Below, piece after piece: positions 1 to 64,000 of a stretch of 64,000 bases of DNA (positions are counted from its first letter, which is position 1; each line of letters opens with the position of its first letter). A program made the translations under genes and the position numbers. Source of the stretch: Rhodoluna limnophila (GTDB lineage Bacteria; Actinomycetota; Actinomycetes; Actinomycetales; Microbacteriaceae); contig CAMCXL010000007.1 in assembly GCA_945883505.1 (NCBI GenBank), forward strand, positions 1 to 64,000, given 5' to 3'. The notes beneath the pieces were generated by a model. That model saw only the letters and a list, made by a program, of their open reading frames with translations. It had not been told where the DNA came from and did no database searches.

Positions 1-1403
1 TCTGAAAGGGACTTCAGTGCGCGGTTACCGGTACCGGTAACTGCACGTCCACGACGACCGTTATCAAATAGCGCGTCAACAGCTTCCTGAAGCATGCGCT
101 TTTCGTTGTTAAGAATTGTCTTTGGAACAGCTCCTAGGTCAACGAATCTCTTTAGACGGTTGTTACGGTTGATGACTCGGCGGTATAGGTCGTTTAGATC
201 AGAGGTCGCGAAGCGTCCTCCATCTAGCTGAACCATTGGACGAATCTCCGGTGGAAGAACCGGCAGCACATCCAAAACCATTGAGGTTGGAGGAGTGTTT
301 GATTGCATGAAGGAGTTCACAACCTTCAGGCGCTTAATGGCCTGAGTCTGCTTTGAACCCTTGGTAGTTGCAATCTGCTCGCGAAGTTCCGCTGCTGCTG
401 CAACCAGGTCAAACTCGGAAAGCACTCGCTGAACAGCTTCGGCACCAATAGAGGTGTCGAAGAACTCTCCATATGAGTAGTCGAAGTGATCGAAGATCAC
501 GTCGTTCTGGATTAGGTCCCCAGCCTTTACGGTTAGGTACATTCTCCAGGCCATCTGCTCCTTCTGAAGGTTCGCAGGACGCTCGATGCGAGCGAACTCG
601 CGAACGATCTTGTCGGTCTTCTTCTTGAACTCAGAGATCAGCTGCTTGATCTGCTTCTCTTCTGCGGCTGGGCGAACTACCGGTGAGATTTCCTCATCGT
701 TAGCCTCTTCAGCTTCGGCCATGGCCTTCTTGTTCCAGAAACCTTCAGGGTTCTTTTCTTCCTGATCGATTAGCTGCTCAAGGCTCTTTGCGAACTGAGC
801 ATCAACCCAGGTCGGGGCTTCCCACAACTTGATAGCGTGCTGCAGGGCTAGACCCAAACCATTTAGTGCGTCGTACTCACCTTGAGCAACAGACAGCATC
901 TCCTGCAATCTCTCGTCAGAAAGGGTACGCATACGAGCTACGTAGTCTTCTTTTGTAAGAGCTGCGTCAAGAGTTCTGTCCTCGTGGTGAATGGACATGA
1001 TTCTGTAAGCGGCAAAGTAAATGATCTTCTCAAGATCTTTTGGAGCCATGTTCAACAGGTAACCAAGGCGGGAAGGAACGCCCTTGAAGTACCAGATGTG
1101 AGTTACAGGAGCAGCAAGCTCGATGTGACCCATGCGCTCACGACGAACGGAGGACTTGGTAACTTCTACTCCACAACGCTCACAAACAATTCCCTTGAAG
1201 CGAACGCGCTTGTACTTTCCACAAGAGCATTCCCAGTCCTTGGTAGGACCGAAGATCTTCTCGCAGAACAAACCGTCCTTCTCAGGCTTGAGAGTTCTGT
1301 AGTTGATGGTCTCAGGCTTCTTAACTTCACCGTGTGACCAAGAGCGGATATCGTCAGCGTTGGCTAGGCCAATTCTGAGGGCGTCGAATGATTCAACTTC
1401 CAT
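1..1403 (-). CDS. rpoC: DNA-directed RNA polymerase subunit beta' (N-terminal part)
   Basis: This is the clamp-forming beta' subunit of RNA polymerase. The gene runs off the left edge, so only about 467 N-terminal residues are present and the catalytic aspartate loop lies outside. Reading the minus strand from the ATG at 1401-1403 gives a typical beta' start ([14 protein letters not shown]), followed around residues 60-78 by the four-cysteine zinc ribbon (CSCGKYK, then CERCGVEV). The left end reads through the [12 protein letters not shown] segment used in template handling. An AGGGA ribosome site precedes the start. It lies 19 nt after rpoB and is surely co-transcribed with it. I see no frameshift in the visible part. 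Confidence 0.97.
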
Positions 1404-1422
1404 TATTTTTCCCTAATCTTTC

Positions 1423-4400
1423 TTAGTAACCGGTGAATTCGTTGTCAATTGTGAGGCTCTCATTACGAGAGAGGTTGATGCCTAGCTCTTCAGCTGCGCG
1501 ATCAAACTCGAAGTCGTCGTCCTTCATCTGAACGGCAACGCCCTGGGCGTTTAGTACTTCTACGTTCAGAGCAAGAGACTGCATCTCCTTGGCCAAAACC
1601 CTGAAGGATTCTGGAATACCTGGAGCCTGGATGTTGTCACCCTTCACGATCGCCTCGTAGGTGCGAACACGACCGGTGATGTCGTCCGACTTGATAGTCA
1701 AAAGCTCCTGAAGGGTGTGTGCAGCACCGTATGCCTGCAACGCCCAAACTTCCATCTCACCGAAGCGCTGTCCACCGAACTGAGCTTTTCCACCAAGTGG
1801 CTGCTGAGTAATCATTGAGTAAGGTCCCGTTGAACGAGCGTGAATCTTGTCATCCACCAAGTGGTGAAGCTTCAGCACGTACATATATCCAACAGAAACT
1901 GGAGCCGGGAACGGCTCACCGCTTCTTCCATCAAATAAGTTGGCCTTACCGGTTCTATCAACTAGGCGCTGACCGTCGCGGTTAGGAAGAGTTGAATCCA
2001 AGAGTCCGATGATCTCGTCCTTGGATGCGCCGTCGAAGATAGGTGTTGCAACCTTGGTGCCTGGCTTACCCTCGCGCATTTCCTTCACGATGGCATCCGC
2101 CCACTTAGCAACGCCCTCGACCTTCCAACCCTGCTTGGCAATCCAACCAAGGTGAGTTTCCAGCACCTGACCGAAGTTCATTCGACCTGGGATACCAAGA
2201 GGGTTCAAGATGATGTCAACCGGAGTTCCATCTTCCATGAACGGCATATCTTCAACGGGCAAGATCTTTGAGATAACACCCTTATTTCCGTGACGACCGG
2301 CAAGCTTGTCACCTTCGGTGATCTTCTTACGCTGAGCGATGTGAACAACAACGCGCTGGTTAATTCCAGCACCTAGCTCTTCATCTCCAGCCTCAACGTC
2401 AAATACCTTGACGCCGATAACCGTTCCACCCTCACCGTGAGGAACCTTCAAAGAGGTGTCGCGAACTTCGCGGCTCTTCTCATTAAAGATTGCGCGAAGT
2501 AGGCGCTCCTCGGCTGAAAGCTCGGTCTCACCCTTAGGGGTCACCTTTCCAACCAAAATGTCTCCAGGTCTTACCTCAGCACCGATACGGATGATTCCGT
2601 TCTCGTCTAGCTGGGCTAGGGCTTCCATTGAAACATTCGGAAGATCAGCTGTGATCTCTTCTTTTCCAAGCTTGGTGTCTCTGGCATCGACTTCGTACTC
2701 TTCGATGTGGATCGAGGACAGAGTGTCTTCTTTCACCAGGTTCTGGCTCAGAATAATCGCATCCTCGAAGTTGTGACCTTCCCAAGGCATGAAAGCAACC
2801 AAAAGGTTCTTACCCAGCGCTAGCTCACCCTGGTCGGTTGAAGGACCATCGGCTAGCACTTCTCCAGCAGCAATTGACTGACCAACTGAAACTAGCGCCT
2901 GCTGGTGAATGGCGGTTCCCTGGTTGGAGCGGTCAAACTTACGAAGCTTGTATTCCTTTTTGCGTCCGTTTTCCTGCTTCAGCACGATAACGTCGGCAGC
3001 AACTTCTTCAACAACACCTGCGGCTTCTGCGATAACTAGAGCGCCGGAGTCAAAGGCTGCTGTTCTTTCCATACCGGTACCAACAAGTGGTGCCTCGGAG
3101 CGAACTAGCGGAACAGCCTGACGTTGCATGTTCGCACCCATCAGAGCACGAGATGAGTCGTCGTGCTCAAGGAAAGGAATAAGCGATGTTGAAACGGAAG
3201 CTAGCTGACGAGGAGATACGTCGACAAAGTCGACATCTTCCTTATCCACTTCAACAACGTCCCCGCGGAAACGAGCGAACACCTTCTTGTTTGCAAAGGT
3301 CTTGTCAGCATTCAACGGAGTATCAGCACCGGCGATTGACTTACCGTCTTCGCTGGCTGCATCTAAATACTCGATCTTGCCGGAAACTTTTCCGTTGGTG
3401 ACCTTCAAATAAGGTGTCTCGATGAAACCAAACGGGTTGATTCTTGCGTATGCCGTTAGGGAACCAATCAGACCGATGTTCGGGCCTTCTGGGGTTTCAA
3501 CCGGACACATTCTTCCGTAGTGGGAAGGGTGTACGTCACGAACCTCCATCTGGGCACGCTCACGAGCGATACCGCCGGGACCAAGCGCAGACAACCTTCT
3601 CTTGTGAGCAAGACCGGCAAGCGGGTTGTTCTGATCCATGAACTGAGACAACTGGCTGGCTCCGAAGAATTCCTTGATCGCGGAAACAACCGGGCGCAGG
3701 TTGATCAGGGTCTGAGGAGTAATTGCCTCGATGTCCTGGGTGGACATACGCTCACGAACCACACGCTCCATACGAGATAGACCGATACGAACCTGGTTCT
3801 GGATTAGCTCACCAACCGAGCGGATGCGACGGTTAGAGAAGTCGTCGATGTCGTCGGCGGAAACAGCAATCTTGACCGACTTGCCGTTCATCTTCACCGG
3901 GAACTCCATGCGGGCGTTCGATAGCGAAGCCTGGTTGGCAACTGACTGGTCGAACAAAAGCAGGTACTTGAGCGTTCCAATAACGTCTGAGCGAGTCAGG
4001 GTGTTGACCTCTAGTGGCTCATCGATACCGAGCTTGCGGTTTAGCTTGTGGCGACCAACCTTTGCGAGGTTGTAGCGCTTTGACTCAAAGTAAGTTGAGT
4101 TCAGCCAGGCAGCAGCAACTTCGCTACCGGCCTGCTCGCCACGAACCTTGCGGTATACCTCGCGAAGAGCATCTTCGCGAGACAAGACTGGGTTGGCAAA
4201 GACCTTGGACTCGTCGTAGGCCAGGGTGTTAGCAATTAGGTCAACATCGAACTTCCAGTTTGGTGCTGCAGCAGCAACCGCCTTTTCGATGTCGGAAAAT
4301 TCAGCAATGATTTCTTCCTTGGTGAAACCAAGGGCCTTCAAGAAGATAGTCGCAGAAACTTTTGTTTTGCGATCTACCTGAACCTGAACAATCGGCTGAC

Positions 4401-5025
4401 CGAATCTTGCGATTGGCTTGCGGTCGTCTCTAACCCATTCGGTTAGAAACTCAAGGTACGAACCGCGCGATGGAATGATCTGCGCTTTGTTGTTTCTAAC
4501 GTCTAGGTTTCCGGTGGTGTTAGTTGAAACGGAGAAGTAGACACCTGGGGAACGAACCAGCTGGGACACAACTACTCGCTCGGTTCCGTTGATGACGAAG
4601 GTACCCTTTTCAGTCATGACCGGGAAATCTCCCATGAAGACGGTCTGTGACTTAATTTCACCGGTTAGGTAGTTGGTGAACTCGGCTTTGATGTAAAGCG
4701 GCTGGGTGTAGCTCTTTCCCTTGGTCTTGCACTCGTCTGGAGTGTAGGTCGGGTCGTACAAAATTGGCTCGCCGAACACAAGACCCATCTTTGGATCCTG
4801 TGAAGAGTTTGCGGAGTCTTCAATCGGAGAGATTTCTTCGAAGACTTCGTCAAGACCAGTCTTGGCCTTGTTACCTTCTTTTGCTCTCCATGATGGTCCG
4901 CCGATTAGCCATTCAAAGCTTTCGGTCTGCAGCGACAGAAGATCTGGAAGATCAATCTGTTCTTGAACCTTTGCAAATGATGGACGTGATGCTAGACGGG
5001 TGTTTTTTGCGTTTTTCGCAGCCAA
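1423..5025 (-). CDS. rpoB: DNA-directed RNA polymerase subunit beta
   Basis: The beta subunit, 1200 residues, is of normal length for actinobacteria. The fork-loop region around residues 455-490 reads [17 protein letters not shown] and then [12 protein letters not shown]. The positions usually mutated in rifampicin resistance (D, H, S) are therefore wild type, which predicts susceptibility. The C-terminal part has the [19 protein letters not shown] block that meets beta'. The start codon is TTG, supported by a GGAGG ribosome site seven bases upstream. It is first in a two-gene rpoBC operon. The 208 bp upstream hold two promoter-like sequences and no other gene. Confidence 0.98.
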
Positions 5026-5116
5026 GGGAGTCCCTCCAGGGCAATAGTTAAGATCCGGTCAGATTTAGGGCTGTCCCGAAACCGATTGTCGCCAAAATAT
5101 GCGTACAGAGCGCGCC

Positions 5117-5146
5117 ACAATATGCACACTGGTTTGTTGGGGTCAA
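5117..5146 (-). promoter_or_regulatory. Candidate proximal rpoBC promoter
   Basis: On the minus strand, a -35 TTGACC (5141-5146) and a -10 TATTGT (5117-5122) are separated by 18 bp. This resembles a housekeeping sigma promoter and would give an rpoB leader of roughly 85 nt. It is inferred from sequence only. Confidence 0.5.
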
Positions 5147-5152
5147 GGACCT

Positions 5153-5182
5153 ATCTTATAACGATTAAGCCACTTTTGTAAA
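5153..5182 (-). promoter_or_regulatory. Candidate distal rpoBC promoter
   Basis: A -35 TTTACA (5177-5182) and a -10 TAAGAT (5153-5158) are separated by 18 bp on the minus strand, directly upstream of the proximal candidate. Tandem promoters are plausible for rpoBC. Start sites would have to be mapped. Confidence 0.5.
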
Positions 5183-5233
5183 CACCTTCCCAAAATCCCT
5201 TGACGGGGCCGGATTTAGGTGTAATGGGGGAAA

Positions 5234-5797
5234 TTAGACCTGCTGGGCGAGCCTAAGGCTCAGCATTTCCATTACCTGGGCCGAGGTTGGGGTCGGCAAC
5301 GACCCATCCAGGATCAAGGTGGCAGCTGACATCGGCGACTGGGCTTCTAAGTATGTCTCCTCGCCCACCAACCACTTATCGAGCCAGCTACCCAAGCCAT
5401 CTTGATTACTCATCCCCCGATGAAGCAGTGTTTCCCTTTTGGCATGAACAAAAATGCTGAAATCATAAGCCTCGCGGAAGCGGACCTCGAATGAATAGAT
5501 GCCGTCAACAATCACTGGCTTTCCGGCAGGAACCTTGACGGTCTTCATGGTTCCGGTTTTCAAATCGGCAGCTTGATACTTGATTGGCTCCCCGAGCACG
5601 ATCGGATCGATTACCTCGTGGGCAAAGCGGTCAAGATCATAATTTTTGGCGATAGCACTAAGGCGATAGTTAGTTGGCGGAAGTAAGAATGAATCCATCG
5701 AGATAATCTCGGCTCCGAGATCTTTTGCCAACTGCCCAGCCAGGGTTGACTTACCAGAGCCACCTGGGCCATCAATGGCCATAGCTTTCCAGTTCAT
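5234..5797 (-). CDS. Uridine kinase-like P-loop kinase
   Basis: This is a small cytoplasmic P-loop kinase of about 187 residues. The Walker A motif GPGGSGKST is near residues 10-18, and an acidic SMDSF follows the second strand, as in uridine/cytidine kinases and other nucleoside kinases that phosphorylate small metabolites. The substrate cannot be fixed from sequence. A TTG lies immediately before the ATG at 5797; the ATG fits the GGGAG ribosome site better. It lies between a membrane protein gene, from which a terminator separates it, and rpoBC, which has its own promoters. A second small P-loop kinase lies next to upp about 2 kb away, suggesting a shared theme of nucleoside salvage (inference). 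Confidence 0.7.
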   Translation of the reverse strand: MNWKAMAIDGPGGSGKSTLAGQLAKDLGAEIISMDSFLLPPTNYRLSAIAKNYDLDRFAHEVIDPIVLGEPIKYQAADLKTGTMKTVKVPAGKPVIVDGIYSFEVRFREAYDFSIFVHAKRETLLHRGMSNQDGLGSWLDKWLVGEETYLEAQSPMSAATLILDGSLPTPTSAQVMEMLSLRLAQQV

Positions 5798-5920
5798 CAA
5801 TTACTCCCAAGTGTTCGGTAAGGGCAACAATTCGCCCACCCCATGACACTACGGCACACAAAATCACCGCTAAAGAAAACCTTCGGGTATCCTCACATTT
5901 GAAATAGATCCAAGCAAAAT

Positions 5921-5952
5921 CCCCTTTGGCTGCCGGGTGGCTGCCAAAGGGG
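5921..5952 (-). terminator. Rho-independent terminator
   Basis: A 10-bp stem (CCCCTTTGGC with GCCAAAGGGG) and a 12-nt loop are followed on the minus strand by ATTTT. It starts about 20 nt after the stop codon of the membrane protein gene at 5974 and would end transcripts coming from tadA, tRNA-Ser and that gene. Confidence 0.7.
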
Positions 5953-5973
5953 GTCTTGAAAAGTAAAGAGGAG

Positions 5974-6342
5974 CTAGTTGCCTGAGCCTCGGCCAACTCT
6001 TTGTAGGTAGGCCAGAAAGCCAAACAGTGGGAAGGCAAGGGATAGCACCCCTAGGTATACCCAAAGCAATATCACGTTTTCGGAGGAGGCCTCAAAGCCT
6101 CCGAAGTTTTCTTCCGGAACTAAGAACCTGATGACAAGTCCAATGGAAACCAGCAAAAAGAATATGGCCCAGAGTGAGCGCCTGGGTTGGCTAGGGCCCT
6201 CGCTCGAAGCCTGGCGAGCGCCAAAATAAGCCCCGATAGCCGGCAAGAAGATAACTGCTCCGATCTGAGGACTAAACCAAAAGATAATGAAACCAATCAA
6301 GGCAAGGCCGGCAAAGACCTGCATGTGTTTTTTGTAATTCAT
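5974..6342 (-). CDS. Small integral membrane protein, unknown function
   Basis: I do not recognise this protein. It has about 122 residues with four hydrophobic segments: two close together near the N-terminus (AGLALIGFIIFWF and VIFLPAIGAYFGA), one in the middle (LWAIFFLLVSIGLVI) and one near the C-terminus (ILLWVYLGVLSLAF). A short polar linker with GARQASSEGPSQPRR joins the halves. The ATG at 6342 is preferred; an in-frame GTG lies 18 bases upstream. It follows tRNA-Ser at 46 nt and is closed by a hairpin terminator. Confidence 0.6.
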   Translation of the reverse strand: MNYKKHMQVFAGLALIGFIIFWFSPQIGAVIFLPAIGAYFGARQASSEGPSQPRRSLWAIFFLLVSIGLVIRFLVPEENFGGFEASSENVILLWVYLGVLSLAFPLFGFLAYLQRVGRGSGN

Positions 6343-6388
6343 GGGTAGATCTTGCCTCACTTAGTTGAACCGATTGCCGGTTTATTAC

Positions 6389-6478
6389 TGGCGGTGACGG
6401 TGGGATTTGAACCCACGGTGCGCTTTCACGCACACAACTTTTCGAGAGTTGCACCTTCGGCCACTCGGACACGTCACC
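6389..6478 (-). tRNA. tRNA-Ser (anticodon CGA)
   Basis: A class II tRNA of 90 nt including an encoded CCA. The acceptor stem GGTGACG pairs with CGTCACC, the anticodon loop CTCGAAA gives anticodon CGA (codon UCG), a long variable arm is present, and the T loop is GGTTCAAATCC. The discriminator base is G. It lies between tadA and a membrane protein gene on the same strand. Confidence 0.95.
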
Positions 6479-6496
6479 GAGAAATAGCCTACCCGC

Positions 6497-6946
6497 TTAG
6501 CGAAGCCCGTCGAAAAAACCCTTCAAAAGCTCCGCACACTCTTTCGCCCGAACACCTGCAATAACCTCAACCGGTTGCCCAAGCCTTGCATCTCTAAGCA
6601 GGTCATACCTAGATCCAGCTGCACCCACTCGCTCATCAAAAGCCCCAAAGACCACCCTCGGAATTCGGGCGGCAACTATTGCCCCGGCACACATCACACA
6701 GGGCTCGAGAGTGACCACCAGAGTCAGGTCCTCTAATCTCCAGCTACCTTTTTCCTTGCCCAGGCGCTGAATTGCCAAAAGCTCGGCATGGGCTGTTGGG
6801 TCTCCGGTTAGCTCCCGCTCGTTGAATGCGCTGGCAAGAACAGTCCCTTCGGAATCAAGAATTACTGCCCCAACCGGGACGTCAGAACCTGCGAGCTTGG
6901 CCTGGCCTATGGCCAGCTCCATAGCCTGATCAAAGCTTTGGTTCAT
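6497..6946 (-). CDS. tadA: tRNA-specific adenosine deaminase
   Basis: This enzyme deaminates the wobble adenosine of tRNA-Arg(ACG) to inosine. It shows the deaminase signatures: the zinc and proton-shuttle motif THAHAE-type (here TAHAELLA) and PCVMCAGA with two zinc-binding cysteines. With the ATG at 6946 it has 149 residues, normal for TadA. An in-frame GTG at 6976 would add ten residues ([10 protein letters not shown]) and would place the start inside the large inverted repeat. The ATG matches the usual TadA N-terminus and has AAGGG upstream. It is divergent from upp with very little space between them. Confidence 0.93.
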   Translation of the reverse strand: MNQSFDQAMELAIGQAKLAGSDVPVGAVILDSEGTVLASAFNERELTGDPTAHAELLAIQRLGKEKGSWRLEDLTLVVTLEPCVMCAGAIVAARIPRVVFGAFDERVGAAGSRYDLLRDARLGQPVEVIAGVRAKECAELLKGFFDGLR

Positions 6947-6969
6947 TTCAGGTTTTCCCTTGAGTTTGT

Positions 6970-6998
6970 TTAGCACCTCCTACTTTAGGAGGTGCTAA
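6970..6998. promoter_or_regulatory. Perfect 13-bp inverted repeat between tadA and upp
   Basis: Two 13-bp arms (TTAGCACCTCCTA and its exact complement) surround a 3-nt CTT spacer. The element covers the place where the -35 region of upp would lie, given its -10 at 7005-7010. It also carries AGGAGG on both strands. It ends 19 bp before the upp start and 23 bp before the preferred tadA start. No gene ends here, so a terminator role is unlikely; an operator for both genes fits better (inference). Confidence 0.55.
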
Positions 6999-7004
6999 GG
7001 GCTG

Positions 7005-7010
7005 TAGATT
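7005..7010 (+). promoter_or_regulatory. -10 element of leaderless upp
   Basis: TAGATT ends seven bases before the upp ATG, so transcription would start at or next to the start codon. No usable ribosome binding site exists at normal spacing, in agreement with a leaderless mRNA. Confidence 0.55.
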
Positions 7011-7017
7011 TGATGCC

Positions 7018-7653
7018 ATGCGAGTCCACGTTGCGAACCACCCACTTATCACCCACAAGATCACCGTCCTAAGAGACAAGAACACCCCCTCCCCAACTTT
7101 TAGACAGCTGGTTGAAGAGCTTGTGACGCTTTTGGCCTATGAGGCAACCCGTGAGGTAAAGGTTCACGAGATTGATGTCGAAACTCCCTTGACCAAAACC
7201 AAGGGCGTTCGACTATCCGACCCCCAGCCACTTATAGTTCCCGTCCTTCGAGCAGGCCTTGGAATGCTCGAGGGAATGATGAAGCTTCTACCGACAGCCG
7301 AGGTTGGCTTTCTAGGCATCAAGCGAAACGAAGAAACCCTCGAGCCGCTGACATATGCCGAAAGACTCCCGGATGATCTAACCGGAAGACAGATTTACAT
7401 CATCGACCCGATGCTTGCTACCGGTGGAACACTTATTGACTCGATCAACTACGTCTTTGACCGCGGCGCCACCGAGGTCACAGCAGTTTGTTTACTCGGT
7501 GCCCCGGAGGGACTAAAAGCAGTTGAAAATGCCATTGGCGACAAAAACGTCACCATCGTTCTTGGTGCCCTCGATGAAAAACTCAACGACATTGGATATA
7601 TTGTCCCAGGTCTTGGGGACGCCGGCGATCGACTCTACGGTCTAGCTGAATAG
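7018..7653 (+). CDS. upp: Uracil phosphoribosyltransferase
   Basis: This is a pyrimidine salvage enzyme: uracil plus PRPP gives UMP and pyrophosphate. With 211 residues it has the normal Upp length. It contains [10 protein letters not shown], the PRPP loop ([11 protein letters not shown], residues about 127-137) and the uracil-binding C-terminus [14 protein letters not shown]. The start is an ATG with no Shine-Dalgarno sequence but a TAGATT -10 directly upstream, so it is probably leaderless. The next gene starts immediately after its stop codon. Confidence 0.97.
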
Positions 7654-8253
7654 ATGTCGGGTTTATCCGACCAGCAGACAGGCAAAGGCGATGCCAATCA
7701 GCAAGCGCTGATTGAAAACCTTTCTCTCCAAGTTCTTGACCTGATCGACCGCGGTAACCAAACACCCATTGTCCTCATCGATGGCCGGGCAGGCTCGGGC
7801 AAATCAACCTTTGCCGAAGCGCTCCAACAGCAACTCTTTCGCGATGGTGAATCCGCTCCAAGAGTTATTCACATGGACAACATCTTCGAGGGCTGGGAAG
7901 GACTGTCCCTAGGCTCTGACTACCTGGTGAGATTTATCTTGAACCCCCTAGCTAAACAAGAGACCGCCTCCTGGCAAGACTGGTCCTGGGTTAGAAACGA
8001 AAGATCTTCCTGGCGGGAGTTCTCTGGCGGAACACCTCTAATTGTTGAGGGCTGTGGATCGCTATCTGAACGAAGCAAGGAGCATGCAGATATATCTGTT
8101 TGGCTTGAAGCCACAGAACAAACTAGGCGCGAGCGCTGGTTGGCGCGAGAGCGCCACCTAGACAAGTTTGATTTCTGGGCTGCCCAAGAACTTGATTTTT
8201 ACGCAAGGGAGAAATCAAAAACCTTGGCAGATCTGGTGATCAAGACCGACTAG
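7654..8253 (+). CDS. P-loop nucleoside/uridine kinase-like protein
   Basis: A P-loop protein of 199 residues with Walker A GRAGSGKST near residues 43-51 and an HMDNIFEGWEGL segment where related kinases have their acidic catalytic residue. The region IVEGCGS resembles the Walker B-like strand of the uridine kinase and shikimate kinase type. The ATG directly follows the upp TAG with no spacer, which points to translational coupling and a shared pathway with uracil salvage. The exact substrate is unknown; a general ATP-binding protein is the alternative. Confidence 0.65.
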   Translation: MSGLSDQQTGKGDANQQALIENLSLQVLDLIDRGNQTPIVLIDGRAGSGKSTFAEALQQQLFRDGESAPRVIHMDNIFEGWEGLSLGSDYLVRFILNPLAKQETASWQDWSWVRNERSSWREFSGGTPLIVEGCGSLSERSKEHADISVWLEATEQTRRERWLARERHLDKFDFWAAQELDFYAREKSKTLADLVIKTD

Positions 8254-8266
8254 AGCTTCAGGGAAA

Positions 8267-8911
8267 CTAGAGCTTTAGAGAAAGAGGCGCCATTTTGGCA
8301 CTCTTGTTGTTTTTATACCAGGCGCGAATACCTGCAATCAAGGAAGCTCCAATGAAGAAAACGGCCAGGCCGTAGCTTAAGTTTTTCACCAGTGGAATGC
8401 TGGCTGCGTAGTAACCTGCCATGGTCAGTCCAAAGCCCCAAAGAACTGCACCAACGAGATTGGCCGAGAAGAACTTGTAGTAGTTCATCTTGCCAATACC
8501 TGCAATCACCGGAATAAGTGCCCTTGCGAAGGGAACGAACCTTGCAACAACTACTGCCCACCAGCCCCAGGCCTTATAGAACTTCTCGGCGTTCGAGATG
8601 GCCTTTTTCAAGACTTCGCCTTGTCGCTTATCAAGATAAGGTCTGCCGAAATGTCTGCCCAGGGTGTATCCAACCTGATCGCCGAGCCAGGCAAAGATTC
8701 CAATGCCAACTGCCAATGCCCAGATGTCGATTACCTCTGGGAAATTGGCAGCCACGATTCCGGCTGCAAATATCAAAGAGTCACCGGTAATAAACGGAAT
8801 GAAGGCGCCGATCAATAACCCGGTTCCGGCAAAAACTAGACCCCAGACCACCGCAACAAACAGGGCTGGCCCAATCTGGTCATACCAGGAGGCTATGTCG
8901 TTTGCTATCAC
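8267..8911 (-). CDS. DedA family (SNARE-associated) membrane protein
   Basis: A multi-pass inner membrane protein of 214 residues. The DedA core is visible: FAGTGLLIGAFIPFITGDSLIF near residues 26-47, GDQVGYTLGRHFGRP around 78-92, and VVVARFVPFARALIPVIAGIGKM around 121-143 with the conserved arginines. Bacterial DedA proteins act in phospholipid flipping and proton-motive-force maintenance. The start is GTG at 8911. The TAAGAT six bases before it begins with the TAA stop codon of the nitroreductase gene, so it likely has its own leaderless promoter. It converges with the kinase gene at 8253. Confidence 0.88.
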   Translation of the reverse strand: MIANDIASWYDQIGPALFVAVVWGLVFAGTGLLIGAFIPFITGDSLIFAAGIVAANFPEVIDIWALAVGIGIFAWLGDQVGYTLGRHFGRPYLDKRQGEVLKKAISNAEKFYKAWGWWAVVVARFVPFARALIPVIAGIGKMNYYKFFSANLVGAVLWGFGLTMAGYYAASIPLVKNLSYGLAVFFIGASLIAGIRAWYKNNKSAKMAPLSLKL

Positions 8912-8917
8912 TTAATA

Positions 8918-8923
8918 ATCTTA
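8918..8923 (-). promoter_or_regulatory. -10 element overlapping a stop codon, for the DedA gene
   Basis: On the minus strand TAAGAT lies six bases before the GTG of the DedA gene. Its first three bases are the TAA stop codon of the upstream nitroreductase gene. Confidence 0.5.
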
Positions 8924-9493
8924 AGGCTTGCCGTGCAGCACAATTTCAGACAGTGGCAGTCTGGTTCGAGATGCAATCTCTCGCTCACGAGCCGGTTCAG
9001 CTAGTTTTTCTGGAGAATCTTTCTTTCCCACGGAGAACACAACAGCTACCTCTAGGTCAGAAGATAGAGTGAGCGTTTTGTGAAGCTCATCGTGCAAAAT
9101 TCCACCCATCTGGTGGGTATACAAATCAAGCGACTGAGCCTGAATGCTCATTAGTGACACAGCAAGACCGGCATCATAGAAGTTTCCCTTGTGGGAGCTT
9201 CCGTCTTCGGATTTCTTAACGGAAACAACAATCAAAACTGATGCGGCTGGGGCCCAGGACTGGTTGAACCCGGTTAGACCTTCAACTACCTTCTGGTGCA
9301 GTTCGGTACCTCTTTTGGCAACCGAGAATCTCCAGGGCTGGCCATTGTTGGAAGATGGTGCCCATCTTCCAGCTTCCAGAATGGAAAGTAGCTCCTGGTC
9401 AGAGATCTCGTGGGTCTGATCGTAGGAACGAGGGCTCCAGCGAGCAGCCAGTAGGTCGGTCATAGGGGCAGAAGTATCAGGTGTTTTGGACAT
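8921..9493 (-). CDS. Nitroreductase family protein
   Basis: An FMN-dependent oxidoreductase of the nitroreductase fold, about 190 residues. Typical N-terminal features are RWSPRSYD with the FMN-contacting arginines and the EAGRWAPSSNNGQPWRF block. The C-terminal part has FSVGKKDSPEKLAEPAR. The physiological substrate is unknown; family members reduce nitroaromatics, quinones or flavins with NAD(P)H. The ATG at 9493 is preferred, with an in-frame TTG four codons upstream. The gene leads directly into the DedA gene on the same strand. Confidence 0.88.
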   Translation of the reverse strand: MSKTPDTSAPMTDLLAARWSPRSYDQTHEISDQELLSILEAGRWAPSSNNGQPWRFSVAKRGTELHQKVVEGLTGFNQSWAPAASVLIVVSVKKSEDGSSHKGNFYDAGLAVSLMSIQAQSLDLYTHQMGGILHDELHKTLTLSSDLEVAVVFSVGKKDSPEKLAEPAREREIASRTRLPLSEIVLHGKP

Positions 9494-9555
9494 AGAGATA
9501 CTCAACTATCTTTCTTTGTGGTTTGTTCCCAAAAGCAAAAAGCTCATGGAATTTG

Positions 9556-9571
9556 ATGGCCAAGAGGCCAT
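9556..9571 (-). terminator. Weak hairpin after the threonine aldolase gene
   Basis: A six-base stem (ATGGCC/GGCCAT) with a four-base loop lies 4 nt after the stop codon of the gene at 9576. A T-rich stretch follows only about 18 nt later on the minus strand. It is a possible terminator. Confidence 0.3.
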
Positions 9572-9575
9572 TTGA

Positions 9576-10655
9576 CTATTTGGTGAGGGCCTTTTTCAGG
9601 GCCTCAAGTAATCCATCAACGTCTTGTTTCGTGGTGTCCCAAGCACACATCCACCTCACCTGACCGGTTGATTGATTCCAAACATAGAACTTGAATTGCT
9701 TTTGCAATCTGGCCGTCACCTTCGCAGGCAAGATTGGAAACACCGCATTGGCTTCAGTGGGGTTAGGTATCTTGACCTGTTTGTTTCTTTTGGCAATTGC
9801 AACCACGCCCTCGTAAAGCCTTTGCGCCATAGCGTTAGCGTGGCGGGCGTTATACATCGCAACTCTGGCGTCATCTTCAAATAGTGCAACCAGCTGAGCC
9901 GAGACAAATCTCATCTTGGAGGGAAGTTGCATTGATGTCTTGCGAAGGTATGGCATGGCATTGGCAAGTTCCTTGCCTCTTGCCGACTTTGAGTCAGTGA
10001 TGATCACTGCCTCGGCGCCCAAAGCACCGATCTTGGTTCCCCCTAGAGAAACCAGGTCCACTCCTAGATCAGTTGTAAAGGCCTTGAAGGAAAGTTTCAG
10101 TGCTGCCGCAGCGTTAGATAATCTTGCGCCATCCATGTGCAGAAGCAGTCCGTGCTTATGAGCACGGGCTGCTAGTGCCTTGATCTCTTTGCGCGTGTAT
10201 AGCGTTCCCATTTCGGTGGTCTGAGTGATTGAGACAACCCCGGGCTGAGCTCTATGAACAAAGCCCATATCAAATACTTGAGAGTCGATCATCTCGGGAG
10301 TTAGCTTCCCATCGGGAGACGAAACAGTCCAGAGCTTTATCCCGCCCATCTTCTCGGGAGCGCCACCTTCGTCGACGTGGATGTGAGCTGACTCAACACA
10401 GATAACTGCTTCCCAGCGCTTGAGGGCTGCCTGCAGGGCAACAACGTTGGCGCCGGTGCCATTGAACACCGGAAAGCCAACGGCCCTTGAGCCAAAGAGT
10501 TTCTTAACTAGCTGGTTGAATTCGTAAGTTACGGTGTCGTCGCCGTAGGCGATTTCATGGCCGTCGTTCACGACGACTAGTCTTTTTAGAACCTCGGGGT
10601 GAACACCCGCGTAGTTGTCTGAGGCGAAGCCTCGCCATATTTGTCTTTGTGACAT
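9576..10655 (-). CDS. Low-specificity L-threonine aldolase (beta-eliminating lyase family)
   Basis: A PLP enzyme of 359 residues that cleaves threonine or allo-threonine to glycine and acetaldehyde. The N-terminus has GFASDNYAGVHPEVLK and the YGDDTVT segment of aldolases. PLP contacts include FNGTGANVVALQAAL, HVDEGGAPEKMGG and HMDGARLSNAAAAL. The SLGGTKIGALGAEAV segment near residue 205 holds the Schiff-base lysine. The length fits the family. It is separated from the upstream secreted-protein gene by a strong hairpin and appears monocistronic. Confidence 0.9.
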   Translation of the reverse strand: MSQRQIWRGFASDNYAGVHPEVLKRLVVVNDGHEIAYGDDTVTYEFNQLVKKLFGSRAVGFPVFNGTGANVVALQAALKRWEAVICVESAHIHVDEGGAPEKMGGIKLWTVSSPDGKLTPEMIDSQVFDMGFVHRAQPGVVSITQTTEMGTLYTRKEIKALAARAHKHGLLLHMDGARLSNAAAALKLSFKAFTTDLGVDLVSLGGTKIGALGAEAVIITDSKSARGKELANAMPYLRKTSMQLPSKMRFVSAQLVALFEDDARVAMYNARHANAMAQRLYEGVVAIAKRNKQVKIPNPTEANAVFPILPAKVTARLQKQFKFYVWNQSTGQVRWMCAWDTTKQDVDGLLEALKKALTK

Positions 10656-10730
10656 TGACTAATCCCAACGCTCAAGCTTGCCCCAGCTGGGCCTTGCCTA
10701 ACAGGTTAGCTGAGAACGGGACTTTGGTTA

Positions 10731-10767
10731 AAGCAATAGGCAGGGCCTTGGGCCCTGCCTATTGCTT
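10731..10767 (-). terminator. 17-bp perfect hairpin, probable terminator
   Basis: AAGCAATAGGCAGGGCC and its exact complement surround a TTG loop. It lies 12 nt after the stop codon of the secreted OmpA-tail protein gene. The downstream U-tract is short (CTTTAACC), so termination may rest mainly on the very strong stem. Confidence 0.6.
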
Positions 10768-10779
10768 CGAATCTTGGTT

Positions 10780-12168
10780 CTACGGGGTGAGAACTAGTCT
10801 TACGCGCCGAACGTTCAGACCGGGTCTTGGATCTTCAATGCCTTGAGAAACCGAGGATTCAATCTCGGGTCTTTCGCTTTCGGAGTATGAACAAGCTGTC
10901 TTTCCACGGTTAGTGGAAAGAGCAACATCTGTTGTTCTTCGAGGCAAAGAGGTGAACCCGGTGCAGGTGAGGGTTGACAGGTCCGAATGCTTGGCTAGCC
11001 ACTTGTCGATACGAGCCTTCATGCGAGGAGTTAAGACCCTGGAGTTGTGTGCGAAGCCGCCAACTATAAGGGTTGCCTTACGGGTTCCGGCAGCCGCAAC
11101 TTTTCCCATAGTGAAGTGCTTCGGAAGAATTAGTGTCCCCAAAGGCGACTTGAGTTCTACATCAAGCTCGCCGGATAAGCCAATCGGCATGCGAATGTCG
11201 ATGCGGTTCTCAGTTTTGGACAATATTTCAACTTTCAGTCCACCAACGAATGCCTCAGTGATGCCACCAAAGTGTGCACCGAACATCGCTACAGACTGTC
11301 CCGGAGCAGGAGTCTGATTTAGTGTTTGGACATGCTGCTTGACCGGCGCTGGAGCAGATCCTGAGCTTGCAGGAGCTGGAGGCGACACCGCTGCAGGTGC
11401 AGAAATCGGACCAGACGCGTCCTGCCAGGCCACTCCGCTTGTGCTGAAGTCAAACTCTTGGCTACCGGTGGAATTAAGAATTCCCATCTTTATAGTCAAG
11501 GAGCTTGTAGTCAGAAAGTTGATCTGCACACGGGCTTCTCCATGGGAATGAACGGGGTTAGACCCACTAATCGTGGTACTGGCACCAGTAGCGTTGGCGG
11601 TGAACCTAACCGTGTTGTTGCCGAGGTTGACAACTGAATTGACAATTGTGTTTGAAGTTAACTGATAGTTATCAACATTGGAGACCTGAACAAACTGTCT
11701 GTTGTCGATGTCGTATGCGTTCAGTCTCAAACCTGAAAGTTCAACCCTGGTGGTATTATTTGAGACATCCGTACTTTCAAAATCTATACGGAACCCATTT
11801 ACCGTGTAGTCGCCGTCTGGTGTTCCAGATTTCCTCTTAATGTCAGAGCGAATCCAGACATCTTCTGAAGCAACCGTATTTGGCTCATCGTCAATTTTAT
11901 CGGTGACGTCATTATGGCTGTTAGTCAATTCAATAACCGTAACCACCGCGTCCACTCCATTAATCACATCTCGGTAAGTGTGTGAGGATCCAACAGGAGC
12001 ATCTTCCAGAATGTCGATTCCGTCATTTCCGAAATCTAAACCGATAGATGCGTCGATCGGAGTGGCTTTCGCTGAATCCGCCATCGGCACCAGCAGGGCA
12101 AGAGCGATACCCACTGTGACCAAAACGGACAAATACTTTCGAAAGTCTGAGTTTGCTTTTCTGTGCAT
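10780..12168 (-). CDS. Secreted surface protein with OmpA-like C-terminal domain
   Basis: I do not recognise the whole protein. With the ATG at 12168 (AAGGA ribosome site at good spacing) it has 462 residues. The signal peptide has a basic start, the hydrophobic stretch LVTVGIALALLVPMA and a likely cleavage after ADSAKA. A beta-rich region rich in N, T and V follows. After a proline/alanine linker (SAPAPVKQ) comes an IPT/TIG-like beta domain (PGQSVAMFGAHFGGITEAFVGG). The last 90 residues resemble the OmpA peptidoglycan-binding fold (RIDKWLAKHSDL, CTGFTS, LSTNRGKTACSY). It is probably exported and bound to the cell wall. A strong hairpin follows. Confidence 0.7.
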   Translation of the reverse strand: MHRKANSDFRKYLSVLVTVGIALALLVPMADSAKATPIDASIGLDFGNDGIDILEDAPVGSSHTYRDVINGVDAVVTVIELTNSHNDVTDKIDDEPNTVASEDVWIRSDIKRKSGTPDGDYTVNGFRIDFESTDVSNNTTRVELSGLRLNAYDIDNRQFVQVSNVDNYQLTSNTIVNSVVNLGNNTVRFTANATGASTTISGSNPVHSHGEARVQINFLTTSSLTIKMGILNSTGSQEFDFSTSGVAWQDASGPISAPAAVSPPAPASSGSAPAPVKQHVQTLNQTPAPGQSVAMFGAHFGGITEAFVGGLKVEILSKTENRIDIRMPIGLSGELDVELKSPLGTLILPKHFTMGKVAAAGTRKATLIVGGFAHNSRVLTPRMKARIDKWLAKHSDLSTLTCTGFTSLPRRTTDVALSTNRGKTACSYSESERPEIESSVSQGIEDPRPGLNVRRVRLVLTP

Positions 12169-12322
12169 TATTAAAGTCCTTATTAGTTCGTTGGAACGTA
12201 TAAGGCGAAGATAACAAGGGGCAAACTTCTGAAAACTAAAACCTTCGGTGAGACTCTGAAATCGAGACAAAACCAGTGGATAACCGAAGATTCAAGGTCT
12301 TTGGTGGGCTCTCCTAGTCTCG

Positions 12323-13267
12323 CTAGCCCTTAGGCAAAACATCAAGCTCAGAGGTCTCTGTTCCAACCTCCGGTTTGCCCTTTTGTTTCTTGAGCTTGAC
12401 CTCGTGGCGCTTCCCGGCGAACCAGCTTCCGATCAAGATAAGCGGGAAGCCAACCAGTAGACCAGTTGTGATCGGTTCGTTCAAGAAGACAACACCGAGA
12501 ACCAGGGCCACCAAGGTGTTGAGGTATGTGATGAGCGTTGCTCTGGCAGCACCGACTTCTTTGATTAGGGCAAAGAAGATGATGAAGGCAACAGCTGAAC
12601 AAATAACGCCCAAGATAACTAGGGCTATCCAGCTCTCAATGGCAGGACCTGCAGCTATCTCGGCAGGAAGGACAAGGGCAGCCGGAATTGCATAGATAAC
12701 TCCAACGATGACCATCGAAAGACTAATGACTCCAGCGGTTGGAACGAAGCCGATTTTGTGAGCAATCATGGCTGGGGCTATGGCGTAGCCAACCGATGCC
12801 AAAATCACAGCTCCGACCCAGAGGGGATCAATCAATCCTTGGATCGAGTCAATGCCAACCAGGGCAACTACCCCTGCAAAGCCCATCAAAAGTCCAGCTA
12901 TGGTCTTGGGGTGCCAAACAGATTTGTCCCCCATGATGCTTGCAAGCAAAACAGCAAAGAAAGGAACGGTTGCGATCAAGAGCCCAATTAGGCCAGAAGA
13001 TAGATGTCTTCCCGACTCGGTTATCAACCACCAAGGTCCTGCCATCTCCAGCAGGGCAAAAGCCAAGACCCAGGGCCAGTGTTTCAGGGCCAGAAGCAGT
13101 GCTCCTTGCTTCAGAGCAAGGGGAACCAAAACGGCTGCCCCGATAAGAACCCGGAATAGAACAATCGAATAGGTCGAGAAGTCCTCGACGGCTATCCGGA
13201 TAAAGAAGTATGGGATACCCCAAGCTAGGCCGGCAGCAAGAAACAGCCAAAGAGCTTTACGGGACAT
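12323..13267 (-). CDS. EamA/DMT family transporter
   Basis: A polytopic membrane protein of 314 residues with ten predicted transmembrane helices in two EamA repeats. The first begins FLAAGLAWGIPYFFIRIAV; the second has GVICSAVAFIIFFALIKEVG and LNTLVALVLGVVFLNEP, which is the standard EamA signature. It likely exports or imports metabolites; the substrate is unknown. The open frame extends 85 codons upstream, but the ATG at 13267 matches the family start and has TAGGCT seven bases upstream, so it is likely leaderless. The C-terminus carries a charged cytoplasmic tail (KLKKQKGKPEVG). Confidence 0.85.
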   Translation of the reverse strand: MSRKALWLFLAAGLAWGIPYFFIRIAVEDFSTYSIVLFRVLIGAAVLVPLALKQGALLLALKHWPWVLAFALLEMAGPWWLITESGRHLSSGLIGLLIATVPFFAVLLASIMGDKSVWHPKTIAGLLMGFAGVVALVGIDSIQGLIDPLWVGAVILASVGYAIAPAMIAHKIGFVPTAGVISLSMVIVGVIYAIPAALVLPAEIAAGPAIESWIALVILGVICSAVAFIIFFALIKEVGAARATLITYLNTLVALVLGVVFLNEPITTGLLVGFPLILIGSWFAGKRHEVKLKKQKGKPEVGTETSELDVLPKG

Positions 13268-13349
13268 AGCTCCAAGCCTACGGGCTTGAAGGTATGTCCC
13301 AAACGCCCCAAAATCTCCCCTAGACACTGTTCGGAAATACGAAGCAAGG

Positions 13350-14042
13350 GTGGAAACCCGAAGGTTTTTCTGCTTTGATTCTCTCGTGGGGAAATCACCA
13401 ATTAATGTCCTGGTCGTCGAAGACGAGCCACTGGTTAGAGCCCTACTCACTTCCCTTCTGGAGGCCGACGGCTTCCAGATCAAAGCTGCATCAAATGCAG
13501 CAGAGGCAAGATCAGCCACCAAAGACTTTGAGCCTCAGGTTGCCATCCTGGACATCGAACTAGGCGATGGCCCATCCGGTATTGATCTAGCCCATATTCT
13601 CAGACTTCAGTTCCCCCAGATCGGACTTGTTTTCCTTACTCACATCCCCGAACCAAGGGTTGTTGGAGTTGAAAACAGAAACATCCCCAAAAACGCTGCT
13701 TATTTGCGCAAAGACCGCATGGCAGATACTGGTGTCCTGAAAGCCGCCATCGAGGCAGCCTCCAAGGACCGAGTCGGAAAGCAGTTCCGCGATGACAAGA
13801 CTATTCAGCACCAGCTAACCAACGTCTCAAGAAGCCAACTAGATGTTTTACGCATGGTTGCCATGGGACACAGCAACCACGAGATTGCAGCCCAAAGAGG
13901 CACAACAGTTAGAGCTGTTGAGCACCTAGTCAAAAGAGCATTCAGTGCTGCCGGCGTAGACGCCGACGCACCTGGCAACGCAAGGGTTGTTGCAGCCAGG
14001 CAGTTTATAAGTGTTGCGGGTATGCCGCACGCTAGCAAATAG
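13350..14042 (+). CDS. Response regulator, receiver plus LuxR-type HTH
   Basis: A transcription regulator of about 230 residues. The receiver domain starts at INVLVVEDEPLVRALL, with the acidic pair and the phospho-acceptor aspartate in VAILDIELGDG. The switch threonine is in LVFLTHIPEP and the conserved lysine in YLRKDR. The C-terminal helix-turn-helix (SRSQLDVLRMVAMGHSNHEIA, then TVRAVEHLVKRAF) is of the LuxR/FixJ kind. The start is uncertain: GTG at 13350, or GTG at 13386 just before the receiver. No histidine kinase is encoded in the window, so it is an orphan here. It is divergent from the EamA gene. Confidence 0.85.
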   Translation: METRRFFCFDSLVGKSPINVLVVEDEPLVRALLTSLLEADGFQIKAASNAAEARSATKDFEPQVAILDIELGDGPSGIDLAHILRLQFPQIGLVFLTHIPEPRVVGVENRNIPKNAAYLRKDRMADTGVLKAAIEAASKDRVGKQFRDDKTIQHQLTNVSRSQLDVLRMVAMGHSNHEIAAQRGTTVRAVEHLVKRAFSAAGVDADAPGNARVVAARQFISVAGMPHASK

Positions 14043-14062
14043 TTTGCTCTTAGAGAAGATTA

Positions 14063-14100
14063 AATAAAAACCCCCGGGATTGCTCCCGGGGGTTTTTATT
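14063..14100. terminator. Bidirectional terminator, 17-bp stem
   Basis: AATAAAAACCCCCGGGA pairs perfectly with TCCCGGGGGTTTTTATT around a TTGC loop. Both directions have the U-tract, so it ends the response regulator transcript (plus) and the surface protein transcript (minus). Confidence 0.93.
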
Positions 14101-14116
14101 AGCTTTCAGACAGAAA

Positions 14117-15091
14117 TTACTTCTTTAGAGCAACCTTCTGGCTTGGGAAAGCAGCGTTCCACTTGCGAGCAAGTGTGTTGTACTTCTTCTTGGTGACAGA
14201 TGTAGCCTTTGGACGTGACTCAGCTAGCTGAGCAGTTAGGGCTGCAACCTGTGCGGTTAGTGCTGTGTTGGCTGAAGCTACTGCTGGGCTGTTAACAATA
14301 TAGACCTTAGGTGAGCCGTGCTTTGGAAGACCGGTGATGTCAGATCCCCCTTGGTCGATGCTAATTGTGAACGGGTTGCTGGTTGAAGACGTAATGTCTG
14401 CATAGTTCAACTTTCTGAGTGAATCCCAGGTTGCCGCAAAAGTTTCGCCTGTGGAAAGAGTTACTGTTGTAACTCCAGCATTAGATTCACGAACGTTACC
14501 AAAAGCGTCAATGACATTGAACGTTACTTCCGCCTCAGCAAGTGGAGCAAGTGTAGAAGGCACCACTACGTCCTTAACATTGTATGCAAGTCCTACTCCC
14601 ATCTTGATGTACTTAGTAGCCGATGTGGTTGACTTAGTACCAGAGGCAGTCTTTGTCACATCGATGGTGTACGAACCAGCAGTGGTAGAAGTTGTGTACA
14701 CGTAAAGAGTCTGACTGGTTCCCGAAGTTAGAGTTTTGGTGATTTCGGAACTTCCAACTTTTGAGATATCAATCAGAGCGTTGGCAGTTGTGACTACTGA
14801 ATCGATGACCTTTACAGCACCGGTGGTAGTGACCTTAACTGTGTCGCCAGCTGCAATTGAGGTAACGGTGATTCTCTGGGCAGTAGCGGTTACGGTTGTA
14901 TCACCAGCTCCAGGAGCAATGGTGTTGACCGTAGATGCCGCGAGTACATAAGGATCTGCTGACGTTCCAGTTGTGTCTGTGTCGTGACCAGCATAGGCAA
15001 TTGACGGGGTCGCACTTGCTGGCGCAACGCCAACTAGTGCAGATAGAGCTAGTGCGGTTGCTGAAGCAACTGCAATTAGTTTCTTAGACAT
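14117..15091 (-). CDS. Secreted threonine-rich surface protein, unknown function
   Basis: Not a recognised family. It has 324 residues. A clear signal peptide (basic MSKK, then AVASATALALSALVGVAPASA) has an AXA cleavage site. The mature part is rich in T, S, A and V and looks all-beta, like the strands of S-layer or fibre proteins. A segment with VVPSTLAPLAEAEVTFNVIDAFGNV resembles bacterial Ig-like repeats. Near the C-terminus a short heptad-like helix (LTAQVAALTAQLAE) leads to a basic tail KKYNTLARKWNAAFPSQK. It lies downstream of the membrane-anchored sigma factor gene in the same direction and ends at a strong terminator. Confidence 0.7.
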   Translation of the reverse strand: MSKKLIAVASATALALSALVGVAPASATPSIAYAGHDTDTTGTSADPYVLAASTVNTIAPGAGDTTVTATAQRITVTSIAAGDTVKVTTTGAVKVIDSVVTTANALIDISKVGSSEITKTLTSGTSQTLYVYTTSTTAGSYTIDVTKTASGTKSTTSATKYIKMGVGLAYNVKDVVVPSTLAPLAEAEVTFNVIDAFGNVRESNAGVTTVTLSTGETFAATWDSLRKLNYADITSSTSNPFTISIDQGGSDITGLPKHGSPKVYIVNSPAVASANTALTAQVAALTAQLAESRPKATSVTKKKYNTLARKWNAAFPSQKVALKK

Positions 15092-15119
15092 TTAGTCTCT
15101 TTCTTTTCTTGGTTAAACA

Positions 15120-15140
15120 CATCAGATCGTCGATCTGATG
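15120..15140. promoter_or_regulatory. 21-bp palindrome upstream of the surface protein gene
   Basis: CATCAGATCG and CGATCTGATG flank a single T, a perfect palindrome 28 bp before the start codon of the surface protein gene. It could be an operator for a dimeric regulator or, in the mRNA, a hairpin in the leader. Confidence 0.5.
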
Positions 15141-15455
15141 GGAGCTAATCCTCAATCTGGCCAACCAAGTAGGCCAGCCCAAAGATGTCGCTCATTGAAT
15201 AGTAGCGGAAGAATGTCCGGACTATTACGGTAACAGACCAGACTTTTTAGACTTTTCTGGCCGGATTTCTCCTGATTTAGAGGCAAAATTCCTTGAATTT
15301 GGCCCATCAGGCCCGAAATGTTCCTAAATGCACCCAAATCCCCCCAGAAACCAGGGCTTCTTCTCCGCTGGGGTTCAAATGGACCCTACTGGGCGAAAGT
15401 GGCTGGAATTAGGGGCAACTAAGCCCTTTGGTGTGCCGGACTTCTGGCTTGAAGG
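15141..15455. other. Long intergenic stretch with no supported gene
   Basis: This is most of the only gap over 300 bp in the window, between the sigma factor gene and the surface protein gene. The only open frames (for example 15152-15337 minus) lack coding character. A small inverted repeat (CTGGCC/GGCCAG, 15157-15177) lies next to the palindrome. I found no convincing housekeeping -35/-10 pair, which leaves room for an alternative-sigma promoter. No RNA family was recognised. Confidence 0.5.
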
Positions 15456-16988
15456 TTATTTGGCCGAATTCAGGGAAAGAGTGATCTCTTTGACGTCAGA
15501 TCCGTTTTTCTCCATGACGACCTCGATGATGAATCGGGCGTTTCTGGTCACGGTTTCTGACCATCTCTTGCCTGTGTCGTCGTATAGGAAAGGAGCCTGG
15601 GCTGAGTAGATAAAGAGGTCAAGACCCTCGTTGGTCTTACCCTTCAAGATTCCAGCATCAATCGGTGAGAAGGTGAACTTCTGGTTGGAAACATTGATCT
15701 CGCCCCATACGGCAAAGAAAGCTCGCTCAGCTGTTGGGTTAAAGGTAAACCTCGCTGTTAGGCCGTTTTCTCCGACTACTTTGTAGTCCTGATCCAATAC
15801 AAAGATCTGTGATCTTGAGTCAGCGTCCATTACTCCGCCAAGGCTTGGCTCAGCTAGAACTTTCTCAATCGCACTCGTTTTAGGAGCGGGAGCTGGTTTG
15901 TTAGAACCAGAAGGGGTACTTGAACTCGATGAAGCACCAGCACCAGCTTGGTTGGTAGCGGATTCGTCCTTGACGACTCCGCGATCTGGTGTTGGAAGGA
16001 CATCGAGTTCAATCTCTTCGCCGTTTTGGCCGGCTTGGCTTGCTTCGTCAGTCTGGCCAGAAGCATCCGGGCTAACTTCAGAGCTAGCCGGTGCTTCTGC
16101 CATCTGATCTACTGGTGGTCTGGTAAGACCTGGGAAAGCTGTGAAGGACATTACAACCAAAGCAATAAGTGTCAGCGCAGCAGCACCGACCTTCTTGCCT
16201 TCTGATGCTGCCTTGCGGGCAGCGACAGAAAGGATGGCTGCTGCTGACATGCCGGTTGTGTCGATGTCGCCAATGAGGGCCTTCTTGAAGGCAGCGCGGG
16301 CGCGGAAGATAAGTTGACGGGTGGCGTTTTCGGAAAGTCCAACCTGAGCTGCGATCTGCTCGGTGGTCTTTTCCTCATACATCGAGGCAATAAGGACTTC
16401 TCTGTGTCTTGGGTTGAGCTTAGAAAGAGCAAGTCTTACAACAGCTGCGTCATCTTGCTGCTCTAGGGCGCTTGATACCTCAGGGTCTTCTGATGCGGGC
16501 TCCTGAACATCATCAATTGAGTTGATGTATGCCCGGCCCGATGCTCTGATGACATCAAGGGCTAGGAGCCTGGTCTTCCACTTCAAAAACCTTAGGACTC
16601 CGATCTCGGAGTCTAGTTCTGGCAAGGAAACCATCAAATATAGAAATGCATCCTGAACTACCTCGTCCACCTGAGAGGGATTGTTTAGGAACCTTCTGGC
16701 GTGACGCTCTAGGTGAGGACGGAAGCGAAGGTAAATAGAAGAGAAATCCTGTGCTGACCACTCGGCCAGCTTGACTGGCTTGCCAGATCTTTCCTTGAGC
16801 TGCAGATCACCGAATTCTTCATCGGATTGCTCATCAAGTAATGCCTCGAGAGGGTCTTCGGAGTAAAGCTTGCTGGCTTCCAGTTCTGAGATGGCAGCTT
16901 CTGATATGTCAGCTTCTGAAATAGCCCCAGGCGCAGAAGGTGAAGCTGCCTGGGCAGCTTTTTCCTTGCCTTTTTTGCTAAATGCCAT
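15456..16988 (-). CDS. Membrane-anchored ECF-type sigma factor with extracytoplasmic domain
   Basis: A 510-residue one-piece protein. Residues 1-80 are an acidic, alanine-rich leader. Residues 81-150 look like sigma region 2 (RFLNNPSQVDEVVQDAFLYL, then ALDVIRAS). Residues 183-240 look like region 4 (KLNPRHREVLIASMYEEKTT, then IAAQVGLSENATRQLIFRAR). Residues 268-287 form one transmembrane helix (GAAALTLIALVVMSFTAF). A Ser/Pro/Ala/Glu linker (about 290-375) leads to a beta-rich domain (375-510) expected outside the cell. The start has AGG at six bases. No separate anti-sigma gene is present. It probably controls envelope genes, perhaps by release from the membrane (inference). Confidence 0.85.
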   Translation of the reverse strand: MAFSKKGKEKAAQAASPSAPGAISEADISEAAISELEASKLYSEDPLEALLDEQSDEEFGDLQLKERSGKPVKLAEWSAQDFSSIYLRFRPHLERHARRFLNNPSQVDEVVQDAFLYLMVSLPELDSEIGVLRFLKWKTRLLALDVIRASGRAYINSIDDVQEPASEDPEVSSALEQQDDAAVVRLALSKLNPRHREVLIASMYEEKTTEQIAAQVGLSENATRQLIFRARAAFKKALIGDIDTTGMSAAAILSVAARKAASEGKKVGAAALTLIALVVMSFTAFPGLTRPPVDQMAEAPASSEVSPDASGQTDEASQAGQNGEEIELDVLPTPDRGVVKDESATNQAGAGASSSSSTPSGSNKPAPAPKTSAIEKVLAEPSLGGVMDADSRSQIFVLDQDYKVVGENGLTARFTFNPTAERAFFAVWGEINVSNQKFTFSPIDAGILKGKTNEGLDLFIYSAQAPFLYDDTGKRWSETVTRNARFIIEVVMEKNGSDVKEITLSLNSAK

Positions 16989-17077
16989 GGGTTACCTATG
17001 TCTAGTTTGCCAGATACTTCTTATAACGTCACCTGGGGCCTATTTGTTATGGTCAGCGGGCAAGGTGTCCTCTCGCC

Positions 17078-17120
17078 CTGGCGCCAAAGGCGCCAGTCAG
17101 CAAGGCCCTTGGCCTTTGCT
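17078..17120. repeat. Two adjacent hairpins in a divergent promoter region
   Basis: The first (17078-17096) has an 8-bp stem, CTGGCGCC/GGCGCCAG, with an AAA loop. The second (17099-17120) pairs AGCAAGGCC with GGCCTTTGCT across CTT, with one bulged base. No gene ends here: they lie just upstream of, and run into, the TAGGTT -10 at 17120-17125 of the next gene. Confidence 0.5.
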
Positions 17121-17131
17121 AGGTTTACAGA

Positions 17132-18424
17132 ATGAAGCCCATCAAAGTTGTATTTCTAGGACTTTACTTCGAGTCCTGGGATGCCCTGGACGAGATCTAC
17201 CAAAAGATGGTCAAGGACCCCCGCTTTGAACCGGTTGTTGTCTCCATGCCCAGAAAGCTAACTGGGCAACTGGCCTATGCCCAAGAAGACAAGTCCCATG
17301 ACTTCTTTGAATCCCGTGGGATACCCCATGTTCGTCTAAACACCGGTGGTTCGGGAAGCCAAAACCAAGATGGGCTGAAGGTCTTGAAGGATCTTGCACC
17401 GGACTATGTGTTTGTGAACTACCCGTGGCAAAGAAACTACCAACCGGCGGTTCGTTTCGACCAGCTGGCCGATTTCACACGTCTTGCCTACGTGCCTTAT
17501 TTCTCACTGGTCATGGTCGATGAACCAGATGACGAGCCAGGTGGTGGCCAAGCGGGTTCCTTGGTTGCAACACACATCTATAAACAGCGACTCCACCAAC
17601 TTGCATCACTTATCTTTACCCAAGACAAGAATGTCTTGGAAGCCTATGGACAAACCGAACGAGGTAATTCCTACGTTCACTTCCTTGGTTCACCCAAGAT
17701 AGATGCTTTGCGCAAAGATGCCCTCGAAGGCAAGGCAAGTTGGCCAATAAAGGGTTCTGGATACAGGGTGGTGTGGGCACCACACCACTCCTATTCCCCT
17801 CATTGGCTCAACTTCGGTGTCTTTGCCAGAATCAAAGATCAGATGCTGGATTTTGCTAAGCAAAATCCAGACATCCAGATTGTTTTGCGTCCACACCCAT
17901 TCCTCTGGGGAACACTCACCGATCGAAAAGTAGTTTCAGAGCAAGAATTGAGCACTTGGCGAAGTGCGTGGGACGAGTTAGATAACACATCTGTTGACGA
18001 AGATGGCTCTTACGCTGAACTGTTTCTTGCAACTGATGTTCTTGTGACAGATGGAATCTCTTTCTTGGGTGAGTACCCATTGATTGCAGGCAAGCCAACT
18101 GTCTTTTTCGAAAACGATGGTCACTGGCAGTTCACCGCAACAGGTGAACTTGCTGCAAATGCATCGGTAAGGGTGAAAAGCTTTGCTGAACTTGAAAAGG
18201 CAATTCACGATTCAAGAGCAAATGGAGTTCCTGATCGATCTTCAGAGATTCAAAAACTAATCGAAGCTAGCTCGCCATATCCTGGTGAGTCAGCTGCCAA
18301 GATCATCGAGCAAGTCTTTGAAGATTTTGCGGGGCCCGAAGGGCCCTCGCCTCTGGTTGATAAAACCAAACTCAAAGAGCTGCCCTGGGAGTTGGTCCCA
18401 GGACGCGAACCCTTCGAGGACTAA
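17132..18424 (+). CDS. CDP-glycerol glycerophosphotransferase-like (TagB/TagF-type) protein
   Basis: A GT-B-like transferase of 430 residues. The N-terminal half starts KVVFLGLYFESWDALDEIY. The C-terminal half has the features of the glycerophosphotransferase family: VVWAPHHSYSPHWL, VLRPHPFLWGTL and the nucleotide-side block LVTDGISFLGEYPLIAGKPTVFF. It probably transfers an alcohol phosphate or sugar to a cell-wall polymer, but the substrate cannot be told, and a teichoic-acid role is not proven. The ATG has TAGGTT six bases upstream, so it is likely leaderless. It is divergent from the sigma factor gene and converges with the DUF3048 lipoprotein gene. Confidence 0.6.
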   Translation: MKPIKVVFLGLYFESWDALDEIYQKMVKDPRFEPVVVSMPRKLTGQLAYAQEDKSHDFFESRGIPHVRLNTGGSGSQNQDGLKVLKDLAPDYVFVNYPWQRNYQPAVRFDQLADFTRLAYVPYFSLVMVDEPDDEPGGGQAGSLVATHIYKQRLHQLASLIFTQDKNVLEAYGQTERGNSYVHFLGSPKIDALRKDALEGKASWPIKGSGYRVVWAPHHSYSPHWLNFGVFARIKDQMLDFAKQNPDIQIVLRPHPFLWGTLTDRKVVSEQELSTWRSAWDELDNTSVDEDGSYAELFLATDVLVTDGISFLGEYPLIAGKPTVFFENDGHWQFTATGELAANASVRVKSFAELEKAIHDSRANGVPDRSSEIQKLIEASSPYPGESAAKIIEQVFEDFAGPEGPSPLVDKTKLKELPWELVPGREPFED

Positions 18425-18431
18425 AGTCCGA

Positions 18432-19535
18432 TTACTCGGCTGGTGTCTCGGCAGGTGCTGGAGTAGCAGCCTGAGGGCTCTTTATCGTGATGGATCCGTT
18501 GGTTGGCATTAGCTCCACCCAGGTGTTGCCGGGGGCAAGTTTGATTGGAGCTCCCGCTTCATCGGTCAACGTGATTGAACCGGTTTGAGTGGCCTTGGAC
18601 CAGGTTCCCTTGATGCGTTTGCCATCAACAAAGACCCAGGCTGTTCCTGAGTCAATCAAAACTGTCCTTGGAATGAATCCATAGCGACCATCTTTGAAGC
18701 TGGTGTCTATCTTTACCTTCAGAACAACTACGTTCTTAGCTTTGACCTGCTCGTTAGTTGCCCCATCAAGATGGGCTGCGCCATCTTGTTCACGAACCAT
18801 GTTCCCTGCGCCATCTCCTTCCCAGTAGCTAACCGCTCCCGGGTACTTGATGGTGACGTGGGTTGTTGCAGCACCTGCATCTGTTGATGCAGGTTCGTAA
18901 GTCTCGCTCGCTGCATCAAATAAAGCAAAGTCAAAGACCTTGCCGGGGGCCGCCTTGTCCAGGTGTTGGGACTGCAACAGTGCCATGTCAACGATGACGT
19001 TGTGTGGGGCTGGCTTTGAAGAAGATCTGGAGAAAGATCCCTTGTCTGCTCCCTGCTCAGAAGTTTCACTGGCCATGTAAACACCTAGGTCGTTTACTGC
19101 CTTCACAAACGGAGCTTGTCCTCCCGAGAAGCAAAAGATTCCACCGATCGGTGCAACCGTGTCTGCATCCATCGGACGAACTGAGCGAACCGGTCCAACT
19201 TGGTCCACGGGTTGTGATTGCCAGACTCCAACGAGTCTTGTGACACCGCCTTCAACCTGTTGAACAAAGACCATGTCTGCTTTGTTCAGGTTGTATTGAG
19301 GCCTCGCTGCAAAAACGTTATCGATCTTGCAAGAAACAGCCGGAGCTGAAAAGGTTTCTGTTCCCGCAGCACCTTCTTCGAAGGTGATGCCAGTCAGAGG
19401 GGCAGAGACAAAGACCTTTGGCTCTGGCGTTGGTTCTTCTGTTGCTGCTGGATCAACTCTTGGCTCAGCACACCCGGCAAGAACTAGGACTGCAGCGGAC
19501 AGGATTGCAAGGGCACTTAGGCTTTTGATTTTCAC
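18432..19535 (-). CDS. DUF3048 domain lipoprotein
   Basis: A membrane-attached lipoprotein of 367 residues. A signal sequence with lipobox LAGC gives a predicted lipidated cysteine at about residue 21. A short charged linker follows, then a DUF3048 (YerB-like) domain: KIDNVFAARPQYNLNKADMVF, EGGVTRLVGVWQ and VGPVRSVRPMD. The function of YerB-like proteins is not established. A proline/alanine tail ends the protein. The start is GTG, 20 nt after gabD on the same strand, so the two may share a transcript. Confidence 0.85.
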   Translation of the reverse strand: MKIKSLSALAILSAAVLVLAGCAEPRVDPAATEEPTPEPKVFVSAPLTGITFEEGAAGTETFSAPAVSCKIDNVFAARPQYNLNKADMVFVQQVEGGVTRLVGVWQSQPVDQVGPVRSVRPMDADTVAPIGGIFCFSGGQAPFVKAVNDLGVYMASETSEQGADKGSFSRSSSKPAPHNVIVDMALLQSQHLDKAAPGKVFDFALFDAASETYEPASTDAGAATTHVTIKYPGAVSYWEGDGAGNMVREQDGAAHLDGATNEQVKAKNVVVLKVKIDTSFKDGRYGFIPRTVLIDSGTAWVFVDGKRIKGTWSKATQTGSITLTDEAGAPIKLAPGNTWVELMPTNGSITIKSPQAATPAPAETPAE

Positions 19536-19555
19536 TTGTCTATTGTGTGCCCTGA

Positions 19556-21034
19556 TTAGCCAATCATCGGGTCAGCAATGCCGACATAAACAGTTTCTAG
19601 GAATTCTTCAATTCCCTCAAAGCCGCCCTCGCGGCCAAGTCCGGAGGACTTGACCCCTCCAAAAGGGGCGGCTGGGTTTGAGATAACCCCTGCGTTCAGG
19701 CCAAACATTCCAACCTCGAGGCGCTCAGCCAAGCGAAGACCTCTGTTTAGGTTCTCTGTAAAGGCGTAAGCAATCAGACCGTATTCGGTCGAGTTAGCTA
19801 AGGCCACCGCTTCATCCTCTGTCTTAAAGGTAATCACGGGGGCAACCGGCCCAAAGATCTCTTCCTTGAGAATTTCGGCGTTGGCTGGAACATTCGCCAA
19901 AACCGTTGGCGGGTAGAAATAACCATCGCCTGATGGGACTTCTCCACCGGTTAAAACCTTGGCTCCCTTGGAAACCGCATCGGCCACCAGTGCGTGCACA
20001 CCAGTTCTGCTCTTTTCGTCAATCAGCGGTCCAACGTTGGCACCTTCTTCGGTGCCGCGAGATACCTTAAGAGCTGCCATCTTGGCAGCGAACTTCTTGG
20101 AAAACTCTTCCGCGATGCTCTCGTGAACAATAAACCTGTTGGCTGCGGTGCAGGCCTCTCCCATGTTGCGAAGCTTGGCAAGCATCGCTCCATCAACTGC
20201 CTTATCCAGATCGGCATCCTCGAACACCAGGAACGGTGCGTTGCCGCCAAGCTCCATCGAAATGCGCAGGACTCGATCGGCGGAGTCTGCAATCAGTCTT
20301 CTTCCAACACCGGTGGAACCGGTGAAGGAAAGTTTTCTTAGTCGCTCATCCTTGATGATTGGTCCTGTGACATCGCCGGCACGGGTAGTTTGAATGACGT
20401 TTACTACACCCTTTGGAACACCAACTTCTTCCAACACCTTCACAAACAACATTGAGGTCAGGGGTGTAAGCGCAGCTGGCTTTAGCACCATGGTGCAGCC
20501 AGCTGCGATGGCTGGCGCCATCTTTCTGGTTGCCATGGCCAATGGAAAATTCCACGGGGTAATAAACAGTGATGGTCCAACCGGACGCTTCAAAACCATG
20601 ATTCGGTTTTTGCCATCGGGTGCTGTTCCATAGCGACCGGTAATTCTTGGAGCCTCTTCTGAGAACCAACGCAGAAACTCAGCTCCGTAAGCAACTTCTC
20701 CACGGGCTTCAGATACTGCCTTACCCATCTCAAGGGACATCAAGAGTGCAAACTCATCGGCCATGGCCGTGACTTTCTCGAAGGCAGCTCTAAGAATTTC
20801 TGCTCGCTCACGAGGAGCGGTCTTAGCCCAAGCTGCCTGAGCATTATGGGCAGCCTCGATAGCTGCCATGCCGTCTTCTGGGGCGGCATCAGCTATTGAG
20901 ACCAGGACCTTGCCGGTGGCAGGGTCAATCACATCTAAAGTCTTTTTGTCGGCAGCGTCTTTCCACTCACCGTTTATGTATATCCCCTTTGGGACCATAT
21001 CCAAAACGCGCTTTTCATCGGCTGCTGAAAACAT
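19556..21034 (-). CDS. gabD: NAD(P)-dependent succinate-semialdehyde dehydrogenase
   Basis: An aldehyde dehydrogenase superfamily enzyme, 492 residues. It shows the nucleotide-fold residues FITPWNFPLAM, the glycine motif SFTGSTGVGRRL, the catalytic glutamate in MELGGNAPFLV and the catalytic cysteine in GEACTAANRF. The GabD type is supported by overall similarity (YINGEWKDA, IKDERLRKLSFTGST), and it would feed succinate into the TCA cycle from GABA or 2-oxoglutarate-derived semialdehyde. Other short-chain semialdehydes remain possible. AAGGA lies upstream of the ATG. Confidence 0.88.
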   Translation of the reverse strand: MFSAADEKRVLDMVPKGIYINGEWKDAADKKTLDVIDPATGKVLVSIADAAPEDGMAAIEAAHNAQAAWAKTAPRERAEILRAAFEKVTAMADEFALLMSLEMGKAVSEARGEVAYGAEFLRWFSEEAPRITGRYGTAPDGKNRIMVLKRPVGPSLFITPWNFPLAMATRKMAPAIAAGCTMVLKPAALTPLTSMLFVKVLEEVGVPKGVVNVIQTTRAGDVTGPIIKDERLRKLSFTGSTGVGRRLIADSADRVLRISMELGGNAPFLVFEDADLDKAVDGAMLAKLRNMGEACTAANRFIVHESIAEEFSKKFAAKMAALKVSRGTEEGANVGPLIDEKSRTGVHALVADAVSKGAKVLTGGEVPSGDGYFYPPTVLANVPANAEILKEEIFGPVAPVITFKTEDEAVALANSTEYGLIAYAFTENLNRGLRLAERLEVGMFGLNAGVISNPAAPFGGVKSSGLGREGGFEGIEEFLETVYVGIADPMIG

Positions 21035-21143
21035 TTAGCACTTTCCTTAAGGGGTCTAATCGAGCTTCGGTGCCCTCGGCAATTCTAATTCACCGGGGCT
21101 TCCGGGTGAGAGCCCAGGCCTTGCGCGGGAACAGATAAGAAAA

Positions 21144-21169
21144 GAACCGGGGCCGATTGGCCCCGGTTC
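21144..21169 (-). terminator. Rho-independent terminator of the rplK-rplA operon
   Basis: An 11-bp stem (GAACCGGGGCC/GGCCCCGGTTC) with a GATT loop is followed on the minus strand by a T-rich tract (TTTTCTT). It lies about 40 nt after the rplA stop codon. Confidence 0.9.
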
Positions 21170-21211
21170 CTTGCAATTCTTAGTTTCTTTTTTAGTCGAC
21201 TGTCTCTAGTT

Positions 21212-21907
21212 TTAGACCTTCGCAACCGTGGTATCAAGCAAGACGCCAGGACCAAAGGTTGTTGAAACAGCAGCCTTGATCATGTACTTACCCTTTGAGC
21301 TAGATGGCTTGAGACGGTGGATTTCATCCAAAGCAGCAGCCAAGTTTTCCTGGAGCTGGGAAGCTGAGAAGGAAGCCTTGCCGATGATGAAGTGTAGGTT
21401 TGACTGCTTGTCGATACGGAACTCGATTTTTCCGCCCTTAATATCGCTCACTGCCTTGGCAACATCCGGGGTCACGGTTCCGGTCTTTGGGTTTGGCATT
21501 AGGTTTCGAGGTCCTAGGACCTTTCCAAGACGACCGACCTTACCCATTAGTTCTGGTGTGGAAACTGCCGAGTCGAAATCGACCCATCCGGCGGCAACCT
21601 TTTCGATTAATTCATCGCCACCGACTTCGTCGGCTCCGGCTGCCTTAGCAGCGTCAGCTGCTGGGCCGGTTGCGAACACGATTACTCGGGCGGTCTTACC
21701 GGTTCCGTGAGGAAGGGAGACAGTTCCACGAATCATCTGGTCGGCTTTGCGAGGGTCAACTCCTAGCTTGACGGCAACCTCGATGGTTGAGTCAAACTTC
21801 TTGGATCCGGTCTCGCGAACCAAGGCCACGGCCTCGGCTGGAAGGTAGTACTTACCCTCGGTGATCTTTGCAGCGGCTTCGTTGTAAGCCCTTGAGCGTT
21901 TTGGCAT
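21212..21907 (-). CDS. rplA: 50S ribosomal protein L1 (uL1)
   Basis: The L1-stalk ribosomal protein, which also binds its own mRNA in many bacteria. The ATG at 21907 gives 231 residues starting [15 protein letters not shown], with AAGGA upstream; a longer frame upstream is not supported. Conserved parts are [16 protein letters not shown] and the RNA-binding [15 protein letters not shown]. It follows rplK after about 150 bp without a terminator and is closed by a hairpin. Confidence 0.97.
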
Positions 21908-22060
21908 AGCTGTTATTCCTTTTCTGGTCACAGTTGTGGTTAGACGAACCTCGCTTGGTTCTCCCACGACTTCTTTAGTTGTATTTGGTGCTGTACTTCT
22001 TTACTGCCTTTGAATCTCTACTTCTTGGTTGCTTTTGTTGCTTTGGTAAAACCTTGTGCT

Positions 22061-22492
22061 TTACGCGTCTACGGTGATTCCCATGGAGCGAGCGGTTCCA
22101 GCGATGATTTTGGCTGCTGCCTCGACGTCGTTGGCGTTCAGGTCTGCCATCTTGGTCTCAGCGATCTTGATTAGCTGCTCGCGAGAAAGGTGGGCAACCT
22201 TGTCGGTGTGAGGGGTTGATGAACCCTTGGCTACTCCTGCTGCCTTCTTGATTAGCTCGGCTGCTGGAGGAGTCTTCAGAATGAAGGTGAAGGAACGGTC
22301 TTCGTAGACGGTGATCTCAACCGGGACTACGTTGCCCTTTTGGTCGTTGGTCGCGTTGTTGTACGCGGTGCAGAACTCCATGATGTTTACACCGTGCTGA
22401 CCCAAGGCAGGACCAATCGGTGGCGCTGGGTTAGCAGCTCCAGCTTGGATCTGTAGCTTGATGAGTCCGGTGACTTTCTTCTTGGGTGCCAT
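22061..22492 (-). CDS. rplK: 50S ribosomal protein L11 (uL11)
   Basis: An L11 protein of 143 residues, full length. It has the typical [26 protein letters not shown]-terminal region, which is bound by thiopeptides, and the C-terminal [12 protein letters not shown] that binds 23S rRNA. A GGA-type ribosome site lies upstream. It lies between nusG and rplA, the usual order. Confidence 0.98.
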
Positions 22493-22531
22493 TTCTTCTT
22501 TTCCTTTTGTTGGTTAGGTTTGTGAAAATCT

Positions 22532-23518
22532 TTAGTTCAGTGGTCCGACCTGCTCGAAGCCTAGCTCCACAGGAGTTTCGCGCTCAAACAGAGAAACAAG
22601 TACGGTGAGCTTGCCCGACTCAGGCTTAATCTCAGAGATAGTTCCAGGAAGACCTGCGAAGGAACCATCCTTGATCATGATTGATTCGCCAACCTTGAAG
22701 TCGATGTTGATTGGAACAGCCCTTGCCTTGCCCTTGACCATCTGGCTGCCCTTGGCAGCTGTCTTTGCGGCAGCTTCTTCAGGAAGAACGTAGAGCGACT
22801 TCAGCATCTCGAATGCTTCGTCTGGTCGAAGTGGAGTTGGGTTCTGAGAGTTTCCAACAAAGCCAGTCACGGCTGGAGTGTGACGAACCAGTGACCAGGA
22901 CTCTTCGGTCATGTCCATACGGACTAGAACGTATCCAGGGATACGGACCTTAGAGACCAATTTTCTTTGACCATTCTTGATCTCGATGGTGTCTTCCATC
23001 GGAACCTCGATCTGGAAGATCTGGTCGCCACCTTCGATGGCGAGCTTTCTGTTCTCGATGTTCTGCTTCACACGCTTTTCGTAGCCTGCGTAGGAGTGAA
23101 CAACAAACCATTTACCGCTCTGAGCCCGAAGCTCAGCGCGGAAGACCCGGTACGGGTCTTCTTCGACTGCTTCGGCGCCATCAACAACTGCTTCTTCAGA
23201 AACTGGTTCTGCAGAGACTGTTTCTTCAGAAACTGCCTCGTTGGCGGCTTCGGTTGCTTCGTTGCTGCCACCCTCGGAAACCATCGCCTTGCCGGCGGTT
23301 GTTTCTTCGGATAAAACGCCAAGGGTCTTTTCTTCAGCTTCGGCAGCTGGGGTTGACTCAGCTGATTCTCCGAAGGTTGGGGAAACTACCTGTGACTCGG
23401 GAGCTGCAACGGCGATGACTTCTTCAACTGCTGAAAACGCAGCAGCTGGAATATCGGCAGTGTCAACTGGAGCCTGAGTTGTCTCTGGCTCTAGTTCGGT
23501 CTGTTCGATCTCGCTCAA
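22532..23518 (-). CDS. nusG: Transcription termination/antitermination protein NusG with acidic N-terminal extension
   Basis: NusG binds RNA polymerase and links it to ribosomes and Rho. Of 328 residues, the last 190 or so are the conserved NGN domain ([19 protein letters not shown]) and KOW domain ([19 protein letters not shown]). The first 130 residues are an unusually long acidic extension rich in E, A, S and V with repeated [11 protein letters not shown]-type units. Some extension is normal in actinobacteria. The start is TTG with AGGA eight bases upstream. It lies 32 nt after secE. Confidence 0.96.
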
Positions 23519-23550
23519 GTGAAGGTTCCTGTTCTTGGTTGTTATAAAAA

Positions 23551-23817
23551 TTAGCTAGTTGGGGTGAAGACGAAGGTCACGGCGTTATAAAACAAAAAGT
23601 CCAGTCCGGAAAGAATTAGCATCACTAGGACCACGAAGGCTAGGACGACACCGGTGTAGTTGAGAAGTTCTTTGTAGGTAGGCTTGGTGACTTTGCGAAG
23701 TTCAGCGTAAACCTGTTTGATGAACAGCACGCCGCGGCCAAAGATGTTTCGGGTAGCAGCGCGATCTGCCTTGGCCTTTTCGACCAAGTCATCGGTTGGC
23801 TGAAGCTCTTCTGCCAT
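23551..23817 (-). CDS. secE: Preprotein translocase subunit SecE
   Basis: The single-span essential subunit of the SecYEG channel, 88 residues. A charged N-terminus leads to the amphipathic segment [22 protein letters not shown] and one transmembrane helix ([20 protein letters not shown]). Position between tRNA-Trp and nusG is the standard bacterial arrangement. Confidence 0.96.
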
Positions 23818-23845
23818 GTGACTTCACTTCTTTCTTCCTCGTTTG

Positions 23846-23918
23846 CAGGGCGGACAGGACTCGAACCTGCAACCTGCGGTTTTGGAGACCGCTGCTCTAC
23901 CAATTGAGCCACCGCCCT
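23846..23918 (-). tRNA. tRNA-Trp (anticodon CCA)
   Basis: The acceptor stem AGGGCGG/CCGCCCT, D arm, anticodon loop CTCCAAA (anticodon CCA) and T loop GGTTCGAGTCC are all present. The 3' CCA is not encoded. It lies directly upstream of secE, as in most actinobacteria. Confidence 0.96.
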
Positions 23919-24094
23919 TTAGGGGCTAAACAGCTTTAGTTGACCACCGGACAAAAGACACACTTCTAGATTGAATCTAAATATGGATAATTTGCCAGAT
24001 TAGGCTTTCCGCAGCTGTCAACTACTGTGTTCTACTCTAATCCGCTTGCCCTTGGATTGCAAAGGGCCATATCGCCCCCGATAGGCTAGTAATC

Positions 24095-25291
24095 GTGAGC
24101 CACCCCAGAATCTCTAAGCGAATCGCCTCAATCGCCGAGTCCGCAACCCTAAAGGTCGACGCCAAGGCCAAGGCCTTACAGGCCGAAGGCAAAAAGGTAA
24201 TTAGCTACGCAGCCGGAGAGCCTGATTTTCCCACTCCCGCTCACATCGTCGAAGCTGCAGTTTTGGCAGCCAAAGACCCTAAGAACCACCGCTATACGCC
24301 AGCTATTGGTTTACCGGAGCTTCGTGAGGCCATCGCCAAAAAGACTTTGGCTGACTCCGGAACCGAGATCACTTCGTCTCAGGTAGTTGTAACAAACGGT
24401 GGCAAGCAAGCGGTCTATCAAGCCTTCGCTGTTTTGCTAGATCCAGGCGATGAGGTCATACTTCCTTCTCCTTACTGGACTACATATCCCGAAGCAATCG
24501 CACTTGCCGGAGGCAAGTCCGTTGAGGTCTTCGCTGGAAGCGACCAAGGCTATATGGTCACAGTCGAGCAGCTAGAAAAAGCTCGAACTGAAAAAACCAA
24601 GGCGATGCTTTTTTGCTCCCCGTCTAACCCAACCGGAGCTGTTTACTCCAAACAGCAAGTCAAGGAAATTGGTGAGTGGGCACTAAGCCACGGCATCTGG
24701 ATTGTCTCTGACGAGATCTACCAGAACTTGACCTATGAAGGCGAAAAGGCGTACTCGATCACCGAGGTAGTTCCCAAGATGAAGGATTTAACCATCATGG
24801 TCAACGGAGTTGCCAAGTCTTTCGCGATGACCGGTTGGCGAGTTGGCTGGATGGCGGGACCGGTCGACGCCATGAAGGCAGCGGCCAACCTCCAGTCACA
24901 CCTGTCGTCGAATGTGAACAACATCGCTCAGCGCGCTGCTCTTGCAGCGCTAACTGGACCGCAAGATGAGATAAAAGGAATGCTCGAGGCTTTTGATCGC
25001 CGGAGGCACCTAGCGGTTTCTGAGCTTTCTCAGATCAAAGGCTGGCTAGCTCCAATGCCAGAAGGTGCCTTCTATGTTTACTCGGACGTTCGCGGCTTAC
25101 TTGGGAAAGAGTGGGGTGGGAAGCTAATCAACACTTCGTTGGAGCTTTGCGATTACATCCTGGAAGCTGCCGAAGTTGCCTTAGTTCCTGGAGAAGCCTT
25201 TGGTCCATCCGGTTATGTTCGAATGAGCTACGCGCTCAGCGACGAGCAAATTGTTGAGGGTATTCAAAGACTAAAAAAGCTCTTCAACTAG
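24095..25291 (+). CDS. Aspartate aminotransferase (class I/II PLP)
   Basis: A transaminase of 398 residues converting aspartate and 2-oxoglutarate to oxaloacetate and glutamate (AspC/AatA type). Landmarks are [10 protein letters not shown] near residues 39-48, [21 protein letters not shown], and the PLP lysine in [16 protein letters not shown]. The C-terminal arginine is in GYVRMSYA. The start is GTG; TAGGCT seven bases upstream and no ribosome site suggest a leaderless mRNA. It is divergent from tRNA-Trp and converges with murB. Confidence 0.92.
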
Positions 25292-25318
25292 TTCTTTCAA
25301 AACCAGCTTCTTAAAAAA

Positions 25319-26353
25319 CTAGTTTCTAAAGCCAATCAGGTTTGGCTCCGGCACCAGATTGATTCCAAACTTCGCCGCTACACGTTCTTGAATGAATCTG
25401 GCAAGCTCGGCAATCTGCTCCCCCGTTGCACCGCCTTTATTGACAATTGCCAGAGCGTGCTTCGAAGAAATAGCTGCGTGGGATCCGGGAAGTGAAAAGT
25501 CTTTGCCGATTCCGGCTTGTTCGATAAGCCAAGCAGCACTCAGCTTCACGGTTAGTCCGTCGTCTTCCTGGGTTTCCCACCTCGGGGCATCGGAAGAAAT
25601 GGTTCTTGCGAAGCTGTCGCTAACAATCGGATTGGTGAAAAAGCTGCCACAACTAACCGAGTTTGGATCATTTGGATCAAGTACCATGCCCTTAGCGGCA
25701 CGGAGCTTCAAAACAGCATCTCGCAGATCAGTGAGTTTGACGTGCTCGCCCATCTGCGAGTTGAGTGCTCCGGCAATTTGGCCGGAGTAAAGCGGGCGAG
25801 AAAGACCCTCTAGATCAATTAGTTCCAGTTCAATCCAGGTGATGATGCCGGCCCTGCCGCGCTTTATTGCACTATCGCGATAGCCAAACTTCAAATCCTT
25901 GGGCTCAAGAATTACAAGCTCTCCTGATTCGTAATCTAGAAACTCAGCCCGCAAGAAAACATCGCTTAGCTCTTGGCCGTAGGCACCGATGTTTTGAACT
26001 GGAGCAGCGCCGCAGGTTCCAGGAATTCCACTCATGCCCTCAATGCCGGCAAGTCCTTCCGAGACGGCTTCGGCGACCAATTCATCCCAGTCCACCCCGG
26101 CAGGTATTTTCCAAACCTGTTTGGCTTGAAGAACTTGTTTTTCAATTCCGGTTGTCTCAACCTTCAGAACATGAAGGCTTGAAATATCAGCTCCGAAAAC
26201 ACAGTTAGTTCCACCGCCTAGGACCATCCAGTTCTCACCGGTTGCCCATATTGATTTTGCAGCGGTAATCAATTCTTCGCGGGTGCTGCATCTTGTGATG
26301 CTGGCAGGCACCCCGCCTACCCGCATGGATGTGAGCTCGGAAAGCGCCTGCAT
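25319..26353 (-). CDS. murB: UDP-N-acetylenolpyruvoylglucosamine reductase
   Basis: An FAD enzyme of peptidoglycan precursor synthesis that reduces UDP-GlcNAc-enolpyruvate with NADPH to UDP-MurNAc. The 344 residues contain the FAD loop MVLGGGTNCVFG, GIEGMSGIPGTCGAAPVQNIGAYG, and the active-site serine block SCGSFFTNP. The start codon overlaps the stop codon of the upstream MaoC gene (TAATG), indicating translational coupling. Confidence 0.96.
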   Translation of the reverse strand: MQALSELTSMRVGGVPASITRCSTREELITAAKSIWATGENWMVLGGGTNCVFGADISSLHVLKVETTGIEKQVLQAKQVWKIPAGVDWDELVAEAVSEGLAGIEGMSGIPGTCGAAPVQNIGAYGQELSDVFLRAEFLDYESGELVILEPKDLKFGYRDSAIKRGRAGIITWIELELIDLEGLSRPLYSGQIAGALNSQMGEHVKLTDLRDAVLKLRAAKGMVLDPNDPNSVSCGSFFTNPIVSDSFARTISSDAPRWETQEDDGLTVKLSAAWLIEQAGIGKDFSLPGSHAAISSKHALAIVNKGGATGEQIAELARFIQERVAAKFGINLVPEPNLIGFRN

Positions 26354-26766
26354 TAGATCTTCACCCTTACCTGAGCTTTGCCAAGAACCGTAAGTTCAGC
26401 TGCAACTGCGGTCAAATCAATCCGTGCGCTTTTGCCATCCTCGGCTATTTCAATTACCTTGGCTGAAACTGTTACAGTTGCACCGTCCTTGGCATCAACC
26501 AGCACTGGTTTTGTAAAGCGGACCTGGTAGTCAAGAATTTTCCCTGACCCTCCAACAAAATCGACCACCACCTGAACAGCTAACCCCATGGTTAGCATGC
26601 CGTGAGCTAGCACGCCAGGAAGACCAACTTTTTGTGCAAAATCATCGCGGTAGTGAATCGGGTTGAAATCCCCCGAGGCTCCGGCGTAGCGAACCAGTGA
26701 ATCGCGAGTGATCCTAAACTCCCTGGCTGGAAGCTCCTGGCCGATAGTTAGCTTTTGCTCGCTCAT
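26353..26766 (-). CDS. MaoC family (R)-hydratase/dehydratase, HadB-like
   Basis: A hot-dog fold dehydratase of 137 residues. The hydratase motif (YAGASGDFNPIHYRDDFA, with catalytic D and H) and LAHGMLTMG are present. In mycobacteria the equivalent HadB works with HadA in fatty-acid elongation; that role is inferred here from the adjacent HadA-like gene. It overlaps the upstream gene by ATGA and murB by TAATG. Confidence 0.85.
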   Translation of the reverse strand: MSEQKLTIGQELPAREFRITRDSLVRYAGASGDFNPIHYRDDFAQKVGLPGVLAHGMLTMGLAVQVVVDFVGGSGKILDYQVRFTKPVLVDAKDGATVTVSAKVIEIAEDGKSARIDLTAVAAELTVLGKAQVRVKI

Positions 26767-27206
26767 GAATCACCTCTTACTACGAGGGTTGAGATTGCTG
26801 TGCAAACAAGAGCATCGCTTCCGTCAAAAATTGCAGTCTCGAAAGAGACCATGTGGTTTCCGGCAAGTGTCTTCACACTTGCCACCTTCAGCTCGCTTAC
26901 TAGCTCATCTCCTGCAACAATTGGGCGCTCATGGATGAATCTCTGGTCGCCGTGCACCACACGGCTAAAGTCAATTGCTGCTTCCTTATCTGCCAAAACG
27001 GTAGTTAGCGAGCGCTCTTGGATCACAACCGCAAAGGTTGGCGGAGCGATTAGGTCTTTATATCCAAGAGCTTTGGCCGCCTCGATATCGTGGTTCGCTG
27101 GGTCTTCTGAGAACACAGCCTTGGCGAACTCGCGAATCTTTTCGCGACCGACTAGATAAGAAGAGGTACGGGGGTAGATTTTTCCCTCGATTTGTGGATT
27201 TACCAT
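26763..27206 (-). CDS. FAS1-like/MaoC N-terminal dehydratase, HadA-like
   Basis: A hot-dog protein of 147 residues, with the FAS1-like dehydratase domain pattern (YLVGREKIREFAKAVFSEDP, FAVVIQERSL, VVHGDQRFIHERPI). It likely forms a heterodimer with the HadB-like product of the next gene. TACAGT six bases before the ATG suggests a leaderless start; read-through from tRNA-Met is also possible. Mycobacteria have rpmG between this gene and tRNA-Met; here there is no space for it. Confidence 0.82.
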   Translation of the reverse strand: MVNPQIEGKIYPRTSSYLVGREKIREFAKAVFSEDPANHDIEAAKALGYKDLIAPPTFAVVIQERSLTTVLADKEAAIDFSRVVHGDQRFIHERPIVAGDELVSELKVASVKTLAGNHMVSFETAIFDGSDALVCTAISTLVVRGDS

Positions 27207-27238
27207 TACTCAACTGTATAGAGCGTTGCAGGAGATTT

Positions 27239-27315
27239 TGGTAGCGGAGGCGGGACTCGAACCCGCGACCCCACGATTATGAGTCGTGTGCTCTAACCAC
27301 CTGAGCTACCCCGCC
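27239..27315 (-). tRNA. tRNA-Met (elongator, anticodon CAT)
   Basis: 77 nt including an encoded CCA. GGCGGGG pairs with CTCCGCT, the anticodon loop is CTCATAA, and the T loop is GGTTCGAGTCC. The sequence matches elongator rather than initiator Met by its paired first base and its anticodon stem. It lies downstream of tRNA-Thr in the same direction. Confidence 0.93.
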
Positions 27316-27363
27316 GGGGACTTACCTGTATTTGCTTTCGCAACAGGTTTTTTAGATAAGTCG

Positions 27364-27435
<72 letters not shown>

Positions 27436-27477
27436 GGTTATGAGTGTTGCTCGAGCGCATCTCCAGGCAACCGTAAG

Positions 27478-27507
27478 AGATTACCACCTTTGGTTTGGAG
27501 CTGGCAA
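27478..27507 (-). promoter_or_regulatory. Candidate promoter of the tRNA-Thr/tRNA-Met unit
   Basis: Minus-strand TTGCCA (27502-27507) and TAATCT (27478-27483) are 18 bp apart. Transcription would begin about 35 nt before tRNA-Thr. Confidence 0.45.
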
Positions 27508-27559
27508 ACGATTCGACCGGCTAAATAAGGCCCCCACTAGTTGTTCTAAGCTGGAGCCC

Positions 27560-29230
27560 ATGGACTCAAGCGTTTTACACAAATCAATCAAATCTCCCGA
27601 GTGGTGGAGAACTGCTGTCATCTACCAGATTTACCCTCGCTCATTTGCTGATGGCAATGGCGATGGAATTGGGGACTTGAGAGGAACAACCGCGAGGCTC
27701 GAATCGCTTCAGTCTCTCGGCATCGATGCCATTTGGTTCTCACCGTTTTTCAAATCCCCTCAGAAAGATGCCGGCTACGACGTAGCCGACTACAAGACTA
27801 TTGATCCGATCTTTGGAACCAACGAAGAGTTCTATGAATTGCTAGCCAAGGCCCACTCACTGGGACTTCGCATCATCGTGGATATCGTTCCAAACCACTC
27901 CTCCGATCAGCACGAACTCTTTCAAGCTGCCCTTAAGGCAGCGCCTTTCTCACCAGAGAGAGACATGTATGTCTTTAGGGACGGCAAGGGTGAAAACGGC
28001 GAACTACCTCCAAACAACTGGGAGTCGGTATTTGGTGGCAATGCTTGGACCAGAATCACTGAAGCTGATGGCTCGCTGGGCCAGTGGTACCTACACATCT
28101 TTGATTCCTCACAGCCTGACTTCAACTGGGAGAACCCCAAGGTCAGAGAGTTTTTTGAAGGAGTGCTCTCCTTCTGGTTAGACAAGGGAGTCGATGGTTT
28201 CCGCATCGACGTGGCCCACGGTCTAGTTAAAGAAGTTGGTCTTCCCGACGTTCAAGTTGCCGCAACGCACGTCACGGGCGAAAAAGACCGTGAAACCGAG
28301 CACCCGTTCTGGGGTCAAGAAGGTGTTCACGAAATCATTCGCGGTTGGCGCGAGCTTCTAAACACCTACGACGATCGTGCCATGTGTGCCGAGGCCTGGG
28401 TGCTTCCGCTTTCTCGCATGGCCAAGTGGGTCAGACCCGACGAGTATCACCAGACCTTTAACTTTGGATATCTAGAAACCCCCTGGGAGAAAGAGCCACT
28501 CGAGAAGGTGGTCATCGAATCTCTTCAGGAGTTCGGAAAAGTTGGAGCCCCTTCAACCTGGGTGCTTTCTAACCACGACACCATTAGGCACACCTCGAAA
28601 TATGGTGTTCCAAACATCCCAATGCACGGCATGGGTATCGGACCCGACAGCGAACAACCCGATGAAGCAATCGGTCTTAGAAAAGCTCGCGCAGCGTCAG
28701 CTTTCATGCTCGGACTTCCAGGAGGCGCATATATCTACCAGGGCGAAGAGCTCGGTCTTCCTGAGCACACCATGCTGGAAGGCAAATACCGCCAAGACCC
28801 AACCTGGTTTAGAACCAACGGCGAAAGAGTTGGCCGCGACGGTTGCCGCGTACCTATTCCTTGGGAAGCTAACGGCGGAGTAACCTTTGGCTTCAACACA
28901 ACGGGAAAGTCCTGGCTTCCAGCTCCGGAAAGCTTTAAAAGATATGCTCGCGATGCCCAAGACGGAGTTCCGGGGTCCACCCTTGAGCTATACAAGCGAC
29001 TCATAAAAGAACGCAAAGCATTTGCTCTTGGCTCTGGTGAGTTCCGCTTTGCTCCGGAATACTCTTCGGCTAGCACGCTTAGCTATATCAACAACGGCAT
29101 TCTGGTGATTTCAAACTTTGGTCCAGACTCAGTGAATGTTCCAGCAGGTGTTCTACTTGTTACAACCCAGCATGATTTGACGGTTGAGGGTGTCCTAGAA
29201 CACGACCAGACGGCATGGATCAAGCTATAG
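27560..29230 (+). CDS. Alpha-glucosidase, GH13 (first of a tandem pair)
   Basis: A cytoplasmic GH13 enzyme of 556 residues that probably releases glucose from maltose, isomaltose or related oligosaccharides. The GH13 motifs are present: DIVPNHSSDQH, the nucleophile aspartate in DGFRIDVAHG, the acid/base glutamate in CAEAWV, and LSNHDTIRH. There is no signal peptide. The ATG at 27560 is chosen because TAAGCT lies seven bases upstream; a longer in-frame start has no support. The stop codon lies inside the beginning of the second copy. Confidence 0.93.
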   Translation: MDSSVLHKSIKSPEWWRTAVIYQIYPRSFADGNGDGIGDLRGTTARLESLQSLGIDAIWFSPFFKSPQKDAGYDVADYKTIDPIFGTNEEFYELLAKAHSLGLRIIVDIVPNHSSDQHELFQAALKAAPFSPERDMYVFRDGKGENGELPPNNWESVFGGNAWTRITEADGSLGQWYLHIFDSSQPDFNWENPKVREFFEGVLSFWLDKGVDGFRIDVAHGLVKEVGLPDVQVAATHVTGEKDRETEHPFWGQEGVHEIIRGWRELLNTYDDRAMCAEAWVLPLSRMAKWVRPDEYHQTFNFGYLETPWEKEPLEKVVIESLQEFGKVGAPSTWVLSNHDTIRHTSKYGVPNIPMHGMGIGPDSEQPDEAIGLRKARAASAFMLGLPGGAYIYQGEELGLPEHTMLEGKYRQDPTWFRTNGERVGRDGCRVPIPWEANGGVTFGFNTTGKSWLPAPESFKRYARDAQDGVPGSTLELYKRLIKERKAFALGSGEFRFAPEYSSASTLSYINNGILVISNFGPDSVNVPAGVLLVTTQHDLTVEGVLEHDQTAWIKL

Positions 29231-30888
29231 CCAGCCACAAAGCCACTCGGGGTTCGCAGTGGTGGCGATCTGGAGTTATCTACCAGATCTATCCGCGCTC
29301 CTTCGCTGATTCAAACGGCGATGGCATTGGCGACCTAAAGGGCATCGAGCAAAGACTCGATTCCTTGGAGAAGCTGGGCATAGATGCCGTTTGGCTTTCA
29401 CCTTTTTACCTATCGCCCCAAAAAGACGGCGGCTACGACGTGGCAGATTACTGCGACGTCGATCCGCTTTTTGGAACGATTAAAGACTTTGACTCGATGC
29501 TTGAAAAAGCTCATTCGCTTGGAATCAGAGTGATGATTGACCTTGTTCCAAACCACACCTCAGATCAACATCAGTGGTTCCAAAAAGCACTGAAGTCATC
29601 TCCAGGTTCCCCAGAGCGAGAGTTCTACCACTTCAAGGATGGGCTCGGTGAAAACGGCGAGCTACCACCAAACAACTGGGTCTCGATGTTTGGAGGTCCT
29701 GCTTGGACCAGGGTCAAAGAAAAAGATGGATCGTTGGGCCAGTGGTACGTTCACCTGTTTGATTCTTCGCAGCCAGATTTGAACTGGAGCAATGAAAAAG
29801 TCCAAGAGGCTTTTGAAGAGATCTTAAAGTTTTGGTTAGACCGCGGCGTTGATGGTTTTCGAGTGGATCAGCCCCACGCCATGGCTAAAGCCGAAGGTTT
29901 GCCTGATCACCCATACGTTGCCGAAGCCGGAGCTGGCTTTATCGAGGGCAGAGAAAATCCTCCAATGTGGTTCCAGGATGAAGTGCACCCGATCTTTAGG
30001 CGCTGGCGGGAAATCTTGGAAAGCTACGAGGGTGATCGTGCGATGTGTGGCGAGGCCTACGTCTATCCGCTTTCGCTGATGGCCAAGTGGGTAAGACCCG
30101 ATGAATTTCACCAGACTTTTAATTTTCGTTTTCTAGACGCCGGTTGGGATCCCAGCAAGCTCTTTGATGCAATCAACGAATCCTTCGAAGCATTCGATGG
30201 CGTCGGAGCGCCATCGACCTGGGTGCTAAATAATCATGACGTTATGCGACACCGATCTCGCTTTGGTGGAAACTACGGTCGCGCCACAGCATCCGATGGC
30301 GTTGGACCAAACCAACCTCAGCCGGATAACGAGCTTGGTCTAAAAATTGCCAAGGGGGCAACCTTGTTCATGTTGGGTCTTCCCGGAGCAAGTTATATCT
30401 ATCAGGGCGAAGAGCTGGGATTACCTGAGCACACAACCCTCGAGAACAAGTTCCGCCAGGATCCAACTTTTGCCAGAACCGGTGGCCAAAGAGTTGGACG
30501 CGACGGATGTCGCGTTCCACTTCCCTGGGATAAGACCTCCTCCTCTATCGGATTTAGTGAGACGGGAAAGAGCTGGCTTCCCCAACCCGAAAGCTATGGA
30601 TTGCTTGCGAGGTCTGTGCAAGAAAAAGATGAGTCTTCGACACTTTCCTTCTATAGACAGGCTCTCTCGCTTAGAAAAGAACTTGCCCTAGGTGAAGGTT
30701 CTTTTGATTGGGTTCCTGGTCACTTAGGGCCTGACTCTTTGGGCTATGAGAATTCGGGCGTGCAGGTTATTTATAACTTCGGTCAAGAAGATATTGATCT
30801 TGGTTCTGCCGAGGTCTTGATCTCTAGTGAGCCAATTGTTGGCGGAGTGCTTGAAAAGAATCAGTGTGTCTGGCTTAGGAATGCTTAG
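29215..30888 (+). CDS. Alpha-glucosidase, GH13 (second of a tandem pair)
   Basis: A 557-residue paralogue of the preceding enzyme, alignable end to end (WWRSGVIYQIYPRSFAD, DLVPNHTSDQH, DGFRVDQPHAM, CGEAYV, LNNHDVMRH). The catalytic residues are intact, so both copies should be active, maybe with different linkage or chain-length preference. The ATG overlaps the end of the first gene by 16 bp, pointing to coupled translation. It converges with an MFS gene after 3 bp. Confidence 0.93.
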   Translation: MDQAIASHKATRGSQWWRSGVIYQIYPRSFADSNGDGIGDLKGIEQRLDSLEKLGIDAVWLSPFYLSPQKDGGYDVADYCDVDPLFGTIKDFDSMLEKAHSLGIRVMIDLVPNHTSDQHQWFQKALKSSPGSPEREFYHFKDGLGENGELPPNNWVSMFGGPAWTRVKEKDGSLGQWYVHLFDSSQPDLNWSNEKVQEAFEEILKFWLDRGVDGFRVDQPHAMAKAEGLPDHPYVAEAGAGFIEGRENPPMWFQDEVHPIFRRWREILESYEGDRAMCGEAYVYPLSLMAKWVRPDEFHQTFNFRFLDAGWDPSKLFDAINESFEAFDGVGAPSTWVLNNHDVMRHRSRFGGNYGRATASDGVGPNQPQPDNELGLKIAKGATLFMLGLPGASYIYQGEELGLPEHTTLENKFRQDPTFARTGGQRVGRDGCRVPLPWDKTSSSIGFSETGKSWLPQPESYGLLARSVQEKDESSTLSFYRQALSLRKELALGEGSFDWVPGHLGPDSLGYENSGVQVIYNFGQEDIDLGSAEVLISSEPIVGGVLEKNQCVWLRNA

Positions 30889-30891
30889 GAA

Positions 30892-32193
30892 TTAGTCAGG
30901 AGTCTGGGCAGAAGGCCCAGTGGAGGCGTGTGCTGCAGCAACAGCTCTTTTTCCTGCCGGCAGCAAAACAGCAACCACAGCAACCAGTACTGTGAACGCC
31001 CCGGTGACAATTAGAAGTATCTCAACAGAAACAATGTCGGCAAGGGGTCCAAGCACCGCCATGCCAATTGGCATGGCAACTGCCATCACAATCCCCACAA
31101 AACCAAAGACTCTTCCCTGGCGCTCCGGCTCCACAGTTTCTTGAAGCAGTGTCAGAGAAGAAGTAGAGAATGCTGGCACGGCAAGACCGATTAGGAAAAA
31201 CAAGCTGTAGAAAACAATCAGGTTGGTTGTGAATCCCATAACAACAGCAAGAACACCAAAGATGATTGATGATCCAACCATCATTCCCAGGCGGTCCACC
31301 TTGGAAGCAAAGACTGCCATCAGCGCACCGCCTGCCACCATTCCAATTCCAAAAGACAGCTCCAGAATAGTGAGCAGCCAAACGTCTGATCCAAAGGTGC
31401 GAACCAGCATTAGCGGAGAAAGATTTGAAGGTGCAACAACTAGCAAAAACACGATCGAGTAAATAACCATTACCCAGCGCACCAGGTCATTGCTGAAAAT
31501 GTATTGCAAGCCTTCTCTAAGGTCAGCGAAATAAGAGGGCTTTTCATCACTTGCCGCGCGCTCGAGAGTTGGAACAGCAATAGTTGCCAATAGCGACAGC
31601 CCAATTACTGCCGTTACAACGTCTATGAACAAGATCGCCGACAGAGACATTTTTGAGTAAATTCCTGCGGCTGCCACAGGGCCAAGAATCAGAAGGGAAG
31701 ATTGAACACTGCTGTTGATGCCGTTGACTCTCATCAGTTTGTCGGTTGGAACAATTTGTGGCAGCAGTGCCGAAATGGCAGGCATCTGAATTCCGGCGCC
31801 AACGGAGCGAACTGCCATCACTAGAAAAATCAGCCACAGGTCATCAACTCCGGAAAGCATGAAAAACGCCAGGCCCAGGGTAGCCAAGGCAATTGTTGAA
31901 TCGGAGATGATGATCATCACTTTTCGATTTATTCGGTCGGCCCAAACCCCAGCAAAGATGGAAACAATTGCCTGAGGCAAAAAGCCAAAGATTGCTGCCA
32001 GGGCCAGCACAACTCCTGATTTGGTTGTGAGCGTTAGGTGCCAAAGCAGCGCGTACTGAACCAGCAGGGAACCAAAGGTAGAAATGGTCTGGCCCACTAG
32101 GAATACGGTGACCCTTTTTTTCCAGCCCGGTAGATTTGCGCTGGCTGTTGAGTCACTGCCTACTTGAGTTGAAGCCTGCGGGGTCTGATCCAA
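30892..32193 (-). CDS. MFS transporter (drug efflux/EntS-like)
   Basis: A major facilitator protein of 433 residues with about twelve transmembrane segments. The start VTVFLVGQTISTFGSLLVQYALLWHLT and the A-motif-like GVWADRINRKVMIIISD resemble macrolide-efflux and enterobactin-export type carriers. The C-terminal tail is cytoplasmic. The start is TTG with AAGGA at proper spacing. The substrate is unknown; its location after the glucosidases gives no clear hint. Confidence 0.85.
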   Translation of the reverse strand: MDQTPQASTQVGSDSTASANLPGWKKRVTVFLVGQTISTFGSLLVQYALLWHLTLTTKSGVVLALAAIFGFLPQAIVSIFAGVWADRINRKVMIIISDSTIALATLGLAFFMLSGVDDLWLIFLVMAVRSVGAGIQMPAISALLPQIVPTDKLMRVNGINSSVQSSLLILGPVAAAGIYSKMSLSAILFIDVVTAVIGLSLLATIAVPTLERAASDEKPSYFADLREGLQYIFSNDLVRWVMVIYSIVFLLVVAPSNLSPLMLVRTFGSDVWLLTILELSFGIGMVAGGALMAVFASKVDRLGMMVGSSIIFGVLAVVMGFTTNLIVFYSLFFLIGLAVPAFSTSSLTLLQETVEPERQGRVFGFVGIVMAVAMPIGMAVLGPLADIVSVEILLIVTGAFTVLVAVVAVLLPAGKRAVAAAHASTGPSAQTPD

Positions 32194-32219
32194 TTTTTTC
32201 CTTAGCGTTGTAAGAGTAA

Positions 32220-32247
32220 AAACCCCAGCCGTGGAGGGCTGGGGTTT
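32220..32247 (-). terminator. Terminator after tRNA-Tyr
   Basis: An 11-bp stem (AAACCCCAGCC/GGCTGGGGTTT) with a 6-nt loop, followed on the minus strand by TTTTTACTCTT, directly after the 3' end of tRNA-Tyr and before the MFS gene. Confidence 0.9.
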
Positions 32248-32249
32248 CG

Positions 32250-32331
32250 TGGCTAGTGAGGGATTCGAACCCCCGAAGGCTGAGCCAGCTGATTTACAGT
32301 CAGTTCCCTTTGGCCACTTGGGTAACTAGCC
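32250..32331 (-). tRNA. tRNA-Tyr (anticodon GTA)
   Basis: A class II tRNA of 82 nt. The acceptor stem GGCTAGT/ACTAGCC, anticodon loop CTGTAAA (GTA), long variable arm and T loop GGTTCGAATCC are clear. CCA is not encoded. A strong terminator follows. Confidence 0.95.
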
Positions 32332-32435
32332 ATCTGTTTGTTTTGCTTTTGGAACCCTAAAAGAATACCAATATTTACCTCTCCTCCCGACCCCGTATTT
32401 CAGGGCCTCAAATGCTGTTCTTGTAAACTGTTGGC

Positions 32436-32924
32436 ATGGCTGATTCCTCATTCGACATCGTAAGCAAAGTAGACCCGCAAGAAATTGCCAACGCCTTGAA
32501 CCAGGCTTCCAAGGAGGTCGAGCAGCGCTACGACTTTAAGGGGGTTGGTGCCTCCATCGAGGAATCCGGCGAGAAGATCCTTATAAAAGCCAACAGCGAA
32601 GAACGGGCCAAGGCTGTTCTTGATGTTTTCCAGTCCAAGCTTGTTAAGCGCGGTATCTCCCTGAAGAGCTTGGAAGATGGCAAGCCCTTTGCCTCCGGCA
32701 AAGAGTTTCGCATCGAATGCAAGATCAAAGAGGGTATCTCTCAAGAATCAGCCAAGAAGATCAACAAACTAATCCGCGATGAGGGACCAAAGAGCGTCAA
32801 GTCTCAGATTCAAGGCGATGAGCTTAGAGTCAGTAGCAAATCTCGCGACGATCTTCAGGAGCTTCAGGCTTTGCTAAAGAGCAAAGACTTGGATGTTGAC
32901 CTGCAGTTTGTGAACTACCGCTAG
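32436..32924 (+). CDS. YajQ family nucleotide-binding protein
   Basis: 162 residues, full-length match to YajQ: starts [20 protein letters not shown], contains [12 protein letters not shown] and [16 protein letters not shown] and ends VDLQFVNYR. Members bind c-di-GMP or nucleic acid in some bacteria; the role in actinobacteria is not established. TAAACT lies six bases before the ATG, so it is probably leaderless. It converges with the next MFS gene. Confidence 0.93.
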
Positions 32925-32935
32925 AGCTTTTTTAT

Positions 32936-34195
32936 CTAGAGCTGATCCACCACAGTAATTGGACCAGTGAGTGGGAAGGCATTTTCAACAGCTTCCTTAC
33001 GCTTGGAGTTCTTGGCAACTCGGCCGGCCAAAATACCTGCGATAAACATCATCGCGACTGGGAAGACAAAAGCTAAGACCAGACCAATACCTTCCGCCAA
33101 AGCACCCATGAAGATCTTGGCAACAATCACAGCCAGAGCGTTCACCAGAGACATCCTTGAAAGTGCCTGAGCTGTTGTTAGCCCCTTAACGTGACCGGCG
33201 GCACCAAAAAACGATGGCACCATCGGCGCCAAACCAAAACCGCTCACTGCCCAAAACAGTGACAGCACGATCATGGCCAGGATTGGGCTCACTGGAACAA
33301 GTGGTGGGGCAACTATGACGCCAAGCGCCATGGCAACCGCTCCACCAATTCCACCCCATTTGGATAGATCGCTGATGTGATAGTTCTTGGTGGCCCGACC
33401 AATCAATAAACGCCCCGCGATCATCGCTACCGTAAAGGCGGTGAACGGAATAGCTCCAAGGGTTGGGTTTAGCAACATGACCTGCTTGGCAAATACCGCT
33501 GACCAGTCCATCATCACCAGCTCGGGAAATACTCCTGCAAAAAAACCGAAGGCCAAAAGCCAAAGCTGGTTGGGAGACTTGAAGAAGGGAACTTTCTCAG
33601 CGGCTTGGCGTTCCTCGCGGTGACCATCCTCGGAAGGCTTGAGCATCGACCTGATCGAAACCTCAAAGGCAACAATGGCTAGCAGACCCACCAAAACAAG
33701 GTGAAGCTGGAGCGACATAAAACTTGCCAAGATTCCGGAAACAGCTGCGCTGATTCCAGCTCCGATGCTCCAGGCTGCGTGGAATTTGCCAAGAATTACT
33801 TTCTTGACTTTTTTCTGAAGCATTACCGATTGAGCGTTCACGGCGATGTTGAAAAAGCTCATGCTGAACATCATGGCCGCGTGAAAAGCAAAATACATCC
33901 AACCGTTGGTGGCAAGACCGAGGCTTGCCGTTGTCACAACAATCATCAGGCTCGAAACTCGAACAATTGGTCTGGTGCCATATTTTCCAACTAGACGGTT
34001 TGTAATTAAGAGCGGGATCAAAGATCCAAGCCCCGCGAGACCAATGATCAGACCCCAGAGTGCAAAGCTGACATCAATCTGCTCGATGATCTCTGGGATG
34101 CGGGGTAAGTAGGTGATTGCTAGAAATCCCTGGATGAAAAAAGCTGCAACGAGGGCGAACTCGGCGCTCTTGGTTCTTTCCTTGGTTAGCTCCAC
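32936..34195 (-). CDS. MFS transporter (YbjJ-like)
   Basis: 419 residues with about twelve transmembrane helices. It resembles the YbjJ/fucose permease-like branch of MFS (FIQGFLAITYLPRIPEIIEQ, LAGLGSLIPLLITNRLVGKYGTRPIVR, NIAVNAQSVMLQKK). The substrate is unknown. The GTG start directly follows the TAA of the ferredoxin-NADP reductase gene, suggesting coupling with it. Confidence 0.83.
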   Translation of the reverse strand: MELTKERTKSAEFALVAAFFIQGFLAITYLPRIPEIIEQIDVSFALWGLIIGLAGLGSLIPLLITNRLVGKYGTRPIVRVSSLMIVVTTASLGLATNGWMYFAFHAAMMFSMSFFNIAVNAQSVMLQKKVKKVILGKFHAAWSIGAGISAAVSGILASFMSLQLHLVLVGLLAIVAFEVSIRSMLKPSEDGHREERQAAEKVPFFKSPNQLWLLAFGFFAGVFPELVMMDWSAVFAKQVMLLNPTLGAIPFTAFTVAMIAGRLLIGRATKNYHISDLSKWGGIGGAVAMALGVIVAPPLVPVSPILAMIVLSLFWAVSGFGLAPMVPSFFGAAGHVKGLTTAQALSRMSLVNALAVIVAKIFMGALAEGIGLVLAFVFPVAMMFIAGILAGRVAKNSKRKEAVENAFPLTGPITVVDQL

Positions 34196-35557
34196 TTAGG
34201 ATTTTTCTCCCTTAGCGATATTTAAAAAGTCTTCTCTCTCAACAAGCTTGATTCGCTTGCGCTCCTGGGCCTGACCCAGGCGTTTTTCTTCGGCGTCTAT
34301 CTTTAGCCACTCTGGCCAACCGACATACTCAACACCGCGGCTATCCATCAGTGAAACAATTGCCTCTTCCTCAGGGGAAACTGGCTGCCACCAGGTTGGC
34401 TTATCTTCAATGATCTGCGCGATTGTTTCAATCGCGTCTGATTTGGTGTGTCCGATCAGTCCAACCGGTCCGCGCTTAATCCATCCGGTTGCATAGACAC
34501 CCTTTATGTGGGCTCCGGAGGAATCCAGAACTCGGCCCTTGTCGTTTGGAATGATTCCAGATTTTGAGTCAAATGGAATCTCAGCCAATTCAGATCCAAA
34601 GTAGCCAACCGCGCGATAAACCGCCTGCACCGGAATCTCTCGGAATTGCCCGGTGGCAACTACCCCACCATTGCCATCTAGTTTGGTTCGCTCAATCTTT
34701 AGAGCTTTCACTTTTCCGTTTTCGCCGATGATTTCAACCGGTGAGGAGAAAAAGTGTAGGTGGAGGCGCTTAGCTGCTCCGGTTTGTTCTTTGGTTCTTA
34801 GCTCCTCGAGGGTTTTGACCATCACGCGAGTTTGATTATTACTCTCGATCTGCTTATTTGATCCCTCGTCGTACTGGAAATCCTCGTCGTGAACGATGGT
34901 GTCAACGCCATCAACGTGAACAGCTTCTCGAAGCTCAAGCGGAGAGAACTTCACCTGGGCTGGGCCACGACGGCCAAAGACGTGAACATCGGTAGCGTTC
35001 GAGCTAAGTAGGCCTTTGTAAACATTTTCTGGAATATCTGTTTCGAGCATTCGGGCAGGTGATTTCACTAGAACCCTTGCAACATCGAGGGCGACGTTGC
35101 CGTTTCCAATAACGGCCACCTCTTTGGCGCTTAGGTCCCAGCTTCTTTCGAAGTCCGGGTGAGCGTCGTACCAGTTAACAAAAGCTGCAGCCCCGACAGA
35201 GCCCTCAAGTTCGACTCCTGGAATATTCAACTCCGCGTCCTGCACGGCACCGGTTGCAAAAATCACTGCGTTGTAGTGCTTTTTTAGATCATCTAAAGTG
35301 ATGTCCTTACCGTAGGTGACGTTTCCAAAAAACCGGATGTCACCGCGGTCCAGAACCTCATAGAGTGCCTTGATGATTCCCTTGATTCTGGGATGATCGG
35401 GAGCAACCCCGTAGCGAACCAAACCGTAGGGAGCTGGAAGTAAATCAAACAGATCAACCGAAACATCAAAGTCGCGGATTTCGGATTTGATTAAAAGATC
35501 TGCGGCATAGATTCCGGCAGGACCCGCGCCAACGATTGCAAGCCTGAGCTTTGACAT
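34196..35557 (-). CDS. Ferredoxin/flavodoxin-NADP+ reductase (FprA-type)
   Basis: An FAD oxidoreductase of the adrenodoxin-reductase-like FprA type, 453 residues. The FAD fold starts at residue 5 (LAIVGAGPAGIYAADLL). The NADP fold is at AVIGNGNVALDVARVL. Also typical are APYGLVRYGVAPDHP and KGVYATGWIKRGPVGLIGHTKSDA. It moves electrons between NADPH and ferredoxin-like proteins. AAGGA is upstream of the ATG. It lies between the polyprenyl synthase and MFS genes on the same strand. Confidence 0.92.
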   Translation of the reverse strand: MSKLRLAIVGAGPAGIYAADLLIKSEIRDFDVSVDLFDLLPAPYGLVRYGVAPDHPRIKGIIKALYEVLDRGDIRFFGNVTYGKDITLDDLKKHYNAVIFATGAVQDAELNIPGVELEGSVGAAAFVNWYDAHPDFERSWDLSAKEVAVIGNGNVALDVARVLVKSPARMLETDIPENVYKGLLSSNATDVHVFGRRGPAQVKFSPLELREAVHVDGVDTIVHDEDFQYDEGSNKQIESNNQTRVMVKTLEELRTKEQTGAAKRLHLHFFSSPVEIIGENGKVKALKIERTKLDGNGGVVATGQFREIPVQAVYRAVGYFGSELAEIPFDSKSGIIPNDKGRVLDSSGAHIKGVYATGWIKRGPVGLIGHTKSDAIETIAQIIEDKPTWWQPVSPEEEAIVSLMDSRGVEYVGWPEWLKIDAEEKRLGQAQERKRIKLVEREDFLNIAKGEKS

Positions 35558-35582
35558 CTTTTTTTCTTTTCCTTAAAGATCT

Positions 35583-36593
35583 TTAGTTTTGGCGCTCGAT
35601 TACCGCATCGGCAAAGTTGGTAAGGGCTTCGCGAACTGGTCCCGCTGGCAAATCTACTAGAGCTGCAATTGCCTGATCGGCCCAGCGCTTGGCCTCTTGG
35701 AAAGCACGCTCGGTTGCTGGGTGCTTGCGCATTTGTTCAATCACTTTGGTCAGTTGGACATCATCATCGAGCCCGGCATCAATTATCTCAACTAGCTTGG
35801 CTGATTCGCTATCTGATTTGGCATCCTGCCTCAAATAAAGCACCGGAAGGGTTGGAACCTGGGCCCTGAGGTCAGTGCCCGGGGTCTTACCCGAAACTTG
35901 TCCGTCCGAGTAAATATCCAGCACATCGTCGATGAGCTGGAAGGCAACCCCGATTGCTTCACCGTATTTTCTAACCGGCTCGCGAAGCGATTCATCGGCG
36001 CCCGAGAACAATACGCCAAGCTCGGCGGAGGCAGAGATCAAAGATCCGGTTTTATCCGAAAGCACACTCAGGTAGTGATCAATAACGTCCTGGCCTTCGG
36101 CCGGACCAACTGTTTCATTCAGTTGCCCAAGACACAGTCTCTCGAAGGTATCGGCCTGCAAAGTTAAAGCTTTCTCGCCAAGTTTTGAAACTATCTGCGA
36201 TGCTCTTGCAAATAACAGATCACCGGTCAAGATGGCAACGTTGTTACCCCAGATCTCGTGAGCTGAATCAACACCTCTTCTTTTGGGAGCGTTATCCATA
36301 ACATCGTCGTGATACAAAGTTCCGATATGGGTTAGTTCAACTACCACGGCAGCTTGAATGACTTTTTCTTGGGTTGACTCACCCAGCTGCGCGCAGAGCA
36401 AAACAAGTGTTGGTCTGATTCTTTTGCCACCGGCATCGATTAGATGTCTGGTGGTGACCTTGGCAATTGGGTCGGTGTGCTTTACAGCTTCAATCAGCTG
36501 CTGCTCTACTAACTCCAGGCCAGACTCGAGCTTCGCGAGTAGGTCTTTGTCAGCGACCTTGCGAAGCTGCTTTGGCAGCGAGGTTTTCGGCAT
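35583..36593 (-). CDS. Polyprenyl diphosphate synthase (trans, long chain)
   Basis: 336 residues. It condenses isopentenyl diphosphate into the menaquinone side chain. Both aspartate-rich motifs are intact: FARM-type DDVMD near residues 94-98 and DDVLD near residues 218-222. GGKRIRPTLVLL is the substrate-binding motif. The ATG overlaps the menG stop by one base (TAATG), so the side-chain and ring-methylation enzymes are co-expressed. The chain length cannot be read with certainty. Confidence 0.93.
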   Translation of the reverse strand: MPKTSLPKQLRKVADKDLLAKLESGLELVEQQLIEAVKHTDPIAKVTTRHLIDAGGKRIRPTLVLLCAQLGESTQEKVIQAAVVVELTHIGTLYHDDVMDNAPKRRGVDSAHEIWGNNVAILTGDLLFARASQIVSKLGEKALTLQADTFERLCLGQLNETVGPAEGQDVIDHYLSVLSDKTGSLISASAELGVLFSGADESLREPVRKYGEAIGVAFQLIDDVLDIYSDGQVSGKTPGTDLRAQVPTLPVLYLRQDAKSDSESAKLVEIIDAGLDDDVQLTKVIEQMRKHPATERAFQEAKRWADQAIAALVDLPAGPVREALTNFADAVIERQN

Positions 36594-37297
36594 TAGTTGG
36601 CTTTCTTAGGCTTTGTTCCAATATGGATAGCAACAATTCCTAGGGTTTGATTCCTAAAACCAACAGATTGGTAGCCAACTTTTTCAATCAGTTTGGCTAG
36701 TTCTGCCTGTTTCGGCCAGGCGTCAATGGATTCAGCTAGGTAGCTATATGCCTCCGGGGTTTTAGATACCAGCGCCGAAATCCGAGGAAGCAGGTTCTTG
36801 AGGTAAAGCCGATACAAAGAATGCAAGGCCTTATTCGGAATGGTCGAGAATTCACAAACCACCAGCTTGCCTCCTGGCTTTAGCACCCGAAGCATTTCGG
36901 ACAAGGCAAGCTCGGTGTTTTCGACATTTCGAAGACCAAAAGAAATAGTCACGGTGTCAAACTCTTCTTCCCTAAAGGGAAGCTTGGTGGCATCGGCAAA
37001 GACGAACTCAATTTCGGGGTGACGCTTTCTGCCCTCTTCGAGCATGCCCATAGAGAAGTCGGCCGCGACCACGCGGACACCTTCTTTGAGGAAAGCTACC
37101 GAGGATGCCCCGGTGCCGGCGGCTAGGTCCAAGATGGTTTGACCGCTTTGAGGGTTTAACAGCTTTGCAACTGCTTTTCGCCATACTCTGGCTGATCCAA
37201 GAGAGAGTAAATCGTTCGCCCTGTCGTAGTTTTTTGCGACTTGGTCAAACATCGCAGCAACTTCCTGCGCCTTCTTGGTTAGGTCTGCTTTACTCAC
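36593..37297 (-). CDS. menG: Demethylmenaquinone methyltransferase
   Basis: The last step of menaquinone synthesis, an SAM-dependent C-methylation. It has 234 residues and a UbiE/MenG pattern: YDRANDLLSLGSARVWRKA, the SAM loop LDLAAGTGASS and TISFGLRNVENTELALSEMLRVLKPGG. The GTG start has TAAGAT six bases upstream, which predicts a leaderless mRNA. It is divergent from menF. Confidence 0.95.
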   Translation of the reverse strand: MSKADLTKKAQEVAAMFDQVAKNYDRANDLLSLGSARVWRKAVAKLLNPQSGQTILDLAAGTGASSVAFLKEGVRVVAADFSMGMLEEGRKRHPEIEFVFADATKLPFREEEFDTVTISFGLRNVENTELALSEMLRVLKPGGKLVVCEFSTIPNKALHSLYRLYLKNLLPRISALVSKTPEAYSYLAESIDAWPKQAELAKLIEKVGYQSVGFRNQTLGIVAIHIGTKPKKAN

Positions 37298-37369
37298 CTA
37301 TCAATCTTAGCTTTCACCTAGAATTTAAGAAGCTCGCCTACTTTGGCCCGAAAAAACGAAACGGCACCG

Positions 37370-38611
37370 ATGTCATCAATTCGAAAACTTCGCGTTTTAT
37401 CGCGTGAGTTGGCGACCCCGGAGGGTTTTGACATCACCCGTCACTTCCCAGAAAACCCCACCGCATTCGTCAGAAACGGTCAAGGATTGGTCGGCTTCGG
37501 AGAAGCCGCCCGCTTTGAAACCTCCGGCTTGAACCGCATCCAAGAACTAGCTGCCGCTTGGCGCGAACAAGTTGAGCAAGCAGAAATCACCGACCCGCTC
37601 CAGGTTCAAGGAACAGGTCTGGTTGGTTTTGGAACTGCAACTTTCTCACCGGATAGTTCACTGAACTCAGTGTTGATTGTTCCAAGGATCATTCTTGGAA
37701 CAAGGGATGGTAGAAGCTGGATCACCAAGATCACCCCGGAAGGTGAACAGGAAGCAACCGCTGATTTTTATAGCAAAGTAATCTCCTACCGAGAAAACAA
37801 CAAGCTCTCCTTCGTCGAAGGCTCAATGACCTCGGCTGGATTTCTAAAGCAAACAGAAAAGGCAATCTCCAAAATTCGCTCCGGGAAGCTTCAAAAAGTT
37901 GTTTTGGCCCGAGAGATCATGGCTCAACTGCCAGCAGGCTTCGATATTCGAACGGGACTTAGGTCGCTGGCAAAAAGATACCCGAGCTGCTGGGTGTATT
38001 CGGTTGATGGCAACTTCGGAGCATCCCCTGAGCTTTTGGTTCGGGTCTCCCACGGTCAAGTTTCTGCCCGAGTGCTAGCTGGAACAACCTCCCGCGGTGA
38101 CTCACCAGAGTCAGACGTTCAGAAATCTAACTTCCTCGTTGCCTCAGAGAAAAACTTGGCCGAGCACCGCTTCGCGGTTGACTCAATGGTTGAGGCACTA
38201 AATCCTTTTTGCATAACTGTCGATACCGACGAGAAGCCCTTCAGCTTGGCTCTTCCTGATTTGTGGCACCTGGCAAGCGATGTTTACGGAAAGCTCAAGA
38301 ACAACATCTCGGTGCTGGACTTGGCGGCCTTCCTTCACCCAACTGCTGCGGTTGCCGGCACGGGAAGACAAGCTGCTCAAGCTCTGATCGCAGAGCTTGA
38401 GCCCTTTGATCGTGGCGGCTACGCCGGACCGGTTGGTTGGATTGGTGCCGATGGCGATGGCGAATGGGCCATCGCGCTTCGAGGTGGATATATCGAAGAA
38501 AACGTCTTGACTGCTTTTGCAGGATGTGGGCTGGTTGCCGATTCGGAACCTGCCGCAGAACTTGAAGAAACAGAACTGAAGTTTGCTCCAGTTCGAGGCT
38601 CTCTTAGCTAG
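37370..38611 (+). CDS. menF: Isochorismate synthase
   Basis: The entry enzyme of menaquinone synthesis, converting chorismate to isochorismate. The C-terminal chorismate-binding domain shows KVVLAREI, GASPELLVRV, VLAGTTSRG, HRFAVDSMVE, and the loop HPTAAVAGTGRQAA. With the ATG at 37370 it has 413 residues; a TTG at 37343 would add nine. A TAGAAT -10 at 37319-37324 would give a short leader. Its stop overlaps the stop of menD (shared CTAG). Confidence 0.93.
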   Translation: MSSIRKLRVLSRELATPEGFDITRHFPENPTAFVRNGQGLVGFGEAARFETSGLNRIQELAAAWREQVEQAEITDPLQVQGTGLVGFGTATFSPDSSLNSVLIVPRIILGTRDGRSWITKITPEGEQEATADFYSKVISYRENNKLSFVEGSMTSAGFLKQTEKAISKIRSGKLQKVVLAREIMAQLPAGFDIRTGLRSLAKRYPSCWVYSVDGNFGASPELLVRVSHGQVSARVLAGTTSRGDSPESDVQKSNFLVASEKNLAEHRFAVDSMVEALNPFCITVDTDEKPFSLALPDLWHLASDVYGKLKNNISVLDLAAFLHPTAAVAGTGRQAAQALIAELEPFDRGGYAGPVGWIGADGDGEWAIALRGGYIEENVLTAFAGCGLVADSEPAAELEETELKFAPVRGSLS

Positions 38612-40179
38612 AGCTTTACCTCAATCAGCACACGCCCCGGTGTTGCCAGTGCTTCGGTGAGTTCTTGTTCGTTAGCCGGGGCAATGTAAACAAAACCGTA
38701 GGCGTTGGCTAGGGACCAGTAGTCGATTTTTTGACCGGCTCTAAATATCCGGTCAAAAGTTCCGGTCTCCACTGTTTGGAAAAGCTCAAGGTTTTCAAAG
38801 ATGCTGCCGCCTTGATCGTTGACCATAATTAGCTGAAGGTTTAGGGTTTCTTCCGGATCTTCAATCATCGATGAAGCATCGTGAATCAAAGTCAGATCAC
38901 CAATGATTGCTCTGGTGAATGCACCCTCGGCACGAAGTGCGATGCCGGTTGCTGTTGCAACCGTCCCATCAATTCCAGAAAGGCCGCGGTTAGCAAAAAC
39001 CTGAACTGCCTTTGAAGGTGCCCAAACATCCGCTTCGCGGATCATCCTTGATGCGCCCAGCGCAATCGAATCATCCAGTTGGCTGGCTTGATATACAAGC
39101 TCAATGACTTTTCTTCTCGTTAGGCCAGCTTCGTAAGCTTGAGCCGAGATCCAGTTATGAGATGCTACTCGCCACCTGGCCAGCCATTCACTACTGACCT
39201 CACCGTTTACGGTTAGGTCATCAACAATTTGAGCGGCATTGCCGTAGGGGTTAAACAATCCGGTTAGTTCAGATTTCATAACAATCAGTTCAATGTCTTG
39301 GCGTGCAATTAACTTTTGAACTTCTCGGCTCAGAGTTGGCTTGCCATACACCACGACCCGCTGGATCTTAGCTTTTAGTTCTTCGTCTTCGGCCAAAATA
39401 GCTGGGTAAGCAACAATCGAGTTTGCTCCATAGCGACACCTCGAGCTTGGCTCGGCAAACACCGGCCAACCAAAAGCTTCTGAGGTTTCAAGTGCTAGGA
39501 CTCCAGATTCTGCTCCAGCAATCACAACGGTGTTTAGTTCGCCGTCCAAAACAGCAAAGCTTGGAACCGGCAGTGTCTCTTCGGGAAACTCTGCTCCGGT
39601 ATAGATATCTGCCGCATCCGGAGAAGGGGAAGAAAGTGGTTCCTTAAAACAAATATTTAGGTGCACCGGCCCAGGCCGGTGCGGAAAATCCCCCATTGCA
39701 GTTGAAACTGCTCGTTCGGCTAAGAGCCGAACAAAATCCAAATCAACATCACCTTCGGGGGCTGGAACATCTTCACAAAACCTAACGGCTTCGCCAAAGA
39801 TCCCAACCTGGTGGGTAGTTTGATTGGCTCCCAATCCCCGAAGCTCTTGAGGTCGATCGGCGGTTATTACGATCATTGGAACACCGCTGTGGTGAGCTTC
39901 CAAGACTGCCGGCAACAAATTGGCAACCGCAGTTCCGGAGGTGGTAATAATTGCAACCGGCTGGCCGGACGCTCTTGCAGCTCCCAGGGCAGTGAAGGCC
40001 ATCGATCGCTCGTCGATGCGAACTCGAACGGTTAGGCGATCAACATCGTGAAGTTGCTGTGCGGCTATCGCAAGCGACTGCGAGCGTGAGCCGGGAGATA
40101 AAAAAACGTCCTCGACCTCCAGCTCTGAAAGAGCTGCCATTAAATTGGCTGCGAAGACTTGCGAAGGCGCGACAATCAA
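38608..40179 (-). CDS. menD: 2-succinyl-5-enolpyruvyl-6-hydroxy-3-cyclohexene-1-carboxylate synthase
   Basis: A thiamine-diphosphate enzyme that adds succinic semialdehyde to isochorismate. It has 523 residues. The N-terminal pyrimidine domain has VEDVFLSPGSRSQSLAIAA and GTAVANLLPAVLEAHHSGVP. The ThDP-binding part near the C-terminus is IGDLTLIHDASS and VNDQGGSIFENL. The TTG start at 40179 is likely but not certain; an ATG lies 13 codons inside. The gene follows a small membrane protein gene without a gap. Confidence 0.94.
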   Translation of the reverse strand: MIVAPSQVFAANLMAALSELEVEDVFLSPGSRSQSLAIAAQQLHDVDRLTVRVRIDERSMAFTALGAARASGQPVAIITTSGTAVANLLPAVLEAHHSGVPMIVITADRPQELRGLGANQTTHQVGIFGEAVRFCEDVPAPEGDVDLDFVRLLAERAVSTAMGDFPHRPGPVHLNICFKEPLSSPSPDAADIYTGAEFPEETLPVPSFAVLDGELNTVVIAGAESGVLALETSEAFGWPVFAEPSSRCRYGANSIVAYPAILAEDEELKAKIQRVVVYGKPTLSREVQKLIARQDIELIVMKSELTGLFNPYGNAAQIVDDLTVNGEVSSEWLARWRVASHNWISAQAYEAGLTRRKVIELVYQASQLDDSIALGASRMIREADVWAPSKAVQVFANRGLSGIDGTVATATGIALRAEGAFTRAIIGDLTLIHDASSMIEDPEETLNLQLIMVNDQGGSIFENLELFQTVETGTFDRIFRAGQKIDYWSLANAYGFVYIAPANEQELTEALATPGRVLIEVKL

Positions 40180-40181
40180 AG

Positions 40182-40550
40182 CTACGACTTGTCCTTAGGT
40201 TCTGGGCCTGAGTCTTCCTCCGGGTTGTCTTGAGGTTTATCCTCCGGCTTGGCATCGGGTTTTTTCTCATCTTGGGCGTCAAGTTTTTCTGATAGATCGC
40301 GCAAAAAAGCTGGGTCATCGTCGGGAGCTACGGATTTGGTCTTTCTATAGCGTTGCTTGGGTTGACCGATAGGTCTTCCAAGAACCAGGTAAAGCAACCC
40401 ACCGATGAATGGAACGCCAGCGCAGATTAGGATCCAGAGCCACTTCGGCAGGTTCCTAACCTCGTTTTTGTTTGCGCTGGCTGCAAATACAGTGACAAAT
40501 ACTGTAAATAGCAGCCAGACTCCGAATACGAAAAGTAGTCCTCTAACCAT
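40182..40550 (-). CDS. PLDc_N domain membrane protein
   Basis: A small membrane protein of 122 residues. An N-terminal transmembrane helix is followed by the PLDc_N-type pair (WLWILICAGVPFIGGLLYLVLGRP), then a charged cytoplasmic tail rich in D, E, K and P. Function unknown; the domain is common next to men genes in actinobacteria. TAGAGT lies six bases before the ATG, so it is likely leaderless and shares a small divergent region with the gene at 40590. Confidence 0.8.
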   Translation of the reverse strand: MVRGLLFVFGVWLLFTVFVTVFAASANKNEVRNLPKWLWILICAGVPFIGGLLYLVLGRPIGQPKQRYRKTKSVAPDDDPAFLRDLSEKLDAQDEKKPDAKPEDKPQDNPEEDSGPEPKDKS

Positions 40551-40556
40551 GCATTA

Positions 40557-40583
40557 ACTCTAAGCGAGAGACAAACTTAGAAT
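40557..40583. promoter_or_regulatory. Two divergent -10 elements of leaderless genes
   Basis: Minus-strand TAGAGT (40557-40562) and plus-strand TAGAAT (40578-40583) each end six bases from the start codon of the PLDc_N gene and the DUF4229 gene. Only 39 bp separate the two start codons. Confidence 0.5.
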
Positions 40584-40589
40584 GTAACT

Positions 40590-40865
40590 GTGAAAAAACT
40601 CTGGTTAGTCTTTATATCGGCTCGATTGGGCCTATTTGCCCTGTTCTTGACCATTTTCTTGCTGCTGGGATTCGAGGGAATCTACTCGGCAATCATCGCC
40701 GGGGTGCTGGCCCTGGCTATTTCACTGGTGTTTTTGCAGAAGCAAAGGGATGCTTTATCGGCTGAAATCTATAAGAGAAACAAACGGGATAAGTTCTCCG
40801 GCGTTCCAGACCAAGACGCCGATGTTGAAAACTCGATTCTCGACTCAAAAGAAGACAACAAATAA
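40590..40865 (+). CDS. DUF4229 membrane protein
   Basis: 91 residues with two transmembrane helices (LVFISARLGLFALFLTIFLLL and AIIAGVLALAISLVFL) and a basic/acidic cytoplasmic tail, a match to the actinobacterial DUF4229 family. Function unknown. The start is GTG, likely leaderless. Its last 21 bp overlap the 3' end of menA on the opposite strand. Confidence 0.78.
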   Translation: MKKLWLVFISARLGLFALFLTIFLLLGFEGIYSAIIAGVLALAISLVFLQKQRDALSAEIYKRNKRDKFSGVPDQDADVENSILDSKEDNK

Positions 40866-41729
40866 CCCAAGAGCCAGGCTCAGCGCATAGGCCAAAGCCG
40901 CAAAGCTAGTGAGCTTCAAAACCAAAATCAATTCCTTTGGTGTTTTAGCCGTTGCCACAATTACCGTGGCGGGAACTACCAATAAAAGCGCCATAAAGCC
41001 CAGCATGGTGGCCGGATAAAGCAGGCTAAAAAAGCCAAGAATTAAAAACGGCAGCCAGATCATCAAAAGAAAAATCGCGATAGCTGGTTTCTTACCCAGG
41101 CGAACAGCCAGGGTTTTCTTGGAATAAAGAGCATCGGTTTCGATATCCCGGATGTTATTGACCATCAATACAGCAGAGGCAAATAGCCCCGAGGCAATTC
41201 CCCCTAGGACCGCATTGAACTCAACGAAGCCAACCTGAATGAAAGTGGTTCCGATTGTTGCAACCAGTCCAAAAAACACAAAGACTGCAAGTTCTCCAAG
41301 ACCGGCATAACCGTAGGGGCTTTTGCCTCCGGTATAAAACCAAGCCGCAATAATTGCGGCAGCTCCAACCGCCAGCAGCCAATAAAATCCGGTGATCAAA
41401 ACAATCGCTAAACCTGCAACGCCAGCCAGCAGGAAAAAGCCAAAGGCCGCAAGCTTGACGGCCTCGGGCTTCACAGACTTAGATCCGGTTAGCCGAAGCG
41501 GTCCAACCCGATGGTCATCGGTTCCTCGAATTCCATCCGAGTAGTCGTTGGCGAAGTTCACACCGATTTGCAAAAAAAGCGCGACTGCCAGAGCTAGAAC
41601 AGACAGACCAAGATCAAAAGCCTGAACCGAATCGGCAGCACCTGCCCCGATAGCAACCGGCGCTATGGCAAGTGGCAGGGTTCGAAGCCTTGCGCCCTCG
41701 ATCCAAAGATTCAGTTTCTTTGTCTTCAT
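40845..41729 (-). CDS. menA: 1,4-dihydroxy-2-naphthoate polyprenyltransferase
   Basis: An integral membrane prenyltransferase of the UbiA family, 294 residues, joining DHNA to the polyprenyl chain. The Asp-rich prenyl-diphosphate motif NFANDYSDGIRGTD is near residues 57-70, with a second DIETDALYSKKTLAVRLG. About eight transmembrane helices. The ATG at 41729 has GAGGAA six bases upstream; an earlier TTG would overlap menE. It lies directly downstream of menE. Confidence 0.94.
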   Translation of the reverse strand: MKTKKLNLWIEGARLRTLPLAIAPVAIGAGAADSVQAFDLGLSVLALAVALFLQIGVNFANDYSDGIRGTDDHRVGPLRLTGSKSVKPEAVKLAAFGFFLLAGVAGLAIVLITGFYWLLAVGAAAIIAAWFYTGGKSPYGYAGLGELAVFVFFGLVATIGTTFIQVGFVEFNAVLGGIASGLFASAVLMVNNIRDIETDALYSKKTLAVRLGKKPAIAIFLLMIWLPFLILGFFSLLYPATMLGFMALLLVVPATVIVATAKTPKELILVLKLTSFAALAYALSLALGLFVVFF

Positions 41730-41739
41730 CTGTACTTCC

Positions 41740-42840
41740 TCAGTTAAAAAGCTCTGCAACTAATCGGTTATCTGTCTTACCGGTTAGAAGCTTAGGGAGC
41801 TTATCCACCCGAATCACCCGGATTGGTTTTCCGGCTGGACCCAGTAAATGAGCCAGTTGATTGGCGATGTCATCGGCAACTTCAGGAGAACCAATGTAAG
41901 CAATTCCCACCCGCTCACCCCAGGTCTCATCCTGCAGCGGCACTGCGGCAATTTCTGAAACCCCGGGTAGCTCAGAGCCTAAATATTCAACTCTTTCAAG
42001 CGAAAGCTTTATTCCACCTGAAATAATCACCCGATCGGCACGGCCGATGATGTTGAGCTTTCCATCGGGAGATAACTCGGCTAAATCGTTAGTAAAGATC
42101 CAATCATCTTGCCCCTCGGCCAGAGTCTTTCCAGAAATTAACAGCCTGCCATCGGGAGCAATCTTGAGCCTTACGCCATCGAGTGGAACTCCGTCATAGA
42201 CGCAGCCGCCGGAAGTTTCGGTCATCCCGTAGCTAACGACAACTTTGATGCCCAGATCAGTAGCTTTTTGCCTCAGCTCCTCGGGAGTTGCTTGTCCTCC
42301 AACCAGAATTGCGCGAAAGCTCTTCAGCACTGCAAGCATGTCTTTATTTTTCCCCGCCTCGGAGATAAGTTTTGCTAGCTGGTTTGGAACCAGTGACGTA
42401 TAACGAATTTGATTGGTCATCAACATCGCTGAGCGCAAGAAGGCCTCTGCCGTGAAAGGCAAGGCGGTATTCATAATCACTGGCTGTTGATCGGCAAGCA
42501 GCGATCTAATAAGTACCTGTTGGCCCGCGATGAAATTGATCGGAAGTGCCAATAGCCATTGGCCCCAAGGTCCCAAGCGCTCTTGGCCAGTTGTGGCTGC
42601 GTGTAGCAAGGCTTCGGTAGAAATGGAGATGCGTTTTGGAATTCCGGTGGAACCGGATGATTCCACAACGCATGCAATATTTTTTGCCACCTGCTCTGGC
42701 AAAGGATCAATTGCTGGCCTAACACCGTTTATTTCAGGAGCGGAGACAAAGATAGCTTTTTTGTTTTGGATCACATCCGCTAGAACAAGCAGCGCCTTCA
42801 CGGTGTCGTTGGCGGGAACCACCGCAAGCGGCTTAGTCAT
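41740..42840 (-). CDS. menE: o-Succinylbenzoate-CoA ligase
   Basis: An ANL-superfamily adenylating enzyme of 366 residues, which is the short form usual in actinobacteria. The phosphate loop is ESSGSTGIPKRI. SYGMTETSGGCVYDG binds the adenylate, and IIGRADRVIISGG is the hinge motif. The C-terminal lysine is in PKLLTGKTD. It activates OSB before MenB. It starts 7 nt after the menB stop. Confidence 0.93.
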   Translation of the reverse strand: MTKPLAVVPANDTVKALLVLADVIQNKKAIFVSAPEINGVRPAIDPLPEQVAKNIACVVESSGSTGIPKRISISTEALLHAATTGQERLGPWGQWLLALPINFIAGQQVLIRSLLADQQPVIMNTALPFTAEAFLRSAMLMTNQIRYTSLVPNQLAKLISEAGKNKDMLAVLKSFRAILVGGQATPEELRQKATDLGIKVVVSYGMTETSGGCVYDGVPLDGVRLKIAPDGRLLISGKTLAEGQDDWIFTNDLAELSPDGKLNIIGRADRVIISGGIKLSLERVEYLGSELPGVSEIAAVPLQDETWGERVGIAYIGSPEVADDIANQLAHLLGPAGKPIRVIRVDKLPKLLTGKTDNRLVAELFN

Positions 42841-42847
42841 TTTTCAA

Positions 42848-43753
42848 TCAGAAGTGCCAAGGGTAAGGCGCCCAGTTAGGTTCGCGCTTTTCCAAGAAAG
42901 CATCGCGGCCTTCGGCCGCCTCATCGGAAGCGTAGGCCAGCCTGGTCGCCTCGCCTGCAAATATTTGCTGGCCGATTAGTCCATCGTCGATGGCGTTCAT
43001 GGCAAATTTCAGCATGCGAATAGATGTTGGTGATTTGGACATAATCTCGGTTGCCCAAGCTACGCCTTCTTTTTCCAAGTCCTTATGCGCAACTGCCTTG
43101 TTCACAACACCCATCTCCACTGCTTTCTCGGCGCTGTATTCCTGTCCGAGGAAGAAAATCTCGCGAGCAAATTTCTGACCGACTTGGCGCGCAAGGTATG
43201 CACTTCCAAAGCCACCGTCAAAAGAGCCAACATCAGCATCGGTTTGCTTGAAGCGAGCGTGCTCGATGCTTGCAATCGAAAGATCGCAAACCACATTCAA
43301 TGAGTGTCCTCCCCCGGCTGCCCAGCCTGGAACCAATGCGATAACAACTTTTGGCATGAAGCGAATAAGTCTTTGAACTTCAAGAATATGCAAGCGACCG
43401 GATTTGGCAGGGTCTTGATTGTTCTCATCATCGGCGTATTTATAGCCGTCCTTGCCTCGAACTCTTTGATCGCCACCGCTTGAAAAAGCCCAGCCGCCGT
43501 CTTTGGGCGATGGTCCGTTGCCGGTTAGTAATACAACTCCAACCTTTGAGTTGTTCTTGGCGTGCTCGAGCGATGCTGCTAGCTCGTCAACGGTTTTTGG
43601 GCGAAAGGCGTTTCTTACCTCTGGGCGGTTGAAGGCAACGCGAACTACCCCAAGGGATATGTGCTGGTGATAGCTGATGTCGGTCTGATTCTCAAAACCT
43701 GGAACCTCGCGCCAAATAGACGCGTCAAACAGCTCAGAAACTGGATTTGCCAT
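42848..43753 (-). CDS. menB: 1,4-dihydroxy-2-naphthoyl-CoA synthase
   Basis: A crotonase-fold enzyme of 301 residues that closes the second ring of the naphthoate. Signature regions are SGGDQRVRGKDGY near residues 91-103, AAGGGHSLNVVCDLSIAS, and VGSFDGGFGSAYLARQVG. The C-terminus KREPNWAPYPWHF matches MenB. TAGTCT six bases before the ATG predicts leaderless transcription and overlaps the -10 of menC on the other strand. Confidence 0.97.
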   Translation of the reverse strand: MANPVSELFDASIWREVPGFENQTDISYHQHISLGVVRVAFNRPEVRNAFRPKTVDELAASLEHAKNNSKVGVVLLTGNGPSPKDGGWAFSSGGDQRVRGKDGYKYADDENNQDPAKSGRLHILEVQRLIRFMPKVVIALVPGWAAGGGHSLNVVCDLSIASIEHARFKQTDADVGSFDGGFGSAYLARQVGQKFAREIFFLGQEYSAEKAVEMGVVNKAVAHKDLEKEGVAWATEIMSKSPTSIRMLKFAMNAIDDGLIGQQIFAGEATRLAYASDEAAEGRDAFLEKREPNWAPYPWHF

Positions 43754-43758
43754 GCTCT

Positions 43759-43765
43759 TAGACTA
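43759..43765. promoter_or_regulatory. Symmetric -10 element shared by menB and menC
   Basis: The bases TAGACTA contain TAGACT on the plus strand (ending six bases before the menC GTG) and TAGTCT on the minus strand (ending six bases before the menB ATG). Both genes appear leaderless and only 17 bp separate their start codons. Confidence 0.6.
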
Positions 43766-43770
43766 ACAAT

Positions 43771-44766
43771 GTGAACCCTCGCCTTTTTGCCCTAATGGCT
43801 GCCGCCCGTGTGGTGAGCATCCCGCTTCGCACCCGCTTCCGCGGAATGACCGAGCGAGAGCTATTGGTGTTTGAAGGTCCCAACGGCTGGAGCGAGTGGG
43901 CGGCATTCCCCGAATACGGTGACGAGGAAGCAAGTCTCTGGCTTGAGGCAGCGCTGGAGTGGGGATATGGATCACTTCCTGCTACCAAGCGAAGTCAGGT
44001 CAAAGTCAACGCGATCTTGCCGGCCATAAAAGTTGAAGAAATCGCCAAGCTACTTTCCAAAGCCGGCAAGTTCGAAACCGTAAAGATAAAGGTCTCAGAA
44101 TCCGGTCAAAATTTGACCGATGACATCTCCAGAATCCAAGAGGTAAAAACCCTCTACCCCGAAGCCAAGATCAGACTCGACGCCAATGGTGGCTTTGATA
44201 TTCCTCTCGCCCTCGAATTAATTGAAAAGCTTTCGGCTTTGGGTATCAAGCTCGAATACTTCGAGCAGCCTGTTAAAACAATCGCTGAGCTAGCCGAGCT
44301 CAGATTAGAAATATCCAAGCGCGGTCTTGAAACACTTATTGCCGCCGATGAATCAGCTCGCAAGTCCTCCGACCCGCTAGCGGTTGAAATCGCGGGAGCG
44401 GCCGATATCTTGGTTCTAAAAAGCGCACCGCTTGGTGGCATTGCCAGAGCACTGGAAGTGGCAGCTTCTTCGAAGCTACCGATTGTTGCATCTAGTGCGA
44501 TGCAGTCCTCAATTGGTCTTGGAGCAGAACTCCACTTCGCCGCGAGCCTAGATGAACTCGTCTTTGACGCAGGCCTTGGAACATTGAACCTGTTTGCAGG
44601 TGACCTAGTTAGAAATCAATTGCGGCCAGAAAATGGTGTTCTGGAGGTAAGAAGAGAAGAGTTGAACACTTCAGCGCTTGAGATTTTCAATGCCGAAGAT
44701 CACCGCTACGACTGGTGGATTGCAAGACTAGAGCGCTGCGGAAGACTTATTGGTCTAGAGGGCTGA
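43771..44766 (+). CDS. menC: o-Succinylbenzoate synthase
   Basis: An enolase-superfamily dehydratase of 331 residues that makes OSB from SHCHC. The KxK catalytic lysines are in KIKVSESG, and the metal ligands are in IRLDANGGFD, EYFEQPV and IAADESARK. The start is GTG. The product feeds MenE, encoded on the opposite strand a little upstream. Confidence 0.93.
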   Translation: MNPRLFALMAAARVVSIPLRTRFRGMTERELLVFEGPNGWSEWAAFPEYGDEEASLWLEAALEWGYGSLPATKRSQVKVNAILPAIKVEEIAKLLSKAGKFETVKIKVSESGQNLTDDISRIQEVKTLYPEAKIRLDANGGFDIPLALELIEKLSALGIKLEYFEQPVKTIAELAELRLEISKRGLETLIAADESARKSSDPLAVEIAGAADILVLKSAPLGGIARALEVAASSKLPIVASSAMQSSIGLGAELHFAASLDELVFDAGLGTLNLFAGDLVRNQLRPENGVLEVRREELNTSALEIFNAEDHRYDWWIARLERCGRLIGLEG

Positions 44767-44769
44767 TCT

Positions 44770-45762
44770 TTAAAGACCAGAGTAAACGTGAAGGCCTTTG
44801 AAGAACATGTTCACGATGGTGAAGTTAAACACAACCGCCGCAAAGCCAATCAGTCCAAGCCAAACAGCGCGCTTGCCGGTCCAGCCGCGAGTGGCATTGG
44901 CGTGCAGGTAGCCGGCGTAGAGCGCCCAAATAATGAAAGTCCAAACTTCCTTGGTGTCCCAACCCCAGTAGCGGTGCCAGGCACGCTCTGCCCAAATTGC
45001 TCCGGCGATCAAAGTAAAGCTCCAAAGAATAAATCCACTGATGTTAAATCGGTAAGCGAGTCTTTCAAGGGTTTCCTTGGAGGGAAATATCCCCAGGATT
45101 GCTCTAAAGTTTTCGGTGCCTTTGGTTTTTGCGTTCTCCACCCAATTGGCAGTTTTCAAAAGATAAGCAAGCGATAGTGCAGCTGCCAGGCTAAAAAAGC
45201 CAGTTGCAAGTAAGGCCACCATCACGTGGATTACCAGCCAGTAGCTTTGCAGGGCCGGCATCAAAGATGCCACCTGAACATAGAAAACCGAAACGGCAGT
45301 TCCAAGAACCAAAAGCACAAAACCAACGACGAAGGTGGCCATAATGCGAACTTCCTTGGACCTTACCGACACCAGGTAAATCATCATCAAAATAAGTGCT
45401 CCGGTGATGGAGTATTCGTAAAGATTTGCCCACGGCACTCTGGCAGCGGCAATTCCTCGCATGATCACACCGGCTGCCAAGATCAGTGTTCCAAGAATTG
45501 CAAGAGCTAGGCTTACGCGCTCGAGGACAATCAGCGACTTGGAGCTATCTTGTGTGGCTATATCGCTTTCTTTTTCAAGAACAGCCACGTTGCCACTTCT
45601 AGTTGCAGCCTGCTGATTCTCTAAAATTCTGGACTTGCTGCTAGCGGCTTGGGAGAGGTGGTAGCCGGATACTAAAAAGGCCAGGGTAAATACCGCCATG
45701 GCGGCGTAGGTCACTAGCAGCGATAGCTGAGAGAGCTCTTCGTTTAGTACCAGTGGGTTCAC
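44770..45762 (-). CDS. ccsB: Cytochrome c biogenesis protein CcsB/CcsA (heme channel)
   Basis: A membrane protein of 330 residues with about eight transmembrane segments. It carries the tryptophan-rich WWD heme-handling motif RAWHRYWGWDTKEVWTFIIW near the C-terminus and conserved histidines (YWLVIHVMVALLATGF). With ResB it exports heme and attaches it to apocytochrome c outside the membrane. It directly follows resB without a gap and is the last gene of this operon. Confidence 0.94.
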   Translation of the reverse strand: MNPLVLNEELSQLSLLVTYAAMAVFTLAFLVSGYHLSQAASSKSRILENQQAATRSGNVAVLEKESDIATQDSSKSLIVLERVSLALAILGTLILAAGVIMRGIAAARVPWANLYEYSITGALILMMIYLVSVRSKEVRIMATFVVGFVLLVLGTAVSVFYVQVASLMPALQSYWLVIHVMVALLATGFFSLAAALSLAYLLKTANWVENAKTKGTENFRAILGIFPSKETLERLAYRFNISGFILWSFTLIAGAIWAERAWHRYWGWDTKEVWTFIIWALYAGYLHANATRGWTGKRAVWLGLIGFAAVVFNFTIVNMFFKGLHVYSGL

Positions 45763-47289
45763 TTACTTTTCCTTTTTTATGCTTTCAGTTAATTCTCTAA
45801 CAACTTCTTCGAGCCTCGGGTCATCTCTTCGAGAAAGCCCAGCAACTTCAAAGGAAGCGCCAACTTTTTTGATCCAGATGCGTCTTCTTGGGGTGGTTAG
45901 CGAAACGATGATTCCAGCCAGAGATAACATCGCAAAGATAAGTACCCAAAGCTGACCTGGGTTATAAGCGATATCCAGCGAAGCAAAACGCTTGATGCCA
46001 TCAAAGGTCACGGTTCCAAGGCCTTCTGGAAGATCAACTGTTTCCCCGAGTCTTATTTCAACGGCTGGGTTATTTGTTCCGCGTCCTGCAACCTGATTCA
46101 GGCGGTCGGTATCCAGGGCATAAACATTAAGCGGAATACCACTATCGAGACCTAGATCACCGGTGTATACATTCATCGAGATCAGCGGATCAATTACCCC
46201 CGGGAAAATCGAGGTGTATGCACCGCTAGCAAGCTCGATTGCGCTGGGGTAGAAAAAAGCCACCACACCAATTTGCTCGGGCAAATTATCGGGAACCTTG
46301 ATGATCCCAATCGAGGTTAGGTTGCCGTCCTGGGGCAAAAAGATAGTTGCTCCCGAATAGCTGATGTCCCCGTTGGCATCACGAATTGTTATTTCTGGCG
46401 CGTAGCCGTGACCGGTCAAATAGACACTCGCACCTCTTGAATCAAGCGGCTCATTGACTCGAACCAGGCTGGTTTGACCCGCTTGATCGGTAGGGGTTCG
46501 AACAGTGACCGTTGCCCGGAAATCAAGCGGTGCGCCGATGTTGGTTTCGTTTAGGAAGTCGTAGTCGACTTCAAATTTGTCTAGCGTGACGCTAATTGGA
46601 GCAAGTCTTTCCGGGTCAAAGAATGTTCCAGGCGATAGCGAGTCAAAGCCTGCGAGGTTATTAACAAAGGTCTCGCCTTCTGCAAGAACTCGCTGACCTG
46701 AGAAACTCAAGCCACCTCCGATACCAACAGCAATCAAAACACCCACCAGCGAGAAGTGATAGATCAAGTTCGCGGTTTCACGGATGTACCCTTTCTCGGC
46801 GCTCACCGAATCACCGCGTTGAATAACGCGGTAGCGCTGGGTTTCCAATATCTTCTTACCCTCGACTATCGGGTCAATCCCTTGAGGCGCTTGCTCCATC
46901 TGATAAACCGGCATGCGAGATAAATTGGTTGGGGTTTGAACCGGTTCTGCTTTTAGTGCTTCGTAGTGAACCTTGGTGCGCGGCAAAACACAACCAACCA
47001 GGGATGTGAAAAGCAAGATATAGATGGCAGAGAACCAGATCGAGTTGTAGACATCAAAAAGTTGGAAAAAATCCAACACCTCGGCAAGTTGCTGATCTTC
47101 TCGGAAATAAAGGGCCACACCATTTGGATCAGCTGAGCGCTGCGGGTAAATAGATCCTGGTACCGAGGCTGCTGCTAATAGCAGGAGAAGTAGCAGCGCA
47201 GTTCGCATCGAGGTGAGCTGACGCCAAATCCATCTGGCCCAACCGGTTAGTCCTATATCCGGAGACTCATAGAGCTGGGACGAAGACAC
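45763..47289 (-). CDS. resB: Cytochrome c biogenesis protein ResB
   Basis: The partner of CcsB in System II, about 508 residues. The N-terminal block WARWIWRQLTSMRTALLLLL and SVPGSIYPQRSADPNG is typical of ResB. Several transmembrane helices surround a large extracytoplasmic domain (residues about 200-430), and a last helix lies near the C-terminus. The GTG at 47289 is chosen since AGGGGG lies six bases upstream. The gene overlaps ccdA by 23 bp in another frame. Confidence 0.92.
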   Translation of the reverse strand: MSSSQLYESPDIGLTGWARWIWRQLTSMRTALLLLLLLAAASVPGSIYPQRSADPNGVALYFREDQQLAEVLDFFQLFDVYNSIWFSAIYILLFTSLVGCVLPRTKVHYEALKAEPVQTPTNLSRMPVYQMEQAPQGIDPIVEGKKILETQRYRVIQRGDSVSAEKGYIRETANLIYHFSLVGVLIAVGIGGGLSFSGQRVLAEGETFVNNLAGFDSLSPGTFFDPERLAPISVTLDKFEVDYDFLNETNIGAPLDFRATVTVRTPTDQAGQTSLVRVNEPLDSRGASVYLTGHGYAPEITIRDANGDISYSGATIFLPQDGNLTSIGIIKVPDNLPEQIGVVAFFYPSAIELASGAYTSIFPGVIDPLISMNVYTGDLGLDSGIPLNVYALDTDRLNQVAGRGTNNPAVEIRLGETVDLPEGLGTVTFDGIKRFASLDIAYNPGQLWVLIFAMLSLAGIIVSLTTPRRRIWIKKVGASFEVAGLSRRDDPRLEEVVRELTESIKKEK

Positions 47290-48001
47290 CGAACACCCCC
47301 TGCAGCCAGGTTGCAAAACCAATCCAGACACCGGTTGCTAGCGCAACACCAAGAATGATTAACATCACGCCTCCGGCGATGTTGAAAGCCCTGATGTGCT
47401 TTTTAACAAACCCCACCGAGGAAGTTGCCCAACCAAAGCCTGCCGCAATTGCAATAAAGGGAAGTCCTATTCCGAGCGAGTAAATAAGTGCCAGTAGGGC
47501 TCCTCTGGCAGGGGATCCGGCATCCGAGGCCAAGGCAAGAACAGCGGCAAGAGTTGGTCCAATACAGGGTGTCCAACCCAGGCCAAAGGCGATTCCTAGT
47601 ACCGGGGCACCAACCAGTCCAACTTTTGGTTTGATGCCGGTCTTAAAAGTTCTTTGCAGGAAAGAAAACTGCCCGATCAGGACAAGACCCATGAGAATGA
47701 TTAGTACACCTAGCACCTGCTGAACCCACATCAGGTTATTGATATAAATCAGCATTCCGATGCCACCAAAGAGGGCTCCGAAGGAAACAAACACTGCGGT
47801 AAAGCCCAAGACAAACAAAACCGAACCAAAGATGATCCTGCTCTTTTTGGCTCCGCCGTCAGCTACGCCAGAGATGTATCCGAGATAGCCGGGAATTAGT
47901 GGAAGAACGCAAGGCGAAATAAAAGAAACAATTCCAGCCAGCAATGCAAGCGGCATGGCCGCAATCAAGGAACCGTTCAAAATTATTTCGCCGGGACTCA
48001 T
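47267..48001 (-). CDS. ccdA: Cytochrome c biogenesis protein CcdA
   Basis: A thiol-disulfide electron carrier of 244 residues with about six transmembrane helices. The two conserved cysteines are seen in FISPCVLPLIPGYLGYISG and LGWTPCIGPTLAAVLALA. It passes reducing equivalents from cytoplasmic thioredoxin to the TlpA/ResA-like protein encoded just upstream. It overlaps that gene by ATGA. Confidence 0.95.
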   Translation of the reverse strand: MSPGEIILNGSLIAAMPLALLAGIVSFISPCVLPLIPGYLGYISGVADGGAKKSRIIFGSVLFVLGFTAVFVSFGALFGGIGMLIYINNLMWVQQVLGVLIILMGLVLIGQFSFLQRTFKTGIKPKVGLVGAPVLGIAFGLGWTPCIGPTLAAVLALASDAGSPARGALLALIYSLGIGLPFIAIAAGFGWATSSVGFVKKHIRAFNIAGGVMLIILGVALATGVWIGFATWLQGVFGVFVPAL

Positions 48002-48585
48002 GATTTTTCCTTGATGGTGGTAACAATTAGCGCTCTAAGAATCGACTTATCGATTCGCCCCAAAACTCGAGCCGAAACATTTCCTTCTGAGTCAATAACT
48101 AGCGTGGTTGGAACAGCCTGGGGAGTGACAACACCGGTGAAGCCCAAAACCACAGACCCGGTCTTGGCATCCATGACCGATGGAAAATTCAGATTTATCT
48201 TTCTTGCAAAAGCCAAAGAAGTTTCGGCGCTATCACGAACGTTCACTCCGATGAACTGAACTCCGTCAGGCAAAAACTCATCCTGTAATTCGATTAGCTC
48301 CGGCATCTCGATACGGCACGGAGCACAACCCGCGTACCAAAAGTTCATGACGGTGATCACTCCTTCGAGTTGATCACTCGAAATCGCCTCACCGCTTTCT
48401 GTTATGCCGGACCAGCTAGCAGCCTTTGGTCTTGAGCCAAGAGCAAACTCGGTGACGGTGCCATCGCCTGCGATGTAGTTTTTGTTATCTCCGGATCTGA
48501 ACTGTTCTGCTAACGAGTCGTTGGCGCAGCCAGATGTTGCCAGTGCAAAACCAATAATTGCGAGCGCAGCTAGAACTTTTCTCAA
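47998..48585 (-). CDS. TlpA/ResA-like thioredoxin lipoprotein
   Basis: A membrane-attached thioredoxin-fold protein of 195 residues. The lipobox is TSGC (cysteine about residue 20). The redox motif WYAGCAPCRIEMPEL and the cis-proline segment TPQAVPTTLVID are intact. In System II it keeps the apocytochrome CXXCH cysteines reduced. Genes on both sides overlap by four bases. Confidence 0.92.
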   Translation of the reverse strand: MRKVLAALAIIGFALATSGCANDSLAEQFRSGDNKNYIAGDGTVTEFALGSRPKAASWSGITESGEAISSDQLEGVITVMNFWYAGCAPCRIEMPELIELQDEFLPDGVQFIGVNVRDSAETSLAFARKINLNFPSVMDAKTGSVVLGFTGVVTPQAVPTTLVIDSEGNVSARVLGRIDKSILRALIVTTIKEKS

Positions 48586-49223
48586 ACTGCACCTTTATCT
48601 ATTGCGCTTTTTCTCAAAGTCTTTGCAGGGTCTAGGTAGCCGACCTCGACGAGCTTGTCACCTCGGAACTCGAAGGTTGTGACGCTCGATAGGTCACACC
48701 TTCTAGATCTTGGGTTATGCCAGAGCGGTTTACCTGCAGAGCTTAGATGAACCATCCAGATCGCTAGCTGGTGGGAAACCATCACTACCTCTCCCTCTGT
48801 GGTCTCATCCCAGGCTTTCTTCATTGCCTTTTTCATCCGCTTAGCTATTTGGCCATAGGGCTCTCCCCAGCCCGGTCTTAGCGGGTTCAGAAGCTTTGGG
48901 AGGAAGGAGGGGTTTTGCAAAACGGTTGCCAGGGCAACTTTTTTACCCTCGAAGATGTTGGTTGGTTCGATGATCTGAGGTTCGGTCTGGACCGCTACCT
49001 TGAGCTTTTGGGTGAAGGGCCTTGCCGACTGCAGAGTTCGTATCAGCGGTGAGGAAATCAACCTAGTTATCTTGTTCCCCGGAGCACAAAGTTCACTCGC
49101 CGTTGCCTCGGCCATTTCACGTCCGAGGGCAGAAAGAGTGAAGTTTGGAAGCCGCCCGTACAGCACACCGTTGGGGTTATCAACTTCCCCGTGGCGTACC
49201 AGATGAATAAGGGTGGCGGGCAT
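48582..49223 (-). CDS. Histidine phosphatase (phosphoglycerate mutase family)
   Basis: 213 residues. The RHG motif HLVRHGEVDNPNGVLYGR and the second histidine in MVSHQLAIW are present. The substrate is unknown. It heads the cytochrome c maturation operon; the same order (phosphatase, thioredoxin, ccdA, resB, ccsB) is found in mycobacteria (Rv0525-Rv0529). TAGACT six bases before the ATG predicts a leaderless start. Confidence 0.87.
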   Translation of the reverse strand: MPATLIHLVRHGEVDNPNGVLYGRLPNFTLSALGREMAEATASELCAPGNKITRLISSPLIRTLQSARPFTQKLKVAVQTEPQIIEPTNIFEGKKVALATVLQNPSFLPKLLNPLRPGWGEPYGQIAKRMKKAMKKAWDETTEGEVVMVSHQLAIWMVHLSSAGKPLWHNPRSRRCDLSSVTTFEFRGDKLVEVGYLDPAKTLRKSAIDKGAV

Positions 49224-49283
49224 GTATCAAGTCTAACCCCGCTAAACTTGGGCCCTGGAGCCCTAACAAGGAAGCAAAAAACA

Positions 49284-50591
49284 ATGCGTGAACGTCACTT
49301 AGTCAAAGACTTACCGGCCAGAAAAGATGGACCGGTGGTCTTGGGCGGTTGGGTTGAAAAGCTAAGAGATCAAAAGCGCATTCAGTTCATCATTCTCAGG
49401 GATGAAACAGGAGACGTTCAGGTCACCTACCCTCGCCCAGCCGACGAAGACGTTCTGGCCGATAAAGTCTCAACTTTGACTAACGGTTCCTTCGTTTGGA
49501 TTAAGGGTCGTCTGGTGCACGACGAAAGAGTCAAACTCGGAGGCCTTGAGATCCAGCTCGATGAGCTGGAAATCATCACCCTGGCAGATCCAGAGACACC
49601 GATTGCCGACGACACCTCGATTGATAAGCGCCTGGACTGGCGCTTTCTAGACATGAGAAGACCAGAGATGAATCTGGTCTTCCAGGTCCAAACCACCATC
49701 GAAGCGGCCTGGAGAAAGTTCTGGCTGGAGAACGGCTTCACCGAAATTCACTCCCCGAAGCTAATGGGAACCGCCTCCGAGTCAAACGCCGAGCTGTTCA
49801 AGCTCGAATACTTCGAAACTGTTGCCTACCTAGCCCAATCCCCACAGTTCTATAAGCAGATGGCGATGATGGCCGGCCTTGGAAGAATCTTTGAAATCGG
49901 TCCGGTATTTAGAGCTGACCCGTCGTTCACTTCTCGTCACGCCACCGAGTTCACCTCGGTGGATATGGAAATGTCTTGGATTGATTCCCACGAGGACGTT
50001 ATGGACTTCCAAGAGCAACTGATGGTTTCGGCCATCACCGCAGTCAAGGAAAACCACGGCGAAGCAATCAAGAAACTTTTTGATGTTGACGTAGTTATTC
50101 CAACTCGCCCGTTCCCAAGAATTCCTCTAGCCGAGGCAGTTGATATCGTCAAGGCACGCGGCCATGAGGTTGTTCGAGGCGGAGATATGGACCCGGAGGG
50201 TGAAAGGCAGATCGCAGCACACGTTGCCGAAACTTTTAATCACGAGTTTGTGTTTCTAACCGACTACCCGTCAACCGTTAGGCCTTTTTATCACATGAGG
50301 CACGAGGGTAATCCGGATCTCACCAAGAGCTACGACTTAATTTGGCGAGGAACTGAAATTACTACCGGTGCTCAGCGCGAGCACCGCGTTGATGTCTTGA
50401 TAGAGCAGGCCAAGCAAAAAGGTCTGGACCCAGAGGGTCTAAAGACATACATCGACTTCTTCCGCTACGGAGCACCCACCCACGGTGGTTTTGGAATGGG
50501 ACTGCTTCGAGTAATCATGCTGATCCTGCACCAGCCAAGCATTAGAGAAGTTGGCTTCTTGTTCCGCGGACCTAACCGACTAGAGCCTTAG
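49284..50591 (+). CDS. aspS: Aspartyl-tRNA synthetase, archaeal/nondiscriminating type
   Basis: A class IIb synthetase of 435 residues, far shorter than usual bacterial AspRS (about 590), with no GAD insertion. The OB domain is at residues 20-105. Motif 2 is FEIGPVFRADPSFTSRHATEF. It ends RGPNRLEP, as in archaeal types. Motif 3, GGFGMGLLRVIMLIL, has Leu where Asp/Glu usually precedes the arginine. Such enzymes often also charge tRNA-Asn with Asp, which GatCAB then amidates. AAGGA lies upstream and a TAAACT -10 at 49243-49248. Its stop overlaps that of the next, convergent gene. Confidence 0.93.
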   Translation: MRERHLVKDLPARKDGPVVLGGWVEKLRDQKRIQFIILRDETGDVQVTYPRPADEDVLADKVSTLTNGSFVWIKGRLVHDERVKLGGLEIQLDELEIITLADPETPIADDTSIDKRLDWRFLDMRRPEMNLVFQVQTTIEAAWRKFWLENGFTEIHSPKLMGTASESNAELFKLEYFETVAYLAQSPQFYKQMAMMAGLGRIFEIGPVFRADPSFTSRHATEFTSVDMEMSWIDSHEDVMDFQEQLMVSAITAVKENHGEAIKKLFDVDVVIPTRPFPRIPLAEAVDIVKARGHEVVRGGDMDPEGERQIAAHVAETFNHEFVFLTDYPSTVRPFYHMRHEGNPDLTKSYDLIWRGTEITTGAQREHRVDVLIEQAKQKGLDPEGLKTYIDFFRYGAPTHGGFGMGLLRVIMLILHQPSIREVGFLFRGPNRLEP

Positions 50592-50863
50592 AAAAGATTC
50601 TCTAAAGCTTTTCTGAAACGATCTTTATCGATTGTCCAATAGGCATGTGTCTCGCCATTGATTTGCAGCACTGGAATTTCTTCCCCGTAGCGCCCAAGTA
50701 ATTCAGGGTCCTCAAGAATGTTGACTTCTTTTATTTCAATCTGAACATCACTTGAATTTTGAGCTTTGGTTTCACCAACCACTAGATTTATGGCATCCAG
50801 CGCCTGCTCACACAGGTGACAACCTGGCTTGGAATACAGCGTGAGAATAATCGGCTTGGACAC
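50588..50863 (-). CDS. Glutaredoxin-like protein (DUF836 type)
   Basis: A small thioredoxin-fold protein of 91 residues with the redox motif SKPGCHLCEQAL near residue 12 and the cis-proline loop EEIPVLQINGE. It probably reduces disulfides, or uses mycothiol, in the cytoplasm. It converges with aspS (stop codons overlap) and is divergent from the HAD hydrolase gene with 16 bp between. Confidence 0.85.
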   Translation of the reverse strand: MSKPIILTLYSKPGCHLCEQALDAINLVVGETKAQNSSDVQIEIKEVNILEDPELLGRYGEEIPVLQINGETHAYWTIDKDRFRKALENLF

Positions 50864-50879
50864 AGGTTAAACTTACCTC

Positions 50880-51605
50880 GTGCCCCCAAAGGACAAGGAC
50901 GATAAAAAGAAGCCAAAGAAAGCCGCTGCTTTCTTTGACGTCGATAACACCATCTTGCGCGGGTCTAGTAGTTACCTCTTCGGTAAGTCTGCTTTCGAAA
51001 GAAACTTCTTCAGCCGCAAGGACTTCTGGAACTTCGCTTGGCATCAGTTCCGCTTTATCTGGCGCGGAGAAAACAACAACGTGCTTGCCACCTTGAAGGA
51101 CCGAGCCCTGTCCCTAATTGCTGGGCACCGAGCTCAAGATATGAAAGATTTGGTCGATGAGGTCTACGAAAAACACATTCGACTAAAGCTCTGGCCAGAA
51201 ACTGTTCGCCTGGCCAAGGACCACATCACCGAGGGGCGAGAGGTTTGGCTTGTCACTGCAGCCCCGCAGGAGCTGGGCGATGTGATTGCCAAAAACCTTG
51301 GGCTCACCGGAGCAATTGGAACTCGGGTGGAAAAGAAAAATGGAATCTTGACCGGGAACCTGGTTGGAAAACCAATTCACGGTCCAACCAAGCGAATTGC
51401 AATCAAGGAACTGGCAAAGAAAAGAAACCTAAGCCTTAGGAAGTCTTACGCCTACTCAGACTCACACAACGATCTGCCGATGCTAACCGCCGTTGGTCAT
51501 CCGGTCGCAGTGAATCCAGACAAAATTCTGACTAGGTATGCAAAAGCGGCCGACTGGCCAATTTATGACTTTAAGAAGCGCGAGCTCAAAGCAAACCGCG
51601 ACTAG
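50880..51605 (+). CDS. HAD-IB family hydrolase (SerB-like)
   Basis: A phosphatase of 241 residues. HAD motif I is AAFFDVDNTILRG, motif II is VWLVTAAPQ, and motif IV is YAYSDSHNDLPML. The basic N-terminus KDKDDKKKPKK is likely cytoplasmic. The IB family includes phosphoserine phosphatases, but the true substrate is not known. The GTG has TAAACT six bases upstream, so it is likely leaderless. Confidence 0.85.
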   Translation: MPPKDKDDKKKPKKAAAFFDVDNTILRGSSSYLFGKSAFERNFFSRKDFWNFAWHQFRFIWRGENNNVLATLKDRALSLIAGHRAQDMKDLVDEVYEKHIRLKLWPETVRLAKDHITEGREVWLVTAAPQELGDVIAKNLGLTGAIGTRVEKKNGILTGNLVGKPIHGPTKRIAIKELAKKRNLSLRKSYAYSDSHNDLPMLTAVGHPVAVNPDKILTRYAKAADWPIYDFKKRELKANRD

Positions 51606-51609
51606 CGGT

Positions 51610-51708
51610 TTACTTCTTATTGCGACGCTGGTGGCGAGTCTTACGAAGTAGCTTGCGGTGCTTCTTCTTAGACATACGCTTGCGACGCTTTTTGATTACT
51701 GAACCCAC
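51610..51708 (-). CDS. 30S ribosomal protein bS22 (AURKAIP1/COX24 domain)
   Basis: A tiny, extremely basic protein of 32 residues starting [19 protein letters not shown], which matches the actinobacterial bS22 found on the small subunit in mycobacteria. It starts with GTG and has a GAGG site five bases upstream. It converges with the HAD hydrolase gene (4-bp gap). It is short enough to be missed by standard gene finding. Confidence 0.93.
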
Positions 51709-51844
51709 GAAAACCTCATCTTTTTTTCTTTGCCGCCAAATCGGGCAACCCCCAAAGCCTATCTGTTAGTTTTGGGGCGCTCAACTTCGTCAGTTGATTG
51801 CTTGTGAGTAGGGCCTTACAGGCTAGTTGCCTACACTTGAAACC

Positions 51845-52357
51845 ATGACAGAGAAACAGCCCTATGAGGTTCTTACCAAACACCCAGGCTTTGAACTTAG
51901 GAGTTACCCTGCCGGTATCCAGATCGAAACCACCGTCCGCGGTGATTTCGTTCGGGCGGGGAACTTAGGCTTTGGCCCGCTAGTTCGATTTATTTCTGGC
52001 AATAACAGGGCCAATCAGTCAATCGCCATGACTGCCCCGGTAATCCAAGAATCGGCCGGCCCAAAGACTCATATGGTCAGATTTGTCCTTCCGGAGGACA
52101 TGAGAGAATCCCAAGTTCCAGAAAGCCTAGATCCATCGGTAAAAGTAATCAAAGTCCCAAAACACATCGCAGCGGCCAAGCGCTTTTCCGGTTCCTGGGA
52201 CCAAGACAAGTTCGATTCAGAAGGTGCGAAGTTAGTTAGCGAGTTGTTAACTTCCGGTTTAGAAACCGTGGGTAGCTTGTATTTCGCCAGGTACGACCCA
52301 CCCTGGAAGCCTGGCTTTCTCAAGCGCAATGAGGTTTTGATTAGGGTCAAAGGCTAG
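51845..52357 (+). CDS. SOUL family heme-binding protein
   Basis: 170 residues, cytoplasmic, of the SOUL/HEBP family: PYEVLTKHPGFELRSYPAGIQIET at the start, SIAMTAPVIQESAG in the middle, and YFARYDPPWKPGFLKRNEVL at the end. It may bind heme or other tetrapyrroles. The ATG at 51845 has TACACT seven bases upstream (likely leaderless). The ArsC-like gene follows on the same strand after 11 bp. Confidence 0.88.
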   Translation: MTEKQPYEVLTKHPGFELRSYPAGIQIETTVRGDFVRAGNLGFGPLVRFISGNNRANQSIAMTAPVIQESAGPKTHMVRFVLPEDMRESQVPESLDPSVKVIKVPKHIAAAKRFSGSWDQDKFDSEGAKLVSELLTSGLETVGSLYFARYDPPWKPGFLKRNEVLIRVKG

Positions 52358-52368
52358 GAGATACCACC

Positions 52369-52776
52369 GTGTCAAATCTTGCAACAGTTTTGTTTGTCTG
52401 CGTTCATAACGCAGGAAGATCTCAAATGGCAGCTGGATATCTTCGTCACCTCGCGGGAGATCAAATCAAAGTGCTATCGGCCGGAACAGAGCCCGGAACC
52501 GAGATCAACAAGATGGCGATGGCAGTCATGCTCGAAGAAGGCATCGATCTTTCAACTGCAACGCCTGAGAAGCTCTCCGACGAAAAGGTTTTAGAAAGCG
52601 ACTACGTGATCACCATGGGCTGCGGTGATGCCTGCCCATTCTTTCCAGGCAAGACCTACCTCGACTGGCCACTAACCGATCCAAAAGATCAACCAATCGA
52701 GGTGGTTCGAGAAATCAGGAACGAAATTAAAGCCAAGGTTGAAGCACTGATTGCCGAGGTAAAAGCTAGCGCTTGA
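52369..52776 (+). CDS. Arsenate reductase ArsC/low-MW protein tyrosine phosphatase family
   Basis: 135 residues. The phosphate loop LFVCVHNAGRSQMA holds the nucleophilic cysteine and arginine, and MGCGDACPFFPGKTYLDWPL gives the second cysteine pair used by thioredoxin- or mycothiol-coupled ArsC. A protein phosphatase is the alternative. The start is GTG with AGGAGA. The last 11 bp overlap the convergent winged-helix gene. Confidence 0.87.
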   Translation: MSNLATVLFVCVHNAGRSQMAAGYLRHLAGDQIKVLSAGTEPGTEINKMAMAVMLEEGIDLSTATPEKLSDEKVLESDYVITMGCGDACPFFPGKTYLDWPLTDPKDQPIEVVREIRNEIKAKVEALIAEVKASA

Positions 52777-53272
52777 CGCTGTTTTTTACCTTGGTTGCAA
52801 TTGACTTAGCTTCTTTTTTGACCTGAGTGGTTTCTTTTTGAACTTCGCGCTTGACCTCAGCGAGAATGCGCCCCAGTTCCTTCCCCCACTTCTTGGGATC
52901 GACGTCAACGTTGTCTTTGACCTTGGTGGAAACCCAGTCCGATCCTTGCGCAACCACAGCCCCAAATTTCTCACCCAAGTCAATAAGCTGCAGCTCGAGG
53001 TTTGAAACAGCGGAGGTCTCGGCGACCTTGGCGAGCCAGGAAACGTAAGGACCAAAACCCTTGGTGTTTAGCGAATACTTTTTACTCGCGCCAGAGCCAG
53101 TTGACTTCACTAGCTTGGCTTCAACCAAAGAGGCAACAATTGTTGTCAGCTGCTCTGGTTTTAGCCTTGAAAATTCCGCTGTCTTGGAAACCGTGGAGCC
53201 TGGCTTATCGGCCAGCGTCTCTAAAACTAGTCTCGCCTTAGGGTCGGCTATTGCCTTGAAAATGTCAGTCAT
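52766..53272 (-). CDS. ArsR-like winged-helix protein with lysine-rich tail
   Basis: 168 residues. The N-terminal 70 look like an ArsR-type winged helix (IFKAIADPKARLVLETLADK, SRLKPEQLTTIVASLVEAKLV). The rest is a long amphipathic, lysine-rich helix (RILAEVKREVQKETTQVKKE), unusual for plain ArsR. No CXC metal site is seen. The gene faces the arsC-like gene but overlaps proC (ATGA), so co-expression with proC is likely. Confidence 0.65.
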   Translation of the reverse strand: MTDIFKAIADPKARLVLETLADKPGSTVSKTAEFSRLKPEQLTTIVASLVEAKLVKSTGSGASKKYSLNTKGFGPYVSWLAKVAETSAVSNLELQLIDLGEKFGAVVAQGSDWVSTKVKDNVDVDPKKWGKELGRILAEVKREVQKETTQVKKEAKSIATKVKNSVKR

Positions 53273-54099
53273 GTTTGTTTACCTATCTCAATTGCCCGGG
53301 CCAAAGCTGCACCGGTTGCTTCAATGAATAACTTTTCTAATTGTGCTTCATCAAATTTGTTAGTTGCCTGCATGGTGGTTCCATTAGGAGAGGTCACCTG
53401 ATCTCTCAATTCCTTGGGTGTGTGTTCAGATGCGGCAAGCAAAGTCGCCGAGCCTAGAAATGTTGCTCTAACCATCAAGTTGGCTTCTTGTTCACTAAAG
53501 CCCATCTTCTGGGCTGCAACCATAAGTTTCTCGGCGAAGTAGAAAACATATGCCGGACCAGATCCCGAGATGGTGCTCAAGGCATTGATTTTGTCTTCGT
53601 CAACGATTAACACTTGCCCGACAGTTTCAAAAAGCTGCTTGGCGATACCCATCTCACTGTCGCTAGCGGATTTGCCCTTAGCAATGCCGGTAACACCGTG
53701 TCCAACAATCGAAGGAGTGTTTGGCATTGCCCGAATCACAGAAACCTTTGAACCAATTGCTTCTTCCATTGCGGAGGTGGTTATCCCAGCGGCTACCGAG
53801 ACAACCAGGGCACCGTCTTTGACGGTGTCCTTTATCTGGTTCAAGGTTTCAATAACCTTCCCGGGCTTGACTCCAATAAGCAAAATATCTGCACCTTTGG
53901 AAGCCTCAGCATTGGCCGAGGCTGAATCTTCTAGTGAAAAAGTTGAGATAGAAAACTTGGTCGCTAACGCCTTGGCAGTTGCCGCTGTTGCCGTTGAGGC
54001 CCGGATGGACTCAGCCGCGGTGCCGGCTGCGATCAGGCCACTAAGAATGGCCCCGCCCATAGAACCCGCGCCAAGGATTGCGATTTGCTTGTTTTCCAT
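53269..54099 (-). CDS. proC: Pyrroline-5-carboxylate reductase
   Basis: The last step of proline synthesis (P5C plus NADPH to proline). It has 276 residues. The Rossmann start is IAILGAGSMGGAILSGLI. The active-site region is STISGSGPAYVFYFAEKL, and the dimer part is LRDQVTSPNGTTMQA. TAAGCT six bases before the ATG indicates leaderless transcription. It is divergent from radA. Confidence 0.95.
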   Translation of the reverse strand: MENKQIAILGAGSMGGAILSGLIAAGTAAESIRASTATAATAKALATKFSISTFSLEDSASANAEASKGADILLIGVKPGKVIETLNQIKDTVKDGALVVSVAAGITTSAMEEAIGSKVSVIRAMPNTPSIVGHGVTGIAKGKSASDSEMGIAKQLFETVGQVLIVDEDKINALSTISGSGPAYVFYFAEKLMVAAQKMGFSEQEANLMVRATFLGSATLLAASEHTPKELRDQVTSPNGTTMQATNKFDEAQLEKLFIEATGAALARAIEIGKQT

Positions 54100-54164
54100 A
54101 GGTCAAGCTTAACCAACCAGCCGTATCGGTGGGTCAGGGTAGTTTTAGAAGCGATTGGAGGATC

Positions 54165-55499
54165 ATGGCAAAGACCAAAGCAGAGTACTCGTGTGTGGAG
54201 TGTGGCTGGAGCACAGCCAAATGGGTTGGCCAGTGCGGTGAGTGCCAGTCCTGGGATACCGTCCAGCAAACCGCCCTGGGTAAGGGCCGAGGCATTGGAG
54301 TGGTTCGCTCGATAAGGCCTGCGGCCATCGGAGATAACTTTGCCGCCAAACCAATCACCGAAGTTTCCACCGAACAGGTTCACTCCCGCCCAACCGGAGT
54401 TTCAGAGTTTGACCGAGTGCTCGGAGGAGGCATTGTTCCAGGGGCGGTTGTGTTACTTTCTGGAGAGCCCGGGGTTGGTAAGTCCACCCTGCTGTTGGAA
54501 GTTGCTGCCAACAGCGCCAAATCTGGGCTCAAGGTTTTGTATGTCAGCGGTGAGGAATCAACCGGTCAGATAAAGCTGCGCGCCGATAGAACCGGCGCAC
54601 TTTCAGATAATTTGTATTTGGCTTCCGAAAATGATCTGGCAACCGTGCTTGGACAGGTTCAGCACCTAAAACCCGAGCTATTGATTGTTGACTCGGTGCA
54701 GACCATCATCGCCGGAGAAATTGATGGTGCCGCCGGTATGCCCTCTCAGGTAAGGGAAGTGGCCGCAAACTTGATCCGGGTAGCCAAAGAATCTAACCTT
54801 CCGATTATTCTCGTTGGTCATGTCACCAAAGACGGCACCGTTGCCGGACCTAGGGCGCTTGAGCACCTGGTGGATGTTGTTTGTCATTTCGAAGGAGATA
54901 GGCAAACCAGCCTTCGGTTTATTCGTACCTTTAAAAACCGCTTCGGTCCAACCGACGAGGTTGGCTGCTTCGAGATGACCGGTGATGGAATTCTCGAAGT
55001 TCCAGACCCCAGCGGACTGTTTTTGTCCCGCTCCGAAACCGAAGTTTCTGGAACCTGTGTGACTGTAACCCTTGAGGGCAAGAGAGCGATGATCTCTGAG
55101 ATCCAGGCGCTGGTTGTCAAAAGCTCAACCGCCCAACCAAGAAGAGTCACAAACGGAGTTGACTCTTCAAGAGTTGCAATGCTGCTAGCTGTCTTAGAGC
55201 GCCGAGCGGGGCTGAAGCTCTCCGAATTAGACGTTTACGTGTCAACGGTTGGCGGAGTAAAAATCTCTGAGCCTTCGGCTGATTTAGCAATCGCCCTGGC
55301 GATTGCATCAGCCATCAAGGATCAGCCCATTTCCCACGATGTGGTTGCCTTCGGCGAAATCAGCCTCGCCGGAGAAATCAGAAAAGTGAACCAAGCAGCA
55401 ATTCGACAAAACGAAGCGAAGCGACTTGGGTTTACGAAAGTAATTGACTCGAGCTTCACTCAGCTGAACAAGGCCCTGGCCGCTGGCCTAAAGGGTTAG
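54165..55499 (+). CDS. radA: DNA repair protein RadA
   Basis: A RecA-like ATPase for recombination-intermediate processing, 444 residues. The zinc finger has cysteines at about 10, 13, 24 and 27 (CVECG, CGECQ). Walker A is SGEPGVGKST, the KNRFG motif is FKNRFGPTDEVG, and the C-terminal Lon-like domain contains VSTVGGVKISEPSADLAIALA. The ATG has GGAGG four bases upstream. Confidence 0.97.
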   Translation: MAKTKAEYSCVECGWSTAKWVGQCGECQSWDTVQQTALGKGRGIGVVRSIRPAAIGDNFAAKPITEVSTEQVHSRPTGVSEFDRVLGGGIVPGAVVLLSGEPGVGKSTLLLEVAANSAKSGLKVLYVSGEESTGQIKLRADRTGALSDNLYLASENDLATVLGQVQHLKPELLIVDSVQTIIAGEIDGAAGMPSQVREVAANLIRVAKESNLPIILVGHVTKDGTVAGPRALEHLVDVVCHFEGDRQTSLRFIRTFKNRFGPTDEVGCFEMTGDGILEVPDPSGLFLSRSETEVSGTCVTVTLEGKRAMISEIQALVVKSSTAQPRRVTNGVDSSRVAMLLAVLERRAGLKLSELDVYVSTVGGVKISEPSADLAIALAIASAIKDQPISHDVVAFGEISLAGEIRKVNQAAIRQNEAKRLGFTKVIDSSFTQLNKALAAGLKG

Positions 55500-55511
55500 T
55501 TCTATTAGCTG

Positions 55512-56141
55512 CTAGTTCAGAACAAACTGCTGCGAGTTATTTGATAGCTCGCCGTTTACTTCAACCTTCAGATGATAGCTTGCTCCATCTGTGATAACCG
55601 GTGGTTGCTCCGCTCCACAACCGGAATCACTCGAGAAGACTTTTTCCCAAGGAGAGGGTTCACTCTCGATTGATTCGCCGAAGGGCAAATTGATGCTGCT
55701 ATCAACTAGTTCGTCACGATTACACTGAGCAGATTTCCAGATAACCTCATCGCCACTTTGAATCGTGAAGAGCTGGACCTTGCCGCCAGCGTTAAAGGTG
55801 CAGTCAACAGAGTTGGTGTTAGTTAGGGTGAACCAAATGTGTGGGGTTTCATCGGGTGTAAAAGCGTCTTTTATTTCGCCACTTGAAGAACCAACTCTTG
55901 CCTCAACAACAACGGTTCCTGGCGGGCAGGTCCCACCAGCTTGAACTTCAACAGAGGATTCTGCCATGCCTTCTGGTAGTTCAAGTTCGGTGGTGGAAGA
56001 TGATCCACCAAGCCAAGAAGAGATTGCGTTCACTCCAGCCCAGATCAAACCAACGAAAACAACCAAGACGATTAGCGCTGCTATTCGGCGGCGGCGGTAA
56101 ACCTCAGGGGATGGTCTTCTGGATTTAGGCATCTGGGACAT
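55512..56141 (-). CDS. Membrane-anchored extracytoplasmic protein, unknown function
   Basis: Not recognised with certainty. It has 209 residues: a basic cytoplasmic start (KSRRPSPEVYRRRR), one transmembrane helix (IAALIVLVVFVGLIWAGV), then an extracellular beta-rich domain with four cysteines (TCPPG, VDCTF, AQCNRDE, SGCGAE), probably forming disulfides. The pattern NTNSVDCTFNAGG recalls DUF4232-like domains. TAAAAT seven bases before the ATG suggests a leaderless start. It converges with radA. Confidence 0.65.
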   Translation of the reverse strand: MSQMPKSRRPSPEVYRRRRIAALIVLVVFVGLIWAGVNAISSWLGGSSSTTELELPEGMAESSVEVQAGGTCPPGTVVVEARVGSSSGEIKDAFTPDETPHIWFTLTNTNSVDCTFNAGGKVQLFTIQSGDEVIWKSAQCNRDELVDSSINLPFGESIESEPSPWEKVFSSDSGCGAEQPPVITDGASYHLKVEVNGELSNNSQQFVLN

Positions 56142-56167
56142 GCCTCTAATTTTAGGATTTGGGGTAT

Positions 56168-56671
56168 CTAGAGCTGCTTAAGCATGCGTGTGTTGCCTAA
56201 AGTATTTTGTTTCACCCTTGCCAAATCAAGAAACTCGGCAATACCTTCATCGTGTGATCGAACTAGTTCGGCATAAACCTCTGGTTCGACCGGAGTTTCC
56301 GAGATTGGTTGAAACCCGAGCTTGGCAAAGAATTCAACTTCGAAGGTCAGGCAAAAGATGCGCTTTAGTCCAATAGCTTTTGCTCTTTCCAAAAGGCTTT
56401 CCAAAATCATCTTTCCGATGCCCTTGCCCTGGTGAGCCTCGGCGATAGCCAGAGTTCTAACCTCGCCTAGGTCTTCCCACATCACATGTAAAGCCCCACA
56501 ACCAATTACCTTGCCGGATGCGTCTTCGGCAACCAAAAACTCCTGGACCGATTCGTAAAGTTCAACTCGCTCTTTGCCAAGCAGCACGCGCGACTGAATC
56601 AGCGGACCACAAAGATCGGCAATGGTTCCGATGTCTTTGGTCTTAGCAGGCCTGACCTTGATTGATTCCAT
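56168..56671 (-). CDS. GNAT N-acetyltransferase (ArgA-like)
   Basis: 167 residues with the acetyl-CoA motif RTLAIAEAHQGKGIGKMILE near residues 72-91, and FFAKLGFQPISE. The overall form resembles the single-domain N-acetylglutamate synthase of actinobacteria (compare Rv2747), so a role in arginine synthesis is likely but not proven. It lies 10 nt after clpC on the same strand. Its -10 (TAACAT) starts with the clpC stop codon. Confidence 0.8.
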   Translation of the reverse strand: MESIKVRPAKTKDIGTIADLCGPLIQSRVLLGKERVELYESVQEFLVAEDASGKVIGCGALHVMWEDLGEVRTLAIAEAHQGKGIGKMILESLLERAKAIGLKRIFCLTFEVEFFAKLGFQPISETPVEPEVYAELVRSHDEGIAEFLDLARVKQNTLGNTRMLKQL

Positions 56672-56678
56672 CTAACAA

Positions 56679-56684
56679 ATGTTA
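56679..56684 (-). promoter_or_regulatory. -10 element overlapping the clpC stop codon, for the GNAT gene
   Basis: Minus-strand TAACAT ends seven bases before the ATG of the acetyltransferase gene. Its TAA is the clpC stop codon. Confidence 0.5.
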
Positions 56685-59141
56685 GGCGGTTTGAGGCACT
56701 GATTCGCGAACTTCGTTCGCGAAGACAAATTCTCCCCCAACAAAATCAACCTTGATGTGGCTGGAGTTCTTGAGGTTACCCTCAAGAATCTGCTCGGATA
56801 TCCGGTCTTCAATCTCTCGCTGAACGGCTCGGCGAAGTGGCCTTGCCCCAAGGCTTGGCTCCCAGCCGATCTCCATCAGACGCTGCTTAGCGGCATCGGT
56901 TAGCTCAAGGGTCAGATCGCGCTCTTCGAGGCGAGTGGCAAGGCGCTTGATGAACAGCTCAACAACCTGGAGTAGCTCTGACTGGGTTAGCTGTGGGAAG
57001 ACGATGGTTTCATCGACGCGGTTTAGGAACTCAGGTCTAAAGCTGCGCTTTAGTTCTTCGTTAACCTTTGCCTTCATCAGCTGGTAGTCGTTATCGGAAG
57101 AGCCCTCGAGGCTAAAGCCCATAGCTCCGCGGGAGATGTCCCTGGCTCCAAGGTTTGTGGTCATGATGATCACGGTGTTCTTGAAGTCAATGACTCGGCC
57201 CTGACCGTCGGTTAGACGACCCTCTTCAAGAATCTGAAGCAGCGAGTTAAAGATATCCGGGTGAGCCTTTTCGATTTCATCGAATAGAACAACCGAGAAC
57301 GGCTTGCGGCGAACCTTTTCGGTTAGCTGGCCACCTTCTTCGAATCCAACAAATCCTGGAGGAGCACCGAACAAGCGAGACACGGTGTGCTTCTCGCCAT
57401 ACTCTGACATGTCCAGCGAGATCAGAGCATTCTCATCGTCGAATAGGAATTCAGCCAATGCCTTGGCAAGTTCTGTTTTACCAACACCGGTAGGACCGGC
57501 AAAGATAAATGATCCGGAAGGGCGCTTCGGGTCTTTCAGACCCGCGCGCTGACGACGGATGGTCTTAGAAAGCGCAGCAATTGCAACTTCCTGACCAATG
57601 ACGCGCTTGTGTAGCTCGTCTTCCATGAAAATAAGCTTTGCGCTTTCTTCCTCGGTGAGCTTGAACACGGGAATTCCGGTAGCTTGTGCCAGAACTTCTG
57701 CGATCAGTCCCTCGTCCACAATTCCTTGAGCAGCAACATTTCCTTTTCGGAAGGTCTTTTCAAGCTGGGCACGCTCTGCGGTTAGCTTTTTCTCCTCGTC
57801 GCGCTTTGATGCGGCAAGTTCAAAATCCTGTCCCTCGATGGCCTTTTCTTTTTCAACCCTCACTGCAACAATTCGCTCTTCTATTTCGCGAAGCTCTGGT
57901 GGCGAAGAAAGAATGGACAGGCGTAATCTTGCACCCGCTTCATCCAGTAGGTCGATTGCTTTATCCGGAAGGAAGCGGTCGGTGACGTAGCGATCAGAAA
58001 GTGATGCGGCTGCAACGATCGCACCATCGGTAATTGAAACCTTGTGGTGGGCCTCGTAGCGGTCGCGAAGACCCTTCAAGATGTTGATGGTGTGTGGCAG
58101 GGATGGCTCGTTGACCTGCACCGACTGGAATCTGCGTGCCAGGGCAGCGTCTTTTTCAAAGTGCTTTCGGTACTCATCCAGTGTTGTTGCACCAATGGTC
58201 TGTAGTTCACCGCGCGCAAGCATCGGCTTGAGAATCGAAGCTGCGTCAATCGCACCTTCGGCAGCACCGGCACCAACTAGGGTGTGGATCTCATCGATGA
58301 AAGTAATGATGTCGCCGCGGGTGCGGATTTCTTTGGTTACTTTCTTGAGGCGCTCTTCGAAGTCTCCGCGGTAGCGGCTACCGGCAATTAAAGATCCGAG
58401 GTCAAGGGTGTAAAGCTGTTTATCCTTTAGAGTTTCTGGAACGTTGCCGGAAATGATTGCCTGAGCAAGACCTTCAACAACTGCAGTTTTTCCTACCCCC
58501 GGTTCACCAATTAGCACCGGGTTGTTTTTTGATCTGCGAGAAAGAATTTGCATGACGCGCTCGATCTCGCGCTCACGACCGATTACCGGGTCAAGCTTTC
58601 CTTCGGCTGCTGACTGGGTAAGGTTCTTGCCGTACTGGTCGAGGATCTGCGAACCCTTTTGCGGGGCGACTTGTTCGCCACCAACCTGAACGGTTTCTTT
58701 TCCTTGGAATCCAGAAAGTAACTGAATAACCTGCTGACGAACACGGTTGGTGTCAGCGCCTAGGCGAGTAAGAACTTGAGCCGCAACACCCTCACCCTCG
58801 CGAATAAGACCCAACAACAAGTGTTCGGTTCCGATGTATGAGTGGCCAAGCTGAAGAGCTTCGCGAAGCGAAAGCTCTAGAACTTTCTTGGCACGGGGTG
58901 TGAAGGGAATGTGACCAGAGGGAGCCTGCTGTCCCTGACCGATGATTTCTTGAACCTGGTCACGAACGGCGTCTAGGTTAATGCCGAGCGACTCGAGGGC
59001 CTTGGCTGCGACGCCTTCGCCTTCGTGGATTAGACCCAAAAGAATGTGTTCGGTTCCGATGTAGTTGTGGTTTAGAAGCTTGGCTTCTTCCTGGGCCAGA
59101 ACAACGACTCGTCTAGCCTTATCGGTGAACTTCTCAAACAT
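56682..59141 (-). CDS. clpC: ATP-dependent Clp protease ATP-binding subunit ClpC
   Basis: A Hsp100 unfoldase of 819 residues for ClpP. Two N-terminal repeats (residues 1-145, each with [12 protein letters not shown] or [12 protein letters not shown]) are followed by AAA1 ([14 protein letters not shown]), a UVR-like middle region ([18 protein letters not shown]) and AAA2 ([25 protein letters not shown]). The ATG at 59141 with AAGGAG is right; the open frame upstream is spurious. Order clpC-lysS-panC-folKBP is conserved in actinobacteria. Confidence 0.97.
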
Positions 59142-59226
59142 CTTGTCACTCCTTGTTTGGGGCATTAAAAATGCCCTAGGTAAAGATGTTAACCAGCCCG
59201 AAGGGTCTAAAGAAGGCTTGTTCGCC

Positions 59227-59430
59227 CTAGGCGTTAGAGGCTTTTTCGCGCTTGGCGCGCTCCTCGGCCTCAATCCTGGCGTAAACCTTGCGCTCGGTGG
59301 CATCGGCGCGGAAGATCCCGCGCATAACCACGTAGAACAGGATTCCCATAAGAACCGGGGGGATTATCGACATACCGAAGTCCCCTAGCCATTCCAGCGG
59401 GGTCAGTTGAACTAGTTCGATTTCTTCCAT
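59227..59430 (-). CDS. Small single-span membrane protein
   Basis: 67 residues with one transmembrane helix (SIIPPVLMGILFYVVMRGIF) and a charged helical tail (RKVYARIEAEERAKREKA). I do not recognise the family. It lies between lysS and clpC, where mycobacteria carry lsr2; the sequence is not related to Lsr2. It starts only 13 nt after lysS, so it is probably in the same transcript. Confidence 0.75.
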   Translation of the reverse strand: MEEIELVQLTPLEWLGDFGMSIIPPVLMGILFYVVMRGIFRADATERKVYARIEAEERAKREKASNA

Positions 59431-59443
59431 TTCAACTACTAGT

Positions 59444-60931
59444 TTACTTCACCAGCGGGAACAAAATAGTTTCGCGAATTCCAAGGCCGGTGAGGCTCAT
59501 CAGCAACCGGTCGATTCCCATACCCATGCCACCCGATGGTGGCATTCCAAACTCCAAGGCCTTTAGGAACTCTTCGTCTAACTTCATCGCCTCCGGGTCA
59601 CCGGTTTTTGCAAGGGCGGCTTGTGCAACGAATCGCTCGCGCTGGATTACCGGGTCAACAAGCTCGGAGTATCCGGTTGCTTGCTCGTAGCCGCGGATAT
59701 ACAAATCCCACTTTTCAACTACACCCTTCTTATCGCGGTGATCGCGAGTCAAAGGTGAAGTGTCAACCGGGAAGTCCATCACGAAGGTTGGTTTTTTAAG
59801 ACCCGGCTTCACAAAGTGCTCCCAAAGCTCTTCGACATACTTGCCGTGCAGTGGGTGGTCGATTTCAATATCGACCTTGTCAGCAATTTTCTTGAGCTCC
59901 GCCATCGGAGTCTCCGGTGTGATTTCTTGACCTGCTGCAGAAGATAATGACTCGAACATTGAAACCCTGTCCCACTCACCCGATAAGTCGTTTTCTTCGC
60001 CGCCGTCTAAGGCAACTACTTGAGTACCGAAAACATCCTGAGCGGCGTTTTGAATAAGTTTCTGAGTCAGCTCAGCCATTGTGCTGTAGTCGCCGTAAGC
60101 CTGGTAAGCCTCGAGCATTGCAAACTCCGGCGAGTGAGTTGAGTCAGCACCCTCGTTCCTGAAGTTTCGGTTTATCTCAAAAACTCTTTCGATGCCGCCA
60201 ACTACCGCGCGCTTCAAATAAAGCTCAGGCGCGATGCGAAGAAATAGCTCCATGTCGAAGGCGTTCATGTGGGTTTTGAAAGGTCTAGCCGATGCGCCGC
60301 CGTGCATGGACTGCAGCATTGGGGTTTCAACCTCAAGGTACAGATCGTTGGCAAAGGTATTCCGAAGCGACTGCATAACCTGGGAGCGAATCTTCACAAC
60401 CTCGCGAGCTCGGTCGCGAACAATCAAATCTATGTACCTGTGGCGAACACGAAACTCCTCGGATAGCTCGTTGTGAAGGTTTGGAAGCGGACGGATGGTC
60501 TTGGCAGCCATCTTCCAGCTCTCAACCAATATGCTCAGCTCGCCGCGCTTTGAGGTGATTACTTCACCGTCAACAAATAAGTGATCGCCTAGATCAACTA
60601 ATTCTTTGTATAGCTCTAGGTTTTCCTCGCCGACTTTATCGAGGCTAACCATGGCCTGAATTCTTTCGCCGTCACCGGCTTGCAAAGTTGCAAAGCAAAG
60701 CTTTCCGGTGTTTCTTGCAAAAACCACGCGTCCAGCAATTGCAACCTTCTTGCCAGTGACTGCGTCAATCTCAAGATCCGGAAATTCCGCTCTAACCTCT
60801 GAGATGGTGTGGGTGAGGGGTAAAGAAACCGGATATGCATCGGAAAGGTCATTAAGTTTTTCGCGCTTTGCCATACGAATGGCAATTTGCTCGGGAAGAT
60901 CTTCTGATTCGTTTTCTAGATTGTCAGTCAT
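59444..60931 (-). CDS. lysS: Lysyl-tRNA synthetase, class II
   Basis: A class IIb enzyme of 495 residues. OB-fold residues 60-150 contact the anticodon. Motif 2 is FEINRNFRNEGADSTHSPEFA, and motif 3 is PPSGGMGMGIDRLLMSLTG. The lysine-binding region VDTSPLTRDHRDKKG is present. GGAGA lies upstream of the ATG. There is no MprF-like fused domain. It lies 16 nt after panC. Confidence 0.97.
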   Translation of the reverse strand: MTDNLENESEDLPEQIAIRMAKREKLNDLSDAYPVSLPLTHTISEVRAEFPDLEIDAVTGKKVAIAGRVVFARNTGKLCFATLQAGDGERIQAMVSLDKVGEENLELYKELVDLGDHLFVDGEVITSKRGELSILVESWKMAAKTIRPLPNLHNELSEEFRVRHRYIDLIVRDRAREVVKIRSQVMQSLRNTFANDLYLEVETPMLQSMHGGASARPFKTHMNAFDMELFLRIAPELYLKRAVVGGIERVFEINRNFRNEGADSTHSPEFAMLEAYQAYGDYSTMAELTQKLIQNAAQDVFGTQVVALDGGEENDLSGEWDRVSMFESLSSAAGQEITPETPMAELKKIADKVDIEIDHPLHGKYVEELWEHFVKPGLKKPTFVMDFPVDTSPLTRDHRDKKGVVEKWDLYIRGYEQATGYSELVDPVIQRERFVAQAALAKTGDPEAMKLDEEFLKALEFGMPPSGGMGMGIDRLLMSLTGLGIRETILFPLVK

Positions 60932-60947
60932 TGGCCTTTTACTTCTC

Positions 60948-61811
60948 CTAGAAGGTGATCAACCCGTTATCAATAAGTCTTACGTCACCTACGGTTGCGG
61001 CAACAATCATCAGAGCTTGGCCAGTGAAACCTTCTTCGATTGGCTCGAAGCTTGCCGGATTGACCAAGGCCAGATAGTCAAGTTTAGCCTCCGGAGCCAA
61101 AGTAAAGACGGAGCTCGCGGAGAAGTATGCACCGGGTGCTCCACCACCTCGCTTGGCTGCAAGGCTAGCTTCAGCCAGTGCTTCCGAAAGTGTGAGCGCC
61201 AGACCAAGCTGTGACTTGGACAAACGGTTATTGCGACTTGAAAGAGCCAGTCCCTTGGAGTCTCGAATAGTTGGACCCTCAATAATTTCAATTGGGTCGC
61301 GAACTCCAAGGGGGTTTTGACCCTTAACCATTTGGCGAATCAGAAAAAGCTGTTGAGCGTCTTTGGCACCAAAGACTGCGTAGTCGGGCTGGACAATATC
61401 GAAAAGCCTGGATACCACCGTGAGCATGCCATCGAAGTGCCCGGGTCTTGCTTCTCCCTCGTAAACTTTGCCAATTTGCCCGGCTGTCTGAGTGATCTCA
61501 AAGTTTCCGTCTGGGTAGATTTCGTCAACGGTTGGCAAAAATAATAGGTCGACGCCGGCCTTAGCTAAGGCCTTGGCGTCGGCATCTTCACTTCTTGGGT
61601 ACAGCTCGAAATCTGCCGAACTAGTAAATTGCAGTGGGTTTACAAATATCGATGCCACCACAAGGTCAGCTTGCTTTTTGGCAATTTCAACAAGAGATAG
61701 GTGTCCCTGGTGAATCGAGCCCATGGTTGGGACAAAGGCGACTTTCTTGCCCGAGATTTTGGTTCGCGAGACCACTAGCGCAACATCCGCTACCGTCCTC
61801 ACGACCTTCAT
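60948..61811 (-). CDS. panC: Pantothenate synthetase
   Basis: Joins pantoate and beta-alanine with ATP. It has 287 residues, with VPTMGSIHQGHLSLV (the HxGH motif) near residues 28-42, ARPGHFDGMLTVVSRLFDIV and YAVFGAKDAQQL. The KSKS-type site is DSKGLALSSRNNRLS. Its ATG directly follows the stop of the DUF2520 gene. No panD is present in the window. Confidence 0.97.
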   Translation of the reverse strand: MKVVRTVADVALVVSRTKISGKKVAFVPTMGSIHQGHLSLVEIAKKQADLVVASIFVNPLQFTSSADFELYPRSEDADAKALAKAGVDLLFLPTVDEIYPDGNFEITQTAGQIGKVYEGEARPGHFDGMLTVVSRLFDIVQPDYAVFGAKDAQQLFLIRQMVKGQNPLGVRDPIEIIEGPTIRDSKGLALSSRNNRLSKSQLGLALTLSEALAEASLAAKRGGGAPGAYFSASSVFTLAPEAKLDYLALVNPASFEPIEEGFTGQALMIVAATVGDVRLIDNGLITF

Positions 61812-62519
61812 CTAAAGATCCCCTATCAAATCTTCCGGATTGATCTGACGGTGTCCCTTGGACAGCGCCTGATCCACCGCACTTTCTATTACCGGGGCAA
61901 TAACCAATGAGGGGTTTTCAACCCCAGCCTGCTCCAGTAATCCAACTGCCTGATTAACTATCATTGCGGAAAAGTTGCTGGCAACAGCTATTGCCTCGGC
62001 ATAGCTAGCTCGTGCCTTGCTTGCGATAACAATCGGCTCGGCTCCCATCTCAATAACCAGAGCCTGGGCGATAGGGAGTGCAACAGCGGGAGCGCTCACT
62101 GCAAAGAAACTTTCCTTCATGCGGTTTATATCCAAGCTGGTTCCGGTGAATCGCATGGCCGGGTGAATCGCCAGCGGAATGGCTCCCTTGGCTTGCGCTG
62201 AAAAAAGAATTTCGTGATCGTATTCAGCTGCCAGGTGAACAACCAATTGACCGGCTCGGAAAAAATCAGAAAGTCTAGAAACGGTGCTTTCGATTTCCGA
62301 ACTGGGAACGGCCAGTAACACAAGCTCCGATGCAGCCAAGATCTCCTCGTCGGATAACTTCTTAGCTAGCGGGAGCATTAGCTCGATCCGCTCGTCAGTG
62401 TCGAGCGGATCAGTTGTGATGGCAACGACTTGATGTCCGGCTGCCAAAAGCGCCTGTGCCATAGCAATTCCGGCAATCTCGGAGCCCACTACACCAATGC
62501 TTAGTCTTCCCTGCTTCAC
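61812..62519 (-). CDS. Rossmann-like/DUF2520 protein
   Basis: 235 residues. The N-terminal Rossmann motif is IGVVGSEIAGIAMAQALLAAG, a variant of the usual GxGxxG. The later part (AIHPAMRFTGTSLDINRM, ASNFSAMIVNQAVGLLEQAG) matches DUF2520. Family members are encoded next to panC in actinobacteria (compare Rv3603c) and may be oxidoreductases; the reaction is unknown. It overlaps the DUF3180 gene by ATGA. Confidence 0.82.
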   Translation of the reverse strand: MKQGRLSIGVVGSEIAGIAMAQALLAAGHQVVAITTDPLDTDERIELMLPLAKKLSDEEILAASELVLLAVPSSEIESTVSRLSDFFRAGQLVVHLAAEYDHEILFSAQAKGAIPLAIHPAMRFTGTSLDINRMKESFFAVSAPAVALPIAQALVIEMGAEPIVIASKARASYAEAIAVASNFSAMIVNQAVGLLEQAGVENPSLVIAPVIESAVDQALSKGHRQINPEDLIGDL

Positions 62520-63001
62520 GAGGTCACCGCCTGGTCGGGATCTGGAGTTGGGTCATTCGGCAGTCTGCAAATCTGCTCTGTGACAAAAGCCGAGGCAATT
62601 AACGCCAAGCTTGCCAAAAAGCCAAGTCCGTTTTGTATTGCTAGCACTTGGACTACCACTGGGCTAAGCAACTGGTATCCAACTACCCCGAGGTGCCAGC
62701 CGGCAAATAATGCACCTGCAATCGCACTTGCCTTGGCAAGTAATAAAACCCGCACCGCATAAAACGGATCAACTCGTTTTGGTCTTTTGACTGCCGCATC
62801 TTTTAGGGCACTTCGGTAGCGCCAAATCGGAATTGAAAGCGCCAGCAAAACAATTCCGATTGCCCCAAGGGTCAAAATCAAATTCGCCGGTGAAACCGGT
62901 ACTGGGAATCCTCTGCCAACTAGTAGCGCAGCAATGAAGTATCCAGTGACCGCAGCAATTAAGGCCAGCAGGAACAGAAAACTCAGCTTGGTCGGTTTCA
63001 T
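62516..63001 (-). CDS. DUF3180 membrane protein
   Basis: 161 residues with four transmembrane segments in two pairs (FLFLLALIAAVTGYFIAALL, LILTLGAIGIVLLALSIPIW, then two later). It is a match to actinobacterial DUF3180, always near folK. Function unknown. It overlaps folK and the DUF2520 gene by four bases each. Confidence 0.83.
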   Translation of the reverse strand: MKPTKLSFLFLLALIAAVTGYFIAALLVGRGFPVPVSPANLILTLGAIGIVLLALSIPIWRYRSALKDAAVKRPKRVDPFYAVRVLLLAKASAIAGALFAGWHLGVVGYQLLSPVVVQVLAIQNGLGFLASLALIASAFVTEQICRLPNDPTPDPDQAVTS

Positions 63002-63495
63002 ACTTTTACGCTCACCTGACCGGTCATCGAGCTTGCAAGATCTGCGACCTTGCCGTGGCCTGGTAAAACTGCATCTTCGTCCATCATGAACCAGGGCACC
63101 AAAACAAATGCTCGCTGATGAGATCTTGGATGCGGGATGGTCAAATGCTTAGAAGATTTGAAGACATCTTCGTAGGTGATGATGTCGATATCCAGTGTTC
63201 TGGAACCCCACCTGTGTAAACGGATTCTCCCGTGCAGGTTTTCAATGCGGGTGATTTCCTCGAGCAGCTTCTTTGGTCGAAGTTGGGTGGCAATTTTGAT
63301 GACACCGTTTAGGTAAGGAGGTAGCGACTCATCGAGACCTGATTGAGTCAGCGCAACCGACTCAACAAGTGGTGAACGCTCCAAGACCCGGATTTTTTTG
63401 TGAGCGGCAAGTTGCCAGATGGCGGTTTCGATGGTTTTCTCTCGCTCTCCAAGGTTTGCCCCAAGAGCCAAAACCGCTATCTTCCAAGTTCTCAT
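62998..63495 (-). CDS. folK: 2-amino-4-hydroxy-6-hydroxymethyldihydropteridine pyrophosphokinase
   Basis: 165 residues. It transfers pyrophosphate to the pterin in folate synthesis. Typical are ALGANLGEREKTIETAI, the LDIDIITYED metal site and LTIPHPRSHQRAFVLVPW. It overlaps folB by one base. Confidence 0.95.
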   Translation of the reverse strand: MRTWKIAVLALGANLGEREKTIETAIWQLAAHKKIRVLERSPLVESVALTQSGLDESLPPYLNGVIKIATQLRPKKLLEEITRIENLHGRIRLHRWGSRTLDIDIITYEDVFKSSKHLTIPHPRSHQRAFVLVPWFMMDEDAVLPGHGKVADLASSMTGQVSVKV

Positions 63496-63866
63496 CAGCT
63501 TTTTGCTTTTGCCTTGGAGGTGACTTGGACGGTGTCGAAGTAAAGATCGATTGGAGCATCCGGCTTTGAAACGGTAATTTTCACCTTCTTGGCCCAGGGG
63601 CTTGCCGCAAATAAAACCTCGTCTGCCAGACGCTGAGACAGTGTCTCCAAAAGATTGACCGGGTTGTTTCTAACGTTTTCGGAAATCAGATTGGCAATCT
63701 CGGCATAGCTGACGGTGTTTGCGATATCGTCTGTTGCGCTTGCTCGCTCTGAGTCGATTGTGATGGTTGCGTCAACTATGAAGTATTGGCCGTCTTGACG
63801 CTCGTGTTCTAGTACTCCGTGATAGCCATAAACCCGAAGGCCCACAATTTTGATCTTTTGGGTCAT
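63495..63866 (-). CDS. folB: Dihydroneopterin aldolase
   Basis: 123 residues. It cleaves dihydroneopterin in folate synthesis. It shows LRVYGYHGVLEHERQDGQYF with the conserved tyrosine and glutamate, TVSYAEIANLI, and the C-terminal KVKITVSKPDAPI. It starts right after the folP stop codon (TAA then ATG). Confidence 0.95.
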   Translation of the reverse strand: MTQKIKIVGLRVYGYHGVLEHERQDGQYFIVDATITIDSERASATDDIANTVSYAEIANLISENVRNNPVNLLETLSQRLADEVLFAASPWAKKVKITVSKPDAPIDLYFDTVQVTSKAKAKS

Positions 63867-64000
63867 TTACTTACTCTGCCCGTTGGATTCCTGATTCGCA
63901 AACGCCAGTGCCTCTACAACTTTGATTGCATCCAAAGTAGTTGATACGTTGTGGACTCTTACCCCCCAGAGCTTTCGCTGCAGTAGCAGCGCAGTCAGCA
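63867..64000 (-). CDS. folP: Dihydropteroate synthase, C-terminal end
   Basis: Only the last 43 or so codons are in the window; the gene continues past the right edge. The visible residues (LTALLLQRKLWGVRVHNVSTT, then DAIKVVEALAFA) match the C-terminus of FolP, with the substrate-binding RVH. The stop codon TAA is directly followed by the folB ATG, in the usual folP-folB-folK order. Confidence 0.9.
   Translation of the reverse strand, partial: LTALLLQRKLWGVRVHNVSTTLDAIKVVEALAFANQESNGQSK

Follow-up and report, generated by a model that had tools for sequence, protein, structure and literature searches.

Domain architecture of the fusion protein

We analyzed a window of 64,000 nucleotides from a contig of Rhodoluna limnophila (GenBank assembly GCA_945883505.1). 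Its minus strand carries an open reading frame of 510 codons, free of internal stops, that joins the two core regions of a sigma factor to a membrane helix and an extracellular domain. The parts of this fusion gene, its predicted promoters and the neighboring genes are collected in Table 1.

Table 1. Features of the fusion sigma locus in window coordinates
Feature	Position	Strand	Basis or remark
Fusion sigma gene, 510 aa plus stop	15456..16988	minus	ORF, Pfam, NCBIfam, aligned relatives
N-terminal extension, residues 1-77, with acidic box 44-61	16758..16988	minus	Box in 19/23 rows
Sigma region 2, residues 79-156	16521..16754	minus	Pfam; 78% mean pairwise identity
Sigma region 4, residues 176-240	16269..16463	minus	Pfam; 75% mean pairwise identity
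Juxtamembrane segment, residues 241-264, GMSAAAILSVAARKAA	16197..16268	minus	66% mean pairwise identity
Transmembrane helix, residues 266-289, N terminus inside	16122..16193	minus	Hydropathy and charge
Low-complexity extracellular linker, residues 290-365	15894..16121	minus	Composition, pLDDT
Beta ectodomain, residues 366-510	15459..15893	minus	Structure model; 23% mean pairwise identity
Predicted own promoter, CCATAACAA-N15-CGTTAT, 34 nt before ATG	17023..17052	minus	Shared upstream motif
Predicted promoter of secreted-protein gene, CCGTAATAG...CGCTA, 111 nt before ATG, contains TCCGGAC	15203..15230	minus	12/13, 0/200 shuffles
Secreted protein, 324 aa, predicted target	14117..15091	minus	ORF; no Pfam family above cut-off
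CDP-glycerol glycerophosphotransferase-like gene, neighbor of the fusion gene	17132-18424		

A Pfam scan of the fusion protein placed Sigma70_r2 at residues 86 to 152 (E = 7e-9) and Sigma70_r4_2 at residues 184 to 233 (E = 2e-11), both above the cut-off, and the NCBIfam model sigma70-ECF scored 82.4 bits against a cut-off of 42.9. Regions 2 and 4 are separated by 18 to 21 residues in 23 aligned rows, a short linker replacing region 3 as in ECF sigma factors. The protein from the window has one hydrophobic stretch (residues 266 to 289), with four lysines or arginines in the 15 residues before the core and one in the 15 residues after it. A single membrane stretch was found in 22 of the 23 rows; L048 has a second hydrophobic stretch, inside the linker, and the two overlapping windows of L033 represent one helix. 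Serine, threonine, proline, alanine, glycine, asparagine and glutamine make up 66% of residues 286 to 365, and residues 284 to 367 have a pLDDT below 50 in the full-length model, as befits a disordered linker. The N-terminal 77 residues carry a net charge of -8 and include an acidic box of the EDPLExLLDEESDEEFG type, which is recognizable in the rows counted in Table 1.

The original prediction had described this design as a one-protein fusion of sigma regions 2 and 4 with one transmembrane helix, a low-complexity linker and a beta-rich ectodomain, and it is confirmed by Pfam, hydropathy, the structure model and the aligned relatives. The acidic N terminus of about 80 residues is present as foreseen, and the ectodomain, put at about 135 residues, measures 145 with nine predicted strands. 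A read error or stop codon between region 4 and the helix was looked for and none was found. The fusion is uninterrupted in the 12 rows of alignment A1 and in the 23 rows of alignment A2 (both count the window protein), which rules out a read error or a chance fusion. Pfam detected no anti-sigma domain in the seven neighboring proteins scanned at the locus, so the expected absence of a separate anti-sigma gene holds for these seven, and the fusion protein itself gave no Pfam match to a FecR-type or a zinc-finger domain. Judged by its sequence, the fusion protein is a one-protein transmembrane ECF-type sigma factor.

Distribution among relatives

Beyond the window protein, 22 relatives in the Rhodoluna/Aquiluna (Luna-1) lineage of Microbacteriaceae could be aligned along the whole fusion; excluded from this alignment (A2) were L056, a broken copy from Aquiluna M30B12, and three loci truncated at contig ends (L049, L052 and L055). 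The full fusion was present in 12 of 59 related genomes (the window's own counted), every one of the same genus. Named records assign the family to Rhodoluna and Aquiluna; among the 49 loci compared, L031 to L056 belong to the fusion family, whereas L057 to L079 represent distant sigma factors. In the genus survey, 20 of 67 genomes gave a match at E of 0.001 or better and 18 of the 67 have the fusion; the weak matches of G080 and G088 come from short sigma factors and were hence not counted. Among well-assembled genomes of the genus, 10 of 22 carry the fusion and about half are without it. One of the carriers of an orthologue is G006. A survey of 199 Microbacteriaceae genomes returned strong full-length matches in nine, five in the same genus and four in a second one, and 41 other, weak matches. 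We take the second genus to be Aquiluna because its loci resemble those of the named records. In Aquiluna sp. M30B12 (L056:5932-7581), the fusion gene is split into several frames, as are some of its neighbors; a sequencing fault is possible.

Conservation and the ectodomain

Over the 23 rows, mean pairwise identity was 78% in region 2, 75% in region 4, 66% in the juxtamembrane segment, 41% in the helix, 18% in the linker and 23% in the ectodomain. In the alignment, the juxtamembrane segment is thus held almost as tightly as the sigma part, and six of its residues are invariant in all 23 rows. This is the position near which many ECF sigma factors end: most of 57 distant sigma ORFs have a tail shorter than 40 residues. 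Because the sigma part is the most conserved portion and a conserved ECF-type promoter lies upstream of the gene (see below), we argue that the protein is probably a functional sigma factor. The acidic box and the juxtamembrane segment are candidates for keeping the sigma part inactive. The full-length model, with a pTM of 0.31, is not readable as to masking of the sigma part by the juxtamembrane helix or the acidic box.

The model of residues 366 to 510 has a mean pLDDT of 85.9 and a pTM of 0.79. Among the folded parts, the ectodomain varies most, with a minimum pairwise identity of 6% and no invariant residue in 19 rows, and its length ranges from 140 to 157 residues. A Foldseek search with the ectodomain gave nothing at E of 0.001 or better (best E, 0.03), and a profile search of PDB sequences reached a best E of 2.4. 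With VIA, the highest Z, 5.6, was obtained for mycobacterial LpqH (7fds; rmsd 3.6 over 95 aligned residues), which falls in the range rated as a common arrangement. None of the 19 ectodomains scored above the cut-off of any Pfam family, carbohydrate-binding families included. The ectodomain had been described as unfamiliar, and these fold and Pfam searches bear this out, having given neither a confident PDB match nor a family above the cut-off. The lack of a confident fold match is no proof of a new fold.

DUF5643 is a domain that accompanies DUF4179 proteins, whose genes neighbor ECF genes in Firmicutes. Of the 19 ectodomains, that of the window is the single one to match it (PF18705), and only weakly (E = 0.0007 when scanned by itself, 20 bits against a cut-off of 34). 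Fold searches with the full-length model returned sigma factors only.

Predicted promoter of the fusion gene

An ECF-type motif, CCRTAAYAA-N14/15-CGTWWA, precedes the fusion gene in 25 of 25 upstream regions, each matching at least 13 of 15 positions; this count is in-sample, as the motif was derived from the same regions and many of them are related. In the shuffle control, a score of 13 was reached in 8 of 500 cases and a score of 14 in none. The spacer is 14 nt long in 20 cases, 15 in four and 13 in one. A strict motif scan of 67 genomes offers a more independent view, albeit a partly circular one as sites at the gene itself are counted: it yielded 14 hits, 10 directly before a fusion gene and four elsewhere, with 11 in the reversed control. 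All 10 strict CCGTAAYAA sites in the 67 genomes precede a fusion gene, and the other four hits are without the exact -35 element. The distance from the end of the -10 box to the ATG is 9 to 11 nt in the Aquiluna loci, which suggests a nearly leaderless message. Another conserved element, TCTGSCAAACT-like, follows the ECF-type promoter and precedes the start codon at 17003-17014 of the window and in other Rhodoluna loci; it may be a housekeeping -10 region.

The downstream gene for a secreted protein

In most relatives, the gene behind the fusion encodes a signal-peptide protein of about 800 to 1,000 residues, and several loci hold a tandem second copy of this long surface-type gene. In 12 of 12 aligned long proteins, the mature part is devoid of cysteine and consists of threonine, alanine, valine and glycine to 43 to 57%. 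Pfam gave weak matches below the cut-off only, Ig-like among them. By its composition, signal peptide and these weak matches, the downstream product looks like a surface-layer or adhesin protein.

We searched the gap from the fusion gene to the next same-strand gene within 400 nt in 28 loci. A site matching at least 11 of 13 positions was found in all 20 loci with a secreted-protein gene in the next position, against 0 of the 7 with another gene or none, in a test with a threshold fixed post hoc, a simple start-codon rule, several close relatives and one locus (L053) scored as secreted by length and C terminus. In the remaining locus, L036, which stops short of the next gene, a site of 12 is present. 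In the 20 loci, the score was 13 in eight, 12 in eight and 11 in four. An exact search for the downstream-type pattern in 10 genomes returned seven matches, all at the fusion locus and one of them the window's own. The pattern of the window's downstream site has no second match in the 1.22-Mb genome at up to one mismatch.

The long surface protein (E under 1e-50) was detected in 14 of 18 genomes with the fusion versus 2 of 49 without it (Fisher's exact test, p = 3e-9); as 11 of the 14 genomes contributed rows to the profile and the genomes are related, only its scarcity in the 49, many of them incomplete, is informative. The window's own genome is among the four fusion genomes without a match, its downstream protein being shorter and of another kind. 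In G178, about 78 kb separate the fusion gene from the surface gene, and the latter is preceded by TCGTAATGTCCGAACAGTATGTCCGTTA, which matches 11 of 13 positions and shares 27 of 31 letters with the linked site of G101; four more sites of 11 of 13 occur within the same 4.1 kb, so the score alone is not rare. No good site was found before the surface-like gene of G235. Coevolution of the ectodomain with the surface protein found no support in the 13 loci with a long surface protein (partial Mantel r = 0.07, p = 0.28).

Some other features of these loci were recorded. At 14 of 23 sites of the secreted-protein promoter, the spacer contains TCCGGAC (window 15215-15221) or a one-letter variant, in many cases with a mirroring GTCCG at the -10 box, and a second regulator may bind this palindrome. 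Between tandem surface-protein genes, an opposite-strand gene for a product of about 235 to 250 residues is found at L142:10042-10752, with similar genes in L140, L141, L143, L040, L047 and L224; the L142 product has a LuxR-type DNA-binding domain and could be that second regulator. Just before the fusion gene of G017, four secreted-type ORFs are present (L141:6421-10874), three with a similar lysine-rich tail; the related G059 is without them there.

Extent of the predicted regulon

Nine of the 10 sites found in six genomes at up to one mismatch are at the fusion locus or within 6 kb of it. We found no sign of a wider regulon at up to two mismatches in the six genomes (46 hits versus 122 in the reversed control) or with the second pattern at up to one mismatch in 10 genomes (17 versus 65). 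Since these hits fall below the reversed control, only near-exact sites at the locus carry weight, and with few good sites elsewhere, the regulon looks tiny.

A site before the CDP-glycerol glycerophosphotransferase-like gene scored 12 of 13 in three of nine loci, 11 of 13 in two and 9 of 13 in four, the window included, with scores of 11 being reached by 7 and 8.5% of shuffles. The sites of 12 are at L140:10527-10554, L142:5405-5432 and L143:10739-10766, and are absent in the window. Elsewhere in the window, positions 10780-12270 (minus strand) encode a secreted-looking protein of 496 residues with no Pfam match.

Sigma region 2 matches numbered four in the window genome, three in G006, four in G017 and two in G029, which is without the fusion. 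Each of these genomes has one gene for an M50 site-2 protease; as G029 has one too, the protease is not specific to the fusion.

Comparison with known membrane-bound sigma factors

ECF groups with a fused C-terminal membrane segment had been said to be known, and excerpts of two papers bear this out: ECF48, ECF52 and ECF53 are such fusions in Actinobacteria, and IutY is a further case (PMC8999054, PMC5826349). With the three actinobacterial groups, the fusion family has in common the C-terminal membrane helix and the extracellular part; however, ECF48, ECF52 and ECF53 carry a zinc-finger anti-sigma domain before the membrane, where the fusion family has a short conserved segment free of cysteine. 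A zinc domain of the ECF52 kind is ruled out in the family by the absence of cysteine at residues 241 to 289 in 23 of 23 rows and of a Pfam zinc finger. ECF52 has a proline-rich region and a carbohydrate-binding domain, whereas the fusion family has what appears to be a different, beta ectodomain. Two of the 57 distant sigma ORFs (L016 and L167) have a membrane stretch behind region 4, both with a preceding HxxxCxxC, as in the ECF52 type. For SCO4117, the ECF52 member of Streptomyces coelicolor, the same excerpts give positive autoregulation as suggested or likely and propose release by proteolysis (PMC8999054, PMC5826349).

The closest solved sigma factor by sequence is SigL of Mycobacterium tuberculosis (E = 5e-6 over residues 84 to 233), and its complex with RslA (3hug) was among the fold-search matches of the full-length model. 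SigL is a separate soluble protein with its own anti-sigma factor, RslA. IutY resembles the fusion protein in uniting a sigma factor and a membrane-bound regulator in a single polypeptide, and bears a FecR-type domain. It differs in belonging to Gram-negative cell surface signaling, which involves iron and an outer-membrane receptor; for the fusion protein, no partner of this kind was seen, and the host lineage is of the Gram-positive type, without an outer membrane. IutY of Pseudomonas putida (ECF243) is freed by Prc and RseP cleavage, as stated in an excerpt of PMC8999054. Our literature search, with most subscription journals outside its scope, found no description of the fusion protein.

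Proposed mechanism and alternative readings

What the sequences themselves show is the architecture, its conservation, the promoter-like sites and the way these sites go together with the secreted-protein gene. The model that we build on them, to which we give about an even chance, is that of a membrane-anchored ECF sigma factor that does the job of its own anti-sigma factor, is released by proteolysis and drives its own gene and a surface gene. In this model, cytosolic regions 2 and 4 would bind RNA polymerase and read the dedicated promoter CCRTAAYAA-N14/15-CGTWWA, and the C-terminal half would span the membrane with a single helix, from which a flexible linker would extend to the small beta domain on the outer side. 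In the resting state, the membrane would retain the sigma part, and the acidic box and the juxtamembrane helix, itself conserved, may mask it as well. When the ectodomain senses a change at the surface, cleavage would follow outside and then, by a site-2 protease, inside the membrane, which would free the sigma part. Once free, it would transcribe its own gene, giving positive feedback, together with the neighboring gene, which encodes a secreted surface-type protein; the CDP-glycerol glycerophosphotransferase-like gene is perhaps a further target in some relatives. For polymerase binding, promoter use, the signal, cleavage and masking, we infer these steps; release by proteolysis in particular is carried over by analogy from IutY, for which it was shown, and ECF52, for which it was proposed.

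The main alternative is a permanently tethered sigma factor. The original prediction had named this option beside direct sensing with proteolytic release, and the sequence by itself fits either; the promoter and the secreted-protein target go beyond that prediction. One-component regulators such as ToxR and CadC act from the membrane, and the fusion protein could likewise sense the surface through its ectodomain and work unreleased on two or three promoters, mostly beside its gene. It would recruit polymerase in the membrane, its own gene being drawn there while the fusion protein and the secreted product are made. The local position of near-exact sites (9 of 10 in six genomes) and of exact second-pattern sites (7 of 7 in ten) fits this reading, as does the lack of an anti-sigma-like zinc domain to mask the sigma part, so that the membrane itself may be the restraint. 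We nevertheless judge it unlikely: the target gene of G178, at a distance of about 78 kb, keeps a similar site, and among the studied proteins of this design, release was shown for IutY and proposed for SCO4117 (PMC8999054, PMC5826349). If it were true, this would be a one-component transmembrane sigma factor, and a surface protein would be made where and when the coat needs it.

Less is asked of the outside domain if it is a mere anchor or wall-binding piece that passes no signal, with the protein level, set through its own promoter, determining activity and the acidic box or juxtamembrane helix tuning it. The low identity of the ectodomain (mean 23%, minimum 6%) and the absence of any invariant position in 19 rows are not what a conserved ligand site would show and point that way, and so does the acidic box kept in 19 of 23 rows. 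Yet fast-changing sensor domains are common, the length of the ectodomain is kept (140 to 157 residues) and a single fold is predicted with good confidence; we consider the anchor quite improbable. The promoter-like sites could also belong to another sigma factor or regulator, with the fusion protein as a target rather than the driver. The window genome has other sigma genes, with four region 2 matches in all, and the TCCGGAC palindrome in some downstream sites could bind another regulator. A conserved dedicated promoter before an ECF gene, however, usually means autoregulation, and the strict CCGTAAYAA sites, all 10 of them before a fusion gene in a partly circular count, speak against another driver, which we regard as a distant prospect.

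Implications for the Luna-1 lineage

What is new in this family is the replacement of the zinc domain by a conserved short segment, an ectodomain that lacks a confident match, a candidate promoter, a secreted protein as predicted target, and its occurrence in a streamlined genome. The number of sigma factors retained by streamlined aquatic bacteria is very small. Pontimonas salivibrio, a relative, has two, as given in an excerpt of PMC6106888. The Luna-1 lineage has an additional sigma factor, in which sensing and promoter recognition would be united in one molecule; it comes with a candidate promoter, and its regulon, apparently tiny, seems to be directed at the cell surface. Rhodoluna lacicola MWH-Ta8 is a naturally transformable laboratory strain. 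Gene inactivation works in it, as an excerpt of PMC11577799 reports. Whether a fused sigma factor acts after being cut free or from within the membrane thus becomes directly testable in a small, simple system, where a single molecule may combine sensing of the cell surface with control over what is placed on it.
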